Part shown: positions 1-64,000 of the stretch, piece by piece | How positions within the stretch are numbered: the stretch's first letter is position 1 | Layout of the letters: each line of letters begins with the position of its first letter | Origin: Mycolicibacterium holsaticum DSM 44478 = JCM 12374 | Lineage (GTDB): Bacteria > Actinomycetota > Actinomycetes > Mycobacteriales > Mycobacteriaceae | Direction of reading: 5' to 3' | NCBI RefSeq assembly: GCF_019645835.1 | Contig: NZ_CP080998.1 | Coordinates: 4,092,001-4,156,000, forward strand | Length of the DNA stretch: 64,000 nt | Translations under genes and position numbers: made by a program | The notes under the pieces: model-generated | Database searches by the model: none | What the model saw: only the letters and a program-made list of their open reading frames with translations | What the model was told of the DNA's origin: nothing

Positions 1-720
1 CAACTCGGTGTCTCGAATATAGGGCAGAGCGCGCACCATTACATCAAACCCCTTGCGCGGCACAAACCTTCCGACGCTGACGATCCGCCGATACCGGTTT
101 CGCGCGGCCTTGGGCCCCTCCGGGCTGAACAGGTCGAGGTCGACGCCGCACGGGACGACGGAGATCCGGTTGCGAGACCGGCCCATCCGCATCAGCTCGA
201 ACACCTCGTCGGTGCAGGTGGCCGCGACCCAGGTCGCGGTGCGGGCGACCGTCGCCTCCAGACGCAGCCGGTCAGACGGGCTGGTGTCACCGGCGCCCTG
301 ATAGCGGCGCTTGACCACCCCCAGCGCGTGAAATGTCTGTACCGCGGGCAAATTCAGGTGCCGCGCGGCCAACTGCGTTGCGATGCCGGACATCCAGAAG
401 TGGGCATGCGTGACGTCGGGCCGGTGTGCGGCCCACTCGGCGTCGAGGAACCGGGCGAACGGTCCCATATAGGGCAGCAGTTCATCTTTGGGTATCGGTT
501 CTGCAGGCCCAACGGGTACATGCACAACGGTGTAGCCCTGCGCCGTCTCGACGCGCTCGGGAACTCCGCGGTCATCTCGCCGGGTGTAGACGGTCACTCG
601 ATGACCACGGCGGGCCAGCGCCGCCGACAGTTCGGCGACATGGACGTTCTGACCACCCGCATCGGCGCCGCCCAGCACTGCAAGTGGGCTTGCGTGTTCG
701 GACACCATTGCGATTTTCAT
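1..720 (-). CDS. GT4-type glycosyltransferase, 3' end beyond window
   Basis: This reading frame is open from an ATG at 720 to the left edge, 240 codons, so the C-terminus is missing. The protein begins MKIAMVSEH and has a glycine-rich sugar-nucleotide loop (GGADAGGQN, residues 17-25). It continues with YTRRDD, a THAHFWMSG segment typical of the acceptor domain of GT-B family 4 transferases, and SVGRFVPRKGFDV near residue 217, which opens the donor domain. The expected reaction is transfer of a sugar from a nucleotide-sugar to an envelope or small-molecule acceptor, which the sequence does not identify. Its start codon overlaps the stop of the upstream glycosyltransferase by 4 bases, so the two are probably co-transcribed. 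Confidence 0.85.
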   Translation of the reverse strand, partial: MKIAMVSEHASPLAVLGGADAGGQNVHVAELSAALARRGHRVTVYTRRDDRGVPERVETAQGYTVVHVPVGPAEPIPKDELLPYMGPFARFLDAEWAAHRPDVTHAHFWMSGIATQLAARHLNLPAVQTFHALGVVKRRYQGAGDTSPSDRLRLEATVARTATWVAATCTDEVFELMRMGRSRNRISVVPCGVDLDLFSPEGPKAARNRYRRIVSVGRFVPRKGFDVMVRALPYIRDTEL

Positions 721-1704
721 TCGCGGCTCACCTCCCGTCCTGCTTCGCAGATTTCGTCAATGACGCCGTCCCATTCGCGCAGAAACCGTTCGAGCGAGAA
801 GTGCGCCATCGCATAGTCGCGAGCCGCCTTACCTGCGGCGGCCGCCGCCGATCGATCCGCGATGAACTGCTCGAGCGCCTGGGCCAGCGTGTCGATGTCG
901 GCGCTGACGACGCCCGCCTCCTGCGGGACGGTCATCGGCGCCATCGTCGAGGCCACCGCGACGATGGGCATGCCGAGGTACATCGCCTCGACCAGGGACA
1001 GTCCCAGCGATGTCCATCGAGCGGTGTGCAGAAACACCCGGCGCCGAGCGACCCGCCGGCAACAGCGCCGAGGTGGGCAGGTCACCCCTGCCCCGCACCC
1101 GTCCTTCGTCGAGCGTTTCGGTGCCGATGCCCCAGACGTCGATCGGCACACGTAGGCCAAGGGCCACCACCACATCGGTGCCCACGGTGCGCCACCGCCG
1201 GAGCGGTTCGTTGATCATGCTCGCGGCGGCGGGGATCTCGCCTGTGTAGCGCGGTCCCGGGTCGGCGATTCCGTGCCCGATGACGCGGGTCGGCGCGACG
1301 CCGTTGTCCCACATCAACCGGTTGAAGTCGGTGACGTGCACCACTGGGATGTCGTCGCGTTCGGCCATCGGGTGCACGCTGTCCACGGCGAACGGCCGCG
1401 GTGCGTTGTGTTCGACATAGACTGCAGGCACGTCGATTCCGGGTCTGCGCCCCAGCCATCGGGTGGCCAGGTCGACTTCGTCGGGCCGTTGCAACACCAC
1501 CAGATCAACGTCTTGCTCGGCCAACCCCGCGGGCGAAACCTCGTGTGCACGCGGCCAATTCCGGCCACTGCGCCCGCGACCGTATTCGTCGCGAGCGCTG
1601 TGGTACGGGATCAGATAATTGTGCCGACCCGCGACGAACGCCTCAGTCCACGACCCGTGCACGTGCCATACCAGCACCGAGCGCACGGTATCGATATCGG
1701 ACAT
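717..1704 (-). pseudogene. glycosyltransferase interrupted by a single-base frameshift
   Basis: Translation from the ATG at 1704 gives a GT-B fold N-terminal half (VLVWHVHGSWTEAF, VVLQRPDEVDL, AVYVEHNAPRPF, VIGHGIADPG). It stays plausible to DLPTSALLPA near 1055. The conserved donor-site stretch then continues in another frame as RRRVFLHTARWTSLGLSLVE and on to a stop at 717. One extra base in the short C run at 1052-1054 explains the shift. Without it the protein would be about 328 residues. It lies directly upstream of, and overlaps by 4 bases, a second glycosyltransferase, which suggests a two-enzyme glycan unit. It may be a true pseudogene or a sequencing error. Confidence 0.75.
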
Positions 1705-1798
1705 GTCCGCCGCTTACCCGAGTACTTCTCTGGGAAAACGGTTCGTCGCGACTCTTCGCGATCTGGACGGACCGTCTTTCGCATCCTGTACTGCGCTG

Positions 1799-1824
1799 CG
1801 TTTTCCGCGGTCGTGGGCGGGGTA
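1799..1824 (+). promoter_or_regulatory. SigF-like promoter before the small acidic protein/Nramp operon
   Basis: CGTTT at 1799-1803 is followed after 16 bases by GGGTA at 1820-1824, against a mycobacterial SigF consensus of GGTTT-N15/16-GGGTA. Only one base differs. The next start codon is at 1836, so the transcript would have almost no leader. Assigned by eye. Confidence 0.5.
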
Positions 1825-1835
1825 ATCCGCCCGAT

Positions 1836-2051
1836 ATGCAGGACAGCGAGGTCCCCTACGACGTGCCCGTGGCCGACGCGGTCGAACAACAACGGCCCGC
1901 CGATTCGGTGCCCGACGACGAAGACGCCCCCCTGGGCCAAGATCGCAGTGTGCCGTTGGAATCCAGCGCCTCGGACTGGCAGGAACAGCAGCAGACCGTC
2001 GACCTGGACCCCGACCTCGAGAGATTCGATTACGGCGGAGAGTCAGACTGA
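1836..2051 (+). CDS. small acidic conserved hypothetical protein
   Basis: A 71-residue protein starting MQDSEVPYDVPVADAVEQQ and ending DLERFDYGGESD. It is strongly acidic, has no membrane segment or cysteine, and is probably disordered in large part. I do not recognise a functional family. It is the first gene of a tightly spaced plus-strand set, 11 bases ahead of the lipoprotein gene. Its ATG lies about 11 bases after a SigF-like -10 element, so translation may be nearly leaderless; no clear ribosome binding site is visible. The function is unknown. The gene is likely real because its frame stops just before the next start and the composition is coherent. Confidence 0.65.
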   Translation: MQDSEVPYDVPVADAVEQQRPADSVPDDEDAPLGQDRSVPLESSASDWQEQQQTVDLDPDLERFDYGGESD

Positions 2052-2062
2052 CGGGAGCCGCG

Positions 2063-2527
2063 ATGGCACAACCGGGTGAACGCCTCAGGCGTGCCCGTCA
2101 GATACTGCTGGTCACGTTGGTGATCGTCGGGCTGGGCCTGCTGCTGGCGAGCTGCCCCGCCAATCGGGACGGCATGCCCGGCCAACTCGCTCGCGCCATG
2201 GAAGAAACGACCTCGGCGGCGCGCAGTGGGGTGCTGGCGTTGGACCTGTGGACCCGGGGCCGCTCGACGACACAGCTGGCCAGCGTGCAGATCAGCGACT
2301 CCCGCGACGATGTGGCCAAGGCCTACAACGGGATCGCCGATCTGCGGGCGCAGGACCCGGTCGATGTGCGACGTCAGCGAATGCTGACCGAGTCGATGAC
2401 GGCGATCATCGGCCAGCTCAACACGGCCTCGGCGGTGCTGCGCGACGTCAGCGCACAGCCCCGCGTGGCCACTGTGCGCTCCGAGCTGCTGAAGTCGGCG
2501 CATGAGCTCGAGAGCGGATACCGCTGA
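2063..2527 (+). CDS. putative small lipoprotein, conserved hypothetical
   Basis: A 154-residue protein with a basic N-terminus, a hydrophobic segment (ILLVTLVIVGLGLLLA, about residues 14-29) and a lipobox-like LLASC at about residues 27-31. Lipidation at that cysteine and display outside the membrane is likely. The remainder is alpha-helical and rich in Ala, Arg and Glu with no enzyme motif. The stop overlaps the start of the Nramp-like gene by one base, so the two are translationally coupled. The protein may be a periplasmic partner of that transporter, but this is inference from position alone. It could instead be a membrane-anchored protein in which the cysteine is incidental. Confidence 0.7.
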   Translation: MAQPGERLRRARQILLVTLVIVGLGLLLASCPANRDGMPGQLARAMEETTSAARSGVLALDLWTRGRSTTQLASVQISDSRDDVAKAYNGIADLRAQDPVDVRRQRMLTESMTAIIGQLNTASAVLRDVSAQPRVATVRSELLKSAHELESGYR

Positions 2528-3756
2528 TGGCCAAGATCTTCGGGATCGCGCTGGGCATCCTGACCGCGATCGGCGGGTTCCTCGACATCGGCGACCTGGT
2601 CATGAACGCGGTCGTGGGCTCGCGCTTCGGTTTGTCGCTGGCCTGGGTGGTGGTGGTCGGGGTCATCGGGATCTGCCTGTTCGCCGAAATGGCCGGGCGG
2701 GTGGCCGCCGTGAGCGGCCGGGCCACCTTCGAGATCATCCGGGAGCGGCTGGGGCCGCGGGCCGCCGCAGCGAACCTTGGCGCCTCGTTCTTCATCAACC
2801 TGATGACGTTGACCGCCGAGATCGGCGGTGTCGCGTTGGCGTTGCAGCTCGCCACCGACGTCGGACCGATGATGTGGTTTCCGGTCGCCGCATTCGCGGT
2901 CTGGGTGGTGATCTGGCGCGTCAAGTTCAAGATCATGGAGAACGTGGCGGGCCTGACAGGGCTGTGCCTGATCGTGTTCGCCGTCGCGGTGTTCATGCTG
3001 GGACCGGACTGGTCCAACCTGGCCCAGCAGGCCACCTCGCCCACGATCCCGGAAGCAGAATCGGCGGCAACCTACTGGTTTTTCGCCATCGCGCTGTTCG
3101 GCGCCGCGATGACGCCGTATGAGGTGTTCTTCTTCTCCTCGGGCGCAGTCGAAGAGCATTGGACCCCCAAAGACCTCGGGGTGGCGCGGCTGAACGTCAT
3201 GGTCGGTTTCCCGTTCGGCGGAGTGCTCTCGATCGCCATCGCCGCGGGCGCGGGAATTGTGCTTCTGCCCAACCAAATCGAGGTGACATCGCTGTCACAG
3301 GTCGTCATGCCGGTGGTAGCGGCGGGCGGAAAGCTGGCGCTGGCCTTCGCCATTATCGGCATTGTGGCCGCCACCTTCGGCGCCGCGCTGGAGACGGCGC
3401 TGTCCGCCGGGTACACCGTCGCGCAGTATCTGGGCTGGCCGTGGGGAAAGTTCCGCCGACCCGCCGAGGCGGCACGTTTTCACGTCCTGATGTTCGTGTC
3501 CATCGTGGCGGCCGTCGCGGTGCTTTTCACCGGGGTGGACCCGATCCTGGTCACCGAATACTCGGTGGTGTTCTCCGCGATCGCGCTTCCGCTGACGTAT
3601 CTGCCGATTCTGGTTGTCGCCAACGATCCCGCCTACATGGGCGAACGGACCAACGGCAAAGTACTCAACGCGCTGGGCACGGCGTACCTCGTCATCATCC
3701 TGGCGGCTTCGCTGACGGCGATACCGCTGATGATCGTCACAGGGGCCGGGCAATGA
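2527..3756 (+). CDS. Nramp-family-like metal ion transporter with altered metal-site residues
   Basis: A 409-residue polytopic membrane protein with about eleven hydrophobic segments and the repeat layout of the Nramp (natural resistance-associated macrophage protein) family of proton-coupled divalent metal transporters. In the first transmembrane helix the canonical DPGN is replaced by DIGD (in GFLDIGDLV). In helix 6 the canonical MPH motif is replaced by TPY (in GAAMTPYEVFF). The methionine that selects transition metals in classical Nramps is therefore not in its usual place. A different ion, such as magnesium, or a scaffold role is possible. The gene sits in an overlapping operon with a lipoprotein before it and two PRC-barrel proteins after it. 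Confidence 0.8.
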   Translation: MAKIFGIALGILTAIGGFLDIGDLVMNAVVGSRFGLSLAWVVVVGVIGICLFAEMAGRVAAVSGRATFEIIRERLGPRAAAANLGASFFINLMTLTAEIGGVALALQLATDVGPMMWFPVAAFAVWVVIWRVKFKIMENVAGLTGLCLIVFAVAVFMLGPDWSNLAQQATSPTIPEAESAATYWFFAIALFGAAMTPYEVFFFSSGAVEEHWTPKDLGVARLNVMVGFPFGGVLSIAIAAGAGIVLLPNQIEVTSLSQVVMPVVAAGGKLALAFAIIGIVAATFGAALETALSAGYTVAQYLGWPWGKFRRPAEAARFHVLMFVSIVAAVAVLFTGVDPILVTEYSVVFSAIALPLTYLPILVVANDPAYMGERTNGKVLNALGTAYLVIILAASLTAIPLMIVTGAGQ

Positions 3757-4157
3757 CCGACCGCACCGACCTACCGGTCAAGCGACACCGCGGCAACTCC
3801 CTCGACGCGCGCCTGCAGTTGTTGGACCGTCAACTCGTCGACGCCGACGAGGACCCGATCGGCATCGTCGACGATCTGGAGTTGTCCGGCATCGACCTCG
3901 ACGACGACATCGCAATAGGTTCCGAGGCGCCCCAAGTGACCGCCCTGCTGTCCGGAAAGGTGGTGGCCACCCGCATCTTCGGCGGCACCCCACCGCGTTC
4001 ACACCTTCAGGAGATCCCTTGGCGCCTTGTTCATTCCGTCGGCATCACTGTGAAGCTGAAACCCACCGACATGCGGTTCGACGTCGGGTGGGTGGAGCGA
4101 TGGCTTCGGGACCACATCATCAAACACATACCGGGAGGCCGACATGCGGCTGAGTGA
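3753..4157 (+). CDS. PRC-barrel-like domain protein
   Basis: A 134-residue soluble protein whose ATG overlaps the stop of the transporter gene by 4 bases. The segment RLQLLDRQLVDADEDPIGIV (about residues 20-39) is the beta-barrel signature of PRC-barrel domains, found in the ribosome maturation factor RimM and in photosynthetic reaction centre H subunits. The C-terminus is basic and aromatic. It overlaps the next gene, also PRC-barrel-like, by 14 bases. Two such domains beside a transporter suggest cytosolic regulatory or docking partners, but no partner can be read from the sequence. Confidence 0.7.
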   Translation: MTDRTDLPVKRHRGNSLDARLQLLDRQLVDADEDPIGIVDDLELSGIDLDDDIAIGSEAPQVTALLSGKVVATRIFGGTPPRSHLQEIPWRLVHSVGITVKLKPTDMRFDVGWVERWLRDHIIKHIPGGRHAAE

Positions 4158-4488
4158 ACTCCTGGGGCTGCGGGTGATAGATGCGGGTTCGCATCCGGTG
4201 GGCACCGTCGTCGACATACGACTGACCGTCGCAGGCGATCCCTCGCAGGACCCGCCGACACCACGGGTGCTCGGCCTGATCATCAGCCCGCACAGCAGGG
4301 CATCATTTCTGGGCTACGAACGCATCGATATCGACGGCCCGAAAGCGATTGCCGCACTGTTGCGTTGGGGGCATCGAGGAACGTTCCTTGCCGGCTGGGA
4401 AGATGTCGCCAGGTTGAGCACCGACCACGTCACGCTGCGCAAGGGATACACCAGGTACTCGGCGGCGCTGCGGGCTCGATCCGGCTGA
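4144..4488 (+). CDS. PRC-barrel-like domain protein
   Basis: A 114-residue protein beginning MRLSELLGLRVIDAGSHPVG, followed by TVVDIRLTV, the usual strand-loop-strand opening of a PRC-barrel. The remaining sequence (LGLIISPHS, FLGYERIDI, YTRYSAALRARSG) fits a small beta-rich domain. It begins inside the preceding gene, which is also PRC-barrel-like, so the two may have arisen by duplication and could form a heterodimer. It ends the Nramp operon. No catalytic residues are visible. Confidence 0.7.
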   Translation: MRLSELLGLRVIDAGSHPVGTVVDIRLTVAGDPSQDPPTPRVLGLIISPHSRASFLGYERIDIDGPKAIAALLRWGHRGTFLAGWEDVARLSTDHVTLRKGYTRYSAALRARSG

Positions 4489-4506
4489 CCGGTGCGCCAC
4501 CCACCG

Positions 4507-4932
4507 TCACGGCCGGCGTTCGTGGCCGCGGCGGCCGTCGGTGCGGCGGCGCTCCTTCATCTCCTCCTCGAAGACGTGGCGCGCACCGCCCTGCAGTTCG
4601 TCACGCACATCGCGCTCGTGTCGGCGGAATACCGACCAGTAGTGATCGTCGAACTCCTCGACGACCTGAAAGGTCCACCGGCCGTACAGGACGTTTCGGC
4701 CCACGATTTCGGTCTCCAGTCGCTCGGCAACGCCGTCGTGGCCTGCTCCTCGCAACTTGTCGCACGCCTCGCCGAGCAACAAGTCGGCATGACCCATCAG
4801 CTGGTGAAACGAATACAGCTCCCCGCGGGCGCGTTCGACGCATTCCAATGCCTCCGACACCTTGCCGACGGCCTCCACCGTCGCGTCGTCCACACCCTCG
4901 GGGCGTCGGCTCTGTGTCTGCGGCTCCGTCAT
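4507..4932 (-). CDS. conserved mycobacterial hypothetical protein
   Basis: A 141-residue, mostly helical protein starting MTEPQTQSRRPEGVDDATVE. An ATG six codons upstream (4950) is possible, but the chosen start fits the composition better. It contains ERARGELYSFHQLMGHADLL and ends with a highly charged tail (FEEEMKERRRTDGRRGHERR). No cysteine, signal peptide or membrane segment is present, and I do not recognise a named family. It converges on the second PRC-barrel gene with an 18-base gap and is read away from idi. Confidence 0.65.
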   Translation of the reverse strand: MTEPQTQSRRPEGVDDATVEAVGKVSEALECVERARGELYSFHQLMGHADLLLGEACDKLRGAGHDGVAERLETEIVGRNVLYGRWTFQVVEEFDDHYWSVFRRHERDVRDELQGGARHVFEEEMKERRRTDGRRGHERRP

Positions 4933-5011
4933 ACAACGTTTGATACCCATTACGCACCGGATTGCATCTGAGCAAAGGCATTGTTTTCGCGCCGACGGGT
5001 AGAACTAGGTT

Positions 5012-5572
5012 GTGACGGAGCTGACGGTCGCTGCCAGCGATGACCTGGTGGTATTGCTTGACGAAGCCGGGCGGGAAGTGGGCAGCGCGGCGAAATCGGT
5101 GGTCCATCACCGTGCGACGCCGCTGCATCTCGGGTTCTCCTGCTATGTGTTCGACGCCGACGATCGGGTCCTGTTGACGCGGCGTGCGCTGGGCAAGTTG
5201 ACGTGGCCGGGCGTGTGGTCGAACTCGTTCTGCGGGCACCCGGCGCCCGGCGAGCCGGTCGTCGAGGCGGTGCGACGGCGCGCCCGCCAAGAACTCGGCC
5301 TGTCGTTGGACGCGTTGGAATGCGTGTTGCCGGAGTTTCGCTACCGGGCGGTGGCGGCCGACGGCACCGTGGAGAACGAGATATGTCCGGTGTTCTACGC
5401 CCGCACCGCACAAGCCGTGCAGGTCGATCCGGACGAGGTCATGGAGTGGCGATGGGTGCCCTGGCACGAGCTGCGGTCTGCCGCTGCACTGTCGTGGTCG
5501 ATCAGCCCGTGGGCGGCCGAGCAGGTGCCCCTGCTGGATGCCGCTACGCGCGCGGATCGCCGTTGGGGTTGA
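5012..5572 (+). CDS. idi: isopentenyl-diphosphate delta-isomerase, type 1
   Basis: A 186-residue Nudix-fold enzyme that interconverts isopentenyl and dimethylallyl diphosphate, which feeds prenyl chain synthesis. The GTG start gives MTELTVAAS. The catalytic cysteine lies in SNSFCGHPAPGE and the catalytic glutamate in GTVENEICPVF. The WPGVW segment and RRARQELG of the Nudix helix are in place. Length is normal for the family. It lies tail to tail with the leftward carotenoid operon and overlaps its last gene by 29 bases, which places precursor supply next to carotenoid synthesis. Confidence 0.95.
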   Translation: MTELTVAASDDLVVLLDEAGREVGSAAKSVVHHRATPLHLGFSCYVFDADDRVLLTRRALGKLTWPGVWSNSFCGHPAPGEPVVEAVRRRARQELGLSLDALECVLPEFRYRAVAADGTVENEICPVFYARTAQAVQVDPDEVMEWRWVPWHELRSAAALSWSISPWAAEQVPLLDAATRADRRWG

Positions 5573-6578
5573 GGGCCGAGTGCCGCAGCGCGAAAAGCCG
5601 TTCCGCGTAAGCCAAGTCGTCGCGCCATAGCCGGGTCGCGGCCCGCCGCATGAAAGGTGTGACCAACGGCGCGCCGCGCACGGCATGCGCGAAACCCGGG
5701 CGGTCGGAGTGGGCGATGACGGCTTCGATCACCGCGGTGCGCGGCAGCCCGTCGGGTCCGTTTCCCAGTGGGGTGGCGTGCGTTTCCACGGTACTTCCGC
5801 AGCCCTCCCCGTCGACGATCCGCATCACGATGGTCCGTGGCTCGGGACTGGTGAACTCGGCAACCACCGGGACGCCGAGCCGGCCGATCCGGAAGGTCAC
5901 CGCAACCAGGAAACGGTCCGAGGTTTCGCACACTTCACCGCTCGCCGGTGGGCTCGACAGCACATCGAGCTTGGTGAACGAGTACGGGTGGAACCAGGAG
6001 CCGTGCCACGGATCCATCCGGTTCGCGATGACGTCACGTGGTTCGCACGTGCCGACGAGGCGGGTGACGGCGTGCATCCGGGCTCCGTCGGGACGTTCGG
6101 GAACCACCGGCGACTCGGTCGGCGTCTGCCTGCCGACGGCGTCGAGGCGCACCCACGCCAGCACACCGTCGTCGTATGCGGGGTACGGGGCCCAACCCAA
6201 CTGGCACCCGCCTGACAGTCGCAGCCCGTGCCAGGAGCAGACCAGCACACCGTCGTCGACCTTTCCGGTCGACAGGTCGGCGCCCAGATGCGGACAGGCG
6301 CCCGGGCCGACATGCAAGGTGCTGTCGGCCCCGCGCCAAGCCACCAGCTCGTTTCCGGCGACGACCGCACCCACCGGACGGGTGCGAATGCTCTCGCTGG
6401 CGCCGAACGCATACCAGTTACCGCTGGGCCGGGCCTGTGAGCGCCGCAACGCAGCGCCGATGACGGCAGGGGCCGCGTCGCGGTACGTGGGCCGCTGCGC
6501 CGACCACCGCGACGGCGGAAGCAGCTCAAAAGGCCAGGTTTTCGACAGTTTCGATCGCATCTCAGCCAGCACGCTCAT
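5544..6578 (-). CDS. Rieske [2Fe-2S] oxygenase-like protein of the carotenoid cluster
   Basis: A 344-residue protein with an N-terminal Rieske domain (CPHLGA and CSWHG, about residues 93-114, the two Cys-His pairs of a 2Fe-2S cluster). A C-terminal domain carries NRMDPWHGSWFHPYSF, which matches the D-x2-H-x4-H mononuclear iron site of Rieske oxygenases. Oxidation (hydroxylation or desaturation) of a carotenoid is the likely role, inferred from being the last gene of the crt operon. The C-terminal part may be the domain called DUF5914. The start at 6578 overlaps the end of crtU by 17 bases; an ATG at 6605 is also possible. Its 3' end overlaps idi by 29 bases on the opposite strand. Confidence 0.85.
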   Translation of the reverse strand: MSVLAEMRSKLSKTWPFELLPPSRWSAQRPTYRDAAPAVIGAALRRSQARPSGNWYAFGASESIRTRPVGAVVAGNELVAWRGADSTLHVGPGACPHLGADLSTGKVDDGVLVCSWHGLRLSGGCQLGWAPYPAYDDGVLAWVRLDAVGRQTPTESPVVPERPDGARMHAVTRLVGTCEPRDVIANRMDPWHGSWFHPYSFTKLDVLSSPPASGEVCETSDRFLVAVTFRIGRLGVPVVAEFTSPEPRTIVMRIVDGEGCGSTVETHATPLGNGPDGLPRTAVIEAVIAHSDRPGFAHAVRGAPLVTPFMRRAATRLWRDDLAYAERLFALRHSALNPNGDPRA

Positions 6579-8094
6579 CGCTGATGCCCCTTTCCCTCGA
6601 GGCAAGGCGGCGCAGGACCGCCGAGCGTCCGTGCACCGGCACGGTGTGCAGGGTGTGCCCCGTGATGCCGAACCGCTCCAGCAGGCGGTTGGCCGCCGCC
6701 CATCCCGTCGTTGCGGCGCGTTCCATCAGGGCCACCGGCAGGTCGATGCGGATGCCGTCACCGGCCAGCACCAGCCCGTCAAGAGGCGTGGTGACACCGG
6801 GGCGGGTGGCGAAGTCGCCGGGGGCAAAGCGCGGACAGTCGTTGTGACACAGGACCCGTTCGCCGACCACCCGCATCTGGCTGGTCTCCGGATACAGCTC
6901 GTGTAGCCGTTTGACGAGTCGCTCCCCGAGGTCGGGTTCCTCGGCGGCGTATGCGTGCAGTTCGACCACCGAACCGCCGGTACAGGCGCACCAGTCGGCG
7001 GCCTGTTGTTCGTACCGTTCGAGCACGCTCACATTGTCCAGCGGTGGCAGTCCGCCGGTGCCCAGAAACGCCGGCCGATCGGATCGGACCGGCCCATCCA
7101 GCCACAGCCGATGGACCACGAACGGCGGCGCGGTGTGTAGCGCGGTCAGCTGCTTGCGCCACAGCTGGTTTCCCAGCTCGGGTGAGCTGTCGACGATGCG
7201 TTGCAGCCCGGCCACGTCGGTCGCGAGGACCACGCCGTCGGCATCCAGGGTGGCGCCGGAATCACAGCGGACCGCGAACCGCGTGCCGGCGCACACCTGG
7301 GTCACCGCCGCACCGGTGTGGAAGCGAACGCCGTGTGACTGCAGGTACCTGCGCAGCGGATACCACAGCGCGACATCGAAGTTCGCGGTCGCGACGTCGA
7401 AGACGAGGCCTTCGCTGGAGCCGAGGAAGTAGATGTGGAACATGGTGGCCAGTTCGGCCGCCGACAGTTCGGCGGGGTTGGCGAAGAAGCTTCTGGAGAA
7501 CACCTCGAACGCCAGATGCCGTGCGGCCTCGGGAAAGTTGATCGCACGCAGGAACGTGTCGGCGTCGACGTGGTCGAGGCGGTGGTAGGTCTCGGGTACC
7601 GACACGGCCGCCAGCGGCGCGGCAGCACGAGCGTCGAGCCGCATCAGGTCGCGCAACCGGAACGTGGGGCTGCGCATGGCGAACGCCAGCGCGTTGAACG
7701 GCGGGGTGCGCGGCAGCCCGCGGAAGGTGTCTCGGCGACCATGTGCGTCGACCAGCGGGTAGTCCTGCACGGGTGTCAGCATCGACAGCTGGGGATCAAT
7801 GCGGCCCAACAGCTTTCGCAGGTTGTAGTACTGGCGGAAGAAGGCGTGGAAGCCTCGGTTCATCGCGACCGCGGTACCGTCGTCCAGGGTGTCCGACCAT
7901 CCGCCGACCCGGCCCCCCAAATAGGGCTCTCGTTCGACCAGGTCGACGCTGACGCCGCGTTCAGCCAGGCCGGTGGCCGCGGCCAAGCCCGCGATGCCGC
8001 CGCCGACGACCACAACGGTGGGCGTGGTGGCCAGTGCACCTGCGTGGTCCAGGCCTGCCGGGCCGGTGTGCGTGACGCGCCGCGGATCGGTCAT
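6562..8094 (-). CDS. crtU: CrtU-like carotene desaturase/methyltransferase (aromatic ring formation)
   Basis: A 510-residue FAD-dependent enzyme. The dinucleotide site VVVVGGGIAGLAAA lies near residues 28-41, followed by LVEREPYLGGRVGGW. The CrtU-type signature AMNRGFHAFFRQYYNLRKLL and a C-terminal FAD motif (LDGLVLAGDGIRIDLPVALM) are present. CrtU enzymes convert beta-ionone rings to aromatic phi rings, giving isorenieratene (leprotene). The start codon overlaps the stop of the methyltransferase by 4 bases. Position after crtYc/crtYd supports action on beta-carotene. A different FAD-dependent carotenoid oxidoreductase is the main alternative. Confidence 0.85.
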   Translation of the reverse strand: MTDPRRVTHTGPAGLDHAGALATTPTVVVVGGGIAGLAAATGLAERGVSVDLVEREPYLGGRVGGWSDTLDDGTAVAMNRGFHAFFRQYYNLRKLLGRIDPQLSMLTPVQDYPLVDAHGRRDTFRGLPRTPPFNALAFAMRSPTFRLRDLMRLDARAAAPLAAVSVPETYHRLDHVDADTFLRAINFPEAARHLAFEVFSRSFFANPAELSAAELATMFHIYFLGSSEGLVFDVATANFDVALWYPLRRYLQSHGVRFHTGAAVTQVCAGTRFAVRCDSGATLDADGVVLATDVAGLQRIVDSSPELGNQLWRKQLTALHTAPPFVVHRLWLDGPVRSDRPAFLGTGGLPPLDNVSVLERYEQQAADWCACTGGSVVELHAYAAEEPDLGERLVKRLHELYPETSQMRVVGERVLCHNDCPRFAPGDFATRPGVTTPLDGLVLAGDGIRIDLPVALMERAATTGWAAANRLLERFGITGHTLHTVPVHGRSAVLRRLASRERGISDERAG

Positions 8095-8798
8095 GGGCAG
8101 GCCCTTGCCAGGAAAGTGTGCACGATGTTGTGTTGCCAACCGGGCATGGTCTGACTGCGTACCTCGGTGAAGCCGTTGACGCGCAGGCGGTTCCGGAATG
8201 CCGATGCACCGTCGAATCGGTTGACGCTACGTCGCAGGTATCTGTACAGCGACGCGTCGCCGGTGCGCAGCTTGCCGCTGGGGATGATGATCGTCGTACA
8301 CACCGTGTTCCAGACGGCCGTGGCGAAGCGGGAGTCGCGCACGGAGTACTCGTGCACGGCCAGGGTGCCGCCCGGCTTCAGCAGCGCCAGGAACGCTTGC
8401 AGTTGAGCGTCCGGGTCGGCGAGGTTACGCAGCAGGTATGCGGCGAAGATGCCGTCGAACGGGCCTTCGACACCGGCGTGCGCGAGGTTCTCGATGCGGC
8501 TGTGTACGAACCGCACCGACGACGGCCACCGCTTGGCGTCGGCCTCGGCCAGCATGCCCGCCGAACCGTCGACGGCCACGATCTCGGCCTGCGGCGCGAC
8601 GCGCAGCAACGCCGCGGTGGAAGCGCCGGTGCCACATCCGGCGTCGAGCAGCCGTAAACCTACCCCGTTGTCGGGCAGCAGCATTCGCCGCGCCGACAGT
8701 TCAAGGTGGTTGTGGTATCCGGGGTTGGCGTCGACCAGTTTGTCGTAGGTCGCGGCCGCCGCGTCGAATGCCGCTGGTACGTCGCTCGTCTGGCTCAC
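8091..8798 (-). CDS. crtT: SAM-dependent methyltransferase of the carotenoid cluster (CrtT-like)
   Basis: A 235-residue class I methyltransferase. The SAM-binding motif I is LRLLDAGCGTGAST, followed by VAVDGSAGMLAEAD and a post-motif LLKPGGTLAVHEYS as in UbiE/CrtT-type enzymes. A GTG start overlaps the crtYd stop by 4 bases. Actinobacterial aromatic-carotenoid clusters often carry a methyltransferase called crtT beside crtU; its substrate is not defined by the sequence. It might methylate a carotenoid carboxyl or hydroxyl generated by the neighbouring Rieske protein, which is inference. Confidence 0.75.
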   Translation of the reverse strand: MSQTSDVPAAFDAAAATYDKLVDANPGYHNHLELSARRMLLPDNGVGLRLLDAGCGTGASTAALLRVAPQAEIVAVDGSAGMLAEADAKRWPSSVRFVHSRIENLAHAGVEGPFDGIFAAYLLRNLADPDAQLQAFLALLKPGGTLAVHEYSVRDSRFATAVWNTVCTTIIIPSGKLRTGDASLYRYLRRSVNRFDGASAFRNRLRVNGFTEVRSQTMPGWQHNIVHTFLARACP

Positions 8799-9127
8799 GC
8801 CGCATCCTCCTCTCGGCGGTCACTCAACCGCTGGCGTTCCCACAACAGCAGCACCGCGGTGACCAACGCCCAACCGAACAGGAAATCTTCAACCGGAATG
8901 TCGAAGGGGAACCGGATACCGCTGGTGTGGTGCTCGTCGTACAGCACGATCGGTGCGCTCAGTTTCGTCAGCCACCCGTCCACCGGGACCTGGAACCCGG
9001 TCACGATCGCCATGGACAACCAGTACGCAGGCCGCCGAAACAACCCGGTGCGCAGGACCGCGACCTCCCACACGCACACCGCCACCACCGCCAGCACGGC
9101 GGGCAGCGTATAGCCGAGGCCCGTCAT
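8795..9127 (-). CDS. crtYd: lycopene cyclase subunit (C-terminal half, CrtYd type)
   Basis: A 110-residue membrane protein with three predicted helices and the cyclase motif IPVEDFLFGWALV. It is one half of the heterodimeric lycopene beta-cyclase of actinobacteria, which closes both ends of lycopene to give beta-carotene. The ATG overlaps the stop of the partner subunit by 4 bases, consistent with stoichiometric translation. The acidic pair (E-D) in the motif matches the catalytic acidic residues of this cyclase family. Confidence 0.88.
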   Translation of the reverse strand: MTGLGYTLPAVLAVVAVCVWEVAVLRTGLFRRPAYWLSMAIVTGFQVPVDGWLTKLSAPIVLYDEHHTSGIRFPFDIPVEDFLFGWALVTAVLLLWERQRLSDRREEDAA

Positions 9128-9459
9128 CGCTGACGCACCGACTTGCGTTTCGACCGTCGCAAGATGGTGTCGACGGCGTTGTAGGTGAGTAACCCGCACA
9201 GCGGAATCACGATGAAGAACAGTAGTTCCTCCAGCGGAAGGATGCCTGCCAGATCGACACCGGTGAGGTAGGCCGGGTTGTAGGTCCAGACCTGCGCGAG
9301 GATGGCCACGACGTCCCAGACGATGAACACCGCCGCCACCGGCAGGATCGCCGCGGCAGCCCGCCACGCCCGCCGGTAGACCCCGGCGCCGAACAGCTCC
9401 AGCGGTGCGGTGATCGCCAGGCAGGCGGCCAATACCAGCAGGTAGTTCCACCGGTCCAC
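9124..9459 (-). CDS. crtYc: lycopene cyclase subunit (N-terminal half, CrtYc type)
   Basis: A 111-residue membrane protein starting at a GTG. Three hydrophobic segments and the motif LPLEELLFFIVIPLC identify it as the first half of the heterodimeric lycopene beta-cyclase. It follows crtB by two bases and overlaps crtYd by 4. The two subunits are separate genes, as in Brevibacterium and other mycobacteria, rather than fused as in archaea and fungi. Confidence 0.88.
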   Translation of the reverse strand: MDRWNYLLVLAACLAITAPLELFGAGVYRRAWRAAAAILPVAAVFIVWDVVAILAQVWTYNPAYLTGVDLAGILPLEELLFFIVIPLCGLLTYNAVDTILRRSKRKSVRQR

Positions 9460-9461
9460 GG

Positions 9462-10415
9462 CTAGGACCTGTTCTCAGCTAGCCGGGCGCGCCACGCCTT
9501 GAGCAGGCCCGCCGCCGCGACCCGGACGCGGCGGGCGTTGCCGACCGTGGCGCGTTGGCTGAAGATCGCGTAGTCGAGAGCTTCGATGCGGTCCAGGATC
9601 TGTGAGTACAGCGTCAGCGCCGCCGAGATGCACGGCCTCGACCGCGGCGCCAGCATCGCAATGCCCTGCTGCGCGTATTCGTAGGTGCGCCTGGTGGTGG
9701 CGTGTTGTTCGACCAGCGCGCGGCGCACCCGCACATCGGTACGGCGGTGATCGTGACACCACGACAGCACGTCGCGGTCGACGTGGTGGGCGGCCAACTC
9801 GTCCGCGGGAAGATAAACCCGGCCGCGCTGCAGGTCTTCGTCGACATCGCGCAGAAAGTTGGTGAGCTGAAAGGCTTTCCCGAGGGCGGCGGCATACGGC
9901 GCGGCTTCCTCGCGCGGGCCGACCGTGCCGAGCACAGGCAGCAACTGCAGGCCGATCACCTCCGCGGAGCCGTGCATGTAGCGGTCGAGCGCGGCCCGGT
10001 TCGCATATTCGGTGACGGTCAGGTCCATCCGCATCGAGTTCAGGAAATCGTCGAACAGCTCCCACGGAATGTCGTACTTGCGGGCGCTGTCCACTACCGC
10101 GGACAGCGCGGGATCGTCGTCGTCGGTGGCGGGGCGCTCGGAGACCATGCGTGAGAACAGCTGGGTGGCCAGATGTTGCAGCCGGTCGGCCCGCTCGGCC
10201 GCGGTCAGGCTCGGGTCGAAGTCATCGAGGATGTCGTCGGCGCGTCGGGCGAATCCGTACAACGCGTGGACGGCAGGCCGTTGTTCGGGGGCAAGGAGGC
10301 GGGTGGCCAGAAAGAAGGTGCGCCCGTGTTCGGCGTTGAGCCGGCGGCAGCATAGATACGCATCGCGCAGCGCCGGATCTCGTACGCCCGCGGCATCAAG
10401 CTCGGAACTGATCAT
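9462..10415 (-). CDS. crtB: phytoene synthase
   Basis: A 317-residue prenyl synthase that condenses two geranylgeranyl diphosphates to phytoene. The first aspartate-rich motif is RRADDILDDFD and the second is TNFLRDVDEDLQRGRVYLP, the trans-isoprenyl diphosphate synthase signature. GRTFFLATRLL near the N-terminus is also typical. The start MISSELDAA at 10415 is chosen because it overlaps the crtI stop by 4 bases; a longer upstream frame has no coding character. Confidence 0.95.
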   Translation of the reverse strand: MISSELDAAGVRDPALRDAYLCCRRLNAEHGRTFFLATRLLAPEQRPAVHALYGFARRADDILDDFDPSLTAAERADRLQHLATQLFSRMVSERPATDDDDPALSAVVDSARKYDIPWELFDDFLNSMRMDLTVTEYANRAALDRYMHGSAEVIGLQLLPVLGTVGPREEAAPYAAALGKAFQLTNFLRDVDEDLQRGRVYLPADELAAHHVDRDVLSWCHDHRRTDVRVRRALVEQHATTRRTYEYAQQGIAMLAPRSRPCISAALTLYSQILDRIEALDYAIFSQRATVGNARRVRVAAAGLLKAWRARLAENRS

Positions 10416-11929
10416 GTCTGCACCACCTGTGATTTCCTGTGCCGGGAAGGCATCCCGGTGATCCGGTCGGCAGCCAGCCGACCGGACAACAGCGCTGTCG
10501 GTACGCCGACGCCGGGCACCGTCGAGGATCCGGCGAGCACGACGTTGTCGATGCCGCGCACAACGTTGGCCGGACGGAACGGGCCCGTCTGGGCGAAGGT
10601 GTGCGCGAGCGCGAACGGGGTGCCCGCAGCCATGCCCTGCCGCTCCCACCCGGCGGGGTCGACCGCGTGCAGGATTTCGGTGTCGACGCCCAGCTGCGGA
10701 AGCCGGTTGACGACCGAGTCGAGCATCTCACCGACGTACGCGTCCCCTTGTTTGACCCAGTCGACGTCGCCCACAACGGTGTTCGGTGCTGGAGCCAGGA
10801 TGTAGAGCAGATCTCGGCCCGCGGGTGCCAGGCTCGGATCGCTGGCGGTCGGGCGTGTCACCAACAGGGACGGGTCACTCATCACGCGCCCGTCGTCGAT
10901 GATGTCGCGGAAGGTCTGGTCCCACGACCTGCCGAAGACGACGGTGTGGTGCCCGGTGCCTGCCGTGTCGTCGGGTACCGCCCGGCACCCCACATGCGCG
11001 ACCACCGCGGACGGCGCGGCACGCAACCGCAGCAGCCGCCGCGGGGTGCGCCCGAGCAGGCGGTAGGTGTCGGGTAGTTCGGTGGTCAGCACCACCGCGT
11101 CGGCCGGAACCCGCTCACCGGCGTCGGTGTGCACCGCCGTCACCCGGTCGCTGTGGCGCTCCAGACTCGAAACCGCCGAGCCGTAGCGGAATTCGACGCC
11201 GGCATCGGCGGCCGCGGCGGCCAGCGCATCGGGCAGCGCCCGCATGCCGCCACGGGGAAAGTAGACACCGGAGATGGTGTCCATGTAGGCGATGACGGCA
11301 TAGACGGCCAGCGCCCGCCGCGGCGGCACACCGGCGTAGAGGGCCTGGAAGGTGAAAACGCGTCGCAACCGTTCGTCGGAGATGAACCGACGCACCATGC
11401 GGTCCCAGCGCCGGAAGCCGCCGATGGCGGCCAGCCGCGCCAACTGCGGGGTCAGCAGCGACAGCGGTGAGTCGAAGTTGGCCGCGATGAACCCGTCGAA
11501 CTCCACGCGGTACAGCCGGGTGAGCCAGTCACGCAGCCGCAGATAGCCTTCGGCCTCGCCCGCGCCGGCCAACCGCTCCACCTCGGCGGCCATCGCGCCC
11601 GGGTCGCTGTGCACGTCGAGGCCGCTGCCGTCGGCGAACGACGCACGGTAGCCGGGCCGCACCGGCATCAGGTCCAGCCGGTCGGCCATGGACTCGCCGA
11701 CGGCGGCGAAAGCGTCCTCGATGATGTCGGGCATGGTCAGCACGGTCGGGCCGGTGTCCAGCCGGTATCCGTCGACGTCCATGCGGCCGACCCGGCCGCC
11801 TGGGTGCACACCGCGCTCGACGACGGTGACCGCCCGGCCCCTGCCCGCCAGTTGCAGCGCCGCCGACAACCCGGCCAGCCCGGCGCCGACCACGACGACG
11901 TGATCGCAACTACCCTGGACTGTTCGCAT
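10412..11929 (-). CDS. crtI: phytoene desaturase
   Basis: A 505-residue FAD-dependent desaturase. The N-terminal dinucleotide motif is HVVVVGAGLAGLSAALQLAG, followed by PGGRVGRMDVDGYRLDTGPT, typical of CrtI. The C-terminal bacterial-type phytoene dehydrogenase signature includes VVLAGSSTVPGVGVPTALLS. It introduces four double bonds to make lycopene. The ATG at 11929 follows crtE by 22 bases with a GAGGGCAGG sequence upstream. Length fits the family. Confidence 0.95.
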   Translation of the reverse strand: MRTVQGSCDHVVVVGAGLAGLSAALQLAGRGRAVTVVERGVHPGGRVGRMDVDGYRLDTGPTVLTMPDIIEDAFAAVGESMADRLDLMPVRPGYRASFADGSGLDVHSDPGAMAAEVERLAGAGEAEGYLRLRDWLTRLYRVEFDGFIAANFDSPLSLLTPQLARLAAIGGFRRWDRMVRRFISDERLRRVFTFQALYAGVPPRRALAVYAVIAYMDTISGVYFPRGGMRALPDALAAAAADAGVEFRYGSAVSSLERHSDRVTAVHTDAGERVPADAVVLTTELPDTYRLLGRTPRRLLRLRAAPSAVVAHVGCRAVPDDTAGTGHHTVVFGRSWDQTFRDIIDDGRVMSDPSLLVTRPTASDPSLAPAGRDLLYILAPAPNTVVGDVDWVKQGDAYVGEMLDSVVNRLPQLGVDTEILHAVDPAGWERQGMAAGTPFALAHTFAQTGPFRPANVVRGIDNVVLAGSSTVPGVGVPTALLSGRLAADRITGMPSRHRKSQVVQT

Positions 11930-11951
11930 ACCCGACACCTGCCCTCGCTTC

Positions 11952-13055
11952 TCACGCCGCTCGCGTGGTGCAGGTTGCGGCCATGTCGGCCAACGCTTTT
12001 CGCACCGACTCACTGATATGCGGTATCTGGATGCCCTGCAGGGCCCGGCACACCCGCTCGTCGATCATCTGCTCGATCGACTCAACCGCTCCCGTCTGCG
12101 CGATCAGCCGCCGCCACCGGCGGATATCGGCTTCGCCGAGATCGGCTGCGCACATCAGCGCGGCGAGCTCGCGGCGCAACGAGGGATCGGCGAGGTGGTA
12201 GGCCGACACCACGACGCTGGTGGCCTTGTGCTCGGACAGGTCGACCCCGGACGGCTTGCCGGTCACCGCCGGGGCTCCGAAGACCCCCAGCAGGTCATCG
12301 CGCATCTGGAACGCTTCGCCGATCGCCTCGCCATACACGGAGAGCGCGGTCAGCACACCGTGGCCGCATCCGGCCAGCGCGGCGCCGATCTCGAGGGGCC
12401 GGCGCACCGTGTAGTTGCCCGACTTGCGTCGTGACACGTCGAGCACCTGTTCCCAGCTGGGAAAGCCGCCCGCGTCGTTGACGAGGTCGGCGAACTGGCC
12501 GACGGCGAGTTCGGTGCGCATCGCGTCGTATCGCGGCCAGGCGCGGGACAGCGCCGCGGCCGCCACGCCGCTTTCCCGCAGCATCTGCTCGGCCCACACC
12601 AGGCACAGGTCGCCCAGCAGCACGGCGGCCGACTCACCGAACCGGTCGGGCGATCCGGTCATCCCGCGCTCGCGATGCCAGCACGCGAACGCGACGTGAG
12701 CGGCCGGATGTCCGCGGCGCAAGGTGGATCCGTCCATGACGTCGTCCTGCAGCAGCGCGAACGCGTGCAGCAGTTCCATGCTGGCCGCGGCCCGCAGCGC
12801 GGCGGGGTCCTCGTCTCGGCCGCACAGCCAGCCCAGGTACGTGAACGTCGAACGCAGGCATTTTCCGCCGGTGAGAAAGCGCAACAGGATGTCGCCGGTG
12901 ATTTCGACGCCGGTCTTCCCGAGCTGGTCGGCGCCACGCTCGGCGACGAACCCGGTCACCGCATCCGAGACGGCGTCGCGCACGTCTGCGCGCCACGAGG
13001 CCGACGACAGGGGCGCCGAGGCAAGGGCGCACGTCTGTCCGTCACCTACGCTCAA
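11952..13055 (-). CDS. crtE: geranylgeranyl diphosphate synthase
   Basis: A 367-residue trans-prenyltransferase and first gene of the carotenoid operon. The chain-elongation motifs are ALLQDDVMDGSTLRRG (first Asp-rich) and FQMRDDLLGVFG (second Asp-rich); GGKCLRSTFTYLGW binds diphosphate. The start is a TTG at 13055, supported by an AAGGA ribosome binding site seven bases upstream and by a SigF-like promoter 35-60 bases upstream. It extends farnesyl or shorter diphosphates to C20. The rare TTG start may limit entry into the pathway. Confidence 0.93.
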   Translation of the reverse strand: MSVGDGQTCALASAPLSSASWRADVRDAVSDAVTGFVAERGADQLGKTGVEITGDILLRFLTGGKCLRSTFTYLGWLCGRDEDPAALRAAASMELLHAFALLQDDVMDGSTLRRGHPAAHVAFACWHRERGMTGSPDRFGESAAVLLGDLCLVWAEQMLRESGVAAAALSRAWPRYDAMRTELAVGQFADLVNDAGGFPSWEQVLDVSRRKSGNYTVRRPLEIGAALAGCGHGVLTALSVYGEAIGEAFQMRDDLLGVFGAPAVTGKPSGVDLSEHKATSVVVSAYHLADPSLRRELAALMCAADLGEADIRRWRRLIAQTGAVESIEQMIDERVCRALQGIQIPHISESVRKALADMAATCTTRAA

Positions 13056-13089
13056 GGTTCGTCCTTTTTCTCGTCCGGCGTTCGTTCAC

Positions 13090-13114
13090 TACCCACTTCG
13101 AGGTAAAACGAACC
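13090..13114 (-). promoter_or_regulatory. SigF-like promoter of the crt operon
   Basis: On the minus strand GGTTC (13114-13110) is followed after 15 bases by GGGTA (13094-13090), one mismatch to the SigF consensus. Transcription would begin about 28 bases before the crtE TTG codon. A perfect 7-base inverted repeat GTTCGTT/AACGAAC (13080-13086 and 13107-13113) overlaps the site and could be an operator. Confidence 0.65.
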
Positions 13115-13219
13115 GCCGAGCGCTCACCGCGCCGATCTCTCACCCCGGGGCCTGCGCGGCGGGCCGCCCGCCGATTTGGCCGATCCCCCGAAAGCTGTTT
13201 TCGTGCAACGGCTATCGCA

Positions 13220-13696
13220 TCATCGATGCCGATTGAGGAGCCAGATGTGGGTGGACAGCGCGGTAGCGAACGCGCACCACGCCGGGTAGGGCGTCAGGGC
13301 CAGCGCGCTCTTGCCGCTGACCGCCGTCGCCCGTCGGGTCAAGTCGGCGCTGCTCGCCGTCAGGGCGGCCGCGGTCACCGCGGCCAGTCCCAGCCGGCGT
13401 TGGCTGAAGAAGATCCAGGACCAGCCGGCGTTGAGCAGCAAGTTGACCGACAACGCTGCGGTGTACGCCTTACGCCGGGTGTCGTCGCTGTCGTCGAGTG
13501 CCTTCGCCGAGACCAGCGCGATGTCGGTGTACAGCAGCGGCCACACCACCGGGAACACGCTGCTCGGCGGTTGGTACGGCGGCTTGCGCAGCTTGTTGAA
13601 CCACCGTGACTGCGGGTTGCGGCCCGTGGACGCGCCGCCGACCAGAGCCGTCGCGGTGACGGCGGCTGCGGCCGCCCCAAGTGTCTTGATACGCAA
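13220..13696 (-). CDS. tspO: TspO/MBR family membrane protein
   Basis: A 158-residue protein with five predicted membrane helices. The family signature RKPPYQPPSSVFPVVWPLLY is present, and NLLLNAGWSWIFFSQRRLG matches helices 3-4. TspO proteins bind porphyrins and cholesterol-like ligands. The Rhodobacter member was first called crtK because it lies in a carotenoid cluster, and this gene likewise sits just upstream of crtE in the same direction. A TTG start at 13696 follows a GGAG sequence by five bases. There is a candidate SigF promoter upstream. Confidence 0.85.
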   Translation of the reverse strand: MRIKTLGAAAAAVTATALVGGASTGRNPQSRWFNKLRKPPYQPPSSVFPVVWPLLYTDIALVSAKALDDSDDTRRKAYTAALSVNLLLNAGWSWIFFSQRRLGLAAVTAAALTASSADLTRRATAVSGKSALALTPYPAWCAFATALSTHIWLLNRHR

Positions 13697-13769
13697 GGTT
13701 ACTCCGATCGATGGCGGTCACGGCCGACGCGCGGCCTTCACCGGGAGTACCCAGTCGACGCGGCTCCGA

Positions 13770-13794
13770 TACCCCCGCGTTTAGCCCGTCGACC
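13770..13794 (-). promoter_or_regulatory. possible SigF-like promoter of tspO
   Basis: Minus strand GGTCG (13794-13790), 15-base spacer, GGGTA (13774-13770). The -10 element is perfect and the -35 has two mismatches. A second GGGTA lies at 13752-13748. The leader to the tspO start would be about 65 bases. Confidence 0.4.
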
Positions 13795-13803
13795 GCCAGG
13801 GAA
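13778..13803 (+). promoter_or_regulatory. weak SigF-like promoter of csbD
   Basis: CGTTT (13778-13782), 16-base spacer, GGGAA (13799-13803). Each element has one mismatch to the consensus. It overlaps the divergent tspO candidate, so the two promoters would be back to back. Confidence 0.35.
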
Positions 13804-13887
13804 CCCCACGGTTTGCGTGGGGAGACTCCGCGGTTCGGCCCAAGAAGTGGGCAAGACCGATCCACTGCAATAGCGGAAAGGCGACCA

Positions 13888-14127
13888 ATGACAGAGAAGA
13901 ACAGCGGCCCGCAAGAGGGCATCAAAGGCGCCGTCGAGGACGTCAAGGGCAAGGCCAAGGAAACGGTCGGCACCGTGACCGGCCGTGACGACATGGTTCG
14001 TGAGGGCAAGGCTCAGCAGGACAAGGCCGACGCTCAGCAAAACGCGGCCAAGAAGGAAGCCGAGGCCGAGGCGGCCCGTGGCGGCGCCCGCGCCGCCGAA
14101 GAGCGCCAGGAGTCCGAGCAGCGCTGA
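13888..14127 (+). CDS. CsbD family stress protein
   Basis: A 79-residue, highly charged, largely helical or disordered protein starting MTEKNSGPQEGIKGAVEDVK. The CsbD-like signature GKAKETVGTVTGRDDMVREG is followed by Ala/Glu/Gln-rich repeats. CsbD is a general-stress protein of unknown biochemical function, controlled in Bacillus by SigB, the counterpart of mycobacterial SigF. A GGAAAGG sequence lies eight bases before the ATG. A strong terminator follows the stop. Confidence 0.88.
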   Translation: MTEKNSGPQEGIKGAVEDVKGKAKETVGTVTGRDDMVREGKAQQDKADAQQNAAKKEAEAEAARGGARAAEERQESEQR

Positions 14128-14137
14128 CATCACGAGA

Positions 14138-14175
14138 AGAGGCCCAGCCGGAGATCCGGCTGGGCCTCTTTTCTG
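14138..14175 (+). terminator. intrinsic terminator after csbD
   Basis: A perfect 14-base stem (AGAGGCCCAGCCGG at 14138-14151 and its complement at 14156-14169) with a 4-base AGAT loop is followed by a run of T. Such a clean rho-independent terminator is uncommon in mycobacterial DNA. It may serve usfY from the other side as well. Confidence 0.9.
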
Positions 14176-14181
14176 TGTTGG

Positions 14182-14490
14182 CTAACTGCTGGGTCGTTGA
14201 CGTTGTGCGTCGGGATGCTCGGCGTACCAACGGTCTTCGATCTTGCGTACGCGCAGGTGCTCGACCGCGAACCAGCCAAGCGACACGATGAACAGGCCTG
14301 CGGAAATGCAGCCCAGCGTGACGCCCACGCTGTGGTGGGTGGTGGCGTGCGCGGCTAGGGCTGCGACGAAGGCGACAAGCGCAAGGCCGAGCACGATGAG
14401 CGCCGGCAGGTTCTTGTTGTCCTTCATGGTCTCGCCGGCATGCGGACGCGTCGTCCGGGAATGGTCGACGGGGTCGTTCGGGCTCTTCAT
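14182..14490 (-). CDS. usfY: UsfY-like stress membrane protein
   Basis: A 102-residue protein with the UsfY opening (DPVDHSRTTRPHAGE), two membrane helices (PALIVLGLALVAFVAALAA and TLGCISAGLFIVSLGWFAVE) and the tail RKIEDRWYAEHPDAQRQRPS. In M. tuberculosis usfY lies beside the rsbW-sigF pair; here neither neighbour is rsbW or sigF. A perfect SigF promoter precedes it, so it is likely a strong SigF target. Its biochemical role is unknown. Confidence 0.85.
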   Translation of the reverse strand: MKSPNDPVDHSRTTRPHAGETMKDNKNLPALIVLGLALVAFVAALAAHATTHHSVGVTLGCISAGLFIVSLGWFAVEHLRVRKIEDRWYAEHPDAQRQRPSS

Positions 14491-14514
14491 GGCTACTCCT
14501 CTCCCGGCTAGAAC

Positions 14515-14540
14515 TACCCGACTGGGCTGGGAAAGAAACC
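14515..14540 (-). promoter_or_regulatory. perfect SigF consensus promoter of usfY
   Basis: Minus strand GGTTT (14540-14536), exactly 16 bases, GGGTA (14519-14515), identical to the mycobacterial SigF consensus. The usfY ATG is 25 bases from the -10 element, after a GGGAGAGGAG ribosome binding region. Confidence 0.8.
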
Positions 14541-14547
14541 GCCGATG

Positions 14548-15180
14548 TCACTGGTAAGGCGGATATTGATCATCGCGCAGCACCCTGGCGAGGTGGGCGG
14601 CGTTGCGCGCCACGGCCGCGGTGGTCTTGGCCACCGGTTCGGGCACCTCGTCCAGGTCGTTGTAGTCCGTGGACTGCATGGCTTCCCCGGTCCAGTAGGT
14701 GCCGCCCTGGGCCGGGATGGAAAAGCCGATGTCGTTGAGCCCCTGGAACATGTCCGCGATGATCTTGTGCGCGCCGTCTTCGTTGCCGACGACCGCGACC
14801 ACCGCCACCTTGCCGACCATGACCGGCCGTCCGGCGTCGTCGGTGGTGGACAGCTCGGCGTCGAGGCGCTCCAGCACGCGCTGGGCGATGCTGGACGGAT
14901 GGCCGACCCACACCGGGGTGGACAGCACCACGATGTCGGCGTCGATCAGCTTCTGCCGGAGCTGTGGCCATTCGTCGCCGTCGCCCATGTCGGCTTCCAC
15001 GCCGGGCGATATCGCGTAGTCCGCGCACCGCAGGATTTCGGTTTGTACGCCGGCGCTGCGGAGGTGCTCGCAAACGTGCTCGGCCATCAACTCGCTGCTC
15101 GACGGTGCGGGGCGGGGTTTGAGGCTGCACACCAGCGCCACCGCGGTAAGCGGCCGCGGGGCGCTCGCCGGCGCGCTCAC
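14548..15180 (-). CDS. flavodoxin-like NAD(P)H-dependent FMN reductase
   Basis: A 210-residue protein of the NADPH-dependent FMN reductase/flavodoxin fold. The phosphate-binding loop lies in CSLKPRPAPSSSELMAEHV and the FMN-contacting segment in VVLSTPVWVGHPSSIAQRVL, followed by VAVVAVVGNEDGAH. The GTG start at 15180 overlaps the stop of the upstream membrane protein by 4 bases, so the two form an operon, probably driven by the SigF-like site at 15604-15628. A role in reducing quinones or flavins under stress is likely but not proven. Confidence 0.8.
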   Translation of the reverse strand: MSAPASAPRPLTAVALVCSLKPRPAPSSSELMAEHVCEHLRSAGVQTEILRCADYAISPGVEADMGDGDEWPQLRQKLIDADIVVLSTPVWVGHPSSIAQRVLERLDAELSTTDDAGRPVMVGKVAVVAVVGNEDGAHKIIADMFQGLNDIGFSIPAQGGTYWTGEAMQSTDYNDLDEVPEPVAKTTAAVARNAAHLARVLRDDQYPPYQ

Positions 15181-15548
15181 AGTCCGAACACCGTGGGCCC
15201 GGCCACCGCCGGCAAGCTCATCGTGACCACCAACAACATCAGCGTCAACAGGAACCAGCCGGCGCCTTGCCAGGCCCAGAAGGGCTCGTGCGTACGCCAT
15301 GCCCGATACGTGCGGAAGAACGCGCGCAACGCGCCGATCAGCAAGATGGCGGGCGCACCCAACGCCAGCACCGCGCGCTGCGGTGCGCCGCAGGCCACGG
15401 TGTCGGCCGTCGCTCCCGAGCACGTGCTCACCCAGACGGCGGCGGTGATCAGGAACGCCACCGCGACGACCCCCACCACCACCGCGAAACGGACCGCGTC
15501 GCGCGCACTCGAATCGATGCGCCGCAATTCGCCAGGACTCTGATGCAC
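15177..15548 (-). CDS. small integral membrane protein (Rv3289c-like position)
   Basis: A 123-residue protein with three predicted membrane spans (FAVVVGVVAVAFLITAAVWV, AVLALGAPAILLIGALRAFF and FLLTLMLLVVTMSLPAVA). The GTG start at 15548 follows GGGGAGAAG. It has two cysteines in the loop after the first span (STCSGATADTVACGAP), possibly a disulfide. It lies between usfY and lat, as Rv3289c does in M. tuberculosis, and is probably its counterpart. Function unknown. Confidence 0.7.
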   Translation of the reverse strand: MHQSPGELRRIDSSARDAVRFAVVVGVVAVAFLITAAVWVSTCSGATADTVACGAPQRAVLALGAPAILLIGALRAFFRTYRAWRTHEPFWAWQGAGWFLLTLMLLVVTMSLPAVAGPTVFGL

Positions 15549-15603
15549 TGCTCGCTTCTCCCCGGTTTCCCTGTCCGCCGTGCCCCCGATGACGCGGAGG
15601 ATA

Positions 15604-15628
15604 TTCCCGCGCGCGAGCCGGATAAACC
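15604..15628 (-). promoter_or_regulatory. SigF-like promoter of the membrane protein/flavin reductase pair
   Basis: Minus strand GGTTT (15628-15624), 15 bases, GGGAA (15608-15604). There is one mismatch in the -10 element. It sits immediately downstream of the PAS-ANTAR gene. Confidence 0.55.
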
Positions 15629-16309
15629 TCAGGATTCGACGCGATTATGCGCGGTCAGCAGCAGCCTGTCGTAGTTGGACCGGGGCGGTAGGACTTCGTC
15701 ATAGTGCAACTCCAGGAAGTCCCGTACGATTTGCTGGGCCAGCGTTCTGAGCTTGGTGTTGGTCTCCTGCGAACGCCACTTGAGCAGTTCGAACGCCGAT
15801 TCGGCGCTGATCCGGTAGACCAGCATCAACATGCCCTTGGCCTGCTCGATCACCCCGCGCGCCTCGGCGATCTCCGCGACCGCCGCAGTGACCATCCTGT
15901 TCTGCCGCTCGGTCATCGCCGGCGTGACGTCCACGTAGAACCCGTGGGTGCCGACCACGGCGCCGGCATCGTCGAAGATCTGGTCTCCGACCACAACGAC
16001 GTGATGGGTCTGGCCGCGGGTGTCGATGATCCGATGGCGGGTGGAGAAGGCGCCCGCGGTCCGCTTGATCTCCTCGAGCGTCGCGGCGACCTGACCGTAA
16101 TCGTCTGGATGCTTGTGCGACAACACGAGATCGGTGGTCGGCTCGACGGTGTCGGGGTCGTATCCGTGCATCCGTTGCACCTGCGGTGACCATTCCCAGC
16201 GCTCGTCGGCGAAATAGAAGCGGAACCAACCGACCCGTTGGGGGTCCCCGCCCGCGAGGGCGTGCTCGACGGAGGTTTGCCCGTCTAACTCGACCGACTC
16301 ATCAGCCAT
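15629..16309 (-). CDS. PAS-ANTAR regulator
   Basis: A 226-residue protein. The N-terminal PAS domain (about residues 30-130) includes GWFRFYFADERWEWSPQVQ and SHKHPDDYGQVAATLEEI. The C-terminal ANTAR domain (about residues 140-205) includes GVIEQAKGMLMLVYRISAES and KLRTLAQQIVRDFLE. ANTAR domains bind paired RNA hairpins and prevent transcription termination. The PAS domain probably senses redox, light or a ligand. The ATG at 16309 was chosen over one 15 codons upstream because the divergent gene region begins there. It adjoins the SigF-like block. Confidence 0.88.
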   Translation of the reverse strand: MADESVELDGQTSVEHALAGGDPQRVGWFRFYFADERWEWSPQVQRMHGYDPDTVEPTTDLVLSHKHPDDYGQVAATLEEIKRTAGAFSTRHRIIDTRGQTHHVVVVGDQIFDDAGAVVGTHGFYVDVTPAMTERQNRMVTAAVAEIAEARGVIEQAKGMLMLVYRISAESAFELLKWRSQETNTKLRTLAQQIVRDFLELHYDEVLPPRSNYDRLLLTAHNRVES

Positions 16310-16412
16310 GCCTGGAAGATTAACCCTGCTTCGGCGAGCAGACATTGCGGCCACGCAACACTTCGCAATGTGGACAACCGGGGACGTCGGTGCGCACGCC
16401 TACGATGCGGCT

Positions 16413-16967
16413 GTGCGGTTCAAGGTGTACCTGCTCATCGGCGTCGCCTCGGGCGCCGCCGCGTACCTGCTCGGCCTCGACGTCGGCTGGAGCATTGCCG
16501 TCGGTGTGGCCGCACCGCTTGTTCTGGCCGCGGCGCCGTCGTTCCTCGCGGGCACGTTCACGGGGCTGCGGTCCGCCGCAGATCCGGCGGAGGCCATGTC
16601 CGGCACCGAGTTCGAAGACCACGTCGCGCGGATCGCCCGCTCCTGCGGGCTGCCGGTGATCATGACGTCACTGACCGGCGACTGGGGCGTCGACATCATC
16701 GTCGGGAAGCGGCCCAACCGGTTGGCCATCCAGTGCAAGCGCCAGTCACGGCCCGTCGGCACCGCCGCGGTGCAGGAGGTGGTGGCGGGCGCACCGATGC
16801 AGGACTGCGCCAAGACCATGGTGGTCACCAACAACGAGTTCACCCCTGCGGCACGCAAACTCGCGGCGTTGCACGGGTGTGAGCTGATCGGCGGTGCAGA
16901 GCTACGCCGGTTGCCCGCGGAGATACGCCGGCTCACGGCGCCCGCAGCGCCGACGGAGATCAGCTGA
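16413..16967 (+). CDS. membrane-anchored Mrr-like restriction endonuclease domain protein
   Basis: A 184-residue protein from a GTG start (VRFKVYLLIGV); an ATG at 16368 is an alternative. Two hydrophobic spans lie in the first 55 residues. The C-terminal domain has the PD-(D/E)xK arrangement of Mrr_cat nucleases: GTEFEDHVARI, then GDWGVDIIV with the catalytic aspartate, then AIQCKRQ with the Q-x-K motif. Such proteins cleave or bind modified DNA; membrane anchoring suggests a surveillance role, by inference. It converges on lat and overlaps it by 8 bases. Confidence 0.75.
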   Translation: MRFKVYLLIGVASGAAAYLLGLDVGWSIAVGVAAPLVLAAAPSFLAGTFTGLRSAADPAEAMSGTEFEDHVARIARSCGLPVIMTSLTGDWGVDIIVGKRPNRLAIQCKRQSRPVGTAAVQEVVAGAPMQDCAKTMVVTNNEFTPAARKLAALHGCELIGGAELRRLPAEIRRLTAPAAPTEIS

Positions 16968-18273
16968 GGGCATCGCGCACGGCGTGGATCGCGGCGTCGA
17001 TCTCATCGCACGTGACCGTCAGCGCCGGACGGAACCGCACCCCGTCGGGCCCGGTCGCCAATACGATCACCCGGCGTTCCCACAGCCCACGCAGCAGGGC
17101 ATCGCGCTGCGCTGCGGACGGCAGGCTGAACGCGCACATCAGACCGCGCCCGCGCACGTCGAGCACCACGCCGGAAAACTCCTCGGCCAGGTCCTTCAGC
17201 CGATCCAGCAGGTACCCGCCGGTATGGGCCGCCCGCGTGATCAACTGGTCGGCTTCGATGATTTCCAGGACGCGCCGTGCCCGGACCATGTCGACGAGGT
17301 TGCCGCCCCAGGTGGAGTTGAGCCGCGAGCTCACCACGAAGACGTTGTCGGCCACCTCGTCGACCCGCCGACCCGCCATGATCCCGCACACCTGGGTCTT
17401 CTTGCCGAACGCCACGATGTCGGGCGTCACGCCCAGTTGCTGGTAGGCCCAAGCGGTTCCGGTGAGGCCGCACCCGGTCTGCACTTCGTCGAAGATCAAC
17501 AAGGCGTCGAACTCGTCGCACAGTTTGCGCATCGCCGTGAAGAACTGCGGCCGCATATGCCGGTCGCCACCTTCACCCTGGATCGGCTCGGCGATGAAGC
17601 AGGCGATGTCGTGCGGGTTGGCTTCGAATGCCGCCCGGGCTTGGGCGAGCGAATGTGCTTCCACCGCAGCCATGTCGGCGTCCCGGCGCAGGACGGGGGC
17701 GTCGATGCGTGGCCAGTCGAACTTGGGGAATCGGGCGACCTTGTTCGGGTCGGTGTTGGTCAGCGAGAGCGTGTACCCGCTGCGGCCGTGGAACGCGCCG
17801 GTCAGATGTAACACCTTGGCGCCCAAGCTGGCATCGATACCGCGGGCTTCGTTGCGCCTGCTCTTCCAGTCGAACGCCACCTTCAGCGCGTTCTCGACGG
17901 CCAGCGCGCCGCCGTCGATGAAGAACAGGTGCGGCAGCGCGGGGTCGCCGAGCACCCGGACGAAGGTGTCGACGAACCGCGCCATCGGCACGGTGTAGAC
18001 GTCGGAGTTGCTGGGTTTGTTCACCGCGGCCTGTATCAGCTCGGCGCGGATCTGCACGTCGGTCAGGGCGGGGTGGTTCATGCCGAGCGCCGAGGATGCG
18101 AAGAACGTGAACATGTCGAGGTAGCGCGCGCCGGTGCGGGCGTCGACCAGACAGGAACCCGCTGAACGTTCGAGGTCGAGCACGAGGTCGAAACCGTCGG
18201 TCAGCATGCTGCGCGCCAACACTTGGTGCACATCGCGCGGTGCGACGTCGCGTGGCGTCAAGACAGCGGTCAT
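16960..18273 (-). CDS. lat: L-lysine 6-aminotransferase
   Basis: A 437-residue class III PLP aminotransferase that moves the epsilon amino group of lysine to 2-oxoglutarate, giving alpha-aminoadipate semialdehyde (piperideine-6-carboxylate). The PLP lysine is in DIVAFGKKTQVCGI, preceded by DALLIFDEVQTGCGLTG, and HLTGAFHGRSGYTLSLTNTD is typical. lrpA is upstream in the same direction, and pcd, which takes the next step, is read the other way beyond lrpA. In M. tuberculosis lat is strongly induced in starvation under LrpA control. Confidence 0.95.
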   Translation of the reverse strand: MTAVLTPRDVAPRDVHQVLARSMLTDGFDLVLDLERSAGSCLVDARTGARYLDMFTFFASSALGMNHPALTDVQIRAELIQAAVNKPSNSDVYTVPMARFVDTFVRVLGDPALPHLFFIDGGALAVENALKVAFDWKSRRNEARGIDASLGAKVLHLTGAFHGRSGYTLSLTNTDPNKVARFPKFDWPRIDAPVLRRDADMAAVEAHSLAQARAAFEANPHDIACFIAEPIQGEGGDRHMRPQFFTAMRKLCDEFDALLIFDEVQTGCGLTGTAWAYQQLGVTPDIVAFGKKTQVCGIMAGRRVDEVADNVFVVSSRLNSTWGGNLVDMVRARRVLEIIEADQLITRAAHTGGYLLDRLKDLAEEFSGVVLDVRGRGLMCAFSLPSAAQRDALLRGLWERRVIVLATGPDGVRFRPALTVTCDEIDAAIHAVRDALS

Positions 18274-18286
18274 GCCCTGATCTTAA

Positions 18287-18327
18287 CGTATATTTTATGT
18301 CTATGATGACTTCACACCGTATATTTT
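18287..18327. promoter_or_regulatory. paired AT-rich direct repeats upstream of lat, probable Lrp sites
   Basis: CGTATATTTT occurs at 18287-18296 and again at 18318-18327. The repeats are 31 bases apart, about three helical turns, in an otherwise GC-rich region directly before lat and after lrpA. Spacing on one face of the helix fits binding by an Lrp/AsnC multimer. Confidence 0.6.
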
Positions 18328-18347
18328 CCTGTCACGCAGGGGGGCGA

Positions 18348-18827
18348 CTACGGGACGTGCTGGCGTCCGTCGTAGAACGTCTGCAGGATGACCGTGCTTC
18401 GGGTGCGCACGTTGGCCGTGGTGCGGATCTGTTGAAGCAGGTCTTCGAGCGCGCGCGCCGAGTCGACGCGCACCAGCAGCACGTAACTCTCCTCGCCGGC
18501 CACCGAGTGGCAGGCCTCGATCGCCGGTATGTGTTCGAGCCGCGCGGGCGCATCATCGGGTTGGGACGGATCGAGAGGGGTGATGGCGACGAACGCCGAC
18601 AGCTGGTGTCCGACCGCTTCGGGGTCGAGCCGGGCCTGGTATCCGGTGATGACGCCCCGCGCCTCCAGCCGTCGCACCCGCGCCTGTACGGCAGACACCG
18701 ACAGGCCCGCGGTGGCGGCCAGATGGGCCAGCGTCGCGCGACCGTCGGCGACCAACTCGCGGACCAGAACCCGGTCGATGTCGTCGAGCGGGACCGGCGC
18801 GCGCGGGTGTTCGTCGGGTTCACCCAT
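18348..18827 (-). CDS. lrpA: Lrp/AsnC family regulator of lysine catabolism
   Basis: A 159-residue regulator. The N-terminal winged helix-turn-helix contains LDDIDRVLVRELVADGRATL and LSVSAVQARVRRLEARGVI. The C-terminal RAM ligand-binding domain includes GHQLSAFVAITPLD and SYVLLVRVDSARALEDLLQQ. It sits between lat and pcd, as LrpA does in M. tuberculosis, where the protein responds to starvation and lysine. The divergent spacing to pcd is 71 bases. The M. tuberculosis gene Rv3292, between lrpA and pcd, is absent here. Confidence 0.9.
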   Translation of the reverse strand: MGEPDEHPRAPVPLDDIDRVLVRELVADGRATLAHLAATAGLSVSAVQARVRRLEARGVITGYQARLDPEAVGHQLSAFVAITPLDPSQPDDAPARLEHIPAIEACHSVAGEESYVLLVRVDSARALEDLLQQIRTTANVRTRSTVILQTFYDGRQHVP

Positions 18828-18898
18828 GGCGGCACTGTATCGGAGGCCGTGCCCGCGATCTGCACACCGTTCCCACGAAACCAACTGAAGGCGGCGAC

Positions 18899-20440
18899 AT
18901 GACCAACACCCGAACCGCTGCGCTTCCCACCGGCGCGCAGCTGAGCGCAAAGGTGCGTGACGCGCTGGCCACCATCGGCGCAGCCGTCGAACTCGGCGCG
19001 CCGGGCGCGCACGGTCTGCCCGCGAGCACACCGATCACCGGCGACGTGCTGTTCAGCATCCCGGAGACGACGCCGCAACAAGCCGATGCCGCCATTGCGC
19101 AAGCGGCACAGGCGTTTACGGTGTGGCGCAGCACGCCCGCCCCGGTGCGCGGCGCGCTGGTGGCCCGGCTCGGCGAACTGCTCGTCGAGCACAAGGACGA
19201 TCTGGCGACGCTGGTCACCGTGGAGGCCGGAAAGATCACGTCCGAGGCGCTCGGCGAGGTGCAGGAGATGATCGACATCTGCCAGTTCGCCGTCGGCCAG
19301 TCACGGCAGCTGTACGGCAAGACCATCGCCTCGGAGCGGCCCGGGCACCGGCTGATGGAGACCTGGCATCCGCTCGGGGTGGTCGGCGTCATCACGGCGT
19401 TCAACTTTCCCGTGGCGGTGTGGTCGTGGAACGCCGCGATCGCGCTGGTGTGCGGTGACACCGTGGTGTGGAAACCCTCCGAGCTGACCCCGCTGACCGC
19501 GGTTGCCTGCCAGGCGCTGCTGGAGCGGGCCGCCGCCGACGTGGGCGCCCCGCCGGAGGTCAGCCGGCTCGTCCTGGGCGGTCGTGAGGTCGGCGCGCGC
19601 CTCGTCGACGACCCGCGGGTGGCGCTGTTGTCGGCCACCGGTTCGGTGCGGATGGGCCGACAGGTGGGGCCGCGGGTGGCGCAGCGGTTCGGCAAGGCGC
19701 TGCTGGAACTCGGCGGAAACAACGCCGCGATCGTGACGCCGTCGGCCGACCTCGAGCTCGCGGTACGCGCGATCGTGTTCTCGGCCGCGGGCACCGCCGG
19801 TCAGCGGTGCACCACGCTCCGGCGGCTGATCGTGCACTCGTCGATCGCCGACGTGGCGGTGGCGCGGATTTTGTCCGCCTACCCGCAATTGCCGATCGGT
19901 GATCCGGCCGCCGACGGCACGCTGGTCGGCCCGCTGATCCACGAGACCGCCTACCGCGACATGGTTCGCGCCCTGGAGCAGGCGCGCCGTGACGGCGGTG
20001 AGGTGTTCGGCGGTCAGCGCCACGACTTCGGCGAGAACGCCTACTACGTCGCGCCCGCGCTGGTGCGGATGTCCGCGCAGACCGAGCTGGTGCACACCGA
20101 GACCTTCGCGCCGATCCTCTACGTGCTCACCTACGACGAATTCGACGACGCCGTAGCGTTGAACAATGCTGTGCCCCACGGTCTTTCGTCGGCGATCTTC
20201 ACCCGCGACATCCAGGAGGCCGAGCGGTTCCTGGCCGCCGACGGTTCGGACTGCGGCATCGCCAACGTCAACATCGGCACCTCGGGCGCGGAGATCGGCG
20301 GCGCTTTCGGCGGTGAAAAGCACACGGGCGGCGGCAGGGAGTCCGGCTCGGACGCCTGGAAGGCGTACGTGCGCAGGGCGACCAACACGATCAACTACTC
20401 GAGCGACCTACCGCTGGCCCAGGGCGTGCACTTCGGCTGA
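18899..20440 (+). CDS. pcd: piperideine-6-carboxylate / aminoadipate semialdehyde dehydrogenase
   Basis: A 513-residue aldehyde dehydrogenase (ALDH7-type) that oxidises the semialdehyde made by Lat to L-alpha-aminoadipate using NAD. The catalytic cysteine is in AGTAGQRCTTLRRLIVH and the general base glutamate in LLELGGNNAAI. GVVGVITAFNFPVAVWSWN and VVWKPSELTPLTA form the cofactor site. It starts 71 bases from lrpA on the opposite strand, giving a compact lysine-degradation locus. Confidence 0.93.
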   Translation: MTNTRTAALPTGAQLSAKVRDALATIGAAVELGAPGAHGLPASTPITGDVLFSIPETTPQQADAAIAQAAQAFTVWRSTPAPVRGALVARLGELLVEHKDDLATLVTVEAGKITSEALGEVQEMIDICQFAVGQSRQLYGKTIASERPGHRLMETWHPLGVVGVITAFNFPVAVWSWNAAIALVCGDTVVWKPSELTPLTAVACQALLERAAADVGAPPEVSRLVLGGREVGARLVDDPRVALLSATGSVRMGRQVGPRVAQRFGKALLELGGNNAAIVTPSADLELAVRAIVFSAAGTAGQRCTTLRRLIVHSSIADVAVARILSAYPQLPIGDPAADGTLVGPLIHETAYRDMVRALEQARRDGGEVFGGQRHDFGENAYYVAPALVRMSAQTELVHTETFAPILYVLTYDEFDDAVALNNAVPHGLSSAIFTRDIQEAERFLAADGSDCGIANVNIGTSGAEIGGAFGGEKHTGGGRESGSDAWKAYVRRATNTINYSSDLPLAQGVHFG

Positions 20441-20443
20441 CCG

Positions 20444-21282
20444 CTACAGGATGGGCCGCCCGCCGGTCACCGCGATGCGCGCGCCCGTCACGTAACTGGC
20501 CTCGTCGGAGGCCAGCATCACATAGACCGGTGCCAGTTCGACCGGTTGCCCGGCCCGGCCCAGCGGGGTGTTCTCCCCGAACTGCTCGACCTTCTCCGGC
20601 GGCATCGTCGATGGGATCAGCGGCGTCCAGATGGGACCGGGAGCGACACTGTTGGCGCGGATTCCCTTCTCCCCCAACATCTCCGCTAGGCTGGCCGAGA
20701 AGTTCGCGATCGCGGCCTTGGTCGCCGCATACGGCGCGAGCTCGGGTTGGGCATATCGGAGTTCACCGAGGAACTGCCGATGATCGACGCCCCGGCGCCC
20801 ATGTGCGGCAGCGCCGCCTTGACGAGGTAGAAGTAGGCGCCGACGTTGAGCCGGAACGTGTAGTCCCATTCCTCGTCGCTGATCTCCTCGAGGGTGTCGT
20901 GGGTCATCTGGTAGGCGGCGTTGTTGACGAGCACATCGATGCCGCCGAACTCCTGCACCGCCCTGTCGACCACCGCGCGGCATTGGGCCGGGTCGGAGAG
21001 GTCACCGGACATCAACACACACTTGCGCCCGGCCTCGCGCACATAGCGCTCGACGTCCTTGGCGTCCTGGTCCTCGTCGAGGTAGGCGATCAGCACGTCG
21101 GCGCCTTCGCGGGCGTAGGCGATCGCGACCGCACGACCGATCCCGCTGTCGCCGCCGGTGATGATCGCGCGCTTACCTTCGAGCCGACCCGAACCGCGGT
21201 AGCTGGTTTCGCCGCAATCCGGCACCGGATCCATCCGCGCCTGCACACCCGGTGGTGACTGTTGTTGTTCCGGAAAGCCCAC
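20444..21282 (-). pseudogene. short-chain dehydrogenase (DHH/GS39-type) with a single-base frameshift
   Basis: From a GTG at 21282 with an upstream GGAGGAGG, translation gives GFPEQQQSPPGVQARMDPVP and an SDR dinucleotide motif, AIITGGDSGIGRAVAIAYA, then [13 protein letters not shown]. The frame is good to SVNSDMPNP near 20746. The active-site segment [20 protein letters not shown] and the C-terminus ([18 protein letters not shown]) follow in another frame. One missing base in the GGG at 20744-20746 accounts for this. The gene would otherwise encode about 279 residues of an NAD(P)-dependent oxidoreductase similar to general-stress SDRs. True mutation or sequencing error cannot be told apart here. 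Confidence 0.8.
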
Positions 21283-21407
21283 TGCCGTTCGCCCTCCTCC
21301 GTAGTATTTGGCGAGCCGACAGTCGGAGTACCCGCGCCGGGCGCGACGAACCGGATGGCCACGATCGGTGCGATGCCTGTTGTACATGTGCCAATTACCA
21401 TGGCGGT

Positions 21408-22049
21408 ATGTCTGAACCCCGGCGGCGGCTGTCCCCCGACGACCGACGCAACGAATTGCTGGCCCTTGGTGCCGAGGTGTTCGGGCAGCGGCCCTATGAC
21501 GAGGTCCGCATCGACGAGATCGCCGAACGTGCAGGGGTGTCCCGCGCCCTGATGTATCACTACTTTCCCGACAAGCGGACGTTCTTTTCCGCGGTGGTAC
21601 GCGTCGAGGTCGACCGGCTCTTCGAGGCCACCAACACCCCGGCCAGGCCCGGCCAGAGCCTGTTCGACCAGCTGCGCGAGGCGGTGCTGGCCTATCTGCG
21701 CTACGACGAGCAGCACCCGCACGGGGCGTGGGCGGCCTACGTCGGGATGGGCCCCCACGACCCCGAACTGCGCGGCATCGCAGAAGACGACGACGAACGC
21801 CAGGCCGACCGGATCCTCGCGCGCATCCACGCCGCGACCGGCGTCGAACTGGACTCCAAGGTCGAGCGCGACATCCGCATCCGGGTCTACAGCTGGTTGG
21901 CGTTCACCCTCGAGATGTGTCGTCAGCGCGTACTGGAACCGTCGATCGACGTCGACCAGGTCGCCGAGGCCTGCGCGCACGCCCTGTTCGACGCGATCCG
22001 GCGGGTGCCCGGCATCCCCGCATCCCTGCACGACGCGATTTCGGTGTAG
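21408..22049 (+). CDS. TetR family transcriptional regulator (Rv3295-like)
   Basis: A 213-residue regulator. The N-terminal helix-turn-helix region contains DDRRNELLALGAEVFGQRPY and IAERAGVSRALMYHYFPDKR, standard for TetR. The ligand domain is helical with no recognisable ligand signature. It lies divergent from the SDR gene with a 125-base gap and directly before lhr, the same position as Rv3295 in M. tuberculosis. Its targets are probably itself and the divergent SDR. Its stop codon falls inside a 49-base palindromic repeat. Confidence 0.88.
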   Translation: MSEPRRRLSPDDRRNELLALGAEVFGQRPYDEVRIDEIAERAGVSRALMYHYFPDKRTFFSAVVRVEVDRLFEATNTPARPGQSLFDQLREAVLAYLRYDEQHPHGAWAAYVGMGPHDPELRGIAEDDDERQADRILARIHAATGVELDSKVERDIRIRVYSWLAFTLEMCRQRVLEPSIDVDQVAEACAHALFDAIRRVPGIPASLHDAISV

Positions 22050-22085
22050 TTGGTCACCCTCACCGTGACGTACGACACCGAAATC
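22037..22085. repeat. 49-base intergenic palindromic element, copy 1
   Basis: GATTTCGGTGT at the left end is repeated perfectly inverted at the right end, with partial pairing inside (GGTCAC/GTGACG). Including two flanking bases each side the stem is 13 bases. The TetR stop codon TAG lies at 22047-22049, inside the element. A second copy of the same length is at 56699-56747. Confidence 0.85.
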
Positions 22086-22120
22086 GCAGAAATGTCGGAC
22101 CTCGTTGGCACGATGGCCAG

Positions 22121-25100
22121 ATGAGCTCCACCGCGCTGTCCCGGTTCAGCGAGCTGACCAGGCAGTGGTTCGCGGGCACGTTCGCCGAGCCGACACCCGC
22201 GCAGGCCCAGGCCTGGGCGGCGATCGCCGACGGCGACAACACCCTGGTCATCGCGCCGACCGGGTCGGGTAAGACGCTCGCGGCGTTCCTGTGGGCCATC
22301 GACCGGTTGGCGGTATCCCAACCGCGCCGGCCCGGAGCGGGCACGCGGGTGCTGTACGTATCCCCGCTCAAGGCGCTGGCCGTCGACGTCGAGCGCAACC
22401 TGCGCACCCCGCTGACCGGCATCGGCCGGATCGCCGAACGGCGCGGGGCGTCCGCACCCGACATCACCGTCGGCGTGCGCTCCGGGGACACCCCGCCCAA
22501 ACAACGCCGTGAGCTGATCGTGCACCCGCCCGACATCCTGATCACGACGCCGGAATCGCTGTTCCTGATGCTGACGTCGTCAGCCCGCGAAACGCTTGCC
22601 GAGGTGCAGACCGTGATCGTCGACGAGGTGCACGCCGTCGCGGCCACCAAACGCGGTGCGCACCTGGCGCTGTCGCTGGAACGGCTCGATCAGCTCACCG
22701 ACAAGCCCGCGCAACGCATCGGGCTGTCCGCGACCGTGCGCCCGCCCGAGGAGGTCGCGCGGTTCTTGTCCGGCCAGCGGCGCACGACGATCGTCGCGCC
22801 GGCCGCGGCCAAGACGTTCGACCTTTCGGTGCAGGTGCCGGTGCCCGATATGGCCAACCTCGAGAACAACACCATCTGGCCCGACGTCGAACACCGCATC
22901 GTCGACCTGATCGAGGCGCACAACAGCTCGATCGTGTTCGCCAACTCGCGCCGCCTGGCCGAGCGGCTGACCTCGCGGCTCAACGAGATCTCCGCCGAAC
23001 GCTCTGAGCCCACCGCTCGTGAGGGCAGCGACGCGGTGCCCGACGCGCACAATCGCCACGTCGGCGGCGGCGCGCCCGCCCAGTTGATGGGCAGCGGCAC
23101 CTCGTACGGCGCTCCGACGCTGCTGGCCCGCGCCCATCACGGGTCGGTCAGCAAGGAGCAACGCGCTCAGGTCGAGGACGACCTCAAGAGCGGCCGGCTC
23201 AAGGCCGTGGTGGCCACCTCCAGCCTGGAGTTGGGCATCGACATGGGCGCAGTCGATCTGGTGATCCAGGTCGAGGCGCCGCCGTCGGTGGCCAGCGGCC
23301 TTCAGCGCATCGGGCGCGCCGGCCACCAGGTCGGTGAGATCTCGCAGGGCGTGCTGTTTCCCAAGCACCGAACGGATCTGATCGGCTGCGCGGTCACGGT
23401 CAAGCGCATGCTGGCCGGTGAGATCGAGAGCATGCGGGTGCCGACGAACCCGCTGGACGTGCTGGCACAGCACACGGTGGCCGCATGCGCGCTCGAACCG
23501 CTGGACGCCGATGGGTGGTTCGACACGGTGCGGCGCAGCGCCCCGTTCGCGACGTTGCCGCGCAGCGCTTTCGAGGCAACGCTGGACCTGCTGTCGGGAA
23601 AGTACCCGTCGACGGAGTTCGCCGAGTTGCGCCCGCGGCTGGTCTACGACCGCGACACCGGCACGCTCACCGCCCGCCCCGGTGCGCAGCGGCTCGCGGT
23701 GACGTCGGGCGGCGCCATCCCCGACCGCGGCCTGTTCACCGTCTACCTAGCCACCGATTCGGAGAAGCCCTCGCGCGTCGGCGAACTCGACGAGGAGATG
23801 GTCTACGAATCCCGCCCCGGCGACGTCATCTCGCTGGGCGCGACCAGTTGGCGGATCACCGAGATCACCCACGACCGGGTGTTGGTGATCCCCGCGCCCG
23901 GACAGCCGGCCCGGCTTCCGTTCTGGCGCGGCGACGGGGTGGGCAGGCCCGCCGAACTCGGCGCCGCGGTCGGCCAGTTCACCGGCGAGTTGGCCCAGCT
24001 GGGCCGCGGCGAGTTCGATACCCGCTGCCGCACAATGGGTTTCGACGAGTACGCGGTCGACAACCTGTGGCGGCTTCTCGACGACCAACGTCAAGCGACC
24101 GGCGTGGTGCCCTCCGATACGACACTGGTCGTCGAGCGGTTCCGCGATGAGCTCGGCGACTGGCGGGTGATCCTGCACTCCCCCTACGGGCTTCGGGTGC
24201 ACGGGCCGCTGGCGTTGGCGGTCTCGCGTCGGCTGCGCGAGCGCTACGGCATCGAGGAGAAGCCGACGGCCTCCGACGACGGCATCATCGTGCGGCTGCC
24301 CGACACCGACGAGGCCGCCCCCGGCGCGGACCTGTTCGTGTTCGACGCCGACGAGATCGAGCCCATCGTCACCGCTGAGGTGGGCGGCTCGGCGCTGTTC
24401 GCGTCGCGGTTCCGCGAATGTGCCGCCCGCGCATTGCTTTTGCCCCGCCGCCATCCGGGAAAGCGCTCGCCGCTGTGGCATCAGCGCCAGCGCGCCGCGC
24501 AGTTGCTCGACGTCGCCCACAAGTACCCGGATTTCCCGATCGTGCTGGAGGCGGTGCGCGAATGCCTGCAGGACGTATACGACGTGCCGGCACTGACCGA
24601 GCTGATGCACCGGGTGGTGCAGCGCCGGCTGCGGGTCCTCGAAGTCGAGACCGCCACGCCGTCGCCGTTCGCGGCGTCGCTGTTGTTCGGCTACGTCGGG
24701 GCGTTCATGTACGAAGGCGACAGCCCGCTGGCCGAGCGACGCGCGGCGGCGCTGTCACTGGACAGCGTCTTGCTGGCCGAACTGCTGGGCCGGGTGGAGC
24801 TGCGCGAACTGCTCGATCCGCAGGTCATCGCGACCACGACGCGCCAACTGCAGCATCTGGCCGAGGACCGGCTGGCCCGCGACGCCGAGGCGGTCGCCGA
24901 CCTGCTGCGCCTGCTCGGCCCGCTGACCGAACATGAGGTCGCCGAGCGCGCGACGACGGCCGACGTGGCAGGCTGGCTCGACGGGCTGCGCGCCGCCAAG
25001 CGCGCGCTGACGGTGACGTTCGCCGACGAAACCTGGTGGGTGGCCGTCGAAGACATCGGGCTGCTGCGCGACGGTGTCGGGGTGGCGGTGCCGGTGGGGG

Positions 25101-26674
25101 TGCCCGCGGCGTTCACCGAGTCGGTCCACGACCCGCTCGACGAACTGCTCGGCCGCTACGCGCGCACGCACGGTCCGTTCACCACCGCAGACGCCGCGGG
25201 CCGATTCGGGCTCGGGCTGCGGGTCAGCGCCGACGTGCTGAGTCGAATGGCGATCGACGGCAAGCTGATCCGCGGCGAGTTCACCGACGCCGCGACGGCG
25301 GCCGAGGGTGAACAGTGGTGTGACGCCGATGTTCTCAAGATTTTGCGACGCAGGTCGTTGGCCGCGCTGCGGGCCCAGGTCGAGCCGGTCAGCACCGCGG
25401 CCTACGCCCGCTTCCTGCCGTCATGGCAACAGGTCGGCTCGCACAACGCCGGCATCGACGGGCTGGCCGCCGTCATCGATCAACTCGCCGGGGTGCCGAT
25501 CCCCGCGTCGGCGGTGGAACCGCTGGTGTTCGGTCAACGGGTGCGCGACTACCAGCCGGCGATGCTCGACGAACTGCTGGCCTCCGGCGAAGTCACCTGG
25601 TCGGGCGCCGGGCAGATAGGCACCGGGGACGGTTGGGTCGCGTTCCACCACGCCGAGTCGGCCCCGATGACGTTGAGCCCGCCCGTCGAGATCGAGTTCA
25701 CCGACACCCACCGCACGATTCTGGAGACCCTCGGTGGCGGCGGCGCATACTTCTTTCGGCAGCTCGCTGACACCTTTTTTTCTCAGCTCGCCGACCACCC
25801 GACCGATGAACTCAAAGCCGCGCTGTGGGAGTTGGTGTGGGCCGGCTGGGTCACCGGCGACACGTTCGCACCGATCCGGGCGATGCTGACCGGGCCCCGC
25901 CGCGGCACCGGTCGACGCGGCGCCCCCGCGCACCGGCAACGGCAGCGGCCGCCGCGGTTGAGCCGCTACAGCGTCGCGCACGCCCAGGCCCGCAGTGCCG
26001 ATCCGACGGTGGCGGGCCGCTGGTCTGCACTGCCCGCGGTCGAGCCGGAATCGACTGTGCGGGCGCATTTTCGGGCCGAACAGTTGCTGAGCCGCCACGG
26101 TGTGCTGACCAAGGGTGCGGTGGCAGCCGAGCAGGTGCCCGGCGGCTTCGCGATGCTTTACAAGGTGCTGACGGCGTTCGAGGACGCCGGGCGCTGCCAG
26201 CGCGGCTACTTCGTCGAATCGCTGGGCGGCGCCCAGTTCGCGGCGGCGTCGACGGTGGACCGGTTGCGCAGTTACCTCGACGGCGTGGATCCGGAGCGCC
26301 GCGAGTATTCCGCTGTCGTGCTGGCCGCCGCCGACCCGGCCAACCCGTACGGGGCGGCGCTGCCGTGGCCGGGTCAGGGGCCGGGACGCAAAGCCGGTGC
26401 ACTGGTCGCGATCGTCGACGGAGAGCTGGTGTGGTTCCTGGAACGGGGCGGCCGCACGCTGCTGAGCTTCAGCGAGGACCCCGAAGCCCATGTCGCGGCC
26501 GCCGCGGCCCTTGCCGAGCTGATCGGCACCGGGCGCGTCTCGTCGCTGCTGGTGGAGAAGGTCAACGGCATCTCGGTGCTGGATCCGGACGCCGACGGCC
26601 AGCGCGCGGCGGTGCAGGCCGCGCTGACGGGCGCGGGCTTTTCCCGCACACCTCGCGGGTTGAGGCTGCGGTAG
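22121..26674 (+). CDS. lhr: large helicase-related protein Lhr
   Basis: A 1517-residue superfamily 2 ATP-dependent 3'-5' DNA/RNA-DNA helicase. Walker A is [16 protein letters not shown] (about residues 46-61) and Walker B is [19 protein letters not shown]. Motif VI is [16 protein letters not shown], with [20 protein letters not shown] before it. A winged-helix and Lhr-specific domain follow, and the long C-terminal extension is typical of full-length mycobacterial Lhr. Length is close to the 1513 residues of the M. tuberculosis protein. In mycobacteria lhr belongs to the mitomycin-inducible DNA repair response, and here it is followed after two bases by nei2. Confidence 0.96.
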
Positions 26675-26676
26675 CG

Positions 26677-27438
26677 ATGCCCGAAGGCGACACCGTCTGG
26701 CACACCGCCGTTCTCCTGCGTGACGCGCTCGCGGGAAAAACCCTGACGCGCTGCGACGTCCGCGTGCCGCGCTACGCCACCGTCGACCTGGCGGGTCAGG
26801 TTGTCGACGAAGTGCTCAGCCGGGGCAAGCACCTGTTCATCCGGGCCGGCGGGGCCAGTATCCACTCGCATCTGAAGATGGAGGGCAGCTGGAAGGTCAA
26901 CCCGTTGAGCAAGCCGAGCCGGGCAGGCCACCGGATCCGAATCATCTTGGAGACCGCCGATATCCAGGCGGTGGGCATCGACCTCGGCGTACTCGAGGTG
27001 CTCGACCGTGCGCAGGACTCGGACGTGGTGGCCCATCTCGGCCCGGATCTGCTCGGCGCGGACTGGGACCCGCAGGTGGCGGTGCGCAACCTGACCGCCG
27101 AACCTCACCGCCAGCTGTCCGATGCGCTGCTGGACCAACGCGTGATGGCCGGGGTCGGCAACGTGTACTGCAACGAGTTGTGTTTTGTCACAGCCTATCT
27201 GCCGACCACACCCGTCAGCCGCGTAAAGGACCCGCTGCGTATGGTGCAACGCGCCAGGGACATGTTGTGGCTCAACCGGTCCCGGTGGAACCGCACCACC
27301 ACAGGCGACACCCGGCGCGGCAACCAGCTGTGGGTGTACGGCCGCGCGGGTGAGCCGTGCCGTCGCTGCGCCACCCCGATCGAGGTCGATCGGGGCGGCG
27401 AGCGGGTCAGCTACTGGTGCCCGGTCTGTCAGACCTGA
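26677..27438 (+). CDS. nei2: DNA glycosylase/AP lyase Nei2 (endonuclease VIII)
   Basis: A 253-residue Fpg/Nei enzyme that removes oxidised pyrimidines. The N-terminal [11 protein letters not shown] supplies the catalytic proline and glutamate. The helix-two-turn-helix is [16 protein letters not shown], and the C-terminal zinc finger has CRRCATP and WCPVCQT. The start is two bases after the lhr stop, so the pair is one transcription unit, matching M. tuberculosis Rv3296-Rv3297. The 3' end overlaps the convergent desaturase by 10 bases. Confidence 0.95.
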
Positions 27439-28571
27439 CCTCGCGACGGCAGCGCGAGCTTGACGATCTTGCGCACGACGGTCGCGAACTGACCCGGCAG
27501 CGACCCCGTGTTGTAGGGGATGCCGTAGCGCTCGCAGATGTCGCGAACCTGCGCGGATATCTCGGCGTGCCGGTGCGCGGGGATGTCTGGGAACAGATGG
27601 TGTTCGATCTGAAACGACAGGTTGCCCGACAGCAGGTGAAACAGCTTGTTGCCGGGGCGAGCCGAGCGACGGGGGAAGAATCCCGTCAGGTTCGCCGAAC
27701 CCAGGATCTGGCGGAAGTACCACTGACCGCGGGTCTCGGCCTTGGTTTCCTCGATGGAGAATTCCTGGACGTCGTCGGGAAAGTGCCCGCAGAAGATGAT
27801 CATGTACGACCACACGTTGCGGACCAGGTTGGCCGTCATGTTGCCCGCGAACACCCACGGCGCGAACGGGCCGGCCAGCAGCGGAAACGCGACGTAGTCC
27901 TTGAGTGTCTGCCGCCGGGTCTTGCGCCAGATACCCTGCAGGATCTCGCGTTTGTCGGCCAGCGTGATCTCACCGGCCCGGATGCGTTCGGTCTCCAGCT
28001 CGTGCAGCGCAACGCCGTACTGGAACAGCACCATCAGCAGGAATGCGTATACCGGGTTGCCCAGGAAGTAGGGCCGCCACTTCTGGTCGGGGCTCATCCG
28101 CAGAATGCCGTAGCCGACATCGCGGTCCATGCCGACGATGTTGGTGTAGGTGTGGTGCATGTAGTTGTGCGAGTGGCGCCACTGGTCGGCCGGGCACGCG
28201 GTGTCCCATTCGAACCCGCGGCTGGAGATCGCCGGATCACCCATCCAGTCGTACTGGCCGTGCATGACGTTGTGGCCGATCTCCATGTTGTCCAGGATCT
28301 TCGACAGGCTCAGCATCGCCGTGCCCGCCAGCCAGAGCGGCGGCAGGATCCCGCCGAACAGCAGCGCCCGGCCGGTGACCTCCAACGTGCGTTGCGCCTT
28401 GATGACTCCCCGGATGTAGTCGGCGTCGCGCTCGCCGAGATCGGCGATGACGCGTTCCCTGATCGCGTCGAGCTCACGGCCGAACGCCTCGGTCTGCTCG
28501 GCGGTCAGGCTCACCGGCTTGCCGCCGACGATCTTCTCGATGGTCCTGGGTGCTGTGGTGGTGACGGTCAT
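27429..28571 (-). CDS. desA3: membrane-bound fatty acid (stearoyl-CoA delta-9) desaturase, DesA3 type
   Basis: A 380-residue integral membrane di-iron desaturase. The three histidine boxes are HNVMH (residues 100-104), HSHNYMHH (133-140) and QIEHHLFP near residue 315. Two pairs of hydrophobic helices separate them. Delta-9 desaturation of stearoyl-CoA to oleoyl-CoA is the expected reaction. The upstream gene encodes an FNR-ferredoxin reductase that supplies electrons, as in M. tuberculosis Rv3229c-Rv3230c. There the genes lie elsewhere on the chromosome relative to lhr-nei, so this copy may be an inserted or paralogous set. Confidence 0.9.
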
Positions 28572-28585
28572 TTCGACTCCTTCGG

Positions 28586-29665
28586 TTAGAGGGCGAGGTC
28601 GACGTCGCCGACGGGGACCGACACGCAGATCTGCACGTCTTCCTCCTCGGCGCTCGACATCGCGCCGGTGATCAGGTTCTTCACCGCGCCGCGGGTCTTG
28701 CGGCGGGTACAGCTGTGGCAGATGCCCATCCGGCATCCGCTTTCGGGGCTCAGCCCGGCGGCCTCGGCCTGGTCGAGCAGCGGGCGTCCGTCGTCGGTCA
28801 CGGTGAGGCCGCTTTCGGCGAAACTGACCGTGCCGCCGGAGGTTTCGGCCGAGGTGTCGAAGACGGGCGGAACGAAGCTTTCGGTGTACGCATCCGGGCG
28901 CAGCTTGCGCACCGCCGAAGCCAGCCCCGGCGGCCCGCATACGTAGACCGCGCCGGCGTCGGGCATCGCGGCGGCCAGGTGCTCGGCGCAAAACCGGCCG
29001 TGCAGGTCCGAACCCGCCGTCGTGCGCGTGTAGCCGTAGCGCACGTCGACGTCGGGCATGGCGTCCAGCTCGGCGCGGTAACACACGTCCTCGGCCGAGC
29101 GCGCGTAGTGCAGGAACGCGACCTGCCCGGCATATCCCTGCGCGCGCAGCGTGCGCAGCATCGACATCACCGGTGTGATGCCGCTGCCGCCCGACACCAA
29201 CAGGATGCGCTGCGGCCACGACGGGGGCGGACCGCTGGGCAGCGTGAAGTCCCCGCCGACGCTGTCGAGGCCGACCACCATGCCTGGCCGCGCATGCTCG
29301 TTGAGGTACGTCGACACCAGGCCGCCGTCGTGGCGGCCGATGGTCAGCTCGATGTCGGGCGCCCCGGCCGCGCTCGCCGGCGAGTACGGCCGGGTGCGAC
29401 GACGGCCGTCGATCTCGACCGTCAAGTTGATGTGCTGGCCGGCCCGAAATCCGGTGAACGCCTGATTCGGCTCCAGGGTGAGCGTGACGCTGCGCGGGGT
29501 CTGGCGGCGCACGGCGATCACCCTCGCGCGGGGATCCCGCTGGGTCCAGGTCGGGGCGACAAGCTCGGTGTATCGGTCGACGCCGTGCGGTCCGCTGAGC
29601 AGATCCACCAGCGGTGACCGCAGCACCCGGTCCCGCAGCCCCCGCGTCAAAGTTTGAGTGAACAT
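28586..29665 (-). CDS. flavin/2Fe-2S oxidoreductase, electron donor to the desaturase
   Basis: A 359-residue fusion of an FAD/NAD(P)H reductase and a C-terminal plant-type ferredoxin. FAD binding is in RTRPYSPASA and NAD(P)H binding in ILLVSGGSGITPVMSMLRTL. The 2Fe-2S ligands are in SGCRMGICHSCTRRKTRG plus a later cysteine in DVQICVSVP. It starts MFTQTLTRG and is 14 bases upstream of the desaturase in the same operon, matching the Rv3230c-Rv3229c pairing. Electrons pass from NADPH through FAD and the cluster to the di-iron centre. Confidence 0.92.
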   Translation of the reverse strand: MFTQTLTRGLRDRVLRSPLVDLLSGPHGVDRYTELVAPTWTQRDPRARVIAVRRQTPRSVTLTLEPNQAFTGFRAGQHINLTVEIDGRRRTRPYSPASAAGAPDIELTIGRHDGGLVSTYLNEHARPGMVVGLDSVGGDFTLPSGPPPSWPQRILLVSGGSGITPVMSMLRTLRAQGYAGQVAFLHYARSAEDVCYRAELDAMPDVDVRYGYTRTTAGSDLHGRFCAEHLAAAMPDAGAVYVCGPPGLASAVRKLRPDAYTESFVPPVFDTSAETSGGTVSFAESGLTVTDDGRPLLDQAEAAGLSPESGCRMGICHSCTRRKTRGAVKNLITGAMSSAEEEDVQICVSVPVGDVDLAL

Positions 29666-29759
29666 ATGTATACCGTGCGGGTCAGGACTTCCTTTGGTCA
29701 AGAGATTGCCCCAGCTTGTGGTACGTTTCACAGAGTGAACAGTCGTACGCCTAGTTCAC
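29657..29759. promoter_or_regulatory. GTGAAC/GTTCAC operator-like repeats between reductase and TetR
   Basis: AGTGAAC occurs at 29657-29663 and 29734-29740, and GTTCAC at 29754-29759. TTCAC-AGA-GTGAA (29727-29739) is a perfect inverted repeat over the GTG start of the TetR gene. The repeats border both divergent genes and resemble DesT/MadR-type acyl-CoA repressor operators. Confidence 0.5.
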
Positions 29760-30424
29760 GAACGGGCCGTTCGAGCAAGTCGAGCAAGACCAAGTCGCGA
29801 TCTCGGGACACGCTGTCCAGGGATGAGCGCAAAGAGGCCACCCGACGAGCAATCGTCGCGGCCGCGCTGCGGCTGCTCGAAGAACGCAGCTTCGCCGCGC
29901 TGAGCCTGCGCGAGGTCACCAGGGAAGCCGGCATCGTGCCCGCGGCGTTCTACCGGCACTTCGAGTCGATGGAGGCGCTGGGCCTGGTGCTCATCGACGA
30001 GTCGTTCCGCGCGCTTCGCGACATGCTGCGCGGCGCGCGCGCAGGCAAGCTCGACCCCAACCGGGTCATCGAGTCGTCGGTCGACATCCTCATCGACGGC
30101 GTGAACGAGCGGCGCGAGCACTGGCGCTTCATCGGGCGCGAACGCTCCAGCGGGCTCACCGTGCTGCGTTACGCGATCCGCACCGAGATCCGGTTGATCA
30201 CCTCCGAGCTGGCGATCGACCTGGCCCGCTTCCCCGGGCTCAACACGTGGAGCAGCGAGGACCTCAACATCCTCGCGACGTTGTTCGTCAACGCGATGAT
30301 CTCGATCGCCGAGGCCATCGAGGACGCGCACGATCCGCGCGCCCAGGACGAGATCCGGCGTATCGCGGTCAAGCAGCTGCGGATGATCGTCGTCGGCGTC
30401 ACGGGGTGGCGCAGCGCGGGTTAG
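29735..30424 (+). CDS. TetR family repressor, MadR/DesT-like
   Basis: A 229-residue protein from a GTG start. The basic N-terminal tail (RSSKSSKTKSRSRD) is followed by a helix-turn-helix with LSLREVTREAGIVPAAFYRH, characteristic of the acyl-CoA-responsive DesT/MadR subgroup. The ligand domain has WRFIGRERSSGLTVLRYAIR and ITSELAIDLARFPGLNTWS. In that subgroup the protein senses saturated versus unsaturated acyl-CoA and represses desaturases. It is divergent from the desaturase reductase with 69 bases between starts. The symbol is left blank because the paralog is uncertain. Confidence 0.82.
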   Translation: MNSRTPSSRTGRSSKSSKTKSRSRDTLSRDERKEATRRAIVAAALRLLEERSFAALSLREVTREAGIVPAAFYRHFESMEALGLVLIDESFRALRDMLRGARAGKLDPNRVIESSVDILIDGVNERREHWRFIGRERSSGLTVLRYAIRTEIRLITSELAIDLARFPGLNTWSSEDLNILATLFVNAMISIAEAIEDAHDPRAQDEIRRIAVKQLRMIVVGVTGWRSAG

Positions 30425-30434
30425 CGTGTGGCCC

Positions 30435-31220
30435 ATGCCGCATCTGGACCTGACCTACCCGCGCCCCGACGTCGCCGTGCTGACGCTGAACCGGCCCGAA
30501 AAGCTCAACGCGCTGAACTACGACCTCGTCGAGGACCTGCACGCCACCCTCGAGCGGCTCAACGCCGACAACGACTGCCGCGTCGTCGTGCTCACCGGTG
30601 CGGGCCGCGGGTTCTGCTCCGGGCTGGACCTGACCGATCGCAACCCCGACAAGGAGGGCGGCGGCACGGAGTTCCCCAGATCGGGCATGCGCTGGCAGGA
30701 ACGCATCGCCGATCTGACCGCCCGGCTGCACCGCCTGCGCCAACCGGTGATCGCCGCGGTCAACGGTGTCGCCTACGGCGGCGGGATGGGCATCGCGCTG
30801 GCCTGCGACATCCGGGTCGCCTCACAGTCGGCGCGGTTCTGCACCCAGTTCATCAAGCTCGGCCTCGGCGGCGCTGACATCGGGGTCAGCTACACGCTGC
30901 CGCGCATCGTCGGGGCGGGCCCGGCGTTCGACCTGATCCTGACGGCGCGCGCTGTCGACGCCGAGGAGGCGCTGCGGCTCGGCATGGTCTCGCGGGTCGT
31001 GCCCGACGGCGAAGCGCTCGACACCGCGCTGTCCATCGCCGAAACGCTCTGCGGCTACGGCAAGTTCGGCGTGGAGTCCACCAAACAGGTGCTGTGGGCC
31101 AACCTCGAGGCATCCAGCCTGGAGGCGGCGCTACACCTGGAGAACCGCAGCCAGATCCTGTCGTCGACCAGCGGCGAGATGCGCGCGGCTAGCGAGGAGT
31201 TCCGCCGCCGTCGACAATGA
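30435..31220 (+). CDS. enoyl-CoA hydratase/isomerase family protein
   Basis: A 261-residue crotonase-fold protein. The CoA-binding and oxyanion segments are VVVLTGAGRGFCSGLDLTD and VNGVAYGGGMGIALACDIRV. The position usually holding the catalytic glutamates is in KLGLGGADIGVSYTLPRIVG, where a glycine or aspartate stands, so activity may be isomerase-like or altered. An upstream GTG at 30426 is possible. It is 10 bases after the TetR stop, probably co-transcribed, which links fatty acid turnover to the desaturase regulator. It overlaps the convergent SDR by 32 bases. Confidence 0.85.
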   Translation: MPHLDLTYPRPDVAVLTLNRPEKLNALNYDLVEDLHATLERLNADNDCRVVVLTGAGRGFCSGLDLTDRNPDKEGGGTEFPRSGMRWQERIADLTARLHRLRQPVIAAVNGVAYGGGMGIALACDIRVASQSARFCTQFIKLGLGGADIGVSYTLPRIVGAGPAFDLILTARAVDAEEALRLGMVSRVVPDGEALDTALSIAETLCGYGKFGVESTKQVLWANLEASSLEAALHLENRSQILSSTSGEMRAASEEFRRRRQ

Positions 31221-31959
31221 TCACCTGACCGGTGATGTAGCTGCCGGCGTCGGAGGCCAACAGTAGTGCGGCGCCGACCATTTCGTCGGGGGTGGCCAGC
31301 CGCTTCATCAACGTGCCGCCGACCATGTAGTCGATGGCCTGCTGCGGGTTCTTGCGCATCATGTCGGTGTCCACCGGACCTGGCGCGATGGCGTTGACCC
31401 GGATGCCGGACGTCACGAACTCGGCGGCCATCGACCGGGTGAACGACATCAGCGCGGCCTTGGCCGCAGCGTAGATGGACAGTGCGGGCGCGAAGTTGAA
31501 CGCGCCGACCGACACCATGTTGATCACCGCGGCGTGCGGGCTGGCCTTAAGATGCGGCAGCGCAGCCTGCACGAGGAACACCGGGCCGCGCAGGTTGACC
31601 TCGTGGGATTTGGCCAACGCATCGGCCGTGATCTCGCCGAGGGGTTGGGCCAGCGCGTTGGCGGCGTTGTTGACCACGACGTCGACACCGCCGAATTCGT
31701 CGGCGGTGCGCTGCACCAGCGATGCGAGGTCGTCGAGTTCGCCGAGGTGGGTGGGGACGCCGATGGCCTGACCGCCGAGGTTGCGAAGATGCTGGGCGGC
31801 TGACTCACACGCGTCGGGTTTGCGGCTGGCCACCACGACACGCGCGCCTGCCAGGACGAAGCCCTCGGCCAACGCGAGCCCGATGCCCCTGGTGCCACCG
31901 GTGACGATCACAGTGCGGTCCGTCATGTCGAACAGACGGTCAAAGGAAGTACGGTCCAC
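31189..31959 (-). CDS. short-chain dehydrogenase/reductase
   Basis: A 256-residue classical SDR. The cofactor site is TVIVTGGTRGIGLALAEGF, with VVVNNAANALAQP. The catalytic Ser-Tyr-Lys is in INMVSVGAFNFAP and SIYAAAKAALMSFTRSMAAE, and the C-terminus (NAIAPGPVDTDMM, GQVIIVDGGGTPR) is standard. The start is a GTG at 31959. A fatty acyl or steroid substrate is plausible from the neighbourhood, but the sequence alone does not define it. Confidence 0.88.
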   Translation of the reverse strand: MDRTSFDRLFDMTDRTVIVTGGTRGIGLALAEGFVLAGARVVVASRKPDACESAAQHLRNLGGQAIGVPTHLGELDDLASLVQRTADEFGGVDVVVNNAANALAQPLGEITADALAKSHEVNLRGPVFLVQAALPHLKASPHAAVINMVSVGAFNFAPALSIYAAAKAALMSFTRSMAAEFVTSGIRVNAIAPGPVDTDMMRKNPQQAIDYMVGGTLMKRLATPDEMVGAALLLASDAGSYITGQVIIVDGGGTPR

Positions 31960-31994
31960 AGCGGTCAGTCAAGCAGACCGCGATCGGCGGCCCG

Positions 31995-32375
31995 CTAGTC
32001 GGCCATGGTCCACATCGATGTGGCGATCAGATCGCCGCGCTGCAGCGCAGCCGTCCGGTGCTCGTGGATCTTGCGGTACTCGTCGTTGCTCACCATGTCG
32101 AGAAACGCCGCGGGCGAGGGATATTCGACGACGACGATCGCATCCCACCACGGCGTGGCGCCCTCGCCGATGACCTGACCAGGCGCGCTACCGGCGTAGC
32201 GCACGGCGCCGCCGACACGTTGCAGGTGCGGGCCGACCTCCTGCGCATAGCGCAGGTAGCTGTCCCGGCCACCGTTGTTGAACTGCAGCAGGTTGATCAT
32301 CACGACCGGCTCGTCGGCCGGTCTGGCCGCCAGCGCTGCGAACTGCTCGGCAGTCGGCTCCAACGGCGCGCTCAC
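31995..32375 (-). CDS. DUF1330-like dimeric alpha-beta barrel protein
   Basis: A 126-residue protein from a GTG start. The pattern EPVVMINLLQF, DSYLRYAQEVGPHLQRVGG and WDAIVVVEYPSPAAFLDMV is that of the DUF1330 ferredoxin-like fold, related to small monooxygenases and cofactor-free enzymes. No metal or cofactor site is evident. It starts one base after the stop of the proline-rich gene, so the two are co-transcribed. Function unknown. Confidence 0.75.
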   Translation of the reverse strand: MSAPLEPTAEQFAALAARPADEPVVMINLLQFNNGGRDSYLRYAQEVGPHLQRVGGAVRYAGSAPGQVIGEGATPWWDAIVVVEYPSPAAFLDMVSNDEYRKIHEHRTAALQRGDLIATSMWTMAD

Positions 32376-32376
32376 C

Positions 32377-32700
32377 TCAGGTGCATCCGGTGACGCTGAC
32401 GCGGCGGCCCACGCTCGCGCAGACGCTCACGTTCGGCGCAGGCGGTGGCGGCACATACGCCGGCGGTGGTGGTGGCGGCGGCGGGGGCGGCTCACCCGGC
32501 GGCGGGGGCGGCGGAGGTGGCGGCGGCGGCGGGGGTGGAAGCGCGTCGTTGAGGTAGGACAGCGGGTCCGCACAGCCGGTGACGTCGACGAACCTGCCGC
32601 CCACGGATCCGCACACCGTCGCGTCGGCAGAAGGGATGACCGGTTGCGTCAGGCCGCCGACGAACAACGCGGCAGCCGCCCACAGGATCACCTTGCGCAC
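32377..32700 (-). CDS. secreted proline-rich protein with duplicated cysteine motif
   Basis: A 107-residue protein with a signal peptide (KVILWAAAALFVGGLTQPV, cleavage probably after PSADA). An N-terminal motif VCGSVGGRFVDVTGCA is followed by two polyproline runs of about 14 and 10 residues split by GE. A near copy of the first motif, VCASVGRRVSVTGC, closes the protein. The paired cysteines of each motif could form a disulfide loop, giving two small heads joined by a stiff rod across or along the cell wall. The GTG start follows a strong AGGAGG by four bases. I do not recognise a named family. Confidence 0.7.
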   Translation of the reverse strand: MRKVILWAAAALFVGGLTQPVIPSADATVCGSVGGRFVDVTGCADPLSYLNDALPPPPPPPPPPPPPPGEPPPPPPPPPPAYVPPPPAPNVSVCASVGRRVSVTGCT

Positions 32701-33184
32701 ATGTCCTCCTCACCAGTTCCACTTCAGTGTGGCGTACGTCGCGTCAATTGTGGCAGTAGCCACGCCTGAGCGCGGCGGAAACCGCCGCCCTAAATTGACG
32801 CCCGCAAAATATTTGCTCCGGACGCGCCTCCTGCGTCGACCCGGAGACGGGCGGGGCTGGCAACTTCGCAGCACCGGTTTCGCGGCCGTGTTTTCGCACC
32901 CCGTTTCGCATGGTCCTAGGTGAACGCAGCTGCACCCGAACGGCCCAGCAACCGTTGGGAAAAACCAACTTCCGCCGATCCGCGATTGTGGCGGTCGCAC
33001 TGCCGCACCCGGCACCCGATGCCACCCACGTGTCTAGCCACGTAACGAACACATCGAGGTGAAAGCCGGTGGCGTCGCCACCCACTTCCCGGTATGTTTG
33101 CTGCGACGTCCGCGGCGGTCGGGGGACCTACGGGTACGGCGCCGCCACGTCGGTCTTCGCCGGATCCCAACGTGGGGAAGTTTC
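32701..33184. other. 484-base intergenic region between proline-rich gene and GH2 gene
   Basis: I find no convincing gene. It holds a perfect 7-base stem with a 3-base loop (GCGGCGG-AAA-CCGCCGC, 32772-32788) about 72 bases before the proline-rich gene, and a short AT-rich patch (AAAATATTTG near 32806) that could hold divergent promoters. The frame of the GH2 gene extends upstream to 33059, but that part lacks coding character. Confidence 0.5.
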
Positions 33185-35155
33185 ATGCCTGCCACCGTGC
33201 CGTCATATCGATGCGCGCAACCCCGCCGCCTGCGCCTCATCCGCCTCGGAGTGGTCTGCGCGACCCTGATGACGGTCGTCGCGACGGTCGGCACGGCGCC
33301 GGCGCACGCCGCCGAAGCCTGGCAGCGCAAGCGGCCGCCGTTGTCCACGCCGTGGACGCACCTGGTCGGGCCGAACAACGCGCTGCCCGAATACCCACGC
33401 CCCCAGCTGGTTCGGCAGCGGTGGCACAACCTCAACGGGCTGTGGGGGTACACCGGCCGCTCCGGCGCGGACACCCTGACCGCCCCGCCGGCCGCCGACG
33501 AGTACGACGAGAAGATCCTGGTGCCCTACCCCACCGAGTCAGCGCTCTCGGGCATCGAACGCCACGACGACCAGATGTGGTACCGCAAGACGTTCGAGGT
33601 GCCCGGCACCTGGCGCGGCCAGCGGGTGCTGCTGCACTTCGGCGCCGTCGACCAGATCGCCACCGTCTGGGTCAACGGCCAGCAGGTCGCCCACCACGAG
33701 GGCGGATACACCGCGTTCAGCGCGGACATCACCGGCGCGCTGCGATGGTCGGGCAGCCAGGAGTTGACCGTACGCGTCGAGGACCGCAACGAGGCCAATC
33801 CATTTCCGGTGGGCAAGCAGCGCAACCGGCCCGGCGGGCTGTTCTACACCGGCGCCTCGGGCATCTGGCAGACGGTGTGGATGGAGCCGGTGCGCGCCGC
33901 GCACATCGAAAAGCTCGACATCACCTCCGACCTCACCGGTTTCACCATCACGCCGCGGGTTTCGGCCGACACCGACGGAATCGCCGAAGTCGTCGTCCAC
34001 CAGCCCGACGGTAAGGAGGTGGCACGCGTATCCGGCGATGCCGGCAAGAGCCTGCGGGTGCCGGTGCCCGAGCCGCGGCTCTGGAGCCCGCAAGACCCGT
34101 ATCTGTACGACCTGAGGGTGCGTCTGGTCACCTCGTCGGGCAAGGTGGCCGACGACGTCGGCAGCTATGCCGGGTTGCGCACCGTCGGCGTCGTACCCGA
34201 CGCCAGGGGCCGGCCGCGGATCGCGTTGAACGACAAGATCACGTTCCTCCACGGACCGCTCGACCAGGGGTATTGGCCCGACGGGATCTACACCGCGCCC
34301 ACCGACGATGCGTTGAAGTTCGACCTGGAACGCACCAAGGCGCTGGGCCTGAACTTCGTGCGCAAGCACGCCAAGGTGGAGCCGGCGCGGTGGTACTACT
34401 GGGCCGACAAGCTCGGCCTGATGGTGTGGCAGGACATGCCGTCGCTGGACGTCTCGCTCGATCCCCCGACGGGCCCGGCCCCCGAGCCCAGCCCGCAGGC
34501 CAAGGCGCATTTCGAAGCCGAGCTACACGAGATGGTCGACCAGCTGGGCAGCGTCACCTCGATCATCGGCTGGGTGCCGTTCAACGAGGGGTGGGGCGAG
34601 TTCGACACCGCCAGGATCGCCGACCAGGTGAAGGCCCAGGACCCGACCCGGATGGTGAACGCCAACAGCGGCGTGAACTGCTGTAAGTCCCGGCCCGACA
34701 CCCGCGCCGGCGACGTCTACGACGACCACACCTACGTGGGGCCCGGCCGGCCCGTGCTGCACGACGGGCCCGAGCCGCGCGCCAAAAACCGAGGCGGTCC
34801 CGCGCCGCCGCCCGAGCATCGGGTCGTGGTGAACGGTGAGTACGGCGGGCTCGGGCTGGTGCTCGCCAGGAACCGCTGGCCGGGGCGACCGGAGGCCTAC
34901 GAGATGACCGACAGCCAGGCGCGGCTGACCGAGCGCTACGTCGAGGTGAGCCGCGACCTCGAAGACGTCGTCCGGCAGGGCGGGCTCTCCGGTGCGATCT
35001 ACACCCAGACCACCGACGTGGAAAACGAGGTCAACGGCTACCTCAGCTACGACCGGTGGCTGGTCAAGATGGTGCTGAGGACCGTCGCGGACCGCAACCG
35101 CGCCGTCATCGCCGCCGGCTCGAACCCGGGCGATCCGGCCGACGTGGCCCGCTGA
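33185..35155 (+). CDS. secreted glycoside hydrolase family 2 protein
   Basis: A 656-residue protein. A signal peptide (LRLIRLGVVCATLMTVVATV, cleavage after PAHA) is followed by the GH2 sugar-binding domain (MWYRKTFEVPGTWRGQRV, ATVWVNGQQVAHHEGGYTAF), an immunoglobulin-like domain, and a TIM barrel. The acid/base glutamate is in IIGWVPFNEGWGEFD and the nucleophile glutamate probably in VVVNGEYGGLG. GH2 enzymes include beta-galactosidases, beta-mannosidases and beta-glucuronidases; the specificity here is unclear. The ATG follows GGGGAAG. It is not part of the M. tuberculosis gene order and may act on plant or cell wall glycans. Confidence 0.88.
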   Translation: MPATVPSYRCAQPRRLRLIRLGVVCATLMTVVATVGTAPAHAAEAWQRKRPPLSTPWTHLVGPNNALPEYPRPQLVRQRWHNLNGLWGYTGRSGADTLTAPPAADEYDEKILVPYPTESALSGIERHDDQMWYRKTFEVPGTWRGQRVLLHFGAVDQIATVWVNGQQVAHHEGGYTAFSADITGALRWSGSQELTVRVEDRNEANPFPVGKQRNRPGGLFYTGASGIWQTVWMEPVRAAHIEKLDITSDLTGFTITPRVSADTDGIAEVVVHQPDGKEVARVSGDAGKSLRVPVPEPRLWSPQDPYLYDLRVRLVTSSGKVADDVGSYAGLRTVGVVPDARGRPRIALNDKITFLHGPLDQGYWPDGIYTAPTDDALKFDLERTKALGLNFVRKHAKVEPARWYYWADKLGLMVWQDMPSLDVSLDPPTGPAPEPSPQAKAHFEAELHEMVDQLGSVTSIIGWVPFNEGWGEFDTARIADQVKAQDPTRMVNANSGVNCCKSRPDTRAGDVYDDHTYVGPGRPVLHDGPEPRAKNRGGPAPPPEHRVVVNGEYGGLGLVLARNRWPGRPEAYEMTDSQARLTERYVEVSRDLEDVVRQGGLSGAIYTQTTDVENEVNGYLSYDRWLVKMVLRTVADRNRAVIAAGSNPGDPADVAR

Positions 35156-35161
35156 CGGAGA

Positions 35162-36019
35162 TCACAGCGCGCGGCCGCTGACGAATTCGCGCCGCCGACC
35201 GGTGCGCGGATCGGGGAACTCCAGCCGGTGCGCGAGCAGCCGCAGCGGGTCGGCGAAGTCGTCGGGCGCCACGTCGACGATGTCGGGGTACAGCGGGTCC
35301 CCGAGGATCGGCACGCCCAGCGCGGCCATGTGCACCCGCAGCTGGTGGGTGCGCCCGGTCGACGGCGTCAGCCGGTACAGCCCGTCGCCGCAATGTTCGA
35401 CGAGCGTGACCGCGTTCGGCTCGCCGGGTTCCTCGACCGCCTGTAGTTGGCCGCGGCGCTTGACGATGCGGCTGCGCACCACGGTCGGCAACGCGAGCCC
35501 CTGGTCGACGCCGGCGCGCGCCAGGTACGTCTTGCGCACCGCGCCGTCGGCGAACAGCCTCTGGTAGGCGCCGCGCACCTCGCGTCGTGTGGTGAATACC
35601 AGCACCCCGGCGGTCAGCCGGTCCAGCCGGTGCGCCGGGGCCAGCTCGGGCAGGTCGAGTTCACGGCGCAGCCGCACCAGCGCGGTCTGCGCGACGTGGC
35701 GCCCGCGCGGCATCGTGGCCAGAAAGTGCGGTTTGTCGACCACCACGAGGTCGTCGTCGCGGTGCAACACCGGCAGGTCGAACGGCACCGGCACCTCGTC
35801 GCGCAGTTCGCGGTACAGGTACACGTGCGCCCCGGCGGGGGCCACGGTGGTTTCGGTGACCACGGCGCCGTCGGCGGCGACCACCTCACCGGCGAGCACC
35901 TTGGCGCGCGCGCCGGCACCGAACCGCGACTCCAACTCGGCGAGCACCGGCCCGCCCCGCAGCCGCACCCGCGCGGGTCCGAGCCCGTCGCGCACCGGAA
36001 GCGGCGCGGCACGTCTCAA
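35162..36019 (-). CDS. RluA-family 23S rRNA/tRNA pseudouridine synthase
   Basis: A 285-residue enzyme. The catalytic aspartate is in PAHRLDRLTAGVLVF, the RluA signature. LVVVDKPHFLATMP and STGRTHQLRVHMAALGVPIL are conserved motifs. An N-terminal S4-like RNA-binding segment (LAELESRFGAGARAKVLAGE) precedes the core. The TTG start at 36019 is inferred from its overlap with the glpD2 stop. This corresponds in position to M. tuberculosis Rv3300c. In that genome phoY1 lies between this gene and glpD2; here it is absent. Confidence 0.88.
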   Translation of the reverse strand: MRRAAPLPVRDGLGPARVRLRGGPVLAELESRFGAGARAKVLAGEVVAADGAVVTETTVAPAGAHVYLYRELRDEVPVPFDLPVLHRDDDLVVVDKPHFLATMPRGRHVAQTALVRLRRELDLPELAPAHRLDRLTAGVLVFTTRREVRGAYQRLFADGAVRKTYLARAGVDQGLALPTVVRSRIVKRRGQLQAVEEPGEPNAVTLVEHCGDGLYRLTPSTGRTHQLRVHMAALGVPILGDPLYPDIVDVAPDDFADPLRLLAHRLEFPDPRTGRRREFVSGRAL

Positions 36020-37767
36020 CTCAGCGGTACGGGTTCGAGGATCTCGGCGCGCGCCTCTGGTGCGGCGGCCCGCAGCGCGTCGGCGGATTCGTCGTCGGGC
36101 TGCTGCTGTGAACGGACCTCGGCGTCCACGCGCGCGCAGTACGTGGCGACCTCGCGGTCGATATCCTCGGCGGTCCAACCCAGCACTGGGGCGACGACTT
36201 CGGCGACCTCGCGGGCGCAGTCCACCCCCCGGTGCGGATATTCGATGGAGATCCGCATCCGGCGCGCCAGGATGTCCTCCAGGTGCAGGGCGCCTTCGGC
36301 CGCCGCGGCGTAGTACGCCTCCACCTTGAGGTAGACCGGCGCCTCGGTGATCGGATCCAGAAGGTCGGAGCGGGCGGTGTCGTTCTCACTGGCCATCTGC
36401 AGCACCTCGGAGATCATCGAGCCGTACCGGTCCAGCAGGTGCCGCACCCGGTAGGGGTGCAGGTCGTAATGCGCGCCGACGCTTTCGGTCTGGTTGATCA
36501 GCGCGAAGTAGCCGTCGGCGCCCATCAGCGGCACCTTCTCGGTGATCGACGGTGCCACCCGGGCCGGGATGTACTCCGCGGCCGCGTCGATCGCGTCCTG
36601 ACCCATCACCCGGTAGGTGGTGTACTTGCCGCCCGCGATCGCCACCAACCCGGGTGCGGGCACCGCGACGGCGTGCTCGCGCGACAGCTTGGACGTCTCT
36701 TCGCTTTCCCCGGCCAGCAGCGGGCGCAGGCCCGCGTACACCCCGTCGATGTCGTCGTGGGTCAACGGCGTCGCCAGCGCCCGGTTCACCTCGCCGAGGA
36801 TGTAGTCGATGTCGGCCTTGGTGGCGGCGGGGTGGGCCAGGTCCAGGTTCCAGTCGGTGTCGGTGGTTCCGATGATCCAGTGGGTGCCCCACGGGATGAC
36901 GAACAGCACCGACTTCTCGGTGCGCAGGATGATGGCCACCTCGCTGACGATCCGGTCGCGTGGGACCACCACGTGCACGCCCTTGGACGCCCGGACCCGA
37001 AACCGGCCGCGCTGCTTGGAGAGCGCCTGAATCTCGTCGGTCCACACCCCGGTGGCGTTGACGACCACGTGCCCGTGCACATCGGTGACCGCGCCGTCCT
37101 CCGAATCGCGGACCTGCACGCCGATGACCCGGTCGCCCTCCCGCAGCAGCGCCACCACCTGCGTGGACGACCGCACCACGGCGCCGTAGTGGGCGGCCGT
37201 GCGCGCCACGGTCAGCGTGTGGCGGGCGTCGTCGACGACAGTGTCGTAATAGCGGATCCCGCCGATCAACGACGACCGCTTGAGCCCCGGCGACAACCGC
37301 AGCGCCCCGGCGCGGGTCAGATGCTTTTGGGCGGGCACCGATTTCGCGCCGCCGAGTTGGTCGTAGAGGAAGATGCCCGCCGCGACGTAGGGCCGTTCCC
37401 ACCACCGCTTGGTCAGCGGGAACAGGAACGGCAGCGGTTTGACCAGATGGGGGGCCAGCGTCGTCAGCGACAACTCCCGCTCGTGCAGTGCCTCCCGGAC
37501 CAGCCCGAACTCGAGTTGCTCCAGGTAGCGCAGCCCGCCGTGGAACATCTTCGACGACCGGCTCGAGGTACCCGACGCGAAATCGCGCGCCTCGACAAGG
37601 GCGACCTTGAGCCCGCGCGTCGCCGCGTCCAGCGCCGCGCCCGCGCCGACGACTCCCCCGCCGATCACCACGACGTCGAACTGCTCGCTACCGAGCCGCT
37701 CCCATGCCGCCGCCCGCTGCTCGGGTCCCAGAAGCGTCTGCCCGTTGGCCGGGATCGGGTCACTCAC
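36016..37767 (-). CDS. glpD2: aerobic glycerol-3-phosphate dehydrogenase
   Basis: A 583-residue flavoprotein that oxidises glycerol-3-phosphate to dihydroxyacetone phosphate and passes electrons to the quinone pool. FAD binding is in DVVVIGGGVVGAGAALDAAT. SGTSSRSSKMFHGGLRYLEQ and IPWGTHWIIGTTDTDW are conserved, and the C-terminal tail APEARAEILEPVPLS matches M. tuberculosis GlpD2. The GTG at 37767 (SDPIPANG) is preferred to an ATG eight codons earlier because of similarity to that protein. It lies 20 bases after lpdA in the same direction. Confidence 0.95.
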   Translation of the reverse strand: MSDPIPANGQTLLGPEQRAAAWERLGSEQFDVVVIGGGVVGAGAALDAATRGLKVALVEARDFASGTSSRSSKMFHGGLRYLEQLEFGLVREALHERELSLTTLAPHLVKPLPFLFPLTKRWWERPYVAAGIFLYDQLGGAKSVPAQKHLTRAGALRLSPGLKRSSLIGGIRYYDTVVDDARHTLTVARTAAHYGAVVRSSTQVVALLREGDRVIGVQVRDSEDGAVTDVHGHVVVNATGVWTDEIQALSKQRGRFRVRASKGVHVVVPRDRIVSEVAIILRTEKSVLFVIPWGTHWIIGTTDTDWNLDLAHPAATKADIDYILGEVNRALATPLTHDDIDGVYAGLRPLLAGESEETSKLSREHAVAVPAPGLVAIAGGKYTTYRVMGQDAIDAAAEYIPARVAPSITEKVPLMGADGYFALINQTESVGAHYDLHPYRVRHLLDRYGSMISEVLQMASENDTARSDLLDPITEAPVYLKVEAYYAAAAEGALHLEDILARRMRISIEYPHRGVDCAREVAEVVAPVLGWTAEDIDREVATYCARVDAEVRSQQQPDDESADALRAAAPEARAEILEPVPLS

Positions 37768-37787
37768 CGTTCCCAGGTTACGTGTGG

Positions 37788-39233
37788 TCAATCCAGATCG
37801 TCGTGTGCCATCAGCTGTCGGCCGGCCTCGGTGACCGATCCCGAAAGCGAGGGATACACCGAGAAGGTCTGGGCTAGATCCTCCACGTCGTTGCCGTTCT
37901 GCACGGCCAGCGCGATCGGCAGGATCAGCTCGGAGGCGATCGGGGCGACCACGACGCCACCGATCACCACCCCGGTGGCCGGCCGGCAGAAGATCTTGAC
38001 GAAGCCGCGGCGCAGCCCGCTCATCTTGGCGCGGGCGTTGGTGTTCAACGGCAGCATGATCGTGCGGGCGGGCACCGAACCGTCGTCGATCCGCGACTGC
38101 GGCACGCCGACCGCCGCGATCTCCGGGCGGGTGAACACCGCGGCGGCCACGGTGCGCAGCCGGATCGGTTCGAGCCCCTCACCCAGCGCGTGGTACATGG
38201 CGATGCGGCCCTGCATGGCCGCCACCGAGGCCAGCAGCATCAGCCCCGTGCAGTCGCCTGCGGCGTAGATGCCGGCCACGGTGGTGCGCGACACCCGGTC
38301 GACCTTGAGGTAGTCGCCGGGGGCGAGTTCGACGCCGACGCGCTCCAGCCCCAGCCCGCTGGTGTTGGGTACCGAGCCGACGGTCATCAGCGCGTGGCTG
38401 CCTTCGACGGTGCGCCCGTCGGTCATCGTCACGCGCACCCCGCCGGAGCCGCCCGGCCGGCGACCTCCAGCTCCGTCGGTTCGGGTGACTGACTCGGCGC
38501 GGGCGTTCTTGACCAGGGTCACGCCGCGCGAGGCCAGGACGTCCTCCAGCACCGCGGCCGCGTCGGAGTCCTCGTGCGGCAGGATCTGGTCGCGGCTGGC
38601 CACCACGGTCACCTTCACGCCGAGTTCGGTGTAGGCGTTGACGAACTCGGCGCCGGTCACGCCGGATCCGACGACGACCAGGTGTTCGGGCAGTTTGTCG
38701 AGGTCGTAGAGCTGGCGCCAGTTCAGGATGCGCTCACCGTCGGGCACCGCGCCGGGCAGCACGCGCGGGCTGGCGCCGGTGGCGATCAGCACGACGTCGG
38801 CGGTGATGGTGCGCACGGTGCCGTCGTGGCCGGTGACCTTGACGGTGTGGGTGGCCATGCCGGGGACGTCGTCGACCAGCTCACCGCGGCCCGCAATGAG
38901 CGTGACGCCCTCGCTGCGCAGCCGTTCGGCGATGTCGGCGGACTGCGCGGCGGCCAGCGTCTTGACCCGCTTGTTGAGCTGCGGCAACGAGATCTTGGCG
39001 TCGTCGAACTCGAAGTCGTATCCCAGGTCGGGGGCGCGGCGCAGTTCGGTTCGCACACCGGTTGAGGCGATGAACGTCTTGGACGGCACGCAGTCCCACA
39101 GCACGCAGGCGCCGCCGATGCCGTCGCAGTCCACCACGGTGACCTCGACGACTGCCGGGCCGCGCGCCGCCGCGACCAACGCCGCTTCATAGCCGGCGGG
39201 GCCGCCGCCGATGATCACGATGCGGGTTGCCAC
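37788..39233 (-). CDS. lpdA: LpdA-type NAD(P)H:quinone oxidoreductase / disulfide reductase family flavoprotein
   Basis: A 481-residue pyridine-nucleotide disulfide oxidoreductase. The N-terminal FAD motif is IVIIGGGPAGYEAALVAA and the NAD(P)H motif is HLVVVGSGVTGAEFVNAY. It carries ACVLWDCVPSK with cysteines 43 and 48 in the canonical C-x4-C spacing. In M. tuberculosis Rv3303c I recall the first of these replaced by alanine. The C-terminal His-Glu pair of true disulfide reductases is replaced by YPSLSGS, so lipoamide reduction is unlikely. The gly-rich GAGGRRPGGSGG near residue 255 is an insertion. It sits with glpD2, another quinone-linked enzyme. Confidence 0.9.
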   Translation of the reverse strand: MATRIVIIGGGPAGYEAALVAAARGPAVVEVTVVDCDGIGGACVLWDCVPSKTFIASTGVRTELRRAPDLGYDFEFDDAKISLPQLNKRVKTLAAAQSADIAERLRSEGVTLIAGRGELVDDVPGMATHTVKVTGHDGTVRTITADVVLIATGASPRVLPGAVPDGERILNWRQLYDLDKLPEHLVVVGSGVTGAEFVNAYTELGVKVTVVASRDQILPHEDSDAAAVLEDVLASRGVTLVKNARAESVTRTDGAGGRRPGGSGGVRVTMTDGRTVEGSHALMTVGSVPNTSGLGLERVGVELAPGDYLKVDRVSRTTVAGIYAAGDCTGLMLLASVAAMQGRIAMYHALGEGLEPIRLRTVAAAVFTRPEIAAVGVPQSRIDDGSVPARTIMLPLNTNARAKMSGLRRGFVKIFCRPATGVVIGGVVVAPIASELILPIALAVQNGNDVEDLAQTFSVYPSLSGSVTEAGRQLMAHDDLD

Positions 39234-39298
39234 GCCCCCAACCTAACGAAGCGGGACGTTGATCGCCCTGTCGACGCACGACCGCTTACTCTTTGTCC

Positions 39299-39772
39299 GT
39301 GCCGCTCTATGCCGCTTACGGATCCAACATGCATCCGGAGCAGATGTTGCAGCGTGCGCCCCATTCGCCGATGGCCGGTACGGGGTGGCTGCATGGATGG
39401 CGGCTGACGTTCGCCGGTGCGGACATCGGCTGGGAGGGTGCGCTGGCGACCCTGGTCGAAGATCCGCTGTCGAAGGTGTTCGTCGTGCTTTACGACATGA
39501 CCAGGGACGACGAGGCCAACCTGGACCGCTGGGAGGGTTCGGAGCTGGGCTTTCACAAGAAGATCCGATGTCGGGTGCACCGGTTGTCCTCGGACACCAC
39601 CACCGACCCGGTGCTGGCCTGGCTGTACGTCGTCGACGCCTGGGAGGGCGGTCTGCCGTCGGCGCGCTATCTCGGGGTCATGGCCGATGCAGCCGAAATC
39701 GCGGGAGCCCCGCCCGAGTACGTGCACGATCTGCGGACTAGGCCGGCACTGAACATCGGTCCGGGGTCCTAG
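39299..39772 (+). CDS. gamma-glutamylcyclotransferase-like (AIG2-like) protein, Rv3304 type
   Basis: A 157-residue protein from a GTG start (PLYAAYGSNMHPEQMLQ). The YGSN loop and downstream FVVLYDMTRDDEANLDRWEG are hallmarks of the gamma-glutamylcyclotransferase fold, with the acidic catalytic residue expected in the latter. VLAWLYVVDAWEGGLPSARY is closely conserved with M. tuberculosis Rv3304. It is divergent from lpdA by 65 bases. The substrate is unknown; a gamma-glutamyl amine or peptide is possible. Confidence 0.85.
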   Translation: MPLYAAYGSNMHPEQMLQRAPHSPMAGTGWLHGWRLTFAGADIGWEGALATLVEDPLSKVFVVLYDMTRDDEANLDRWEGSELGFHKKIRCRVHRLSSDTTTDPVLAWLYVVDAWEGGLPSARYLGVMADAAEIAGAPPEYVHDLRTRPALNIGPGS

Positions 39773-39779
39773 GCTTCCA

Positions 39780-39848
39780 TTCCCGCGAGCGACCGTGTCT
39801 GCACGCCCACTCGCGGCGTGTCGCCGCGCATTTGGGGTCACTCACGCC
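39780..39848. repeat. palindromic repeat unit, left arm flanking the AbiEi-like gene
   Basis: A 69-base unit that starts CGCGAGCGACCGTGTCTGCAC and ends GGTCACTCACGCC, so it is itself a rough palindrome. It is repeated in inverted orientation at 40816-40884 with about three mismatches over the first 25 bases. It overlaps the 3' end of the enclosed gene by a few bases. Confidence 0.75.
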
Positions 39849-40729
39849 GCGCGAGCGCGTCGAAGTTGTGTGTCGATCCGAGCGACGAATTCCCGCGACC
39901 GGTACCGCACGTCGTCGAACACGATCGCGATGACCACCCACCGGACGTCCATCAACGCCATCGTCCGACGACGGTCCCGCCGCATCGCTTCGGGTCCGCT
40001 GTGCCATGCGAGACCGTCATACTCCACCGCCACCCGCAGCTCAGGCCACGCGAAGTCGAGGCGTCGCAACTCGCCGTTTCCGTCGATGACTTCGTACTGC
40101 AACTCTGGAATCGGCAGACCACCGTCGATCATCGCCAGGCGAGCCTCGCTCTCCATCGGTGACTCGGCACGCGGATCGGCCAGCGGAATCAAGTCGCGCA
40201 CCGCGGCGATTCCCCGTCGCCCGGCCTGCCCCGTCGCGGCACGCCACAGGTCGGCACGCTGACAGGTTCCGCTGCGTAGCGCGGCGTCCATGGTGGCCAG
40301 TGCTCGCGGACGTCGCAGCGAACACGCGACCTCCACCGCGGTCCACGCCGGGGCGGTTGCCCGTCGCCCCTGAGCAACGGCGAGCGGGGCGCCGTCGCGG
40401 CGGTGCACCACCAAGCCGTCGGCTGATCGCAGCCGGGATCCCGGCGGGCTGAGCACGTGCAGATCGGCCGGTTCTTCGACGTCGAAGCCATACAGCGCCG
40501 CCGCGGTGTTGAGGCAGACCGCGACTTCGGCACCGCAGGACAGATCCAGTCCACGCAACCGCAGGATGTCGTCGGGCTCGCCGAGACAGTAGATGCCATG
40601 CCAGATGCGTTCCAGCACACCCGTGTTCACCGCTCGGTCAAAGGCCCGCCTGGTGGTGTGGTTCAGGATCTGGCCGCTGTTGGCGACGCCCCCCTGCTCG
40701 TCGAATAGTCGTTTCAGCTCCGTGTTCAC
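39842..40729 (-). CDS. AbiEi-like / DUF559 endonuclease-fold protein
   Basis: A 295-residue protein. The N-terminus has an AbiEi-type winged helix (LFDEQGGVANSGQILNHTTR, IWHGIYCLGEP). The C-terminus resembles the DUF559/Vsr very-short-patch nuclease fold, with ESEARLAMIDGGLPIPELQY, then LRRLDFAWPELRVAVEYDGL, the D-x-E region of a PD-(D/E)xK site. Numerous mycobacterial paralogs are annotated as type IV antitoxin-domain proteins, but no AbiEii toxin partner is next to it. It is inserted between Rv3304- and amiA1-type genes and bracketed by inverted palindromic repeats, which suggests acquisition or mobility. Confidence 0.75.
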   Translation of the reverse strand: MNTELKRLFDEQGGVANSGQILNHTTRRAFDRAVNTGVLERIWHGIYCLGEPDDILRLRGLDLSCGAEVAVCLNTAAALYGFDVEEPADLHVLSPPGSRLRSADGLVVHRRDGAPLAVAQGRRATAPAWTAVEVACSLRRPRALATMDAALRSGTCQRADLWRAATGQAGRRGIAAVRDLIPLADPRAESPMESEARLAMIDGGLPIPELQYEVIDGNGELRRLDFAWPELRVAVEYDGLAWHSGPEAMRRDRRRTMALMDVRWVVIAIVFDDVRYRSREFVARIDTQLRRARAA

Positions 40730-40815
40730 GTTGGCGATTGTGGGCCGCCATGACCCGCCGCGACAGGGCCTCGCGCCTCATCTGTGGATGAATGGCCGGT
40801 TGTGGATACTCACCG

Positions 40816-40884
40816 GGCGCGAGCGACCCGAAAATGCACGCCATCCGCGGTGTGTCGGTGTGCAGACACGGTCGGTCGCGGAAA
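40816..40884. repeat. palindromic repeat unit, right arm flanking the AbiEi-like gene
   Basis: The inverted counterpart of 39780-39848. The reverse complement reads CGCGACCGACCGTGTCTGCAC at one end and GCATTTTCGGGTCGCTCGCG at the other, as in the left arm. The right arm ends six bases before the amiA1 stop codon. Confidence 0.75.
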
Positions 40885-40889
40885 AGAAA

Positions 40890-42062
40890 TCAGAACCGGG
40901 CCGCTTGGTCGACGATGTTGACCAGCACCCGCACGCCGACCGCCAGCGCGCGCTCGTCGATGTCGAACGTCGGCTGATGCAGATCCAGTTGCGGCCCGCG
41001 ACCCGACCACACGCCCAGCCGCGCCATCGCGCCGGGCACCTCCTCGAGGTACCACGAGAAGTCCTCGCCGCCGCCGGACTGGCGGGTATCGGCGAGCACG
41101 TCGGGCCCGATCTCCTCGATCGCGTGCATCAGGATGCGGGTGGAGATCTCCTCGTTGACGACCGGCGGCACCCCGCGCCGGTACTGCACGCTGTGCTCGA
41201 TGCCCAGCGGCGCCAACAGTGCTGAAACCGTTTCCCGCACAATCGCTTCCAGCGTCTCCCAGGTGTCGCGGCTGGCGGTTCGGATGGTGCCGGCCAACGT
41301 GCCGGTCTGCGGGATCGCGTTGGCCGCCACCCCGGCGTTGACCGCGCCCCACACCATGACGGTGCTGTTGCGCGGGTCGATGCGCCGCGACAGCACGCCG
41401 GGCACCCCGGTGATCAGCGTGCCGAGCCCGTAGACGAGGTCACCGGTCAGATGCGGGCGCGACGTGTGTCCGCCCGCCGAGTTCAGCGTCACCTCGAGCT
41501 GATCGGCCGCCGAGGTGATCGGGCCGGCGCGCACCGCCACCCGCCCGACCGCGAGCCGAGGGTCGCAGTGCAGCGCGAAGATCCGCGACACCCCGCTGAG
41601 CGCGCCCGCGGCGATCGCGTCGATCGCACCGCCTGGCATCAGTTCCTCGGCGGCCTGAAAGACCAGCCGCACCCCCACCGGTAGTTCGGGCACCGACGCC
41701 AACGCCAGCGCCGCTCCCAACAACATCGCGGTGTGCGCGTCGTGTCCGCAGGCGTGCGCGACGTTGGGCACCACCGACGCGAACGGTCTGCCGGTGCGGT
41801 CGGCCATCGGCAGCGCGTCCATGTCGGCGCGCAGCGCGATCCGCGGGCCGTGTTCGGGGCCGAAGTCACACGTCAGCCCCGTGCCGCCGGGCAGCACCTT
41901 GGGGTTGAGCCCGGCGTCGGCCAGCCGGGACGCGACGAACTGCGTGGTGCCGAACTCCTGACGCCCCAGCTCCGGATGGGCGTGAATGTGCCTGCGCCAG
42001 CCCACCAGCTCCTCGGAGTGCGCCGACAGCCAGCGCGCCGCGGCGTGCCGCAGGACGGTCAT
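40890..42062 (-). CDS. amiA1: M20D family amidohydrolase AmiA1
   Basis: A 390-residue zinc peptidase/amidohydrolase. HIHAHPELGRQEF and ALRADMDALPM hold early metal ligands; VAHACGHDAHTAMLLGAALA and VRLVFQAAEELMPGGA hold the main metal and catalytic glutamate region. The dimerisation insert lies in the middle. It probably hydrolyses N-acyl amino acids or a similar amide. The start overlaps the amiB1 stop by 4 bases; the pair matches Rv3305c-Rv3306c. Confidence 0.93.
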   Translation of the reverse strand: MTVLRHAAARWLSAHSEELVGWRRHIHAHPELGRQEFGTTQFVASRLADAGLNPKVLPGGTGLTCDFGPEHGPRIALRADMDALPMADRTGRPFASVVPNVAHACGHDAHTAMLLGAALALASVPELPVGVRLVFQAAEELMPGGAIDAIAAGALSGVSRIFALHCDPRLAVGRVAVRAGPITSAADQLEVTLNSAGGHTSRPHLTGDLVYGLGTLITGVPGVLSRRIDPRNSTVMVWGAVNAGVAANAIPQTGTLAGTIRTASRDTWETLEAIVRETVSALLAPLGIEHSVQYRRGVPPVVNEEISTRILMHAIEEIGPDVLADTRQSGGGEDFSWYLEEVPGAMARLGVWSGRGPQLDLHQPTFDIDERALAVGVRVLVNIVDQAARF

Positions 42063-43240
42063 GCCGCCCGCCTCGCCTGCAGGCCCAGCACCCGGTCGCG
42101 TTCGGCGGGCGTCTCGGCCAGCCGCACCACCGTGCGCGCCAACATGATCGCGCCCTCGATGACGGCCCGGTCGGCGCTTGGCCCGGCCGCCGCCGCCGCG
42201 AACGCCGGCTGGTGCACCGAGGCGCCGCCGGCGTCGATGCCGACGATCGGGTGGATGCCGGGCATCACCTGGGTGACGTTGCCCATGTCGGTGCTGCCCA
42301 GCGGTGACGTCGCCTCGACCTCGGGGGGCACCGGGCTGCGCCCGACCCGAAGCATCTCGGCGCGGAACGTCTCGGCAAGCCACGGGTCGGGGGTGAGCTC
42401 GGCGTAGGCCGGCTCGGTCTCGGTCACCCGGTAGTCGCAACCGGTGGCCACCGCGCCGGCCAGAAAGCAGTCGGCCATGCGTTGTTCGAGCCCGCGCAGC
42501 GAGCCCGCGTCGTCGGCGCGCATCGTGTACTGCATCTCCGCGCGCGCCGGGATGACGTTGGCGGCCTGCCCGCCGTCGGTGACGATGCCGTGCACCATCT
42601 GGCCGGGCGCCAGTTGTTGGCGCAGCAGCCCGATGGCCACCTGCGCGACGGTGATCGCGTCGACGGCGTTGACGCCGCGGTAGGGCGCGACGGCCGCGTG
42701 CGCTTCCCGGCCGTCGTAGCGGACCGCCACCTGCGAGAGCGCCAGCGAGCGGGCGGCGGCGATGTCGAACGGTCCGGGATGCAGCATCACCGTCGCGGCG
42801 ATGTCGTCGAACACGCCTGCCTCCAGCATCAGCACCTTGCCGCCGCCGGCCTCCTCGGCGGGCGTGCCGAGCAGCACCACGGTCAGCCCGAGGTCGTCGG
42901 CCACTTCGGCCAGCGCCAGCGCGGTGCCGACGGCCGAGGCGGCGATGATGTTGTGCCCGCAGGCATGTCCGATGCCGGGCAGCGCGTCGTACTCGGCGCA
43001 CACGCCGATGACGAGCGGGCCGCTGCCGTACTCGGCGCGAAACGCGGTGTCCAGCCCGGCCGGCGCGCGCGTGACGGTGAAGCCGTGTTCGGCCGCGAGG
43101 GCCTGCGTCTTGGCGCAGCTGTGATGTTCGGCGAACGCGAGTTCGGGTTCGGCGTGGAGGGAATGGGAAAGCTCCACCAGGTCGCCACGGCGTCGGGTGA
43201 CGGCGTCTTCGACGCAACTCGACGCGGTGGAGGTGGGCAT
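42059..43240 (-). CDS. amiB1: M20 family amidohydrolase AmiB1
   Basis: A 393-residue paralog of AmiA1. [38 protein letters not shown] and [20 protein letters not shown] carry the metal ligands and catalytic glutamate. It is related to aminobenzoyl-glutamate-type hydrolases. Start [12 protein letters not shown] at 43240 lies 57 bases from deoD on the other strand. AmiA1 and AmiB1 probably act as a complex or in sequence on acylated amino acids or folate breakdown products, by family analogy. Confidence 0.92.
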
Positions 43241-43297
43241 CCTGGAAGTATCTCACTGCGCCGATGGCGCCCGATTTCGACGGTTAAGCTGCGCACC

Positions 43298-44092
43298 GTG
43301 ACGACCCCGGACGCGGTGGCCCGTGAAGCGGCGGCCGCCATCAGCGACCGCACCGGCGTCGCGCGCCACGACGTCGCGGTGGTCCTCGGCTCGGGCTGGG
43401 CGCCGGCCGCCGAGCAGTTCGGCGATCCGGTGGCCGCGGTGCCCGTGGCCGAGTTGCCCGGGTTCACCCCGCCCACCGCGCAGGGCCACGGCGGCCAGGT
43501 GCTGTCCACGCGGGTCGGCGAGCGGCGGGTGCTGGTGTTCGTCGGGCGGATCCATGCTTACGAGGGGCACGAGCTGCGTCATGTGGTGCATCCGGTGCGC
43601 GCCGCGTGCGCGGGCGGGGTGCGCACGGTCGTGCTGACCAACGCCGCCGGTGGGCTGCGCGACGATCTCGCGGTGGGCCAGCCGGTGCTGATCAGCGACC
43701 ACCTCAACCTGACCGGGCGGTCGCCGTTGGTCGGCGCGCAGTTCGTCGACCTGGTCGGCGCCTACTCGCCGCGGCTGCGCGCCGTCGCCCGCGAGATCGA
43801 CCCGACGCTGGCCGAAGGGGTGTACGCCGGCCTGGTCGGGCCGCACTACGAGACGCCTGCCGAAATCCGCATGCTGCGCACGCTGGGCGCCGACCTGGTC
43901 GGCATGTCGACCGTGCATGAAACGATCGCCGCCCGCGCGGCCGGCGCCGAGGTGCTGGCCGTGTCGCTGGTGACGAACCTGGCGGCGGGGATGACGGGGC
44001 AGCCGCTGAACCACGAGGAAGTGCTGGCGGCGGGTCGGCGGTCGGCCACGCGGATGGGTGACCTGCTGGCCGGGGTCATCACGCAGATCTGA
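43298..44092 (+). CDS. deoD: purine nucleoside phosphorylase
   Basis: A 264-residue trimeric-type phosphorylase that splits purine (deoxy)nucleosides with phosphate to base and (deoxy)ribose-1-phosphate. The GTG start gives [15 protein letters not shown]. The phosphate site [12 protein letters not shown] and [20 protein letters not shown] are conserved, along with [20 protein letters not shown] and the base-binding [20 protein letters not shown]. It is 44 bases upstream of pmmB. Confidence 0.94.
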
Positions 44093-44136
44093 CGGCAACC
44101 GGGCTTATCCGCTACGAAAGTGGGCACACTAGCCGC

Positions 44137-45774
44137 ATGACGTTGTCGCGGACCTCGACCACCGCGCAGGAGTGGATTGCCCACGACCCCGATCCCCGAA
44201 CCGCCGCCGAGCTCAGACAATGCAGTGAAGAAGAGCTCGCCGAGCGCTTTGCGCATCCGTTGACGTTCGGAACGGCGGGGTTGCGCGGCCCGCTGCGCGG
44301 TGGGCCCAACGGGATGAACCTGGCCGTCGTGCTGCGCGCGACGTGGGCGGTGGCCAAGGTGTTACGCGACCGCGGGCTGTCGGGCCAAAACGTCGTCGTC
44401 GGACGCGACGCCAGGCACGGCTCTGACGAGTTCGCCTTGGCCGCTGCTGAAGTCTTTGCCGCTCAAGGCTTTACCGTCACGCTGATGTTCACGGCGGTGC
44501 CGACCCCCGTGGTGCCGTTCGCCGTGCGCCTGCAGTCGGCGGTCGCCGGGGTCATGATCACCGCATCGCACAACCCACCGAGCGACAACGGGTACAAGGT
44601 GTACTTCGAAGGCGGCTTCCCGATCGTGGCGCCGGTCGACCGCGAGATCGAGCAGGCGATGGCCGAGGCGCCGCACGCCGACGAGATCCAGCGCGCGGCC
44701 GTGGAACCCTCCGGGGTCAACGAGGTGCAGCGCTTCGTCGAACGGGCCGCACAGGTGCGCCACACGCACGGTTCGGTGCGGGTGGCGCTCACCCCGCTGC
44801 ACGGCGTCGGCGGCGAGATCGTGATGGACGCGCTGGTGCGTGCCGGGTTCGCCGACGTGCACGTGGTCGACGAGCAGTTCGCGCCCGACCCCGACTTCCC
44901 CACCGTGTCATCGCCGAACCCCGAAGACCCCGGTGCGACCGAGGCGCTGCTCAAGCTGGCCGCCGACGTCGATGCCGACGTCGCCGTCGCGCTGGACCCC
45001 GACGCCGACCGGTGCGCGATCGGCGTGCCCACACCCGATGGCTGGCGGATGCTTTCCGGTGACGAGACAGGTTGGCTGCTCGGCGATTACATCCTGTCGC
45101 AGATCGAGCCCGGCCCGGTCACCGAGGCCACGGTGGTGGCCAGCACGGTGGTGTCCTCGCGGTTGCTGGCCGACATCGCCGCCGAGCACGGCGCACGCCA
45201 CGTCGAAACCCTCACCGGGTTCAAGTGGCTGTCACGTGCCGACACGGAGCTTCCCGGCTGCACGCTGGTGTACGCCTACGAGGAGGCGATCGGCCACTGC
45301 GTCGACCCGATGGCGGTCCGGGACAAGGACGGCATCAGCGCGACGGTGCTGGCGTGCGACCTGGTCACCGCGATGCAGCACCGCGGACACACGCTGCTCG
45401 ACGCGCTCGACGACCTGGCCCGCCGCCACGGTGTGCACGCCACCACCGCGGTGTCGCGGCGCGTCGAGGACGCGCACGAGGCGGCGGCGGTGATGGACCG
45501 GCTGCGCCGCACCCCACCCGAGCACCTGGCCGGCTTCGAAGTCGCGCTCACCGACCTGCGCGACGCCGATCCTCCGCTGCGCACCGACGCGTTGGTCCTG
45601 TCGGGTGGTGACGGGCCGACCTGGCTGCGGCTGGTGGTGCGCCCTTCGGGTACTGAGCCGAAAGTCAAGTCCTACATCGAGGTTCGGTGCGGGGAGGTCG
45701 GTGACCTCGACGAGACGAGGGCCCACGCGCGACGCCTGCTTGACGAGGTGGCCGCGGTCGCCGAACGCTTCTGA
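44137..45774 (+). CDS. pmmB: phosphomannomutase/phosphoglucomutase family enzyme (possible phosphopentomutase)
   Basis: A 545-residue alpha-D-phosphohexomutase. The phosphoserine loop is GVMITASHNPPSDNGYKVYF, the metal site VALDPDADRCAIGVP, the sugar-binding loop LVYAYEEAIGHCVDPMA and the phosphate-binding loop LVVRPSGTEPKVKSYIEVRC. Position directly after deoD and before upp, add, deoA and cdd suggests it handles (deoxy)ribose-1-phosphate released by the phosphorylases, a role of phosphopentomutases in this superfamily, in addition to or instead of phosphomannose. No deoB is visible. Confidence 0.93.
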   Translation: MTLSRTSTTAQEWIAHDPDPRTAAELRQCSEEELAERFAHPLTFGTAGLRGPLRGGPNGMNLAVVLRATWAVAKVLRDRGLSGQNVVVGRDARHGSDEFALAAAEVFAAQGFTVTLMFTAVPTPVVPFAVRLQSAVAGVMITASHNPPSDNGYKVYFEGGFPIVAPVDREIEQAMAEAPHADEIQRAAVEPSGVNEVQRFVERAAQVRHTHGSVRVALTPLHGVGGEIVMDALVRAGFADVHVVDEQFAPDPDFPTVSSPNPEDPGATEALLKLAADVDADVAVALDPDADRCAIGVPTPDGWRMLSGDETGWLLGDYILSQIEPGPVTEATVVASTVVSSRLLADIAAEHGARHVETLTGFKWLSRADTELPGCTLVYAYEEAIGHCVDPMAVRDKDGISATVLACDLVTAMQHRGHTLLDALDDLARRHGVHATTAVSRRVEDAHEAAAVMDRLRRTPPEHLAGFEVALTDLRDADPPLRTDALVLSGGDGPTWLRLVVRPSGTEPKVKSYIEVRCGEVGDLDETRAHARRLLDEVAAVAERF

Positions 45775-45781
45775 CTCCTGC

Positions 45782-45810
45782 CCGTTCACCGCGAGCAGAC
45801 GAAAGAACGG
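45782..45810. terminator. short inverted repeat between pmmB and upp
   Basis: CCGTTC (45782-45787) and GAACGG (45805-45810) form a 6-base stem with a 17-base loop between the two convergent stops. It is a weak terminator candidate with no T run. Confidence 0.25.
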
Positions 45811-46434
45811 TCAGCGCGGACCGAACTGGCGGTCGCCTGCGTCGCCGAGGCCCGGCACGATGTAGGCGATGTCGTTGAGGCACTCGTCGATGGTGGCGGT
45901 GAACAGCCGCAGATTCGGGGCCACCTTCTCCAGCGCCGCAAGGCCTTCCGGAGCGGCCACCACGCAGATCGCGGTGATGTCCATGGCGTTGCGTGACACC
46001 AGCAGCGCGATGGTGTGCGCCATCGAACCGCCGGTCGCGAGCATCGGATCCAGCACGATCACCGGCTGATTGCTCAGATCGTCGGGCAGCGACTCCAGAT
46101 ACGGCGTGGGCGTCAACGTTTCCTCGTTACGCGCGACGCCGACGAAGCCGACCAGCGCCTCGGGGATCAGCGCGTGGGCCTGGTCGACCATGCCCAGCCC
46201 GGCGCGCAGCACCGGCACGAGAAGCGGCGGGTTGGTCAGCCGGCAACCGGTGGTTTCCGCGATCGGGGTGCGCACCCTCACCTGCTCGACGGGCATGTCG
46301 CGGGTGGCCTCGTAGACCAGCATCAGCGTCAGGTCGCGCAGCGCCGCGCGGAAGGACGCGTTGCCGGTGGCCTCGTCGCGCAGGGTGGTCAGCCGCGCCG
46401 CGGCCAGCGGGTGGTCGACGACGCGCACATCCAT
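45811..46434 (-). CDS. upp: uracil phosphoribosyltransferase
   Basis: A 207-residue enzyme, equal in length to the M. tuberculosis protein, that converts uracil and PRPP to UMP. The PRPP motif is [20 protein letters not shown], and the uracil-binding C-terminus is [20 protein letters not shown] at 46434 ([10 protein letters not shown]). It converges on pmmB and belongs to the pyrimidine salvage set with cdd and deoA. Confidence 0.96.
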
Positions 46435-46483
46435 GCGCCGAACCTTAATGGAACCGATCGCGCGCGCTGTGCGTCCTAACCGC

Positions 46484-46768
46484 ATGTTCGCCGATACCGA
46501 TGCGATCCGCGCCCTGGGATCCGCCACCACCGCCCATGCCGCCGCACTCACCGACGTTGCCGCCGTGTTGGCGTCCCTGCCGCCGCCGGACCTGGGTCCG
46601 ATCGGCGAGCGGTTCACGGCCGCGCTGGCGCAGGCGGCCGCGGACGGCGCGCGCACCCTCGCCGCGCTGAGTGACCGGTTGGCGTCGTCGGGACGCACCG
46701 CCCACGCCGCTGCCGCCGCATACGACGCCGCCGACGGCGGCGCGGGCGCCCGCATCGCCGGCATCTGA
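46484..46768 (+). CDS. small ESX-type (EspC-like) helical protein
   Basis: A 94-residue protein, nearly all alpha-helical and alanine-rich, starting [20 protein letters not shown]. The tail has [18 protein letters not shown] with a Y-x3-D motif, the type VII secretion signal seen at the end of EspC/DUF2580-like and WXG100-type partners. It ends two bases before the NlpC/P60 gene, suggesting a co-secreted dimer. M. tuberculosis has sapM at about this position. Confidence 0.7.
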
Positions 46769-46770
46769 CG

Positions 46771-47844
46771 ATGCCTGGTGCGCTGGTGGCCGCGTTGTCG
46801 TCGCCGATACGCGAGCTGCAGTCCGTGGTCGGTTCGGGTGCGGGAGGCCACGCCGCGGATCCGGCCGTCGTGCTCGGCACCGTGCGCGATGCGCTCGGTG
46901 ACGTGGCGGCATCCGTGCGGGGGTCGGTGCGCCACGCACATGCGTGGTGGTCGGGTGCGGGCGCCGACGGTGCGGCGGATTACCTCGATGCGACGGTCAG
47001 TGCCGTCGAGGAAATCGCCGACCATGTCGACCGGCTGAGCACCGCGGCGCGCACCGCGGCCCACGCCGGCGCGCAGGCCCGCGCCCGGTTGCAGGCGATC
47101 GTCGAGGACTTCGAGGCCCGCGCCGCCGCGCTGGAGCCTTATCTCGACACCCCCGGCGCGATGGAGACGCTGCTGGCCGAGGCGCGACGCTCGGTCCAGG
47201 AGGCCGCCGCCGTCATCGCGGAACTGGAAGCCGAACTCGACGGCCGCGCCGCGGCGCTGCCGACCTCAGCGCCGGCGGCCGTGCCGGCGCCGACGTCGCC
47301 GGCCGGGATGACCAGCCCGTCGATACCGGCGATGCCCGCGATCGGCGGCGGGTCGGCGGGTTCGGGCCTCGGTGGTGGGTGGGCTGAGCTGGCGTCCCTG
47401 TCGCGCCCGGACGTCACGGCGCCGACACCGGACGCCGCGACGTTCGGCGACGGGGTCGCGGTGCGGCTGCCCGACGGCAGCGTCGCGACGGCGCCCAACG
47501 CGGTGGCCGCCAGCGCCGTGCGCCATGCGTTGACGCAGCTGGGGGTGCCGTACGAGTGGGGCGGCACCACCCCGGGCATCGGCCTGGACTGCAGCGGCCT
47601 GACCCAGTGGGCCTATGACGAAGCGGGACTGGCGATCCCGCGGCTGGCGCAGGAACAGGACGTGGGTGCCGCCGTGGACGCGAGTTCGCTGCGCCCCGGC
47701 GACCTCGCGGTGTGGGACGGTCACGTCGCGATGGTCGTGGGCAACGGCACGATGATCGAGGCCGGTGATCCGGTCAGGCTGTCGCCAATCCGCACCGAGA
47801 ACGCCGGACAGGGCTTCCAGGGCTTCTGGCGCCCGACGGCGTGA
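46771..47844 (+). CDS. NlpC/P60 peptidase with an ESX-type N-terminal domain
   Basis: A 357-residue protein. The N-terminal helical region has a W-x-G-like [18 protein letters not shown], which resembles type VII secretion substrates, followed by a long coiled region and a Pro/Ala-rich linker. The C-terminal NlpC/P60 domain (about residues 245-355) has the catalytic cysteine in [18 protein letters not shown] and the histidine in [15 protein letters not shown]. Cleavage of peptidoglycan stem peptides outside the cell is likely. No Sec signal peptide is seen. It pairs with the preceding small protein. Confidence 0.85.
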
Positions 47845-47878
47845 GGCCCTGCCAGACCCGGTGGTTAGGCTGTGCGCC

Positions 47879-49162
47879 ATGGCTGCTGACATCGTGCCGA
47901 TCCGGCTCGGGCTGACCAAGGGTGACCTGTACACGCTGTGGGCTCCACGCTGGCGCGACGCCGGCGACGAGTGGGAGGCCTTCCTCGGCAAGGGCGACGA
48001 CCTGTATGCGTTCGAATCCGTGGCCGACATGGTCGCGTTCGTCAGGACCAACGACGACAACGACCTCAACGACCATCCGGCGTGGGAGAAGCTGACCGGG
48101 GCCAACGCGCACCGGCTCGATCCCCCGGAGGACCGCCAGTTCGACATCATCGGCGTGGAGGAACTGCTCGCCGACAAGCCCAACGAGGATTCGGTGACGC
48201 GTCTGCACCGCACGCTGGCCGTCGTCTCGGCCATCGGCTCGGTGTGTGAACTCGCGCCGATCACCAAGTTCTTCAACGGCAACCCGGTGCTGGGCACGCT
48301 GGGCGGCGGCGTCGAGGCGTTCGGCGGCCGCAGCGGCCGCAAGCGCTGGGCGGAGATCTTGACGGTGGTGCACCGCGGCTGGGACGGCGTGATCGACGCG
48401 CTCGACGAGGTGATCACCATCCCCGACGTCGACGCGGCCGCCGCCAAGAAAGCCGAGGCCGAGTTGGCCGAATCCGCCCCCGAGCCCGAGGCGGAAGACG
48501 ACCCGATCGCAGAGCTCGACGCCGAGACCCCGGCCGATGAGGCCGGCGACGGGGAATCCGATGCGCTCGCCGCCCAGGCCACGAACCTGGTGTTGGGCAG
48601 CGACGAGGACTTCTGGATCAAGGTCGGCATCGATCCGGTGCGGATCATGGCCAGCGCGGGCACCTACTACACGTTGCGCTGCTACCTCGATGACCGCCCG
48701 GTCTTCTTGGGCCGCAACGGACGGATCAGCGTGTTCGGCTCCGAACGCGCGCTGGCGCGCTACCTGGCCGACGAGCACGACCATGACCTGTCCGATCTGG
48801 CCACCTACGACGACATCCGCACCGCGGCCACCGACGGGTCGCTGCGGGTCGACGTCAGCGACGAGAACGTCTACGTGCTGACCGGCCTGGTCGACGACGT
48901 CGCCGAGGGTCCCGACGCGCTGGACCGCGACCAGCTGGAGCTGGCCGTCGAACTGCTCAGGGACGTCGGCGATTACGCCGAGGACACCACGGTGCAGCAG
49001 ACCCTCGAGGCCGATCAGCCGCTGGGCCGGCTGTTCGCCCACGTCCTGGATCCCAAGAAGGTGAGCCGCCCCGCGGCGCCGTACGCCAAGGCCGTGCAGC
49101 AGTGGGAGTCGCTGGAGGCGTTTGTGGAGTCGCGGCTGCGCCCGGAGCAAGCCTACGGCTGA
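47879..49162 (+). CDS. conserved mycobacterial protein (Rv3311-like)
   Basis: A 427-residue acidic protein beginning MAADIVPIRLGLTKGDLYTL, with WAPRWRDAGDEWEAFLGKGD. A second half echoes parts of the first (for example LYAFESVADMVAFVRTNDDND and ISVFGSERALARYLADEHDH), suggesting an internal duplication joined by an acidic Ala/Glu linker near residues 190-235. Position matches M. tuberculosis Rv3311. No enzyme motif, signal peptide or membrane span was found. Function unknown. Confidence 0.85.
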   Translation: MAADIVPIRLGLTKGDLYTLWAPRWRDAGDEWEAFLGKGDDLYAFESVADMVAFVRTNDDNDLNDHPAWEKLTGANAHRLDPPEDRQFDIIGVEELLADKPNEDSVTRLHRTLAVVSAIGSVCELAPITKFFNGNPVLGTLGGGVEAFGGRSGRKRWAEILTVVHRGWDGVIDALDEVITIPDVDAAAAKKAEAELAESAPEPEAEDDPIAELDAETPADEAGDGESDALAAQATNLVLGSDEDFWIKVGIDPVRIMASAGTYYTLRCYLDDRPVFLGRNGRISVFGSERALARYLADEHDHDLSDLATYDDIRTAATDGSLRVDVSDENVYVLTGLVDDVAEGPDALDRDQLELAVELLRDVGDYAEDTTVQQTLEADQPLGRLFAHVLDPKKVSRPAAPYAKAVQQWESLEAFVESRLRPEQAYG

Positions 49163-50118
49163 TGCTTGCCACCGACTGGTCGGCCCGGATGGGGCTTCGG
49201 GTGCCGATCGTCAACGCGCCGATGGGCGGGGTGGCCGGCGCTGCGCTGGCCGCCGCGGTGTCGCGGGCAGGCGGGCTGGGCATGCTCGGGATGGGCAGCT
49301 CGGCTTCACGGGCCAAGCTCGAGACCGAGTTGATCGGCCTCTCCGGCCTGGATTTCCCGTTCGGCATCGGCCTGGTGGACTGGGTCGCCGCCGCCGAACC
49401 CGGGCTGCTGGACGCGGCGCTGGCCGCCCGTCCCGCGCTGCTCTCGGTGGGTTTCGGTGACGACTTCTCCTGGGTGGCGCCGGCCCGCGACGCCGGGGTC
49501 ACCACCGCGACCCAGGTGGGCGATCTGGCCGCGGCACAGCGCGCGGTCGACGCCGGCGTCGACGTGCTGATCGCGCGGGGCACCGAAGGCGGGGGCCACG
49601 GCGCACCCCGGGTGGGCACCCTGCCGCTGCTCACCTCGGTGCTCGACCGCCACTCGCTGCCGGTGCTGGCCGCGGGCGGGATCTCCTCGGGCCGCGGCGT
49701 GGCCGCGGTGCTGGCCGCGGGCGCGGCGGCGGCGTGGGTGGGCACCGCGTTCAGCGCGTGCCTCGAAGCGTCCGTCACCCCCGCCGTGCGCAACGCCCTG
49801 CTCGACGCACACGACACCGACACCGTGACCACCCGGGTCTTCGACGTCGCGCAGGGCTATCCGTGGCCGGCGACACTTCCAGAACGGGTGCTGCGCAACG
49901 CATTTACCGACAAGTGGGACGGCAGGGAAACCGAACTGACCGGCGCCGAGCGCGAGGCGCTCGCCGCTGCCGTCGCCGCCGGGGACCACCGGATGGCGCC
50001 GGTCAACGCCGGGCAGGGCGTCGGGGTGTTGGACACCGTCGCATCCGCCGCCGACGTCGTCGAGACGCTGTGCGCCGATGCGGCCCGGTTGCTTGGCCGC
50101 TGGGCCGGGCAGCGTTAG
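49162..50118 (+). CDS. nitronate monooxygenase family FMN enzyme
   Basis: A 318-residue TIM-barrel flavoprotein. [20 protein letters not shown] and LGMLGMGSS open the barrel; [20 protein letters not shown] is the glycine-rich FMN phosphate loop with the histidine expected to act as base; [20 protein letters not shown] follows. It probably oxidises nitronates such as propionate-3-nitronate. The start overlaps the previous stop by one base. I do not expect it at this position in M. tuberculosis. It ends 4 bases into the convergent add gene. Confidence 0.87.
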
Positions 50119-51203
50119 CCGATCAGCACGGCGTAGCGCGGCTTGATCACGTCGTCGATGATCGCGAGCCGTTCGTGAAACGAGATGAACGCCGACTTCA
50201 TCGCGTTGATCGTGAACCGCTGCAGATCGCTCCAGGTGTAGCCGAACGCCTCGACCAGCCGCAGCATCTCCTGGCTCATCGAGGTGTCGCTCATCAACCG
50301 GTTGTCGGTGTTCACGGTGACGCGGAACCGCAGGCGCGCCAACAGATCGAAGGGATGGTCTGCGATGCTGGCCACCGCGCCGGTCTGCACATTGCTGCTC
50401 GGACACATCTCGAACGGGATCCGCTTGTCGCGCAGCAGCGACGCCAGCCTGCCTAATCGGACGGGGCGGCCGGGCTCCTCGATGATGTCGTCGACGATCC
50501 GCACCCCGTGGCCCAACCGGTCGGCGCCGCAGTAGGCGATCGCCTCGTGGATGGACGGCAGCCCGAACGCCTCACCGGCGTGAATGGTGAAGCGCGCGTT
50601 GTTGCTCCGCATGTACTCGAACGCGTCGAGATGGCGCGTCGGCGGATGTCCGGCCTCGGCGCCTGCGATGTCGAAGCCGACGACGCCCTTGTCGCGGAAG
50701 CGGATCGCCAGCTTGGCGATCTCCAGCGACCGCGCGGCATGGCGCATCGCGGTGACCAGGCAGCGCACCGTGATGGCGCGGCCCTCGGCGGCGGCGGCCT
50801 TCTCCCCGTCGAGGAAACCGGCCAACACCGCGTCGACCACCGCGTCCAGCGACATCCCGCCGTCGATGTGCAGCTCCGGTGCGAACCGCACCTCGGCGTA
50901 GACGACGTTGTCGGCGGCGAGGTCCTCGACGCACTCGTAGGCAACGCGGTGCAGCGCCTCCGGGGTCTGCATCACCCCGACGGTGTGGGCGAACGGTTCG
51001 AGGTAGCGCACCAGCGATCCGCTGTGCGCGGCTGTGCGGACCGCGGTCGCCAGTTCGTCGGCGTCGGTGACGGGCAGCCCGGTGTAGCCGGTCGCCTCGG
51101 CCAGCTCGACGATGGTGGCCGGGCGCAGCCCGCCGTCGAGATGGTCGTGCAGCAGCGCCTTGGGGGCGCGACGGATGCTCTCCAGGGTCAGCGGCGTCGT
51201 CAT
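50115..51203 (-). CDS. add: adenosine deaminase
   Basis: A 362-residue metallo-enzyme converting (deoxy)adenosine to (deoxy)inosine. The first zinc ligands are in [13 protein letters not shown]. The catalytic glutamate is in [19 protein letters not shown], and RLGHGVRI and [14 protein letters not shown] complete the site. [17 protein letters not shown] is the last metal motif. The start overlaps the deoA stop by 4 bases, so it is the last gene of the cdd-deoA-add series. Confidence 0.95.
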
Positions 51204-52498
51204 GACGCCATCCGGTCGATGATCAACGGCCGTGCCGGGGGTGCTTCGTCGGCGACGGTGAAGCCGCCGTCCAGTTCGGCCACCGCGCCCGCGAACCGCT
51301 CCGGCGTGTCGGTGTAGAGCGTGAACAGCGCTTCGCCCGCGGTGACGGGCTCGCCGGGGCGCCGGTGGATGCGCAGCCCGGCGCCGGGCTGCACCTGCTC
51401 ACCGGGGACCGAGCGGCCCGCGCCGAGCCGCCACACCGCCAGTCCCACTGCCAACGCGTCGATGCTTCCCATCGTGCCACCCCGCGGCGCGGTCACGGTC
51501 TCGGTGTGCGCCCCGACCGGCAGTTTTCGCGTCGCGTCGCCGCCCTGGGCCGCGACGAGGTCACGGAACCGGTCCATCGCCGACCCGTCGCGCAGCGTCT
51601 CGGCGGGGTCCACCCCGTCGATCCCGGCGGCGTCGAGCATCTCGGCGGCCAGCGCCACCGTCAGCTCCACGACGTCGGCGGGGCCGCCGCCGGCCAACAC
51701 CTCCAGCGATTCCTCGACCTCGACCGCGTTACCGACGGCGCGGCCCAGCGGGGTGGACATGTCGGTCAGCAGCGCCCGGGTCACCAGCCCGGCCGCGGTG
51801 CCCAGATCGACCATCGTGCGGGCGAGCCGGCGCGACTCGGCCTCGGTCTTGAGGAACGCACCCGAACCCACCTTGGTGTCCAGCACCAGCGCGCGGGTGC
51901 CCTCGGCGATCTTCTTGCTCATCACCGAGCTGGCGATCAGGGGAAGCGACTCGGTGGTGGCGGTCACGTCACGCAGCGCGTAGATCCTGCGGTCGGCCGG
52001 AGCGAGGTCGCCGGCCGCGAAGATCGCGGCGCCCAGATCGCAAAGCTGTTGGCGGATCTGGGCTGTGGAGAGCTCCGCGGTGAAACCCGGGATGGATTCC
52101 AGCTTGTCGAGCGTGCCGCCGGTGTGGCCGAGCCCGCGCCCCGCCGCCTGCGGCACCGCGGCACCGCAGGCCATCACCACCGGAACCAGGGCGATGGTGA
52201 TCTTGTCGCCCACCCCGCCGGTGGAGTGTTTGTCGACCAACGCCAGCGGTTTACCGTCGCGGCGCAGGTCAGAGAAGTCCAGCCGGTCTCCCGACGCGAC
52301 CATGGCCGCCGTCCAGCGGGCGATCTCCGGGTCCGACATCCCGCGCAGGAAGATCGCCATCAACAGCGCCGCCATCTGCTCGTCGGCCACCCGGCCGTGC
52401 GTGTAGGCGTCGATCACCCAGTCGATCGCCGCGTCCGAGAGCGCGCCGCCGTCACGCTTGGTGCGGATCACCGTCGGCGCGTCAAATGGCTGCGGCAT
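51200..52498 (-). CDS. deoA: thymidine phosphorylase
   Basis: A 432-residue pyrimidine phosphorylase acting on thymidine and deoxyuridine. [20 protein letters not shown] is the phosphate-binding signature, with [18 protein letters not shown] and [20 protein letters not shown]. An ATG at 52498 ([11 protein letters not shown]) is used. It releases deoxyribose-1-phosphate. It lies 81 bases after cdd, with a palindromic element in the gap. Confidence 0.96.
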
Positions 52499-52513
52499 CG
52501 CCCCACCGCGCGT

Positions 52514-52570
52514 CGAATGTGGGGTTGTGCCACGCGTGCTCGCGAATCCCGTGCCGGTAACCCACGTTCG
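52514..52570. repeat. hairpin-forming inverted repeat between cdd and deoA
   Basis: CGAATGTGGG (52514-52523) pairs with CCCACGTTCG (52561-52570), nine of ten bases, around a 37-base GC-rich loop. It resembles the class of palindromic intergenic elements seen elsewhere in the window but shares little sequence with them. It could set the cdd/deoA transcript ratio. Confidence 0.5.
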
Positions 52571-52579
52571 CGGCCGCGG

Positions 52580-52990
52580 TCATCGGGTTTCCTTGCGCCG
52601 GGCGAGATCCTGCGGGCCGAACGCGTCGGGCAACAGCTCACCGAGCGGTTTGGGGCTGCGCGGATGGTCGATCAGCATTTCGGGCCCGCCGTGCTCGAGC
52701 AGCACCTGCCTGCACCGCCCGCACGGCATCAGCAACTCCCCCGCCGCGTCCACGCACGACAGCGCGATCAGGCGTCCACCGCCACCGGAATGCAGGGCGC
52801 AGACCACTGCGCACTCGGCGCAGAGACCAAGGCCATATGAGATATTTTCCACATTGCAGCCGGTCACCACCCGACGGTCGTCGACCAGGGCCGCTGCGCC
52901 TACAGCGAACCCCGAATACGGCGCATACGCGCTAGCGCTGACGTCAGTTGCCTTGTGCCGCAACATTTCCCAGTCGATATCGGCCGTCAT
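52580..52990 (-). CDS. cdd: cytidine deaminase
   Basis: A 136-residue zinc enzyme converting (deoxy)cytidine to (deoxy)uridine. SAYAPYSGFAVGAAAL and TGCNVENISYGLGLCAECAV contain the first zinc cysteine and catalytic glutamate; LLMPCGRCRQVLLEHG supplies the other two cysteines. The ATG at 52990 is chosen over one 12 codons upstream to match the family. It heads the leftward salvage operon and is divergent from sdhC. Confidence 0.95.
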   Translation of the reverse strand: MTADIDWEMLRHKATDVSASAYAPYSGFAVGAAALVDDRRVVTGCNVENISYGLGLCAECAVVCALHSGGGGRLIALSCVDAAGELLMPCGRCRQVLLEHGGPEMLIDHPRSPKPLGELLPDAFGPQDLARRKETR

Positions 52991-53231
52991 GCCACCTCCA
53001 CTGGCCCGATTCTGGATGCGTTCCACTGTTCGGCGCCGCCACAGCGGCTGTGAAATTGCTAACCCTAACTTTCGCGTTTTTCGTGCACAGCCGGGTAAAC
53101 CGTAGTTCGTTTAGTAGTGCGACTGGGATTAGAGTCGCCCCGAGGTTTGGGTGGAGAGCAAACCGGGCCGAACCACCGATGTTCGGCGGTGCGCGCCTCC
53201 GGTGCCCAAGCGTTCAGACGTTGGAGGCCAG

Positions 53232-53672
53232 ATGAGTACTCAAACTTCGGGGGTGACGCCCGGGGGCACCGCGGTTGCCGCCCCGCAACCGAGGCCGTCG
53301 CGCAGACGCACCCTTTACCGGGGCGATCCGGGCATGTGGTCGTGGGTGCTGCACCGCATCACCGGCGCGACGATCTTCTTCTTCTTGTTCGTACACGTCC
53401 TGGACACCGCGCTGGTGCGGGTCAGCCCGCAGGCCTACAACGGAGTCATCGAGACCTACAAGACACCGATCGTCGGCCTGATGGAGATCGGGTTGGTCGT
53501 GGCGGTGCTCTACCACGCCCTCAACGGGATCAGAGTCATCCTCATCGACTTCTGGCAGCACGGACCGCGCTACCAACGGCAGATGCTGTGGGTGGTGGTC
53601 GGTGTGTTCCTGGCGGTGTTCATCCCCGCACTCGGGGTGATCGGCATGCACATGGCGGAGCGGTTCCTGTGA
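53232..53672 (+). CDS. sdhC: succinate dehydrogenase cytochrome b556 subunit
   Basis: A 146-residue membrane subunit with three helices. WSWVLHRITGATIFFFLFVH contains the conserved His-Arg near the quinone and heme sites, and LYHALNGIRVILIDF holds another histidine. The ATG at 53232 follows a GGAGG four bases upstream. It starts the sdhCDAB operon. The 240-base region upstream also drives cdd. A TAGAGT at 53130-53135 with a poorly matching -35 is the best promoter I can see. Confidence 0.93.
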   Translation: MSTQTSGVTPGGTAVAAPQPRPSRRRTLYRGDPGMWSWVLHRITGATIFFFLFVHVLDTALVRVSPQAYNGVIETYKTPIVGLMEIGLVVAVLYHALNGIRVILIDFWQHGPRYQRQMLWVVVGVFLAVFIPALGVIGMHMAERFL

Positions 53673-54154
53673 GCGCGCCGGCGGGAGAAAAGTGGACGCC
53701 GCATCACCGCGAGGGCCGCATCGCCCCGGTGATGGAGAAGGAGTACGACCGTCCGGCCAGCCTGGACCATCCGCGCGCGCCGCGCCGCGCCAGGGGGATC
53801 CCGTACTTCGAGAAGTACGCCTGGCTGTTCATGCGCTTTTCCGGGGTGGCGTTGGTGTTTCTGGCGCTGGGGCACCTGTTCGTCATGCTGATGTGGCAGG
53901 ACGGCGTGTACCGCATCGACTTCAACTACGTCGCCGAACGCTGGGCCTCACCGTTCTGGCAGATCTGGGACATGGCGCTGCTGTGGCTGGCGATGCTGCA
54001 CGGGGCCAACGGGATGCGCACCATCATCGGCGACTACTCGCGCAAGAACGTCACCAAGTTCTATCTCAATTCACTGTTGTTGCTGGCCACAGGGTTCACG
54101 TTGGTGCTGGGCACATACGTGCTCGTCACCTTCGACGCGAACATCGGGGTTTGA
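53669..54154 (+). CDS. sdhD: succinate dehydrogenase membrane anchor subunit
   Basis: A 161-residue membrane protein from a GTG start that overlaps the sdhC stop by 4 bases. A charged N-terminal 55 residues precede three helices (FMRFSGVALVFLALGHLFVM, MALLWLAMLHGANGMRTIIG, LNSLLLLATGFTLVLGTYVL). The histidine in LHGANGM is a candidate heme ligand. The protein is somewhat longer at the N-terminus than the M. tuberculosis form. Confidence 0.92.
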   Translation: MSAPAGEKWTPHHREGRIAPVMEKEYDRPASLDHPRAPRRARGIPYFEKYAWLFMRFSGVALVFLALGHLFVMLMWQDGVYRIDFNYVAERWASPFWQIWDMALLWLAMLHGANGMRTIIGDYSRKNVTKFYLNSLLLLATGFTLVLGTYVLVTFDANIGV

Positions 54155-54157
54155 CCA

Positions 54158-55912
54158 ATGATTGTTGAACATCGCTACGACGTCGTCATCGTCGGCGCAG
54201 GCGGCGCGGGTATGCGCGCCGCAGTCGAGGCGGGCCCACGCGCGCGCACCGCGGTGCTGACCAAGCTGTACCCGACCCGCAGCCACACCGGCGCGGCGCA
54301 GGGCGGCATGTGCGCGGCGCTGGCCAACGTCGAAGAGGACAACTGGGAGTGGCACACCTTCGACACCGTCAAGGGCGGCGACTATCTCGCCGACCAGGAC
54401 GCCGTGGAGATCATGTGCAGGGAAGCCATCGACGCGGTGCTGGACCTGGAGAAGATGGGGATGCCGTTCAACCGCACCCCCGAGGGCCGCATCGACCAGC
54501 GCCGCTTCGGCGGGCACACCCGCGATCACGGCAAGGCCCCGGTTCGCCGCGCCTGCTATGCCGCCGACCGCACCGGCCACATGATCCTGCAGACCCTATA
54601 CCAGAACTGCGTCAAGCACGACGTCGAGTTCTTCAACGAGTTCTACGCGCTGGACATCGCGATCACCGAGACGCAGTCGGGTCCGGTGGCCACCGGCGTC
54701 GTCGCCTACGAACTGGCCACCGGTGACATCCACGTCTTCCACGCCAAGGCGATCGTGTTCGCCACCGGCGGTTCTGGCCGGATGTACAAGACCACCTCCA
54801 ACGCCCACACGTTGACCGGCGACGGGCTGGGCATCGTGTTCCGTAAGGGACTTCCGTTGGAGGACATGGAATTTCACCAGTTCCATCCGACGGGCCTGGC
54901 CGGCCTGGGCATTTTGATCTCCGAGGCGGTGCGCGGTGAGGGCGGTCGGCTGCTCAACGGTGAGGGCGAGCGGTTCATGGAGCGCTACGCGCCGACGATC
55001 GTCGATTTGGCCCCCCGCGACATCGTCGCGCGCTCGATGGTGCTCGAGGTGCTCGAGGGCCGCGGCGCCGGGCCGAACAAGGACTACGTCTACATCGACG
55101 TGCGCCATCTGGGCGCCGACGTGCTCGAGGCCAAGCTGCCCGACATCACCGAGTTCGCCCGCACCTATCTGGGGGTGGACCCGGTCACCGAGCTGGTGCC
55201 GGTCTATCCGACCTGTCACTACGTGATGGGCGGCATCCCGACCACCGTCAACGGGCAGGTGCTGCGCGACAACACCACCCCGCTGCCGGGGCTGTACGCC
55301 GCCGGGGAGTGCGCGTGTGTTTCGGTGCACGGCGCCAACCGGCTGGGCACCAACTCGCTGCTGGACATCAACGTGTTCGGCCGTCGCGCGGGCATCGCCG
55401 CGGCCAACTACGCGCTGGGCCACGACCACGTCGACCTGCCTGCGGACCCGGCGGGCATGGTCGTCGGCTGGGTCGGTCACGTCCTCTCCGAGCACGGCAA
55501 CGAGCGCGTCGCCGATATCCGCGGCGCGCTGCAGCAGTCGATGGACAACAACGCCGCGGTGTTCCGCACCGAGGAGACGCTCAAGCAGGCGCTGACCGAC
55601 ATCCACGCCCTCAAGGAGCGCTACAGCCGGATCACGGTGCACGACAAGGGCAAACGTTACAACAGTGACCTGCTCGAAGCGATCGAGCTGGGTTTCCTTC
55701 TGGAGCTGGCCGAGGTCACCGTCGTGGGTGCGTTGAACCGCAAGGAATCCCGCGGCGGCCACGCCCGCGAGGACTACCCCAACCGCGACGACACCAACTA
55801 CCTGCGCCACACGATGGCCTACAAACAGGGCACCGAACTGCTCTCCGACATCCGGTTGGACTACAAGCCGGTGGTACAGACGCGATATGAGCCGATGGAA
55901 CGGAAGTACTGA
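54158..55912 (+). CDS. sdhA: succinate dehydrogenase flavoprotein subunit
   Basis: A 584-residue FAD protein that oxidises succinate to fumarate. FAD binding is in DVVIVGAGGAGMRAAVEAG, and TRSHTGAAQGGM has the histidine for covalent flavin attachment. QFHPTGLAGLGILISEAVRG and LGTNSLLDINVFGRRAGIAA are active-site motifs. The arrangement sdhC-D-A-B with this subunit corresponds to the Sdh2-type complex (Rv3316-Rv3319). Confidence 0.97.
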   Translation: MIVEHRYDVVIVGAGGAGMRAAVEAGPRARTAVLTKLYPTRSHTGAAQGGMCAALANVEEDNWEWHTFDTVKGGDYLADQDAVEIMCREAIDAVLDLEKMGMPFNRTPEGRIDQRRFGGHTRDHGKAPVRRACYAADRTGHMILQTLYQNCVKHDVEFFNEFYALDIAITETQSGPVATGVVAYELATGDIHVFHAKAIVFATGGSGRMYKTTSNAHTLTGDGLGIVFRKGLPLEDMEFHQFHPTGLAGLGILISEAVRGEGGRLLNGEGERFMERYAPTIVDLAPRDIVARSMVLEVLEGRGAGPNKDYVYIDVRHLGADVLEAKLPDITEFARTYLGVDPVTELVPVYPTCHYVMGGIPTTVNGQVLRDNTTPLPGLYAAGECACVSVHGANRLGTNSLLDINVFGRRAGIAAANYALGHDHVDLPADPAGMVVGWVGHVLSEHGNERVADIRGALQQSMDNNAAVFRTEETLKQALTDIHALKERYSRITVHDKGKRYNSDLLEAIELGFLLELAEVTVVGALNRKESRGGHAREDYPNRDDTNYLRHTMAYKQGTELLSDIRLDYKPVVQTRYEPMERKY

Positions 55913-56691
55913 TGACCGTTACTCCTGACGTGCAGACCAGGGATCCGGAGCTGCCGCCGGTGCCTGAGGGCTCGGTGATGGTGACGTTGAAGATCGCACG
56001 GTTCAACCCGGAGGACCCCGACGCGGCGGGCTGGCAGAGCTTCCGGGTGCCGTGCCTGCCCACCGACCGGCTGCTGAACCTGCTGCACTACGTCAAGTGG
56101 TACCTCGACGGCACGCTGACGTTCCGGCGGTCCTGCGCGCACGGGGTGTGCGGTTCGGATGCCATGCGCATCAACGGTGTGAACCGGTTGGCGTGCAAGG
56201 TGCTGATGCGTGACATGCTGCCGAAGAACCCGAAGAAGCAGCTGACCATCACCATCGAGCCGATCCGCGGCCTGCCCGTGGAGAAGGATCTCGTGGTGGA
56301 CATGGAGCCGTTCTTCGATGCCTACCGCGCGATCAAGCCGTACCTGATGACCAGCGGCAATCCCCCGACGCGGGAACGCATCCAGAGCCAGACCGACCGT
56401 GCCCGCTACGACGACACCACCAAATGCATCCTGTGCGCGTGCTGCACGACGAGTTGCCCGGTGTACTGGTCGGAGGGGTCCTATTTCGGACCCGCCGCCA
56501 TCGTCAACGCGCACCGGTTCATCTTCGACAGCCGCGACGAGGGTGCCGCCGAGCGCCTCGACATCCTCAACGAGGTGGACGGGGTGTGGCGGTGTCGCAC
56601 CACGTTCAACTGCACCGAATCCTGCCCGCGCGGTATCCAGGTCACCCAGGCGATCCAGGAGGTCAAGCGCGCGTTGATGTTCGCGCGCTAA
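55912..56691 (+). CDS. sdhB: succinate dehydrogenase iron-sulfur subunit
   Basis: A 259-residue electron-transfer subunit. The N-terminal 2Fe-2S ligands are in RRSCAHGVCGSDAMRINGVN. The C-terminal clusters have CILCACCTTSCPVYW for the 4Fe-4S cluster and CRTTFNCTESCPRGIQVTQA for the 3Fe-4S and 4Fe-4S clusters. The ATG overlaps the sdhA stop by one base. A palindromic element begins 8 bases after its stop. Confidence 0.97.
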   Translation: MTVTPDVQTRDPELPPVPEGSVMVTLKIARFNPEDPDAAGWQSFRVPCLPTDRLLNLLHYVKWYLDGTLTFRRSCAHGVCGSDAMRINGVNRLACKVLMRDMLPKNPKKQLTITIEPIRGLPVEKDLVVDMEPFFDAYRAIKPYLMTSGNPPTRERIQSQTDRARYDDTTKCILCACCTTSCPVYWSEGSYFGPAAIVNAHRFIFDSRDEGAAERLDILNEVDGVWRCRTTFNCTESCPRGIQVTQAIQEVKRALMFAR

Positions 56692-56698
56692 CCGTTGC

Positions 56699-56747
56699 GA
56701 TTTCGGTGTAGTTCGTCACGCTGAGGTTGACCAACTACACCGAAATC
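56699..56747. repeat. 49-base intergenic palindromic element, copy 2
   Basis: GATTTCGGTGTAGTT at the left end is perfectly inverted as AACTACACCGAAATC at the right end. It has the same length and ends as the element at 22037-22085. It lies between the convergent sdhB and the EmbR-like gene, and its right end forms part of the stop codon of the latter, so it may act as a bidirectional terminator. Confidence 0.88.
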
Positions 56748-57879
56748 ACCCGGTGGCGAGTTCGAAGGTGAACGTGTGCCCGCAGATGCCGATCGGGTCA
56801 CCGGGGGTCAACGGCGCACTGCCGCGAATCCGGCTGTGGCGCAGCCAGACCCCGTTGGCAGAGCGCAGGTCGCTGAGCACCCAGCCGGATCCGGTGTCGA
56901 TGATCGCCGCGTGGTGTCGGCTGACCCTGGCGTCGTCGATGACGATGTCGTTGTCGGGCAGCCGGCCGATACGGGTGGCGACCTCCTGCAGGGGGTGGCG
57001 CTGCCCCGACGCGTCGACCAACCACGCCGAGGTGGTGGCGCCGTCGACCTTTGTGCGTTGGTCCAGCACGGTTTCGGCGGCGACGGCCGCGCTCTGCGCC
57101 GACCGCTGGGCATCGAGGGGTTGCTGACGCAGGACGCGCTCGTAGAGCCCCTGCACGGTGGGTCCGGGGTCGATGCCGAGGTCGTCGGCAAGCGCAACCT
57201 TCAGCCGCCGATACGCCTCGAGCGCATCGGACTGCCGCTCGGCGAGGTAGTAGGCGGTTATCAGCTGGGCCCACAGCGGTTCTCGGTACGGATGCTCGGT
57301 CGTCAACTTCTCCAGGTCGCCGATCACGTCGGCCGCGCGGCCGCAGGCGAGTTCGGCCTCGGCCAGGGCAGTGACCACCGCCAGCCGTTCCTCCTCCAGC
57401 GCCGTGGCGAACGGGTCGACGAACGCGAAGTCGCGCAGGTCGTCGAGCACCGGGCCGCGCCACTGGCCCAGCGCGGCGCTCAGAAGACCGGCGGCCCGCT
57501 CGAAGTCACCCGTCGCCGCGGCGTGCACCCCGGCGGCCTTCTGCGCGCCGAATCGACCGATGTCGCAATCCTGCTCGGCGACCGCGAGTCGGTATCCCGG
57601 CGGTGCGCTGGCCAGCATCGCCTGCGGTTCGACCCCGGCCCCGCCGATGGTCTTGCGAAGGTTGGAGACATACGAGTACAGGCTGGCCCGCGCGGCGGCC
57701 GGCGCCGACTCACCCCACACCGCGCCGATCAGCGTGTCGACGCCGACGGCGCGATTGCGGTTGATGACCAACATCGCCAGCACCGCACGTTGTTTGGGGG
57801 TTCCGGCCGAGACGTCGATCCCGTCGATGGACATCTGCAACGGTCCCAACACCCCGAAACCGACACCAGAGCCAGCCAT
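56746..57879 (-). CDS. EmbR-like regulator: DNA-binding, BTAD and FHA domains
   Basis: A 377-residue regulator close to M. tuberculosis EmbR. The OmpR/SARP-type winged helix contains GTPKQRAVLAMLVINRNRAV and SLYSYVSNLRKTIGGAG. A bacterial transcriptional activation domain follows (about residues 95-245, LGQWRGPVLDDLRDFAFVDP, DALEAYRRLKVALADDLGID). The C-terminal FHA domain (residues 290-375) has IGRLPDNDIVIDDARVSRHH for binding phosphothreonine. It is 81 bases downstream of a PknH-like kinase, repeating the embR-pknH pairing, so that kinase probably phosphorylates it. Its location by sdhB suggests a paralog rather than the embC-A-B regulator itself. Confidence 0.9.
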   Translation of the reverse strand: MAGSGVGFGVLGPLQMSIDGIDVSAGTPKQRAVLAMLVINRNRAVGVDTLIGAVWGESAPAAARASLYSYVSNLRKTIGGAGVEPQAMLASAPPGYRLAVAEQDCDIGRFGAQKAAGVHAAATGDFERAAGLLSAALGQWRGPVLDDLRDFAFVDPFATALEEERLAVVTALAEAELACGRAADVIGDLEKLTTEHPYREPLWAQLITAYYLAERQSDALEAYRRLKVALADDLGIDPGPTVQGLYERVLRQQPLDAQRSAQSAAVAAETVLDQRTKVDGATTSAWLVDASGQRHPLQEVATRIGRLPDNDIVIDDARVSRHHAAIIDTGSGWVLSDLRSANGVWLRHSRIRGSAPLTPGDPIGICGHTFTFELATG

Positions 57880-57960
57880 CGCCAGTGCATCGCCCTTTCC
57901 CTCGAAGGGCTAACGGTAACCTCAATCCCCGGGCCGGGAACGTGATTTCGCGCTAGCCGC

Positions 57961-59446
57961 TCACGCGGTGTTGACCCACCAGTCGTAGAGGCGGCTCAGG
58001 TCGGTGCCCGCGGCGCTGCCGAGAAGCAGGTCGGCGGTCCTCGTCCAGACGATGTCGGCGGTGCCGTCGAACGCGCCGCACGCCAGCGACCCTTCGGCGT
58101 CGTCGCTGCCGTCGTCGTAGTTCCAGTTGGTCGGCGAGTCATCGGCGCCGGGGCAGGCGGTGAGCACGTCGTCGGCGATGACGGACTGGAACTGGTTTTC
58201 CAGCGTGTCGGGGTCACCGAACAACGCGTAGAACGCCGAGCCGTGCCCATCGTCCGTCGAGGCCGGCGCGCAGTCGACCGCCGCGAGCGCATCGCTCCAC
58301 AGCTTGTTCGGCGTGCATGCCGCCGAATCGGGGACCAGGCTGAGCAGCTTGCGTTCGTGGGGGGTCAGCGCGGCGGTGGTCTCGATCGGCGCGCGTGGGC
58401 CGCGCGCCACGGTGCGGGTGATCGTCAGTGTCTCCGACATCCCCGATGCGTTGCCCGGTGACCGGGCGACCAGCCACGTGACGACGCCCGCCAGGGCCAC
58501 GACCACCACCAGCGCCGCCGCGCCCCCGATGACCAGCGGCCGCCGCCGGCCGCGTGGTGGCGGTGGGGCGAACGCGGCCGCCGCGACCGGGGTAAGCCGA
58601 ACTGTCGGGCGGACCCACTGCGGCCTCGGCGGCGCGGGCCAGTTCACCGGCGCTGGCGTAGCGGTCCTCGGCCCGCTTGGCCATTCCCTTCTCGACGACG
58701 GCGTCGAAGGCCGGCGGGACACCCGGTCGCACCTGGCTGGGCCGCGGCGCCGGCTGGATCAGGTGCGCGGTGATCAGCATGCTGAGGCTGTCGGTCCGGT
58801 AGGGCTGCGATCCGGTCAGGCACTGATGCAGCACGCAGGCCAGCGCGTAGATGTCGGCGCGGTAGGTGACCGGGTCGCTGCTGAAGCGCTCGGGCGCCAT
58901 GTAGGCGTATGTGCCTATCGCGGTGCCCTTCTCGGTGAGCGTGTGGTCGGTGGCCGCGCTGGCGATGCCGAAGTCGACCAAGTAGGCAAAGCCGTCGCGG
59001 GTGACCAGGATGTTCTCCGGCTTGACGTCGCGGTGCATGACACCGGCATCGTGGGCCGCGTCCAGGGCCGCCGCGATCTGACGGACCAGCCCGACCGCCT
59101 GCGCGGGCGGCATGGGCCCGGTGCGCTGCAGCGTGGTTCGCAAATCGATGCCGTCGATCAGGCGCATGTCGACGAAGAGGTGCCCGTCGATCTCGCCGTA
59201 GTCGTGGACCGGCACCACGTGCGGTTCCTGGAGCTTGCCTGCGGACCGGGCCTCACGCTGCAGCCGTTCGCGGAACACCGGGTCGCCCGACAACGCGTCG
59301 GGCAGCAGCTTCAACGCGACGACGCGGCCCTTGACGGTGTCCTCGGCCTCGTAGACCTCACCCATGCCGCCGCGGCCGATCAGCCGCTTGATCAGGTACG
59401 GCCCGAACCGCGAGCCCACCCGCGAGTGCTGCGGGGTGTCGTCCAT
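57961..59446 (-). pseudogene. PknH-like receptor Ser/Thr kinase split by a frameshift
   Basis: From the ATG at 59446 (GAGGAG seven bases before) the intact kinase domain has IGRGGMGEVYEAED, VMHRDVKPENILV, LVDFGIASAATDHTL and GTYAYMAPERFSS. After the kinase (near 58610) the downstream part continues in another frame: a Pro-rich linker, a transmembrane helix (PLVIGGAAALVVVVALAGVV) and a PknH-type extracellular sensor with four cysteines (AACTPNKLW, VDCAP, TACPGADD, LACGAFDG). One extra base in GGG 58607-58609 or CCC 58614-58616 explains it. Corrected, it would be about 494 residues. If real, the kinase would be soluble and lose its sensor. Confidence 0.82.
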
Positions 59447-59588
59447 TGCCACTCTCCTCGAGCCCGCATCGTGTCGGATGGTGGGCGGGGTCCCCTCCTT
59501 GGCTGGTTGAAAACGGTACTACCTGTGGCGGCGGATACGCCGATGGCGGGCGGCCCGGCCGGGCTGCCCGCCATCGCGTCCAAGCGGC

Positions 59589-60266
59589 TCACGCGGCGAC
59601 CAGGGCCACCACCATGTCATGGTCGCTGGCCTGCCAGGCCCGCTCGAAGGTGGCGATGGAGACCTGCTCGTCGGCGCCGTCCTCGGTTCCGCTGTCGTTG
59701 AGGTGCACGACGCCGGCGTCGGTGTCGATCGCGGTGACCACGAGATCGTGGTTTCCGATGCTGCGATCGCCGTCGATGTCCCAGATCGTCTCGGCGTTGA
59801 CGCCGGCGATCACCTTGTGACCGGCGGCGAGCGCGATTGCCAACGAGGTCAACCCCGTCGGCACGCCGACCTCGTCGGCGACGTCGTCGTCGGTGTAGAC
59901 CGAGTGGATACCATAGTGCGCCAACAGAATCGGCAGATCGCGCGAATCGGTGCCGCGTCCCGAGTCCGGGTCGTCGGGGTCGCTCGGCGGCAGGTAGACC
60001 GGGCCGTCGTGGTGCGCGCTGGGCGTCACCCCGGCCAGGTGCACGATCTCGGGTTCGGACGGCTGCCGCCCGGTCAACTGGCCCACCACGTCAGCGGTGG
60101 CCATCAACGAGCAATCGTCGAGGTTCTGCTGCACCCAGTACTGGGCGGCGTCGACGGGGTCCCCGTACACGGTCGCCGCGGCGATGCCGCCGGACAAGCC
60201 GAGGGCCGCGGCCCCGATCAGCGCGGCGATCACCGCCGCGCGCACCATCTTGCGGAACTTCGTCAT
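59589..60266 (-). CDS. secreted peptidase C39-like protein
   Basis: A 225-residue protein with a signal peptide (RAAVIAALIGAAALGLSGGI, cleavage near AAA-TVYG). VQQNLDDCSLMATADVVGQL has the probable catalytic cysteine, and GNHDLVVTAIDTDAGVVHLN the histidine of a papain-like C39 fold. SIATFERAWQASDHDMVVAL is typical of the family end. Substrate unknown. It stands alone, with 178 bases to the kinase gene's start on one side and a divergent decarboxylase-family gene on the other. Confidence 0.75.
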   Translation of the reverse strand: MTKFRKMVRAAVIAALIGAAALGLSGGIAAATVYGDPVDAAQYWVQQNLDDCSLMATADVVGQLTGRQPSEPEIVHLAGVTPSAHHDGPVYLPPSDPDDPDSGRGTDSRDLPILLAHYGIHSVYTDDDVADEVGVPTGLTSLAIALAAGHKVIAGVNAETIWDIDGDRSIGNHDLVVTAIDTDAGVVHLNDSGTEDGADEQVSIATFERAWQASDHDMVVALVAA

Positions 60267-60477
60267 GAGCTTTCCCCTTCTTCCGGTGCGCCTCGGCGGC
60301 GCGTGGTCTGGAAGAAGGTTCAGGCTGACCCCTTGAGGGATTCTTGGAGAGTTCTCAACGCCGCCTTTTCGCCGCCGAATGTGACGTTTGGGCGAAATCC
60401 ACCCGCACTTTCGCGCCCGTTTGTCCCTTTGGGCGGAAAAGGTGTCACACGTCGGCAGGCTGCCTCGTCTAACGGAT

Positions 60478-61086
60478 ATGACCGAGAACGCACAGAAGAC
60501 CCGCATCGAACCCGTGGCCCCGAAGCAGGCCTCGCTGCTGACCAGAATCTTCTACCGGGTCGCCAGGCGGCGCTTCGGCGAGGTGCCCGAACCGTTCGCC
60601 GTGGCCGCGCACCATCCGCGGCTGATGGTGGCCAACGCCGTGCACGAGAGCATGCTGCAGTCGGGCTCCAAGAAGCTGCCCGTCAGCGTGCGGGAACTCG
60701 CGGTGTTCTGGACCGCGCGCACCGTCGGCTGCTCGTGGTGCGTGGACTTCGGCTCGATGCTGCAACGCCTCGACGGCCTCGACGTCGACCGACTCAAGCA
60801 CATCGACAGCTACGCCACCTCGCCGCTGTTCAGCGACGACGAGCGGGCCGCGATCGCCTACGCCGACGCCATGACCACTGACCCGCACACCATCACCGAC
60901 GAACAGGTCGACGACCTCAAACGCCGATTCGGCGACGCCGGGGTGGTCGAGCTGACCTATCAGATCGGGGTGGAGAACATGCGGGCGCGCATGTACTCCG
61001 CGCTCGGCATCACCGAGCAGGGTTTCAACTCTGGGGATGCGTGCCGGGTGCCGTGGGCGACGGACGAACCAGCGGCGAACCGGTGA
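60478..61086 (+). CDS. carboxymuconolactone decarboxylase (AhpD-like) family protein
   Basis: A 202-residue helical protein. The alkylhydroperoxidase-D-type C-x-x-C is in ARTVGCSWCVDFGSML, with LPVSVRELAVFWTA before it and DERAAIAYADAMTTD after. Such proteins use the cysteine pair in thiol redox reactions. ATG at 60478 (MTENAQKTR). The last 62 bases overlap the convergent sigma factor gene, whose RNA would be antisense to it. A role in peroxide defence with the sigma factor is possible but unproven. Confidence 0.85.
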   Translation: MTENAQKTRIEPVAPKQASLLTRIFYRVARRRFGEVPEPFAVAAHHPRLMVANAVHESMLQSGSKKLPVSVRELAVFWTARTVGCSWCVDFGSMLQRLDGLDVDRLKHIDSYATSPLFSDDERAAIAYADAMTTDPHTITDEQVDDLKRRFGDAGVVELTYQIGVENMRARMYSALGITEQGFNSGDACRVPWATDEPAANR

Positions 61087-61960
61087 ACTTGTCGGGGTTG
61101 GCGATATCCCATATGGCGCAGACCTTTCCATCGCGCACCGTTATCGCCGTCACGCGCGGCATCAGTTCCGGGTGGCCGTCGGCCGCAGGGATCCCGGAGC
61201 TGTAGATGCCGAGCTGACCGTTGACCAGCGCCAGCTGATTGGACGACAGCCAGCCCGGCCCGTAGCGGCGCGCCAGCCCGAACAGGAACCGCGCCACCTT
61301 GTCGGGGCCGTGGATGACGCGGGCCGCGGTGGGGGCTCTGCGGTTGGAGTCACCGGTGAAGGTGACCTCTGGATGGAGCAGGCGCACAACGGCTTCCATG
61401 TCGCCTGCGGCCAGCGCGGCCATCAGCGCCCCGGCCACCTCGTTGTGCGTGTCGTCGGTCACCGGGGCGGGCGCGGCCGCCACGGTCCGCCGTGACCGCG
61501 ACGCGAGTTGGCGCGCTGAGGCGACGCTGACCCCGAGCACGTCGGCGATCTCGGCGAACGGCAGCCCGAAGCCGTCGTGCAGCACGAACGCCACCCGCTG
61601 GTCGGGGGTGAGACGCTCCAGCACCACCATCGCCGCGAACCGGGCGTCCTCGCCGGCCACGACGGTCGCCAGCGGATCCGATCCGTCCAACGGGGTGACG
61701 ACCGGCTCGGGCAGCCACTCGCCGAAGTACATCTCGCGCCGGTGCGCGGCCGAACGCAACCGGTCCAGGCTGAGCCGGCTGACCACCGTCGTCAGCCAGG
61801 CCCGCAGATCGTAGATGTCGTCCTCGGCCCGGTTCCAGCGCAGCCACGCATCCTGCACGACGTCCTCGGCGTCGGCGACGGTTCCGGTGAGCCGGTAGGC
61901 CACAGCCAGCAGGTGCGGTCGTAGGTCCTCGAACTCGTCGACCCGCGTGCTCGCGGTCAT
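61025..61960 (-). CDS. sigJ: ECF sigma factor SigJ-like with SnoaL-like C-terminal domain
   Basis: A 311-residue ECF41-type sigma factor. Sigma region 2 is in HLLAVAYRLTGTVADAEDVV and AWLTTVVSRLSLDRLRSAAH; region 4 is in LTPDQRVAFVLHDGFGLPFA and EIADVLGVSVASARQLASRS. A C-terminal NTF2/SnoaL domain ends ITVRDGKVCAIWDIANPDKF, close to M. tuberculosis SigJ (Rv3328c). In this family the C-terminal domain regulates activity instead of a separate anti-sigma factor. The neighbouring CMD gene is a typical partner of ECF41 sigma factors. Confidence 0.88.
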   Translation of the reverse strand: MTASTRVDEFEDLRPHLLAVAYRLTGTVADAEDVVQDAWLRWNRAEDDIYDLRAWLTTVVSRLSLDRLRSAAHRREMYFGEWLPEPVVTPLDGSDPLATVVAGEDARFAAMVVLERLTPDQRVAFVLHDGFGLPFAEIADVLGVSVASARQLASRSRRTVAAAPAPVTDDTHNEVAGALMAALAAGDMEAVVRLLHPEVTFTGDSNRRAPTAARVIHGPDKVARFLFGLARRYGPGWLSSNQLALVNGQLGIYSSGIPAADGHPELMPRVTAITVRDGKVCAIWDIANPDKFTGSPLVRPSPTAPGTHPQS

Positions 61961-62000
61961 GAGCTGAGTTTACCCCTTGCCCAGTCGCTTCTCGACCCCA

Positions 62001-63476
62001 TCAGCGTTTGGTGAAAACCGTTCGGTGCCAAGCCTTGTCGGCGACCCCGGTGATGTCGCTCATGACGTGCTTGACGGTCAGGTACTCCTCGAGCGAGTAA
62101 TCGCTCATGTCCTTGCCGAAGCCCGAGGCGCCGACGCCGCCGTGGGGCATCTCGCTGATGATCGGGATGTGGTCGTTGATCCACACGCAACCCGCCTTGA
62201 TCTCCCGTGCTGCCCGCTCCGCCCGATACACATCACGGGTCCACGCCGAGGCCGCCAACCCGTAGGCGGTGTCGTTGGCCTGCCTCAGCGCGTCGTCGTC
62301 GTCGGTGCAGGCACGCACCGTCAGCACCGGGCCGAAGATCTCGTCGCGGTAGACCTCCGACTGTTCGCCGACGCCGGCGATCAGCGTCGGCAGGTAGAAA
62401 CACCCCGGGCGCTCTGGCGCGGCGCCGCCGGTGACGATGCGCCCGCCCTGACTGGGCGCCCGCGCCACCATGCCGGCGACCTTCGCCCGGTGCGCCGTCG
62501 AGATCAGCGGGCCAAGGTCGGTGTCGGGGTCGCCGGGGTCACCGACGACCACCTTGCCCATCACCTCGGCGACCCCGGCGACGAAGTCGTCGTAGAGGTC
62601 GGCGGCCACGATCGCGCGCGTGGCGGCCGTGCAGTCCTGGCCGGTGTTGATCAGCGCGGCGGCCACCGCACCCGGGATCGCGGCGTCCAGATCGGCGTCG
62701 TCGAACACCACGAACGGGGCCTTGCCACCCAGTTCGAGCTGCACGCGGTGCCCGTGTGCGGCCGCGGCGGCCATCACCGTGCGCCCAACCGCGGTGGATC
62801 CGGTGAACGTGACCATGTCGACCCCGGAGTGGCCGGCCAGCGCGGCCCCGACGTCGGGTCCCGCGCCGGTCACGACGTTGAAGACGCCGTCGGGCAGTCC
62901 CGCCTCGGTGGCCAACCGGGCCAGCGTGAGCGTCGTCAGCGGGGTCAGCTCGCTGGGTTTGATCACCACGGTGCAGCCGGCGGCCAAGGCGGGCAACACT
63001 TTCCACACCGCCATCTGCAACGGATAGTTCCACGGCGTGATGGTCGCGACGACGCCGACGGCCTCCCGCCGGATGCTCGAAGTGTGCTCAGCGGAGTACT
63101 CGGCGCTGGCCTTTCCCTCGAGATGACGTGCGGCACCGGCGAAGAAGTCGATGTTGTCGAGGCTGCCGGGCACGTCGAACTCGGCAGCCAACCGCACCGG
63201 CTTGCCGGTTTGGCTGACCTCTTCGGCCACCAGATGCTCGGCATGCTCGCCCGCCAGCCGCGCCAACGCGGCCAGCACCGCCGACCGCTGCGCAGGCGTC
63301 GCGCCCGCCCACCCGGGCATGCTCGCCCGCGCCGCAGCCACCGCGGTGTCGACGTCGGCGGGCGCAGCCGACGCGTACCCGGCGACCGGCCGGCCGGTGG
63401 CCGGGTTGAGAACCTGATGCGCCCGGCCGCCGGTTACCACCGGCGCCCCCACCATCCAGCTACCCGCGACGTTCAT
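62001..63476 (-). CDS. aldehyde dehydrogenase, gamma-aminobutyraldehyde dehydrogenase-like
   Basis: A 491-residue NAD(P)-dependent aldehyde dehydrogenase. The catalytic cysteine is in ALINTGQDCTAATRAIVAAD and the glutamate in QLELGGKAPFVVFD. VVATITPWNYPLQMAVWKVL is the cofactor loop. Sequence character, including MPHGGVGASGFGKDMSDYSL, fits gamma-aminobutyraldehyde (betaine-type) dehydrogenases used in putrescine or related amine breakdown. It is divergent from an Lrp/AsnC regulator, which probably controls it. Confidence 0.88.
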   Translation of the reverse strand: MNVAGSWMVGAPVVTGGRAHQVLNPATGRPVAGYASAAPADVDTAVAAARASMPGWAGATPAQRSAVLAALARLAGEHAEHLVAEEVSQTGKPVRLAAEFDVPGSLDNIDFFAGAARHLEGKASAEYSAEHTSSIRREAVGVVATITPWNYPLQMAVWKVLPALAAGCTVVIKPSELTPLTTLTLARLATEAGLPDGVFNVVTGAGPDVGAALAGHSGVDMVTFTGSTAVGRTVMAAAAAHGHRVQLELGGKAPFVVFDDADLDAAIPGAVAAALINTGQDCTAATRAIVAADLYDDFVAGVAEVMGKVVVGDPGDPDTDLGPLISTAHRAKVAGMVARAPSQGGRIVTGGAAPERPGCFYLPTLIAGVGEQSEVYRDEIFGPVLTVRACTDDDDALRQANDTAYGLAASAWTRDVYRAERAAREIKAGCVWINDHIPIISEMPHGGVGASGFGKDMSDYSLEEYLTVKHVMSDITGVADKAWHRTVFTKR

Positions 63477-63598
63477 GGGCCAACGCTAACCGACGTCGCG
63501 CACGCCAGCTACGCATTACAACCGCAAAAGCCACCCGTCACGCGTGATTTCATAGCCCTGGTTGCTTGCCACGACGGATTCCGTGCACAATCTTGGGC

Positions 63599-64000
63599 AT
63601 GGCTACCCCGGGTCCCGTGCACGGCGCCGGACCGGCGTCGTTCCGGGTCAACCAGTCCCGCCCTGGTGCGGCGTTTCAGCTCGACGAGCTCTCGAAGCAG
63701 ATCATCGAGAAGCTGCAGGAAGACGGTCGTCGCTCGTATGCGGGCATCGGCAAGGCGGTCGGGCTGTCGGAGGCCGCGGTCCGCCAGCGCGTCCAGCGCA
63801 TGGTCGACGCGGGCGTCATGCAGATCGTCGCGGTCACCGACCCGATGCAGTTGGGTTTCGCGCGTCAGGCCATGATCGGCATCCGCTGCACGGGCGACAC
63901 CACCAAGGTGGCCGAGAAGTTGGCCGCCGTCGACTCGGTCGACTACGTGGTGCTGACTGCCGGCTCGTTCGACGTGATCGTCGAAGTCGTGTGCGCCGAC
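63599..64000 (+). CDS. Lrp/AsnC family regulator, cut by right edge
   Basis: The open frame from an ATG at 63599 runs for 134 codons to the window end with no stop. The helix-turn-helix is FQLDELSKQIIEKLQEDGRR and IGKAVGLSEAAVRQRVQRMV, and the RAM domain begins AMIGIRCTGDTTKVAEKLAA, then YVVLTAGSFDVIVEVVC. It resembles M. tuberculosis Rv2324 by memory. It is divergent from the aldehyde dehydrogenase with 122 bases between starts, a common regulator-target layout for amine catabolism. Confidence 0.88.
   Translation, partial: MATPGPVHGAGPASFRVNQSRPGAAFQLDELSKQIIEKLQEDGRRSYAGIGKAVGLSEAAVRQRVQRMVDAGVMQIVAVTDPMQLGFARQAMIGIRCTGDTTKVAEKLAAVDSVDYVVLTAGSFDVIVEVVCAD

Follow-up and report, generated by a model that had tools for sequence, protein, structure and literature searches.

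In M. smegmatis, deletion of sigF lowers the UsfY genes MSMEG_1769 and 1777 (microarray, PMC4694148, Table 1), as well as the TspO gene MSMEG_1131 and the crt genes MSMEG_2343-2347 (same table). General-stress control of carotenoid synthesis, which the initial annotation of the locus studied here had described as known in mycobacteria, was thus indeed already known. MSMEG_1766, a conserved hypothetical gene preceded by GTTT-N16-GGGAA, and MSMEG_1770 are also lowered (PMC4694148); they may be orthologues of the membrane gene and csbD described below. From MSMEG_1766 to MSMEG_1804, 28 of the 39 locus numbers are lowered without sigF (PMC4694148; 1803 from a separate source), and degenerate copies of the SigF promoter have been reported in this species (PMC4694148). 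Since UsfY, TspO, crt and a gene with a MSMEG_1766-type promoter already belong to the M. smegmatis SigF regulon, a SigF regulon at the present locus is ordinary. What is new is the arrangement, with pigment genes inside the sigF neighbourhood; among titles and opening abstract text, we found no open-licence paper on crt genes within a sigF locus.

We analysed a 64-kb stretch of the genome (G000), hereafter the window. We consider it likely (probability of about 0.8) that the locus is a sigF neighbourhood carrying an inserted crt block and tspO, with all five transcription units started jointly by SigF. The core would be the usual one, csbD, usfY and the membrane gene, accompanied here by the FMN reductase gene and with lat nearby; an insertion between prc4144 and csbD would have brought tspO and the entire carotenoid block into the locus of this lineage. 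Upon stress or respiratory inhibition, SigF would be released from RsbW, and RNA polymerase carrying SigF would initiate jointly at crtE, tspO, csbD, usfY and the membrane gene, raising pigment and the remaining products in a single response.

Table 1. Genes and predicted SigF-type promoters of the locus (window positions; promoter scores out of 10).
Feature	Position	Strand	Evidence or remark
prc4144, last gene before inserted block	4144..4488	+	directly before csbD in relatives without block
duf147, small gene travelling with crt block	4507..4950	-	beside idi-MerR at serA-ilvC; also in M. deserti
idi-like NUDIX gene, near other end of crt block	5012..5572	+	PF00293; adjoins Rieske/crt genes in relatives
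crtI	10412..11929	-	conserved gene order in relatives; query for searches of relatives
crtE, prenyl diphosphate synthase, first gene of crt block	11952..13055	-	PF00348; crtE-I-B order conserved in relatives
crtE promoter, GGTTC-N15-GGGTA, 9/10	13090-13114	-	34 nt before crtE start; both elements unchanged in G068 and G208
tspO	13220..13696	-	PF03073, 119.1 vs cut-off 24 bits
tspO promoter, GGTAT-N16-GGGTA, 9/10	13748-13773	-	back to back with csbD promoter
csbD promoter, CGTTT-N16-GGGAA, 8/10	13778-13803	+	aligned in G068 and G208
csbD-like gene	13888..14127	+	PF05532, 42.6 vs cut-off 40; NF050175, 114.8 vs 80 bits
usfY	14182..14490	-	NF041247 UsfY equivalog, 139.4 bits vs cut-off 100
usfY promoter, GGTTT-N16-GGGTA, perfect	14515-14540	-	identical elements in G068 and G208
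FMN reductase-like gene	14548..15180	-	PF03358
small membrane protein, first gene of membrane/FMN-reductase pair	15177..15548	-	neighbourhood in relatives
membrane/FMN-reductase promoter, GGTTT-N15-GGGAA, 9/10	15604-15628	-	motif score
PAS-ANTAR regulator, frequent neighbour	15629..16315	-	PF03861, PF08447
lat, class III aminotransferase, neighbourhood anchor	16960..18273	-	PF00202

Several gene assignments call for comment. The crtE product did not reach the CrtE NCBIfam equivalog cut-off, and the tspO product missed that of TspO (78.7 vs 180), tspO being the sole TspO match in the genome (E<=1e-15). The csbD-like product matches the NCBIfam microaggregate-binding protein 1 (MBP-1) family. 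Neither the membrane protein nor duf147 had a Pfam or NCBIfam match. Judged by location or by the form of its promoter, the membrane gene may correspond to Rv3289c and MSMEG_1766, and the name lat is presumably appropriate for the aminotransferase. The FMN reductase-like gene is not a fixed part of the locus, since it is absent from the sister genome G208 and reduced to a 57-residue remnant in G068. The prc4144 gene was present at five of ten loci examined, between nramp and csbD in all five. In an Rfam scan of 11000-17500 with E allowed up to 1, three matches were returned, none of which reached its gathering score (best E 0.22).

The perfect site before usfY and the one- or two-mismatch sites before crtE, tspO, csbD and the membrane/FMN-reductase genes, all within 2.6 kb, were found as first described; the usfY site is the single GGTTT-N14..18-GGGTA match in the window (expected 0.07). 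The sites of all five units are perfect (usfY) or degenerate copies of the mycobacterial SigF consensus, GGWWT-N16-17-GGGTAY or GTTT-N14-19-GGGTA, the N15 spacers of crtE and the membrane gene fitting the second form and not the first. A random 150-nt one-strand window reaches a best score of at least 8 with P = 0.064 and of at least 9 with P = 0.004; the csbD site, scoring only 8/10, therefore rests on conservation and not on its match. An alternative csbD site at 13810-13836 (GGTTT...GGTTC, the best N17 match) was dropped, 13778-13803 being the conserved one.

We scored the regions upstream of orthologues in relatives, keeping non-identical regions of at least 120 nt and crtE matches starting no later than residue 60. 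Scores of at least 8 were obtained before the membrane gene in 26 of 27 regions (control 0/27), before csbD in 29/29 (control 3/29) and before crtE in 54 of 82 (control 16/82). The best csbD match had the form NGTTT-N15/16-GGG[ACT]A in 25 of the 29. The usfY promoter reached at least 9 in 18 of 32 regions (control 0/32) and fell below 9 in 14, whereas TspO regions reached at least 9 in only 9 of 38 (control 2/38), and in G068 and G208 the -10 element GGGTA alone is retained before tspO. The membrane gene, csbD, usfY and crtE thus exceed the control, and tspO is weak. All together, the sites at five units, their conservation and the M. smegmatis deletion data argue for the SigF-type regulon initially proposed, tspO and csbD being its weakest members; one part of that proposal, that usfY had left sigF, did not stand.

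Indeed, sigF lies 27 kb from the usfY region on the same strand (a gap of 27.5 kb), its product scoring 307 bits over the cut-off. An RsbW-like gene overlaps it on the upstream side; its anti-sigma family matches are weak and below cut-offs, and it is 64-89% identical to the syntenic gene in relatives. Among the 34 genomes whose UsfY matches rank highest, sigF and usfY share contig and strand in 33, 0.8 to 27.5 kb apart; in the remaining one, G068, they lie on separate contigs. The present gap being the largest among these genomes, the distance is unusual but the neighbourhood is not. Moreover, csbD and usfY, mostly with the membrane gene, adjoin in relatives, with the core gene order shared. 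A relocation of usfY from sigF to pigment genes is thus rejected: usfY has kept its usual neighbours and the pigment block is the newcomer, which reverses the direction of the rearrangement.

The origin of this block can be addressed by its position elsewhere. Of the 15 relatives whose crt locus was retrieved, nine carry it between serA and ilvC and six elsewhere; the same serA-ilvC position was found in six named records, M. lehmannii included (two of these, L077 and L120, are genomes G066 and G104). In G000 and its two sister species, G208 and G068, the block with tspO is directly before csbD and lacks the MerR gene of the nine relatives, while serA and ilvC are about 1.5 kb apart, with no crt, MerR or duf147 gene between them; no regulator gene was recognised within the G000 block. 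In M. deserti, the block occupies a different spot, between tetR and pcd, 16 kb from sigF. The distance between sigF and crtI was compared in 66 genomes of known contig identity with both genes on one contig, circularity being ignored: 53 of 57 with crtI in one set, 11 of 23 others, and G396 and G397 of 38 named records. For G168, G172 and G185, with two crtI copies each, the copy nearer sigF was entered; G396 was represented by the position where its crt block ends (205000), 16.3 kb from sigF, its crtI being about 24 kb away. Crt genes inside the sigF neighbourhood were seen in no more than a few of the examined species.

These positions suggest that the block moved here from the serA-ilvC location, a direction that rests on parsimony, the trees having weak backbone support. 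In narrow windows at the block ends, no repeats of at least 9 bases were found; wider windows gave two direct repeats, one of 11 bases that recurs in the crtE-tspO gap and one of 10 bases that recurs in the tspO-csbD gap, either of which may be due to chance, and no inverted repeats of at least 9 bases. The crtE promoter is probably older than the move. Where relatives have crt at serA-ilvC, a related form, CGRTT-N15-GGGTA, lies before crtE, scoring only 8/10 among the loci listed. SigF-like sites also precede crtE in many relatives with crt at other places, with 10/10 in 9 of the 82 regions; SigF control arising from the move is therefore disfavoured. GATGCA repeats, a possible MerR operator, are also seen before crtE at serA-ilvC loci; they are patchy and we make no claim on them.

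Could the sites be a chance cluster of a loose motif in a GC-rich genome? Matches of 8/10 are common (474 in a 380-kb background of 19 stretches of 20 kb from the same genome), csbD reaches only 8, and at 9/10 or above a control motif with reversed elements nearly equals the real one in this background (26 vs 28). However, 13055-15628 holds four sites of at least 9/10 where 0.19 are expected (Poisson P = 5e-5), with none for the control, and the sites are conserved in relatives, which makes chance highly improbable. The density of sites, initially singled out, is thus above chance, but it is usual for a sigF island, as the M. smegmatis proportion shows. In the genome scan proposed to judge their rarity, GTTT-N15..17-GGGTA was matched 44 times and the reversed pattern 16 times. 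By a crude gene finder, 26 of the 44 precede an open frame on their own strand by at most 250 bp, and 14 others fall within an open frame. G000:C1:468311-479344 carries five of the 44 in 11 kb, so that clustering is not peculiar to the pigment locus. A different doubt concerns the reader of the sites. Two further SigB/F/G-family sigma genes, G000:C1:1254278-1254949 and 3614916-3615575, exceed the TIGR02980 cut-off, and the former, by eye, shares almost fully the DNA-reading stretches FVSFAVPTIMGEVRRHFRD and LTQTQIAERVGISQMHVSRLL and is itself preceded by an exact GTTT-N17-GGGTA; the reader may therefore not be SigF alone. That one of these paralogues is the main reader and SigF a minor one nevertheless seems improbable to us, as the 27 kb adjoining sigF contain five of the 44 exact sites and the single sigF deletion suffices to lower UsfY, TspO and crt genes in M. 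smegmatis (PMC4694148). In this organism, SigF would be the probable reader of the sites.

The block might also have been acquired from another mycobacterium, with loss of the resident serA-ilvC copy, instead of having moved within the genome. The crt genes of G000, G208 and G068 do form a long separate branch that the tree does not place firmly; however, the gene order, down to duf147 at its end, is that of near relatives, which suggests one and the same block, and CrtI of G000 is 79-83% identical to that of the nine serA-ilvC relatives, so that we regard acquisition as unlikely and favour a move within the genome. More broadly, the sigF neighbourhood could be a recurrent landing zone for genes with SigF promoters, entered by crt at least twice, before csbD in G000, G208 and G068 and between tetR and pcd in M. 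deserti, the first entry joining tspO and losing MerR to give a purely general-stress pigment output. We offer this proposal tentatively and as rather doubtful; a single move shared by M. deserti and G000 was not rejected when the two were forced together (AU p = 0.055). A natural comparison is offered by one pigment block in several settings (serA-ilvC, next to csbD, next to pcd), some including a MerR gene and some lacking it, with crtE preceded by a GGGTA-type site; it permits a test of whether the gathering of a regulon round its own sigma factor alters control or is mere drift.

Compared with known systems, the light-induced locus of M. kansasii has, like this one, a crtE-I-B-Yc-Yd operon with an isomerase gene nearby (PMC9861118). 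There, tspO is induced by light like the crt operon, yet at a separate photolyase locus, whereas here it abuts crtE; the operon there is under the control of CrtR, a local repressor of the MarR type, in contrast to the present block with no recognised regulator; and the term SigF is absent from the main text of that paper (PMC9861118). M. lehmannii (L079) and relatives, with serA-crt-idi-MerR-duf147-ilvC, share the block, the gene order and a GGGTA-type site before crtE, but differ in chromosomal place, in the additional MerR gene and in having no tspO in the retrieved flanks; several such loci carry Tudor-domain and DUF3140 genes, lacking here. The M. smegmatis island MSMEG_1758-1804 resembles the present locus in its UsfY genes, RsbW gene, sigF and promoter type (PMC4694148). 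We count as further likenesses a type I topoisomerase among its sigF-lowered genes and the pairing of MSMEG_1766 with a neighbour, MSMEG_1770, preceded by GTTT-N16-GGGCA (PMC4694148). In M. smegmatis, however, the crt operon and the TspO gene lie outside the island and crtE is described as distant from the crt locus (PMC4694148), whereas here both crt and tspO lie inside, with crtE in its block within the island.

The initial annotation had placed a perfect SigF-type site (GGTTT-N16-GGGTA; matches are scored out of 10) upstream of usfY and near-perfect ones upstream of crtE, of tspO and of the membrane/FMN-reductase pair. A motif scan found all of them at the places claimed, the last three scoring 9/10, together with the proposed csbD site (8/10). 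The window spans G000:C1:4092001-4156000 of the 5.62-Mb source genome, which its named relatives mark as a Mycobacterium. Four sites of at least 9/10 lie within 2.57 kb, against 0.19 expected (Poisson P about 5e-5) from a background of 28 such sites in 19 stretches of 20 kb (380 kb), and a control motif with its elements reversed gave no site of at least 9/10 in the same 2.57 kb. From sigF to lat, a class III aminotransferase gene 32.3 kb away, we counted 11 matches of at least 9/10, some being single sites scored at two spacings, against 2.4 expected; the control gave none. The promoters of tspO and csbD are divergent, four bases separating their -35 elements.

We scanned the upstream regions of orthologues with the same motif and control. 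Scores of at least 8 were obtained in 26/27 regions for the small membrane protein gene (control 0/27), most commonly as GTTTA-N16-GGGAA, and in 29/29 for csbD (control 3/29), where the best match takes the form NGTTT-N15/16-GGG[ACT]A in 25/29. The csbD site is visible in an alignment of the source genome with its sister species G068 and G208; in G208 the scan chose another place. At a threshold of 9, sites were found before usfY in 18/32 regions (control 0/32), crtE in 27/82 (control 2/82) and tspO in 9/38 (control 2/38). In both sister species GGGTA alone is kept at the tspO site. Of the five, tspO is the least certain. Downstream of the membrane gene, the FMN reductase gene is absent in G208, a remnant in G068, and without a match in several other relatives. 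The long csbD leader carries a small hairpin in which two-sided changes retain pairing at 2/6 stem pairs among 12 aligned leaders; it could be an RNA element or a palindrome in the DNA.

Features located in the window, elsewhere in the source genome (G000) and in compared loci
Feature	Location	Strand	Remarks
idi site	window 4977-5001	+	GGCAT-N15-GGGTA, 8/10; 10 nt upstream of gene
Exact GTTT-N15/16-GGGTA	window 1715-1739	-	10-13 nt before sugar-transfer-type open frame, rsbW-csbD cluster
Exact GTTT-N15/16-GGGTA	G000:C1:4090577-4090600	+	10-13 nt before sugar-transfer-type open frame, same cluster
Exact GTTT-N15/16-GGGTA	window 1800-1824	+	239 nt upstream of next open frame
csbD leader hairpin	window 13804-13887		CGGGGA-AGT-TCCCCG type, kept in relatives; window copy imperfect
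Second site cluster (L272)	G000:C1:468311-479344		11 kb with 5 exact SigF-type sites; three precede open frames, including luciferase-like and likely catalase (named by eye)
25-base SigF-like match	G000:C1:1562609-1562633	-	identical to next; probably within a repeated element
25-base SigF-like match	G000:C1:2754092-2754116	+	identical to previous
SigB/F/G-family sigma gene	G000:C1:1254278-1254949		exceeds family cut-off
SigB/F/G-family sigma gene	G000:C1:3614916-3615575		exceeds family cut-off
MerR gene	L079:17559-18395		within crt block
csbD-like gene (62%)	L132:8371-9000		Mycobacterium (852002-51163); adjoins crtE, without usfY; among 80 named crtI loci

The sites, their conservation and their arrangement are directly observed. 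The claim that usfY had moved away from sigF has the direction wrong. sigF and an overlapping rsbW-like gene lie beyond the left edge of the window, on the same strand as usfY and 27.5 kb from it, and sigF shares a contig with usfY in 33/34 genomes with the best UsfY matches, 0.8-27.5 kb apart. Longer regions, from 20 of the 33 other genomes, all hold both csbD and usfY (20/20), the two being neighbours in every one but L062, where 6.4 kb separates them, and 18/20 hold the membrane gene; csbD was also seen in 24/30 short loci. Thus usfY is at home, and the pigment genes are new. The rsbW-csbD stretch is variable, holding a sugar/heptose-type cluster, nramp, short-chain dehydrogenases or little; parts of the sugar-transfer cluster may also be SigF-dependent.

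Nine relatives (G079, G114, G107, G102, G104, G040, G065, G011, G066) share the order leuB-serA-crtE-I-B-Yc-Yd-MT-(crtU)-Rieske-idi-MerR-duf147-ilvC, duf147 being a small gene travelling with the block. The serA-ilvC arrangement recurs in named records L076-L079, L081 and L120, at least two of which are genomes already among the nine. M. sediminis (L095) has crt and idi there without MerR or duf147, in G133 about 3 kb separates crtI and serA, and six further relatives (G002, G095, G042, G028, G034, G096) carry crt elsewhere. In the source genome and both sisters the serA-ilvC gap is about 1.5 kb and holds none of the block genes. The block instead lies between prc4144 and tspO-csbD (window, L186/L187), its order in G068 being inferred because the assembly breaks there between duf147 and idi, at the ends of contigs C19 and C29. 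Since prc4144 directly precedes csbD in five relatives, this junction marks the insertion point. crtE adjoins tspO in 3 of the best 30 TspO loci from 396 genomes, namely these same three species; the 80 named crtI loci, many of them with little flanking sequence, showed no usfY, and L119 has a csbD-like gene 6 kb from crtE. MerR was found in 9/15 genomes searched and in none of the three species; it was not found in G002, G095 or G042 either, so its absence alone is no proof of loss. GATGCA repeats lie upstream of crtE in L076-L079, possibly forming a regulator-operator pair with MerR.

Drift within the variable region is the null explanation for the closeness of crt to sigF. Among 66 genomes with both genes on one contig the median distance from sigF to crtI is 565 kb and the fourth nearest 80 kb; the three nearest are G208 (10.7 kb), M. 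deserti (16.3 kb, measured from the block end, its crtI being about 24 kb off) and the source genome (23.6 kb). M. deserti (G396 = L080) reads, on one contig, tetR-crtE...idi-MerR-duf147-pcd-lrpA-lat-...-usfY-csbD-...-rsbW-sigF: as in the source genome the block is near sigF, but the junction differs and MerR is retained. A 12-protein tree placed M. deserti with the serA-ilvC species rather than with the source genome (support 55), but a tree forcing it with the source genome was not rejected (AU p = 0.055). SigF-like sites also precede crtE where it lies elsewhere on the chromosome, so the move most likely brought along a crtE promoter that was already there and did not create SigF control.

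SigF, freed from RsbW, would transcribe the crtE, tspO, csbD, usfY and membrane-gene units together; its two paralogues (Table) could share these promoters. The observation is real and the regulation ordinary; the merger that brings pigment genes into the sigF locus is unusual and lineage-specific. In M. kansasii, PMC9861118 places both crt and tspO among 14 light-induced genes and describes a MarR-type repressor of crt, CrtR. In M. smegmatis, PMC4694148 reports lowered expression upon sigF deletion for MSMEG_1766-1775, the UsfY genes MSMEG_1769 and 1777, the TspO gene MSMEG_1131 and the crt genes MSMEG_2343-2347, and lists consensus sites for them; for MSMEG_1777, SigF dependence is confirmed, with induction when respiration is inhibited, in PMC7693655. 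A literature search for csbD and SigF in mycobacteria found no paper, its one match being on Bacillus, so csbD is the least documented member, unless MSMEG_1770 is its counterpart. The MSMEG_1766 site, given as GTTT-N16-GGGAA in PMC4694148, has the form commonest before the membrane gene among the orthologues.
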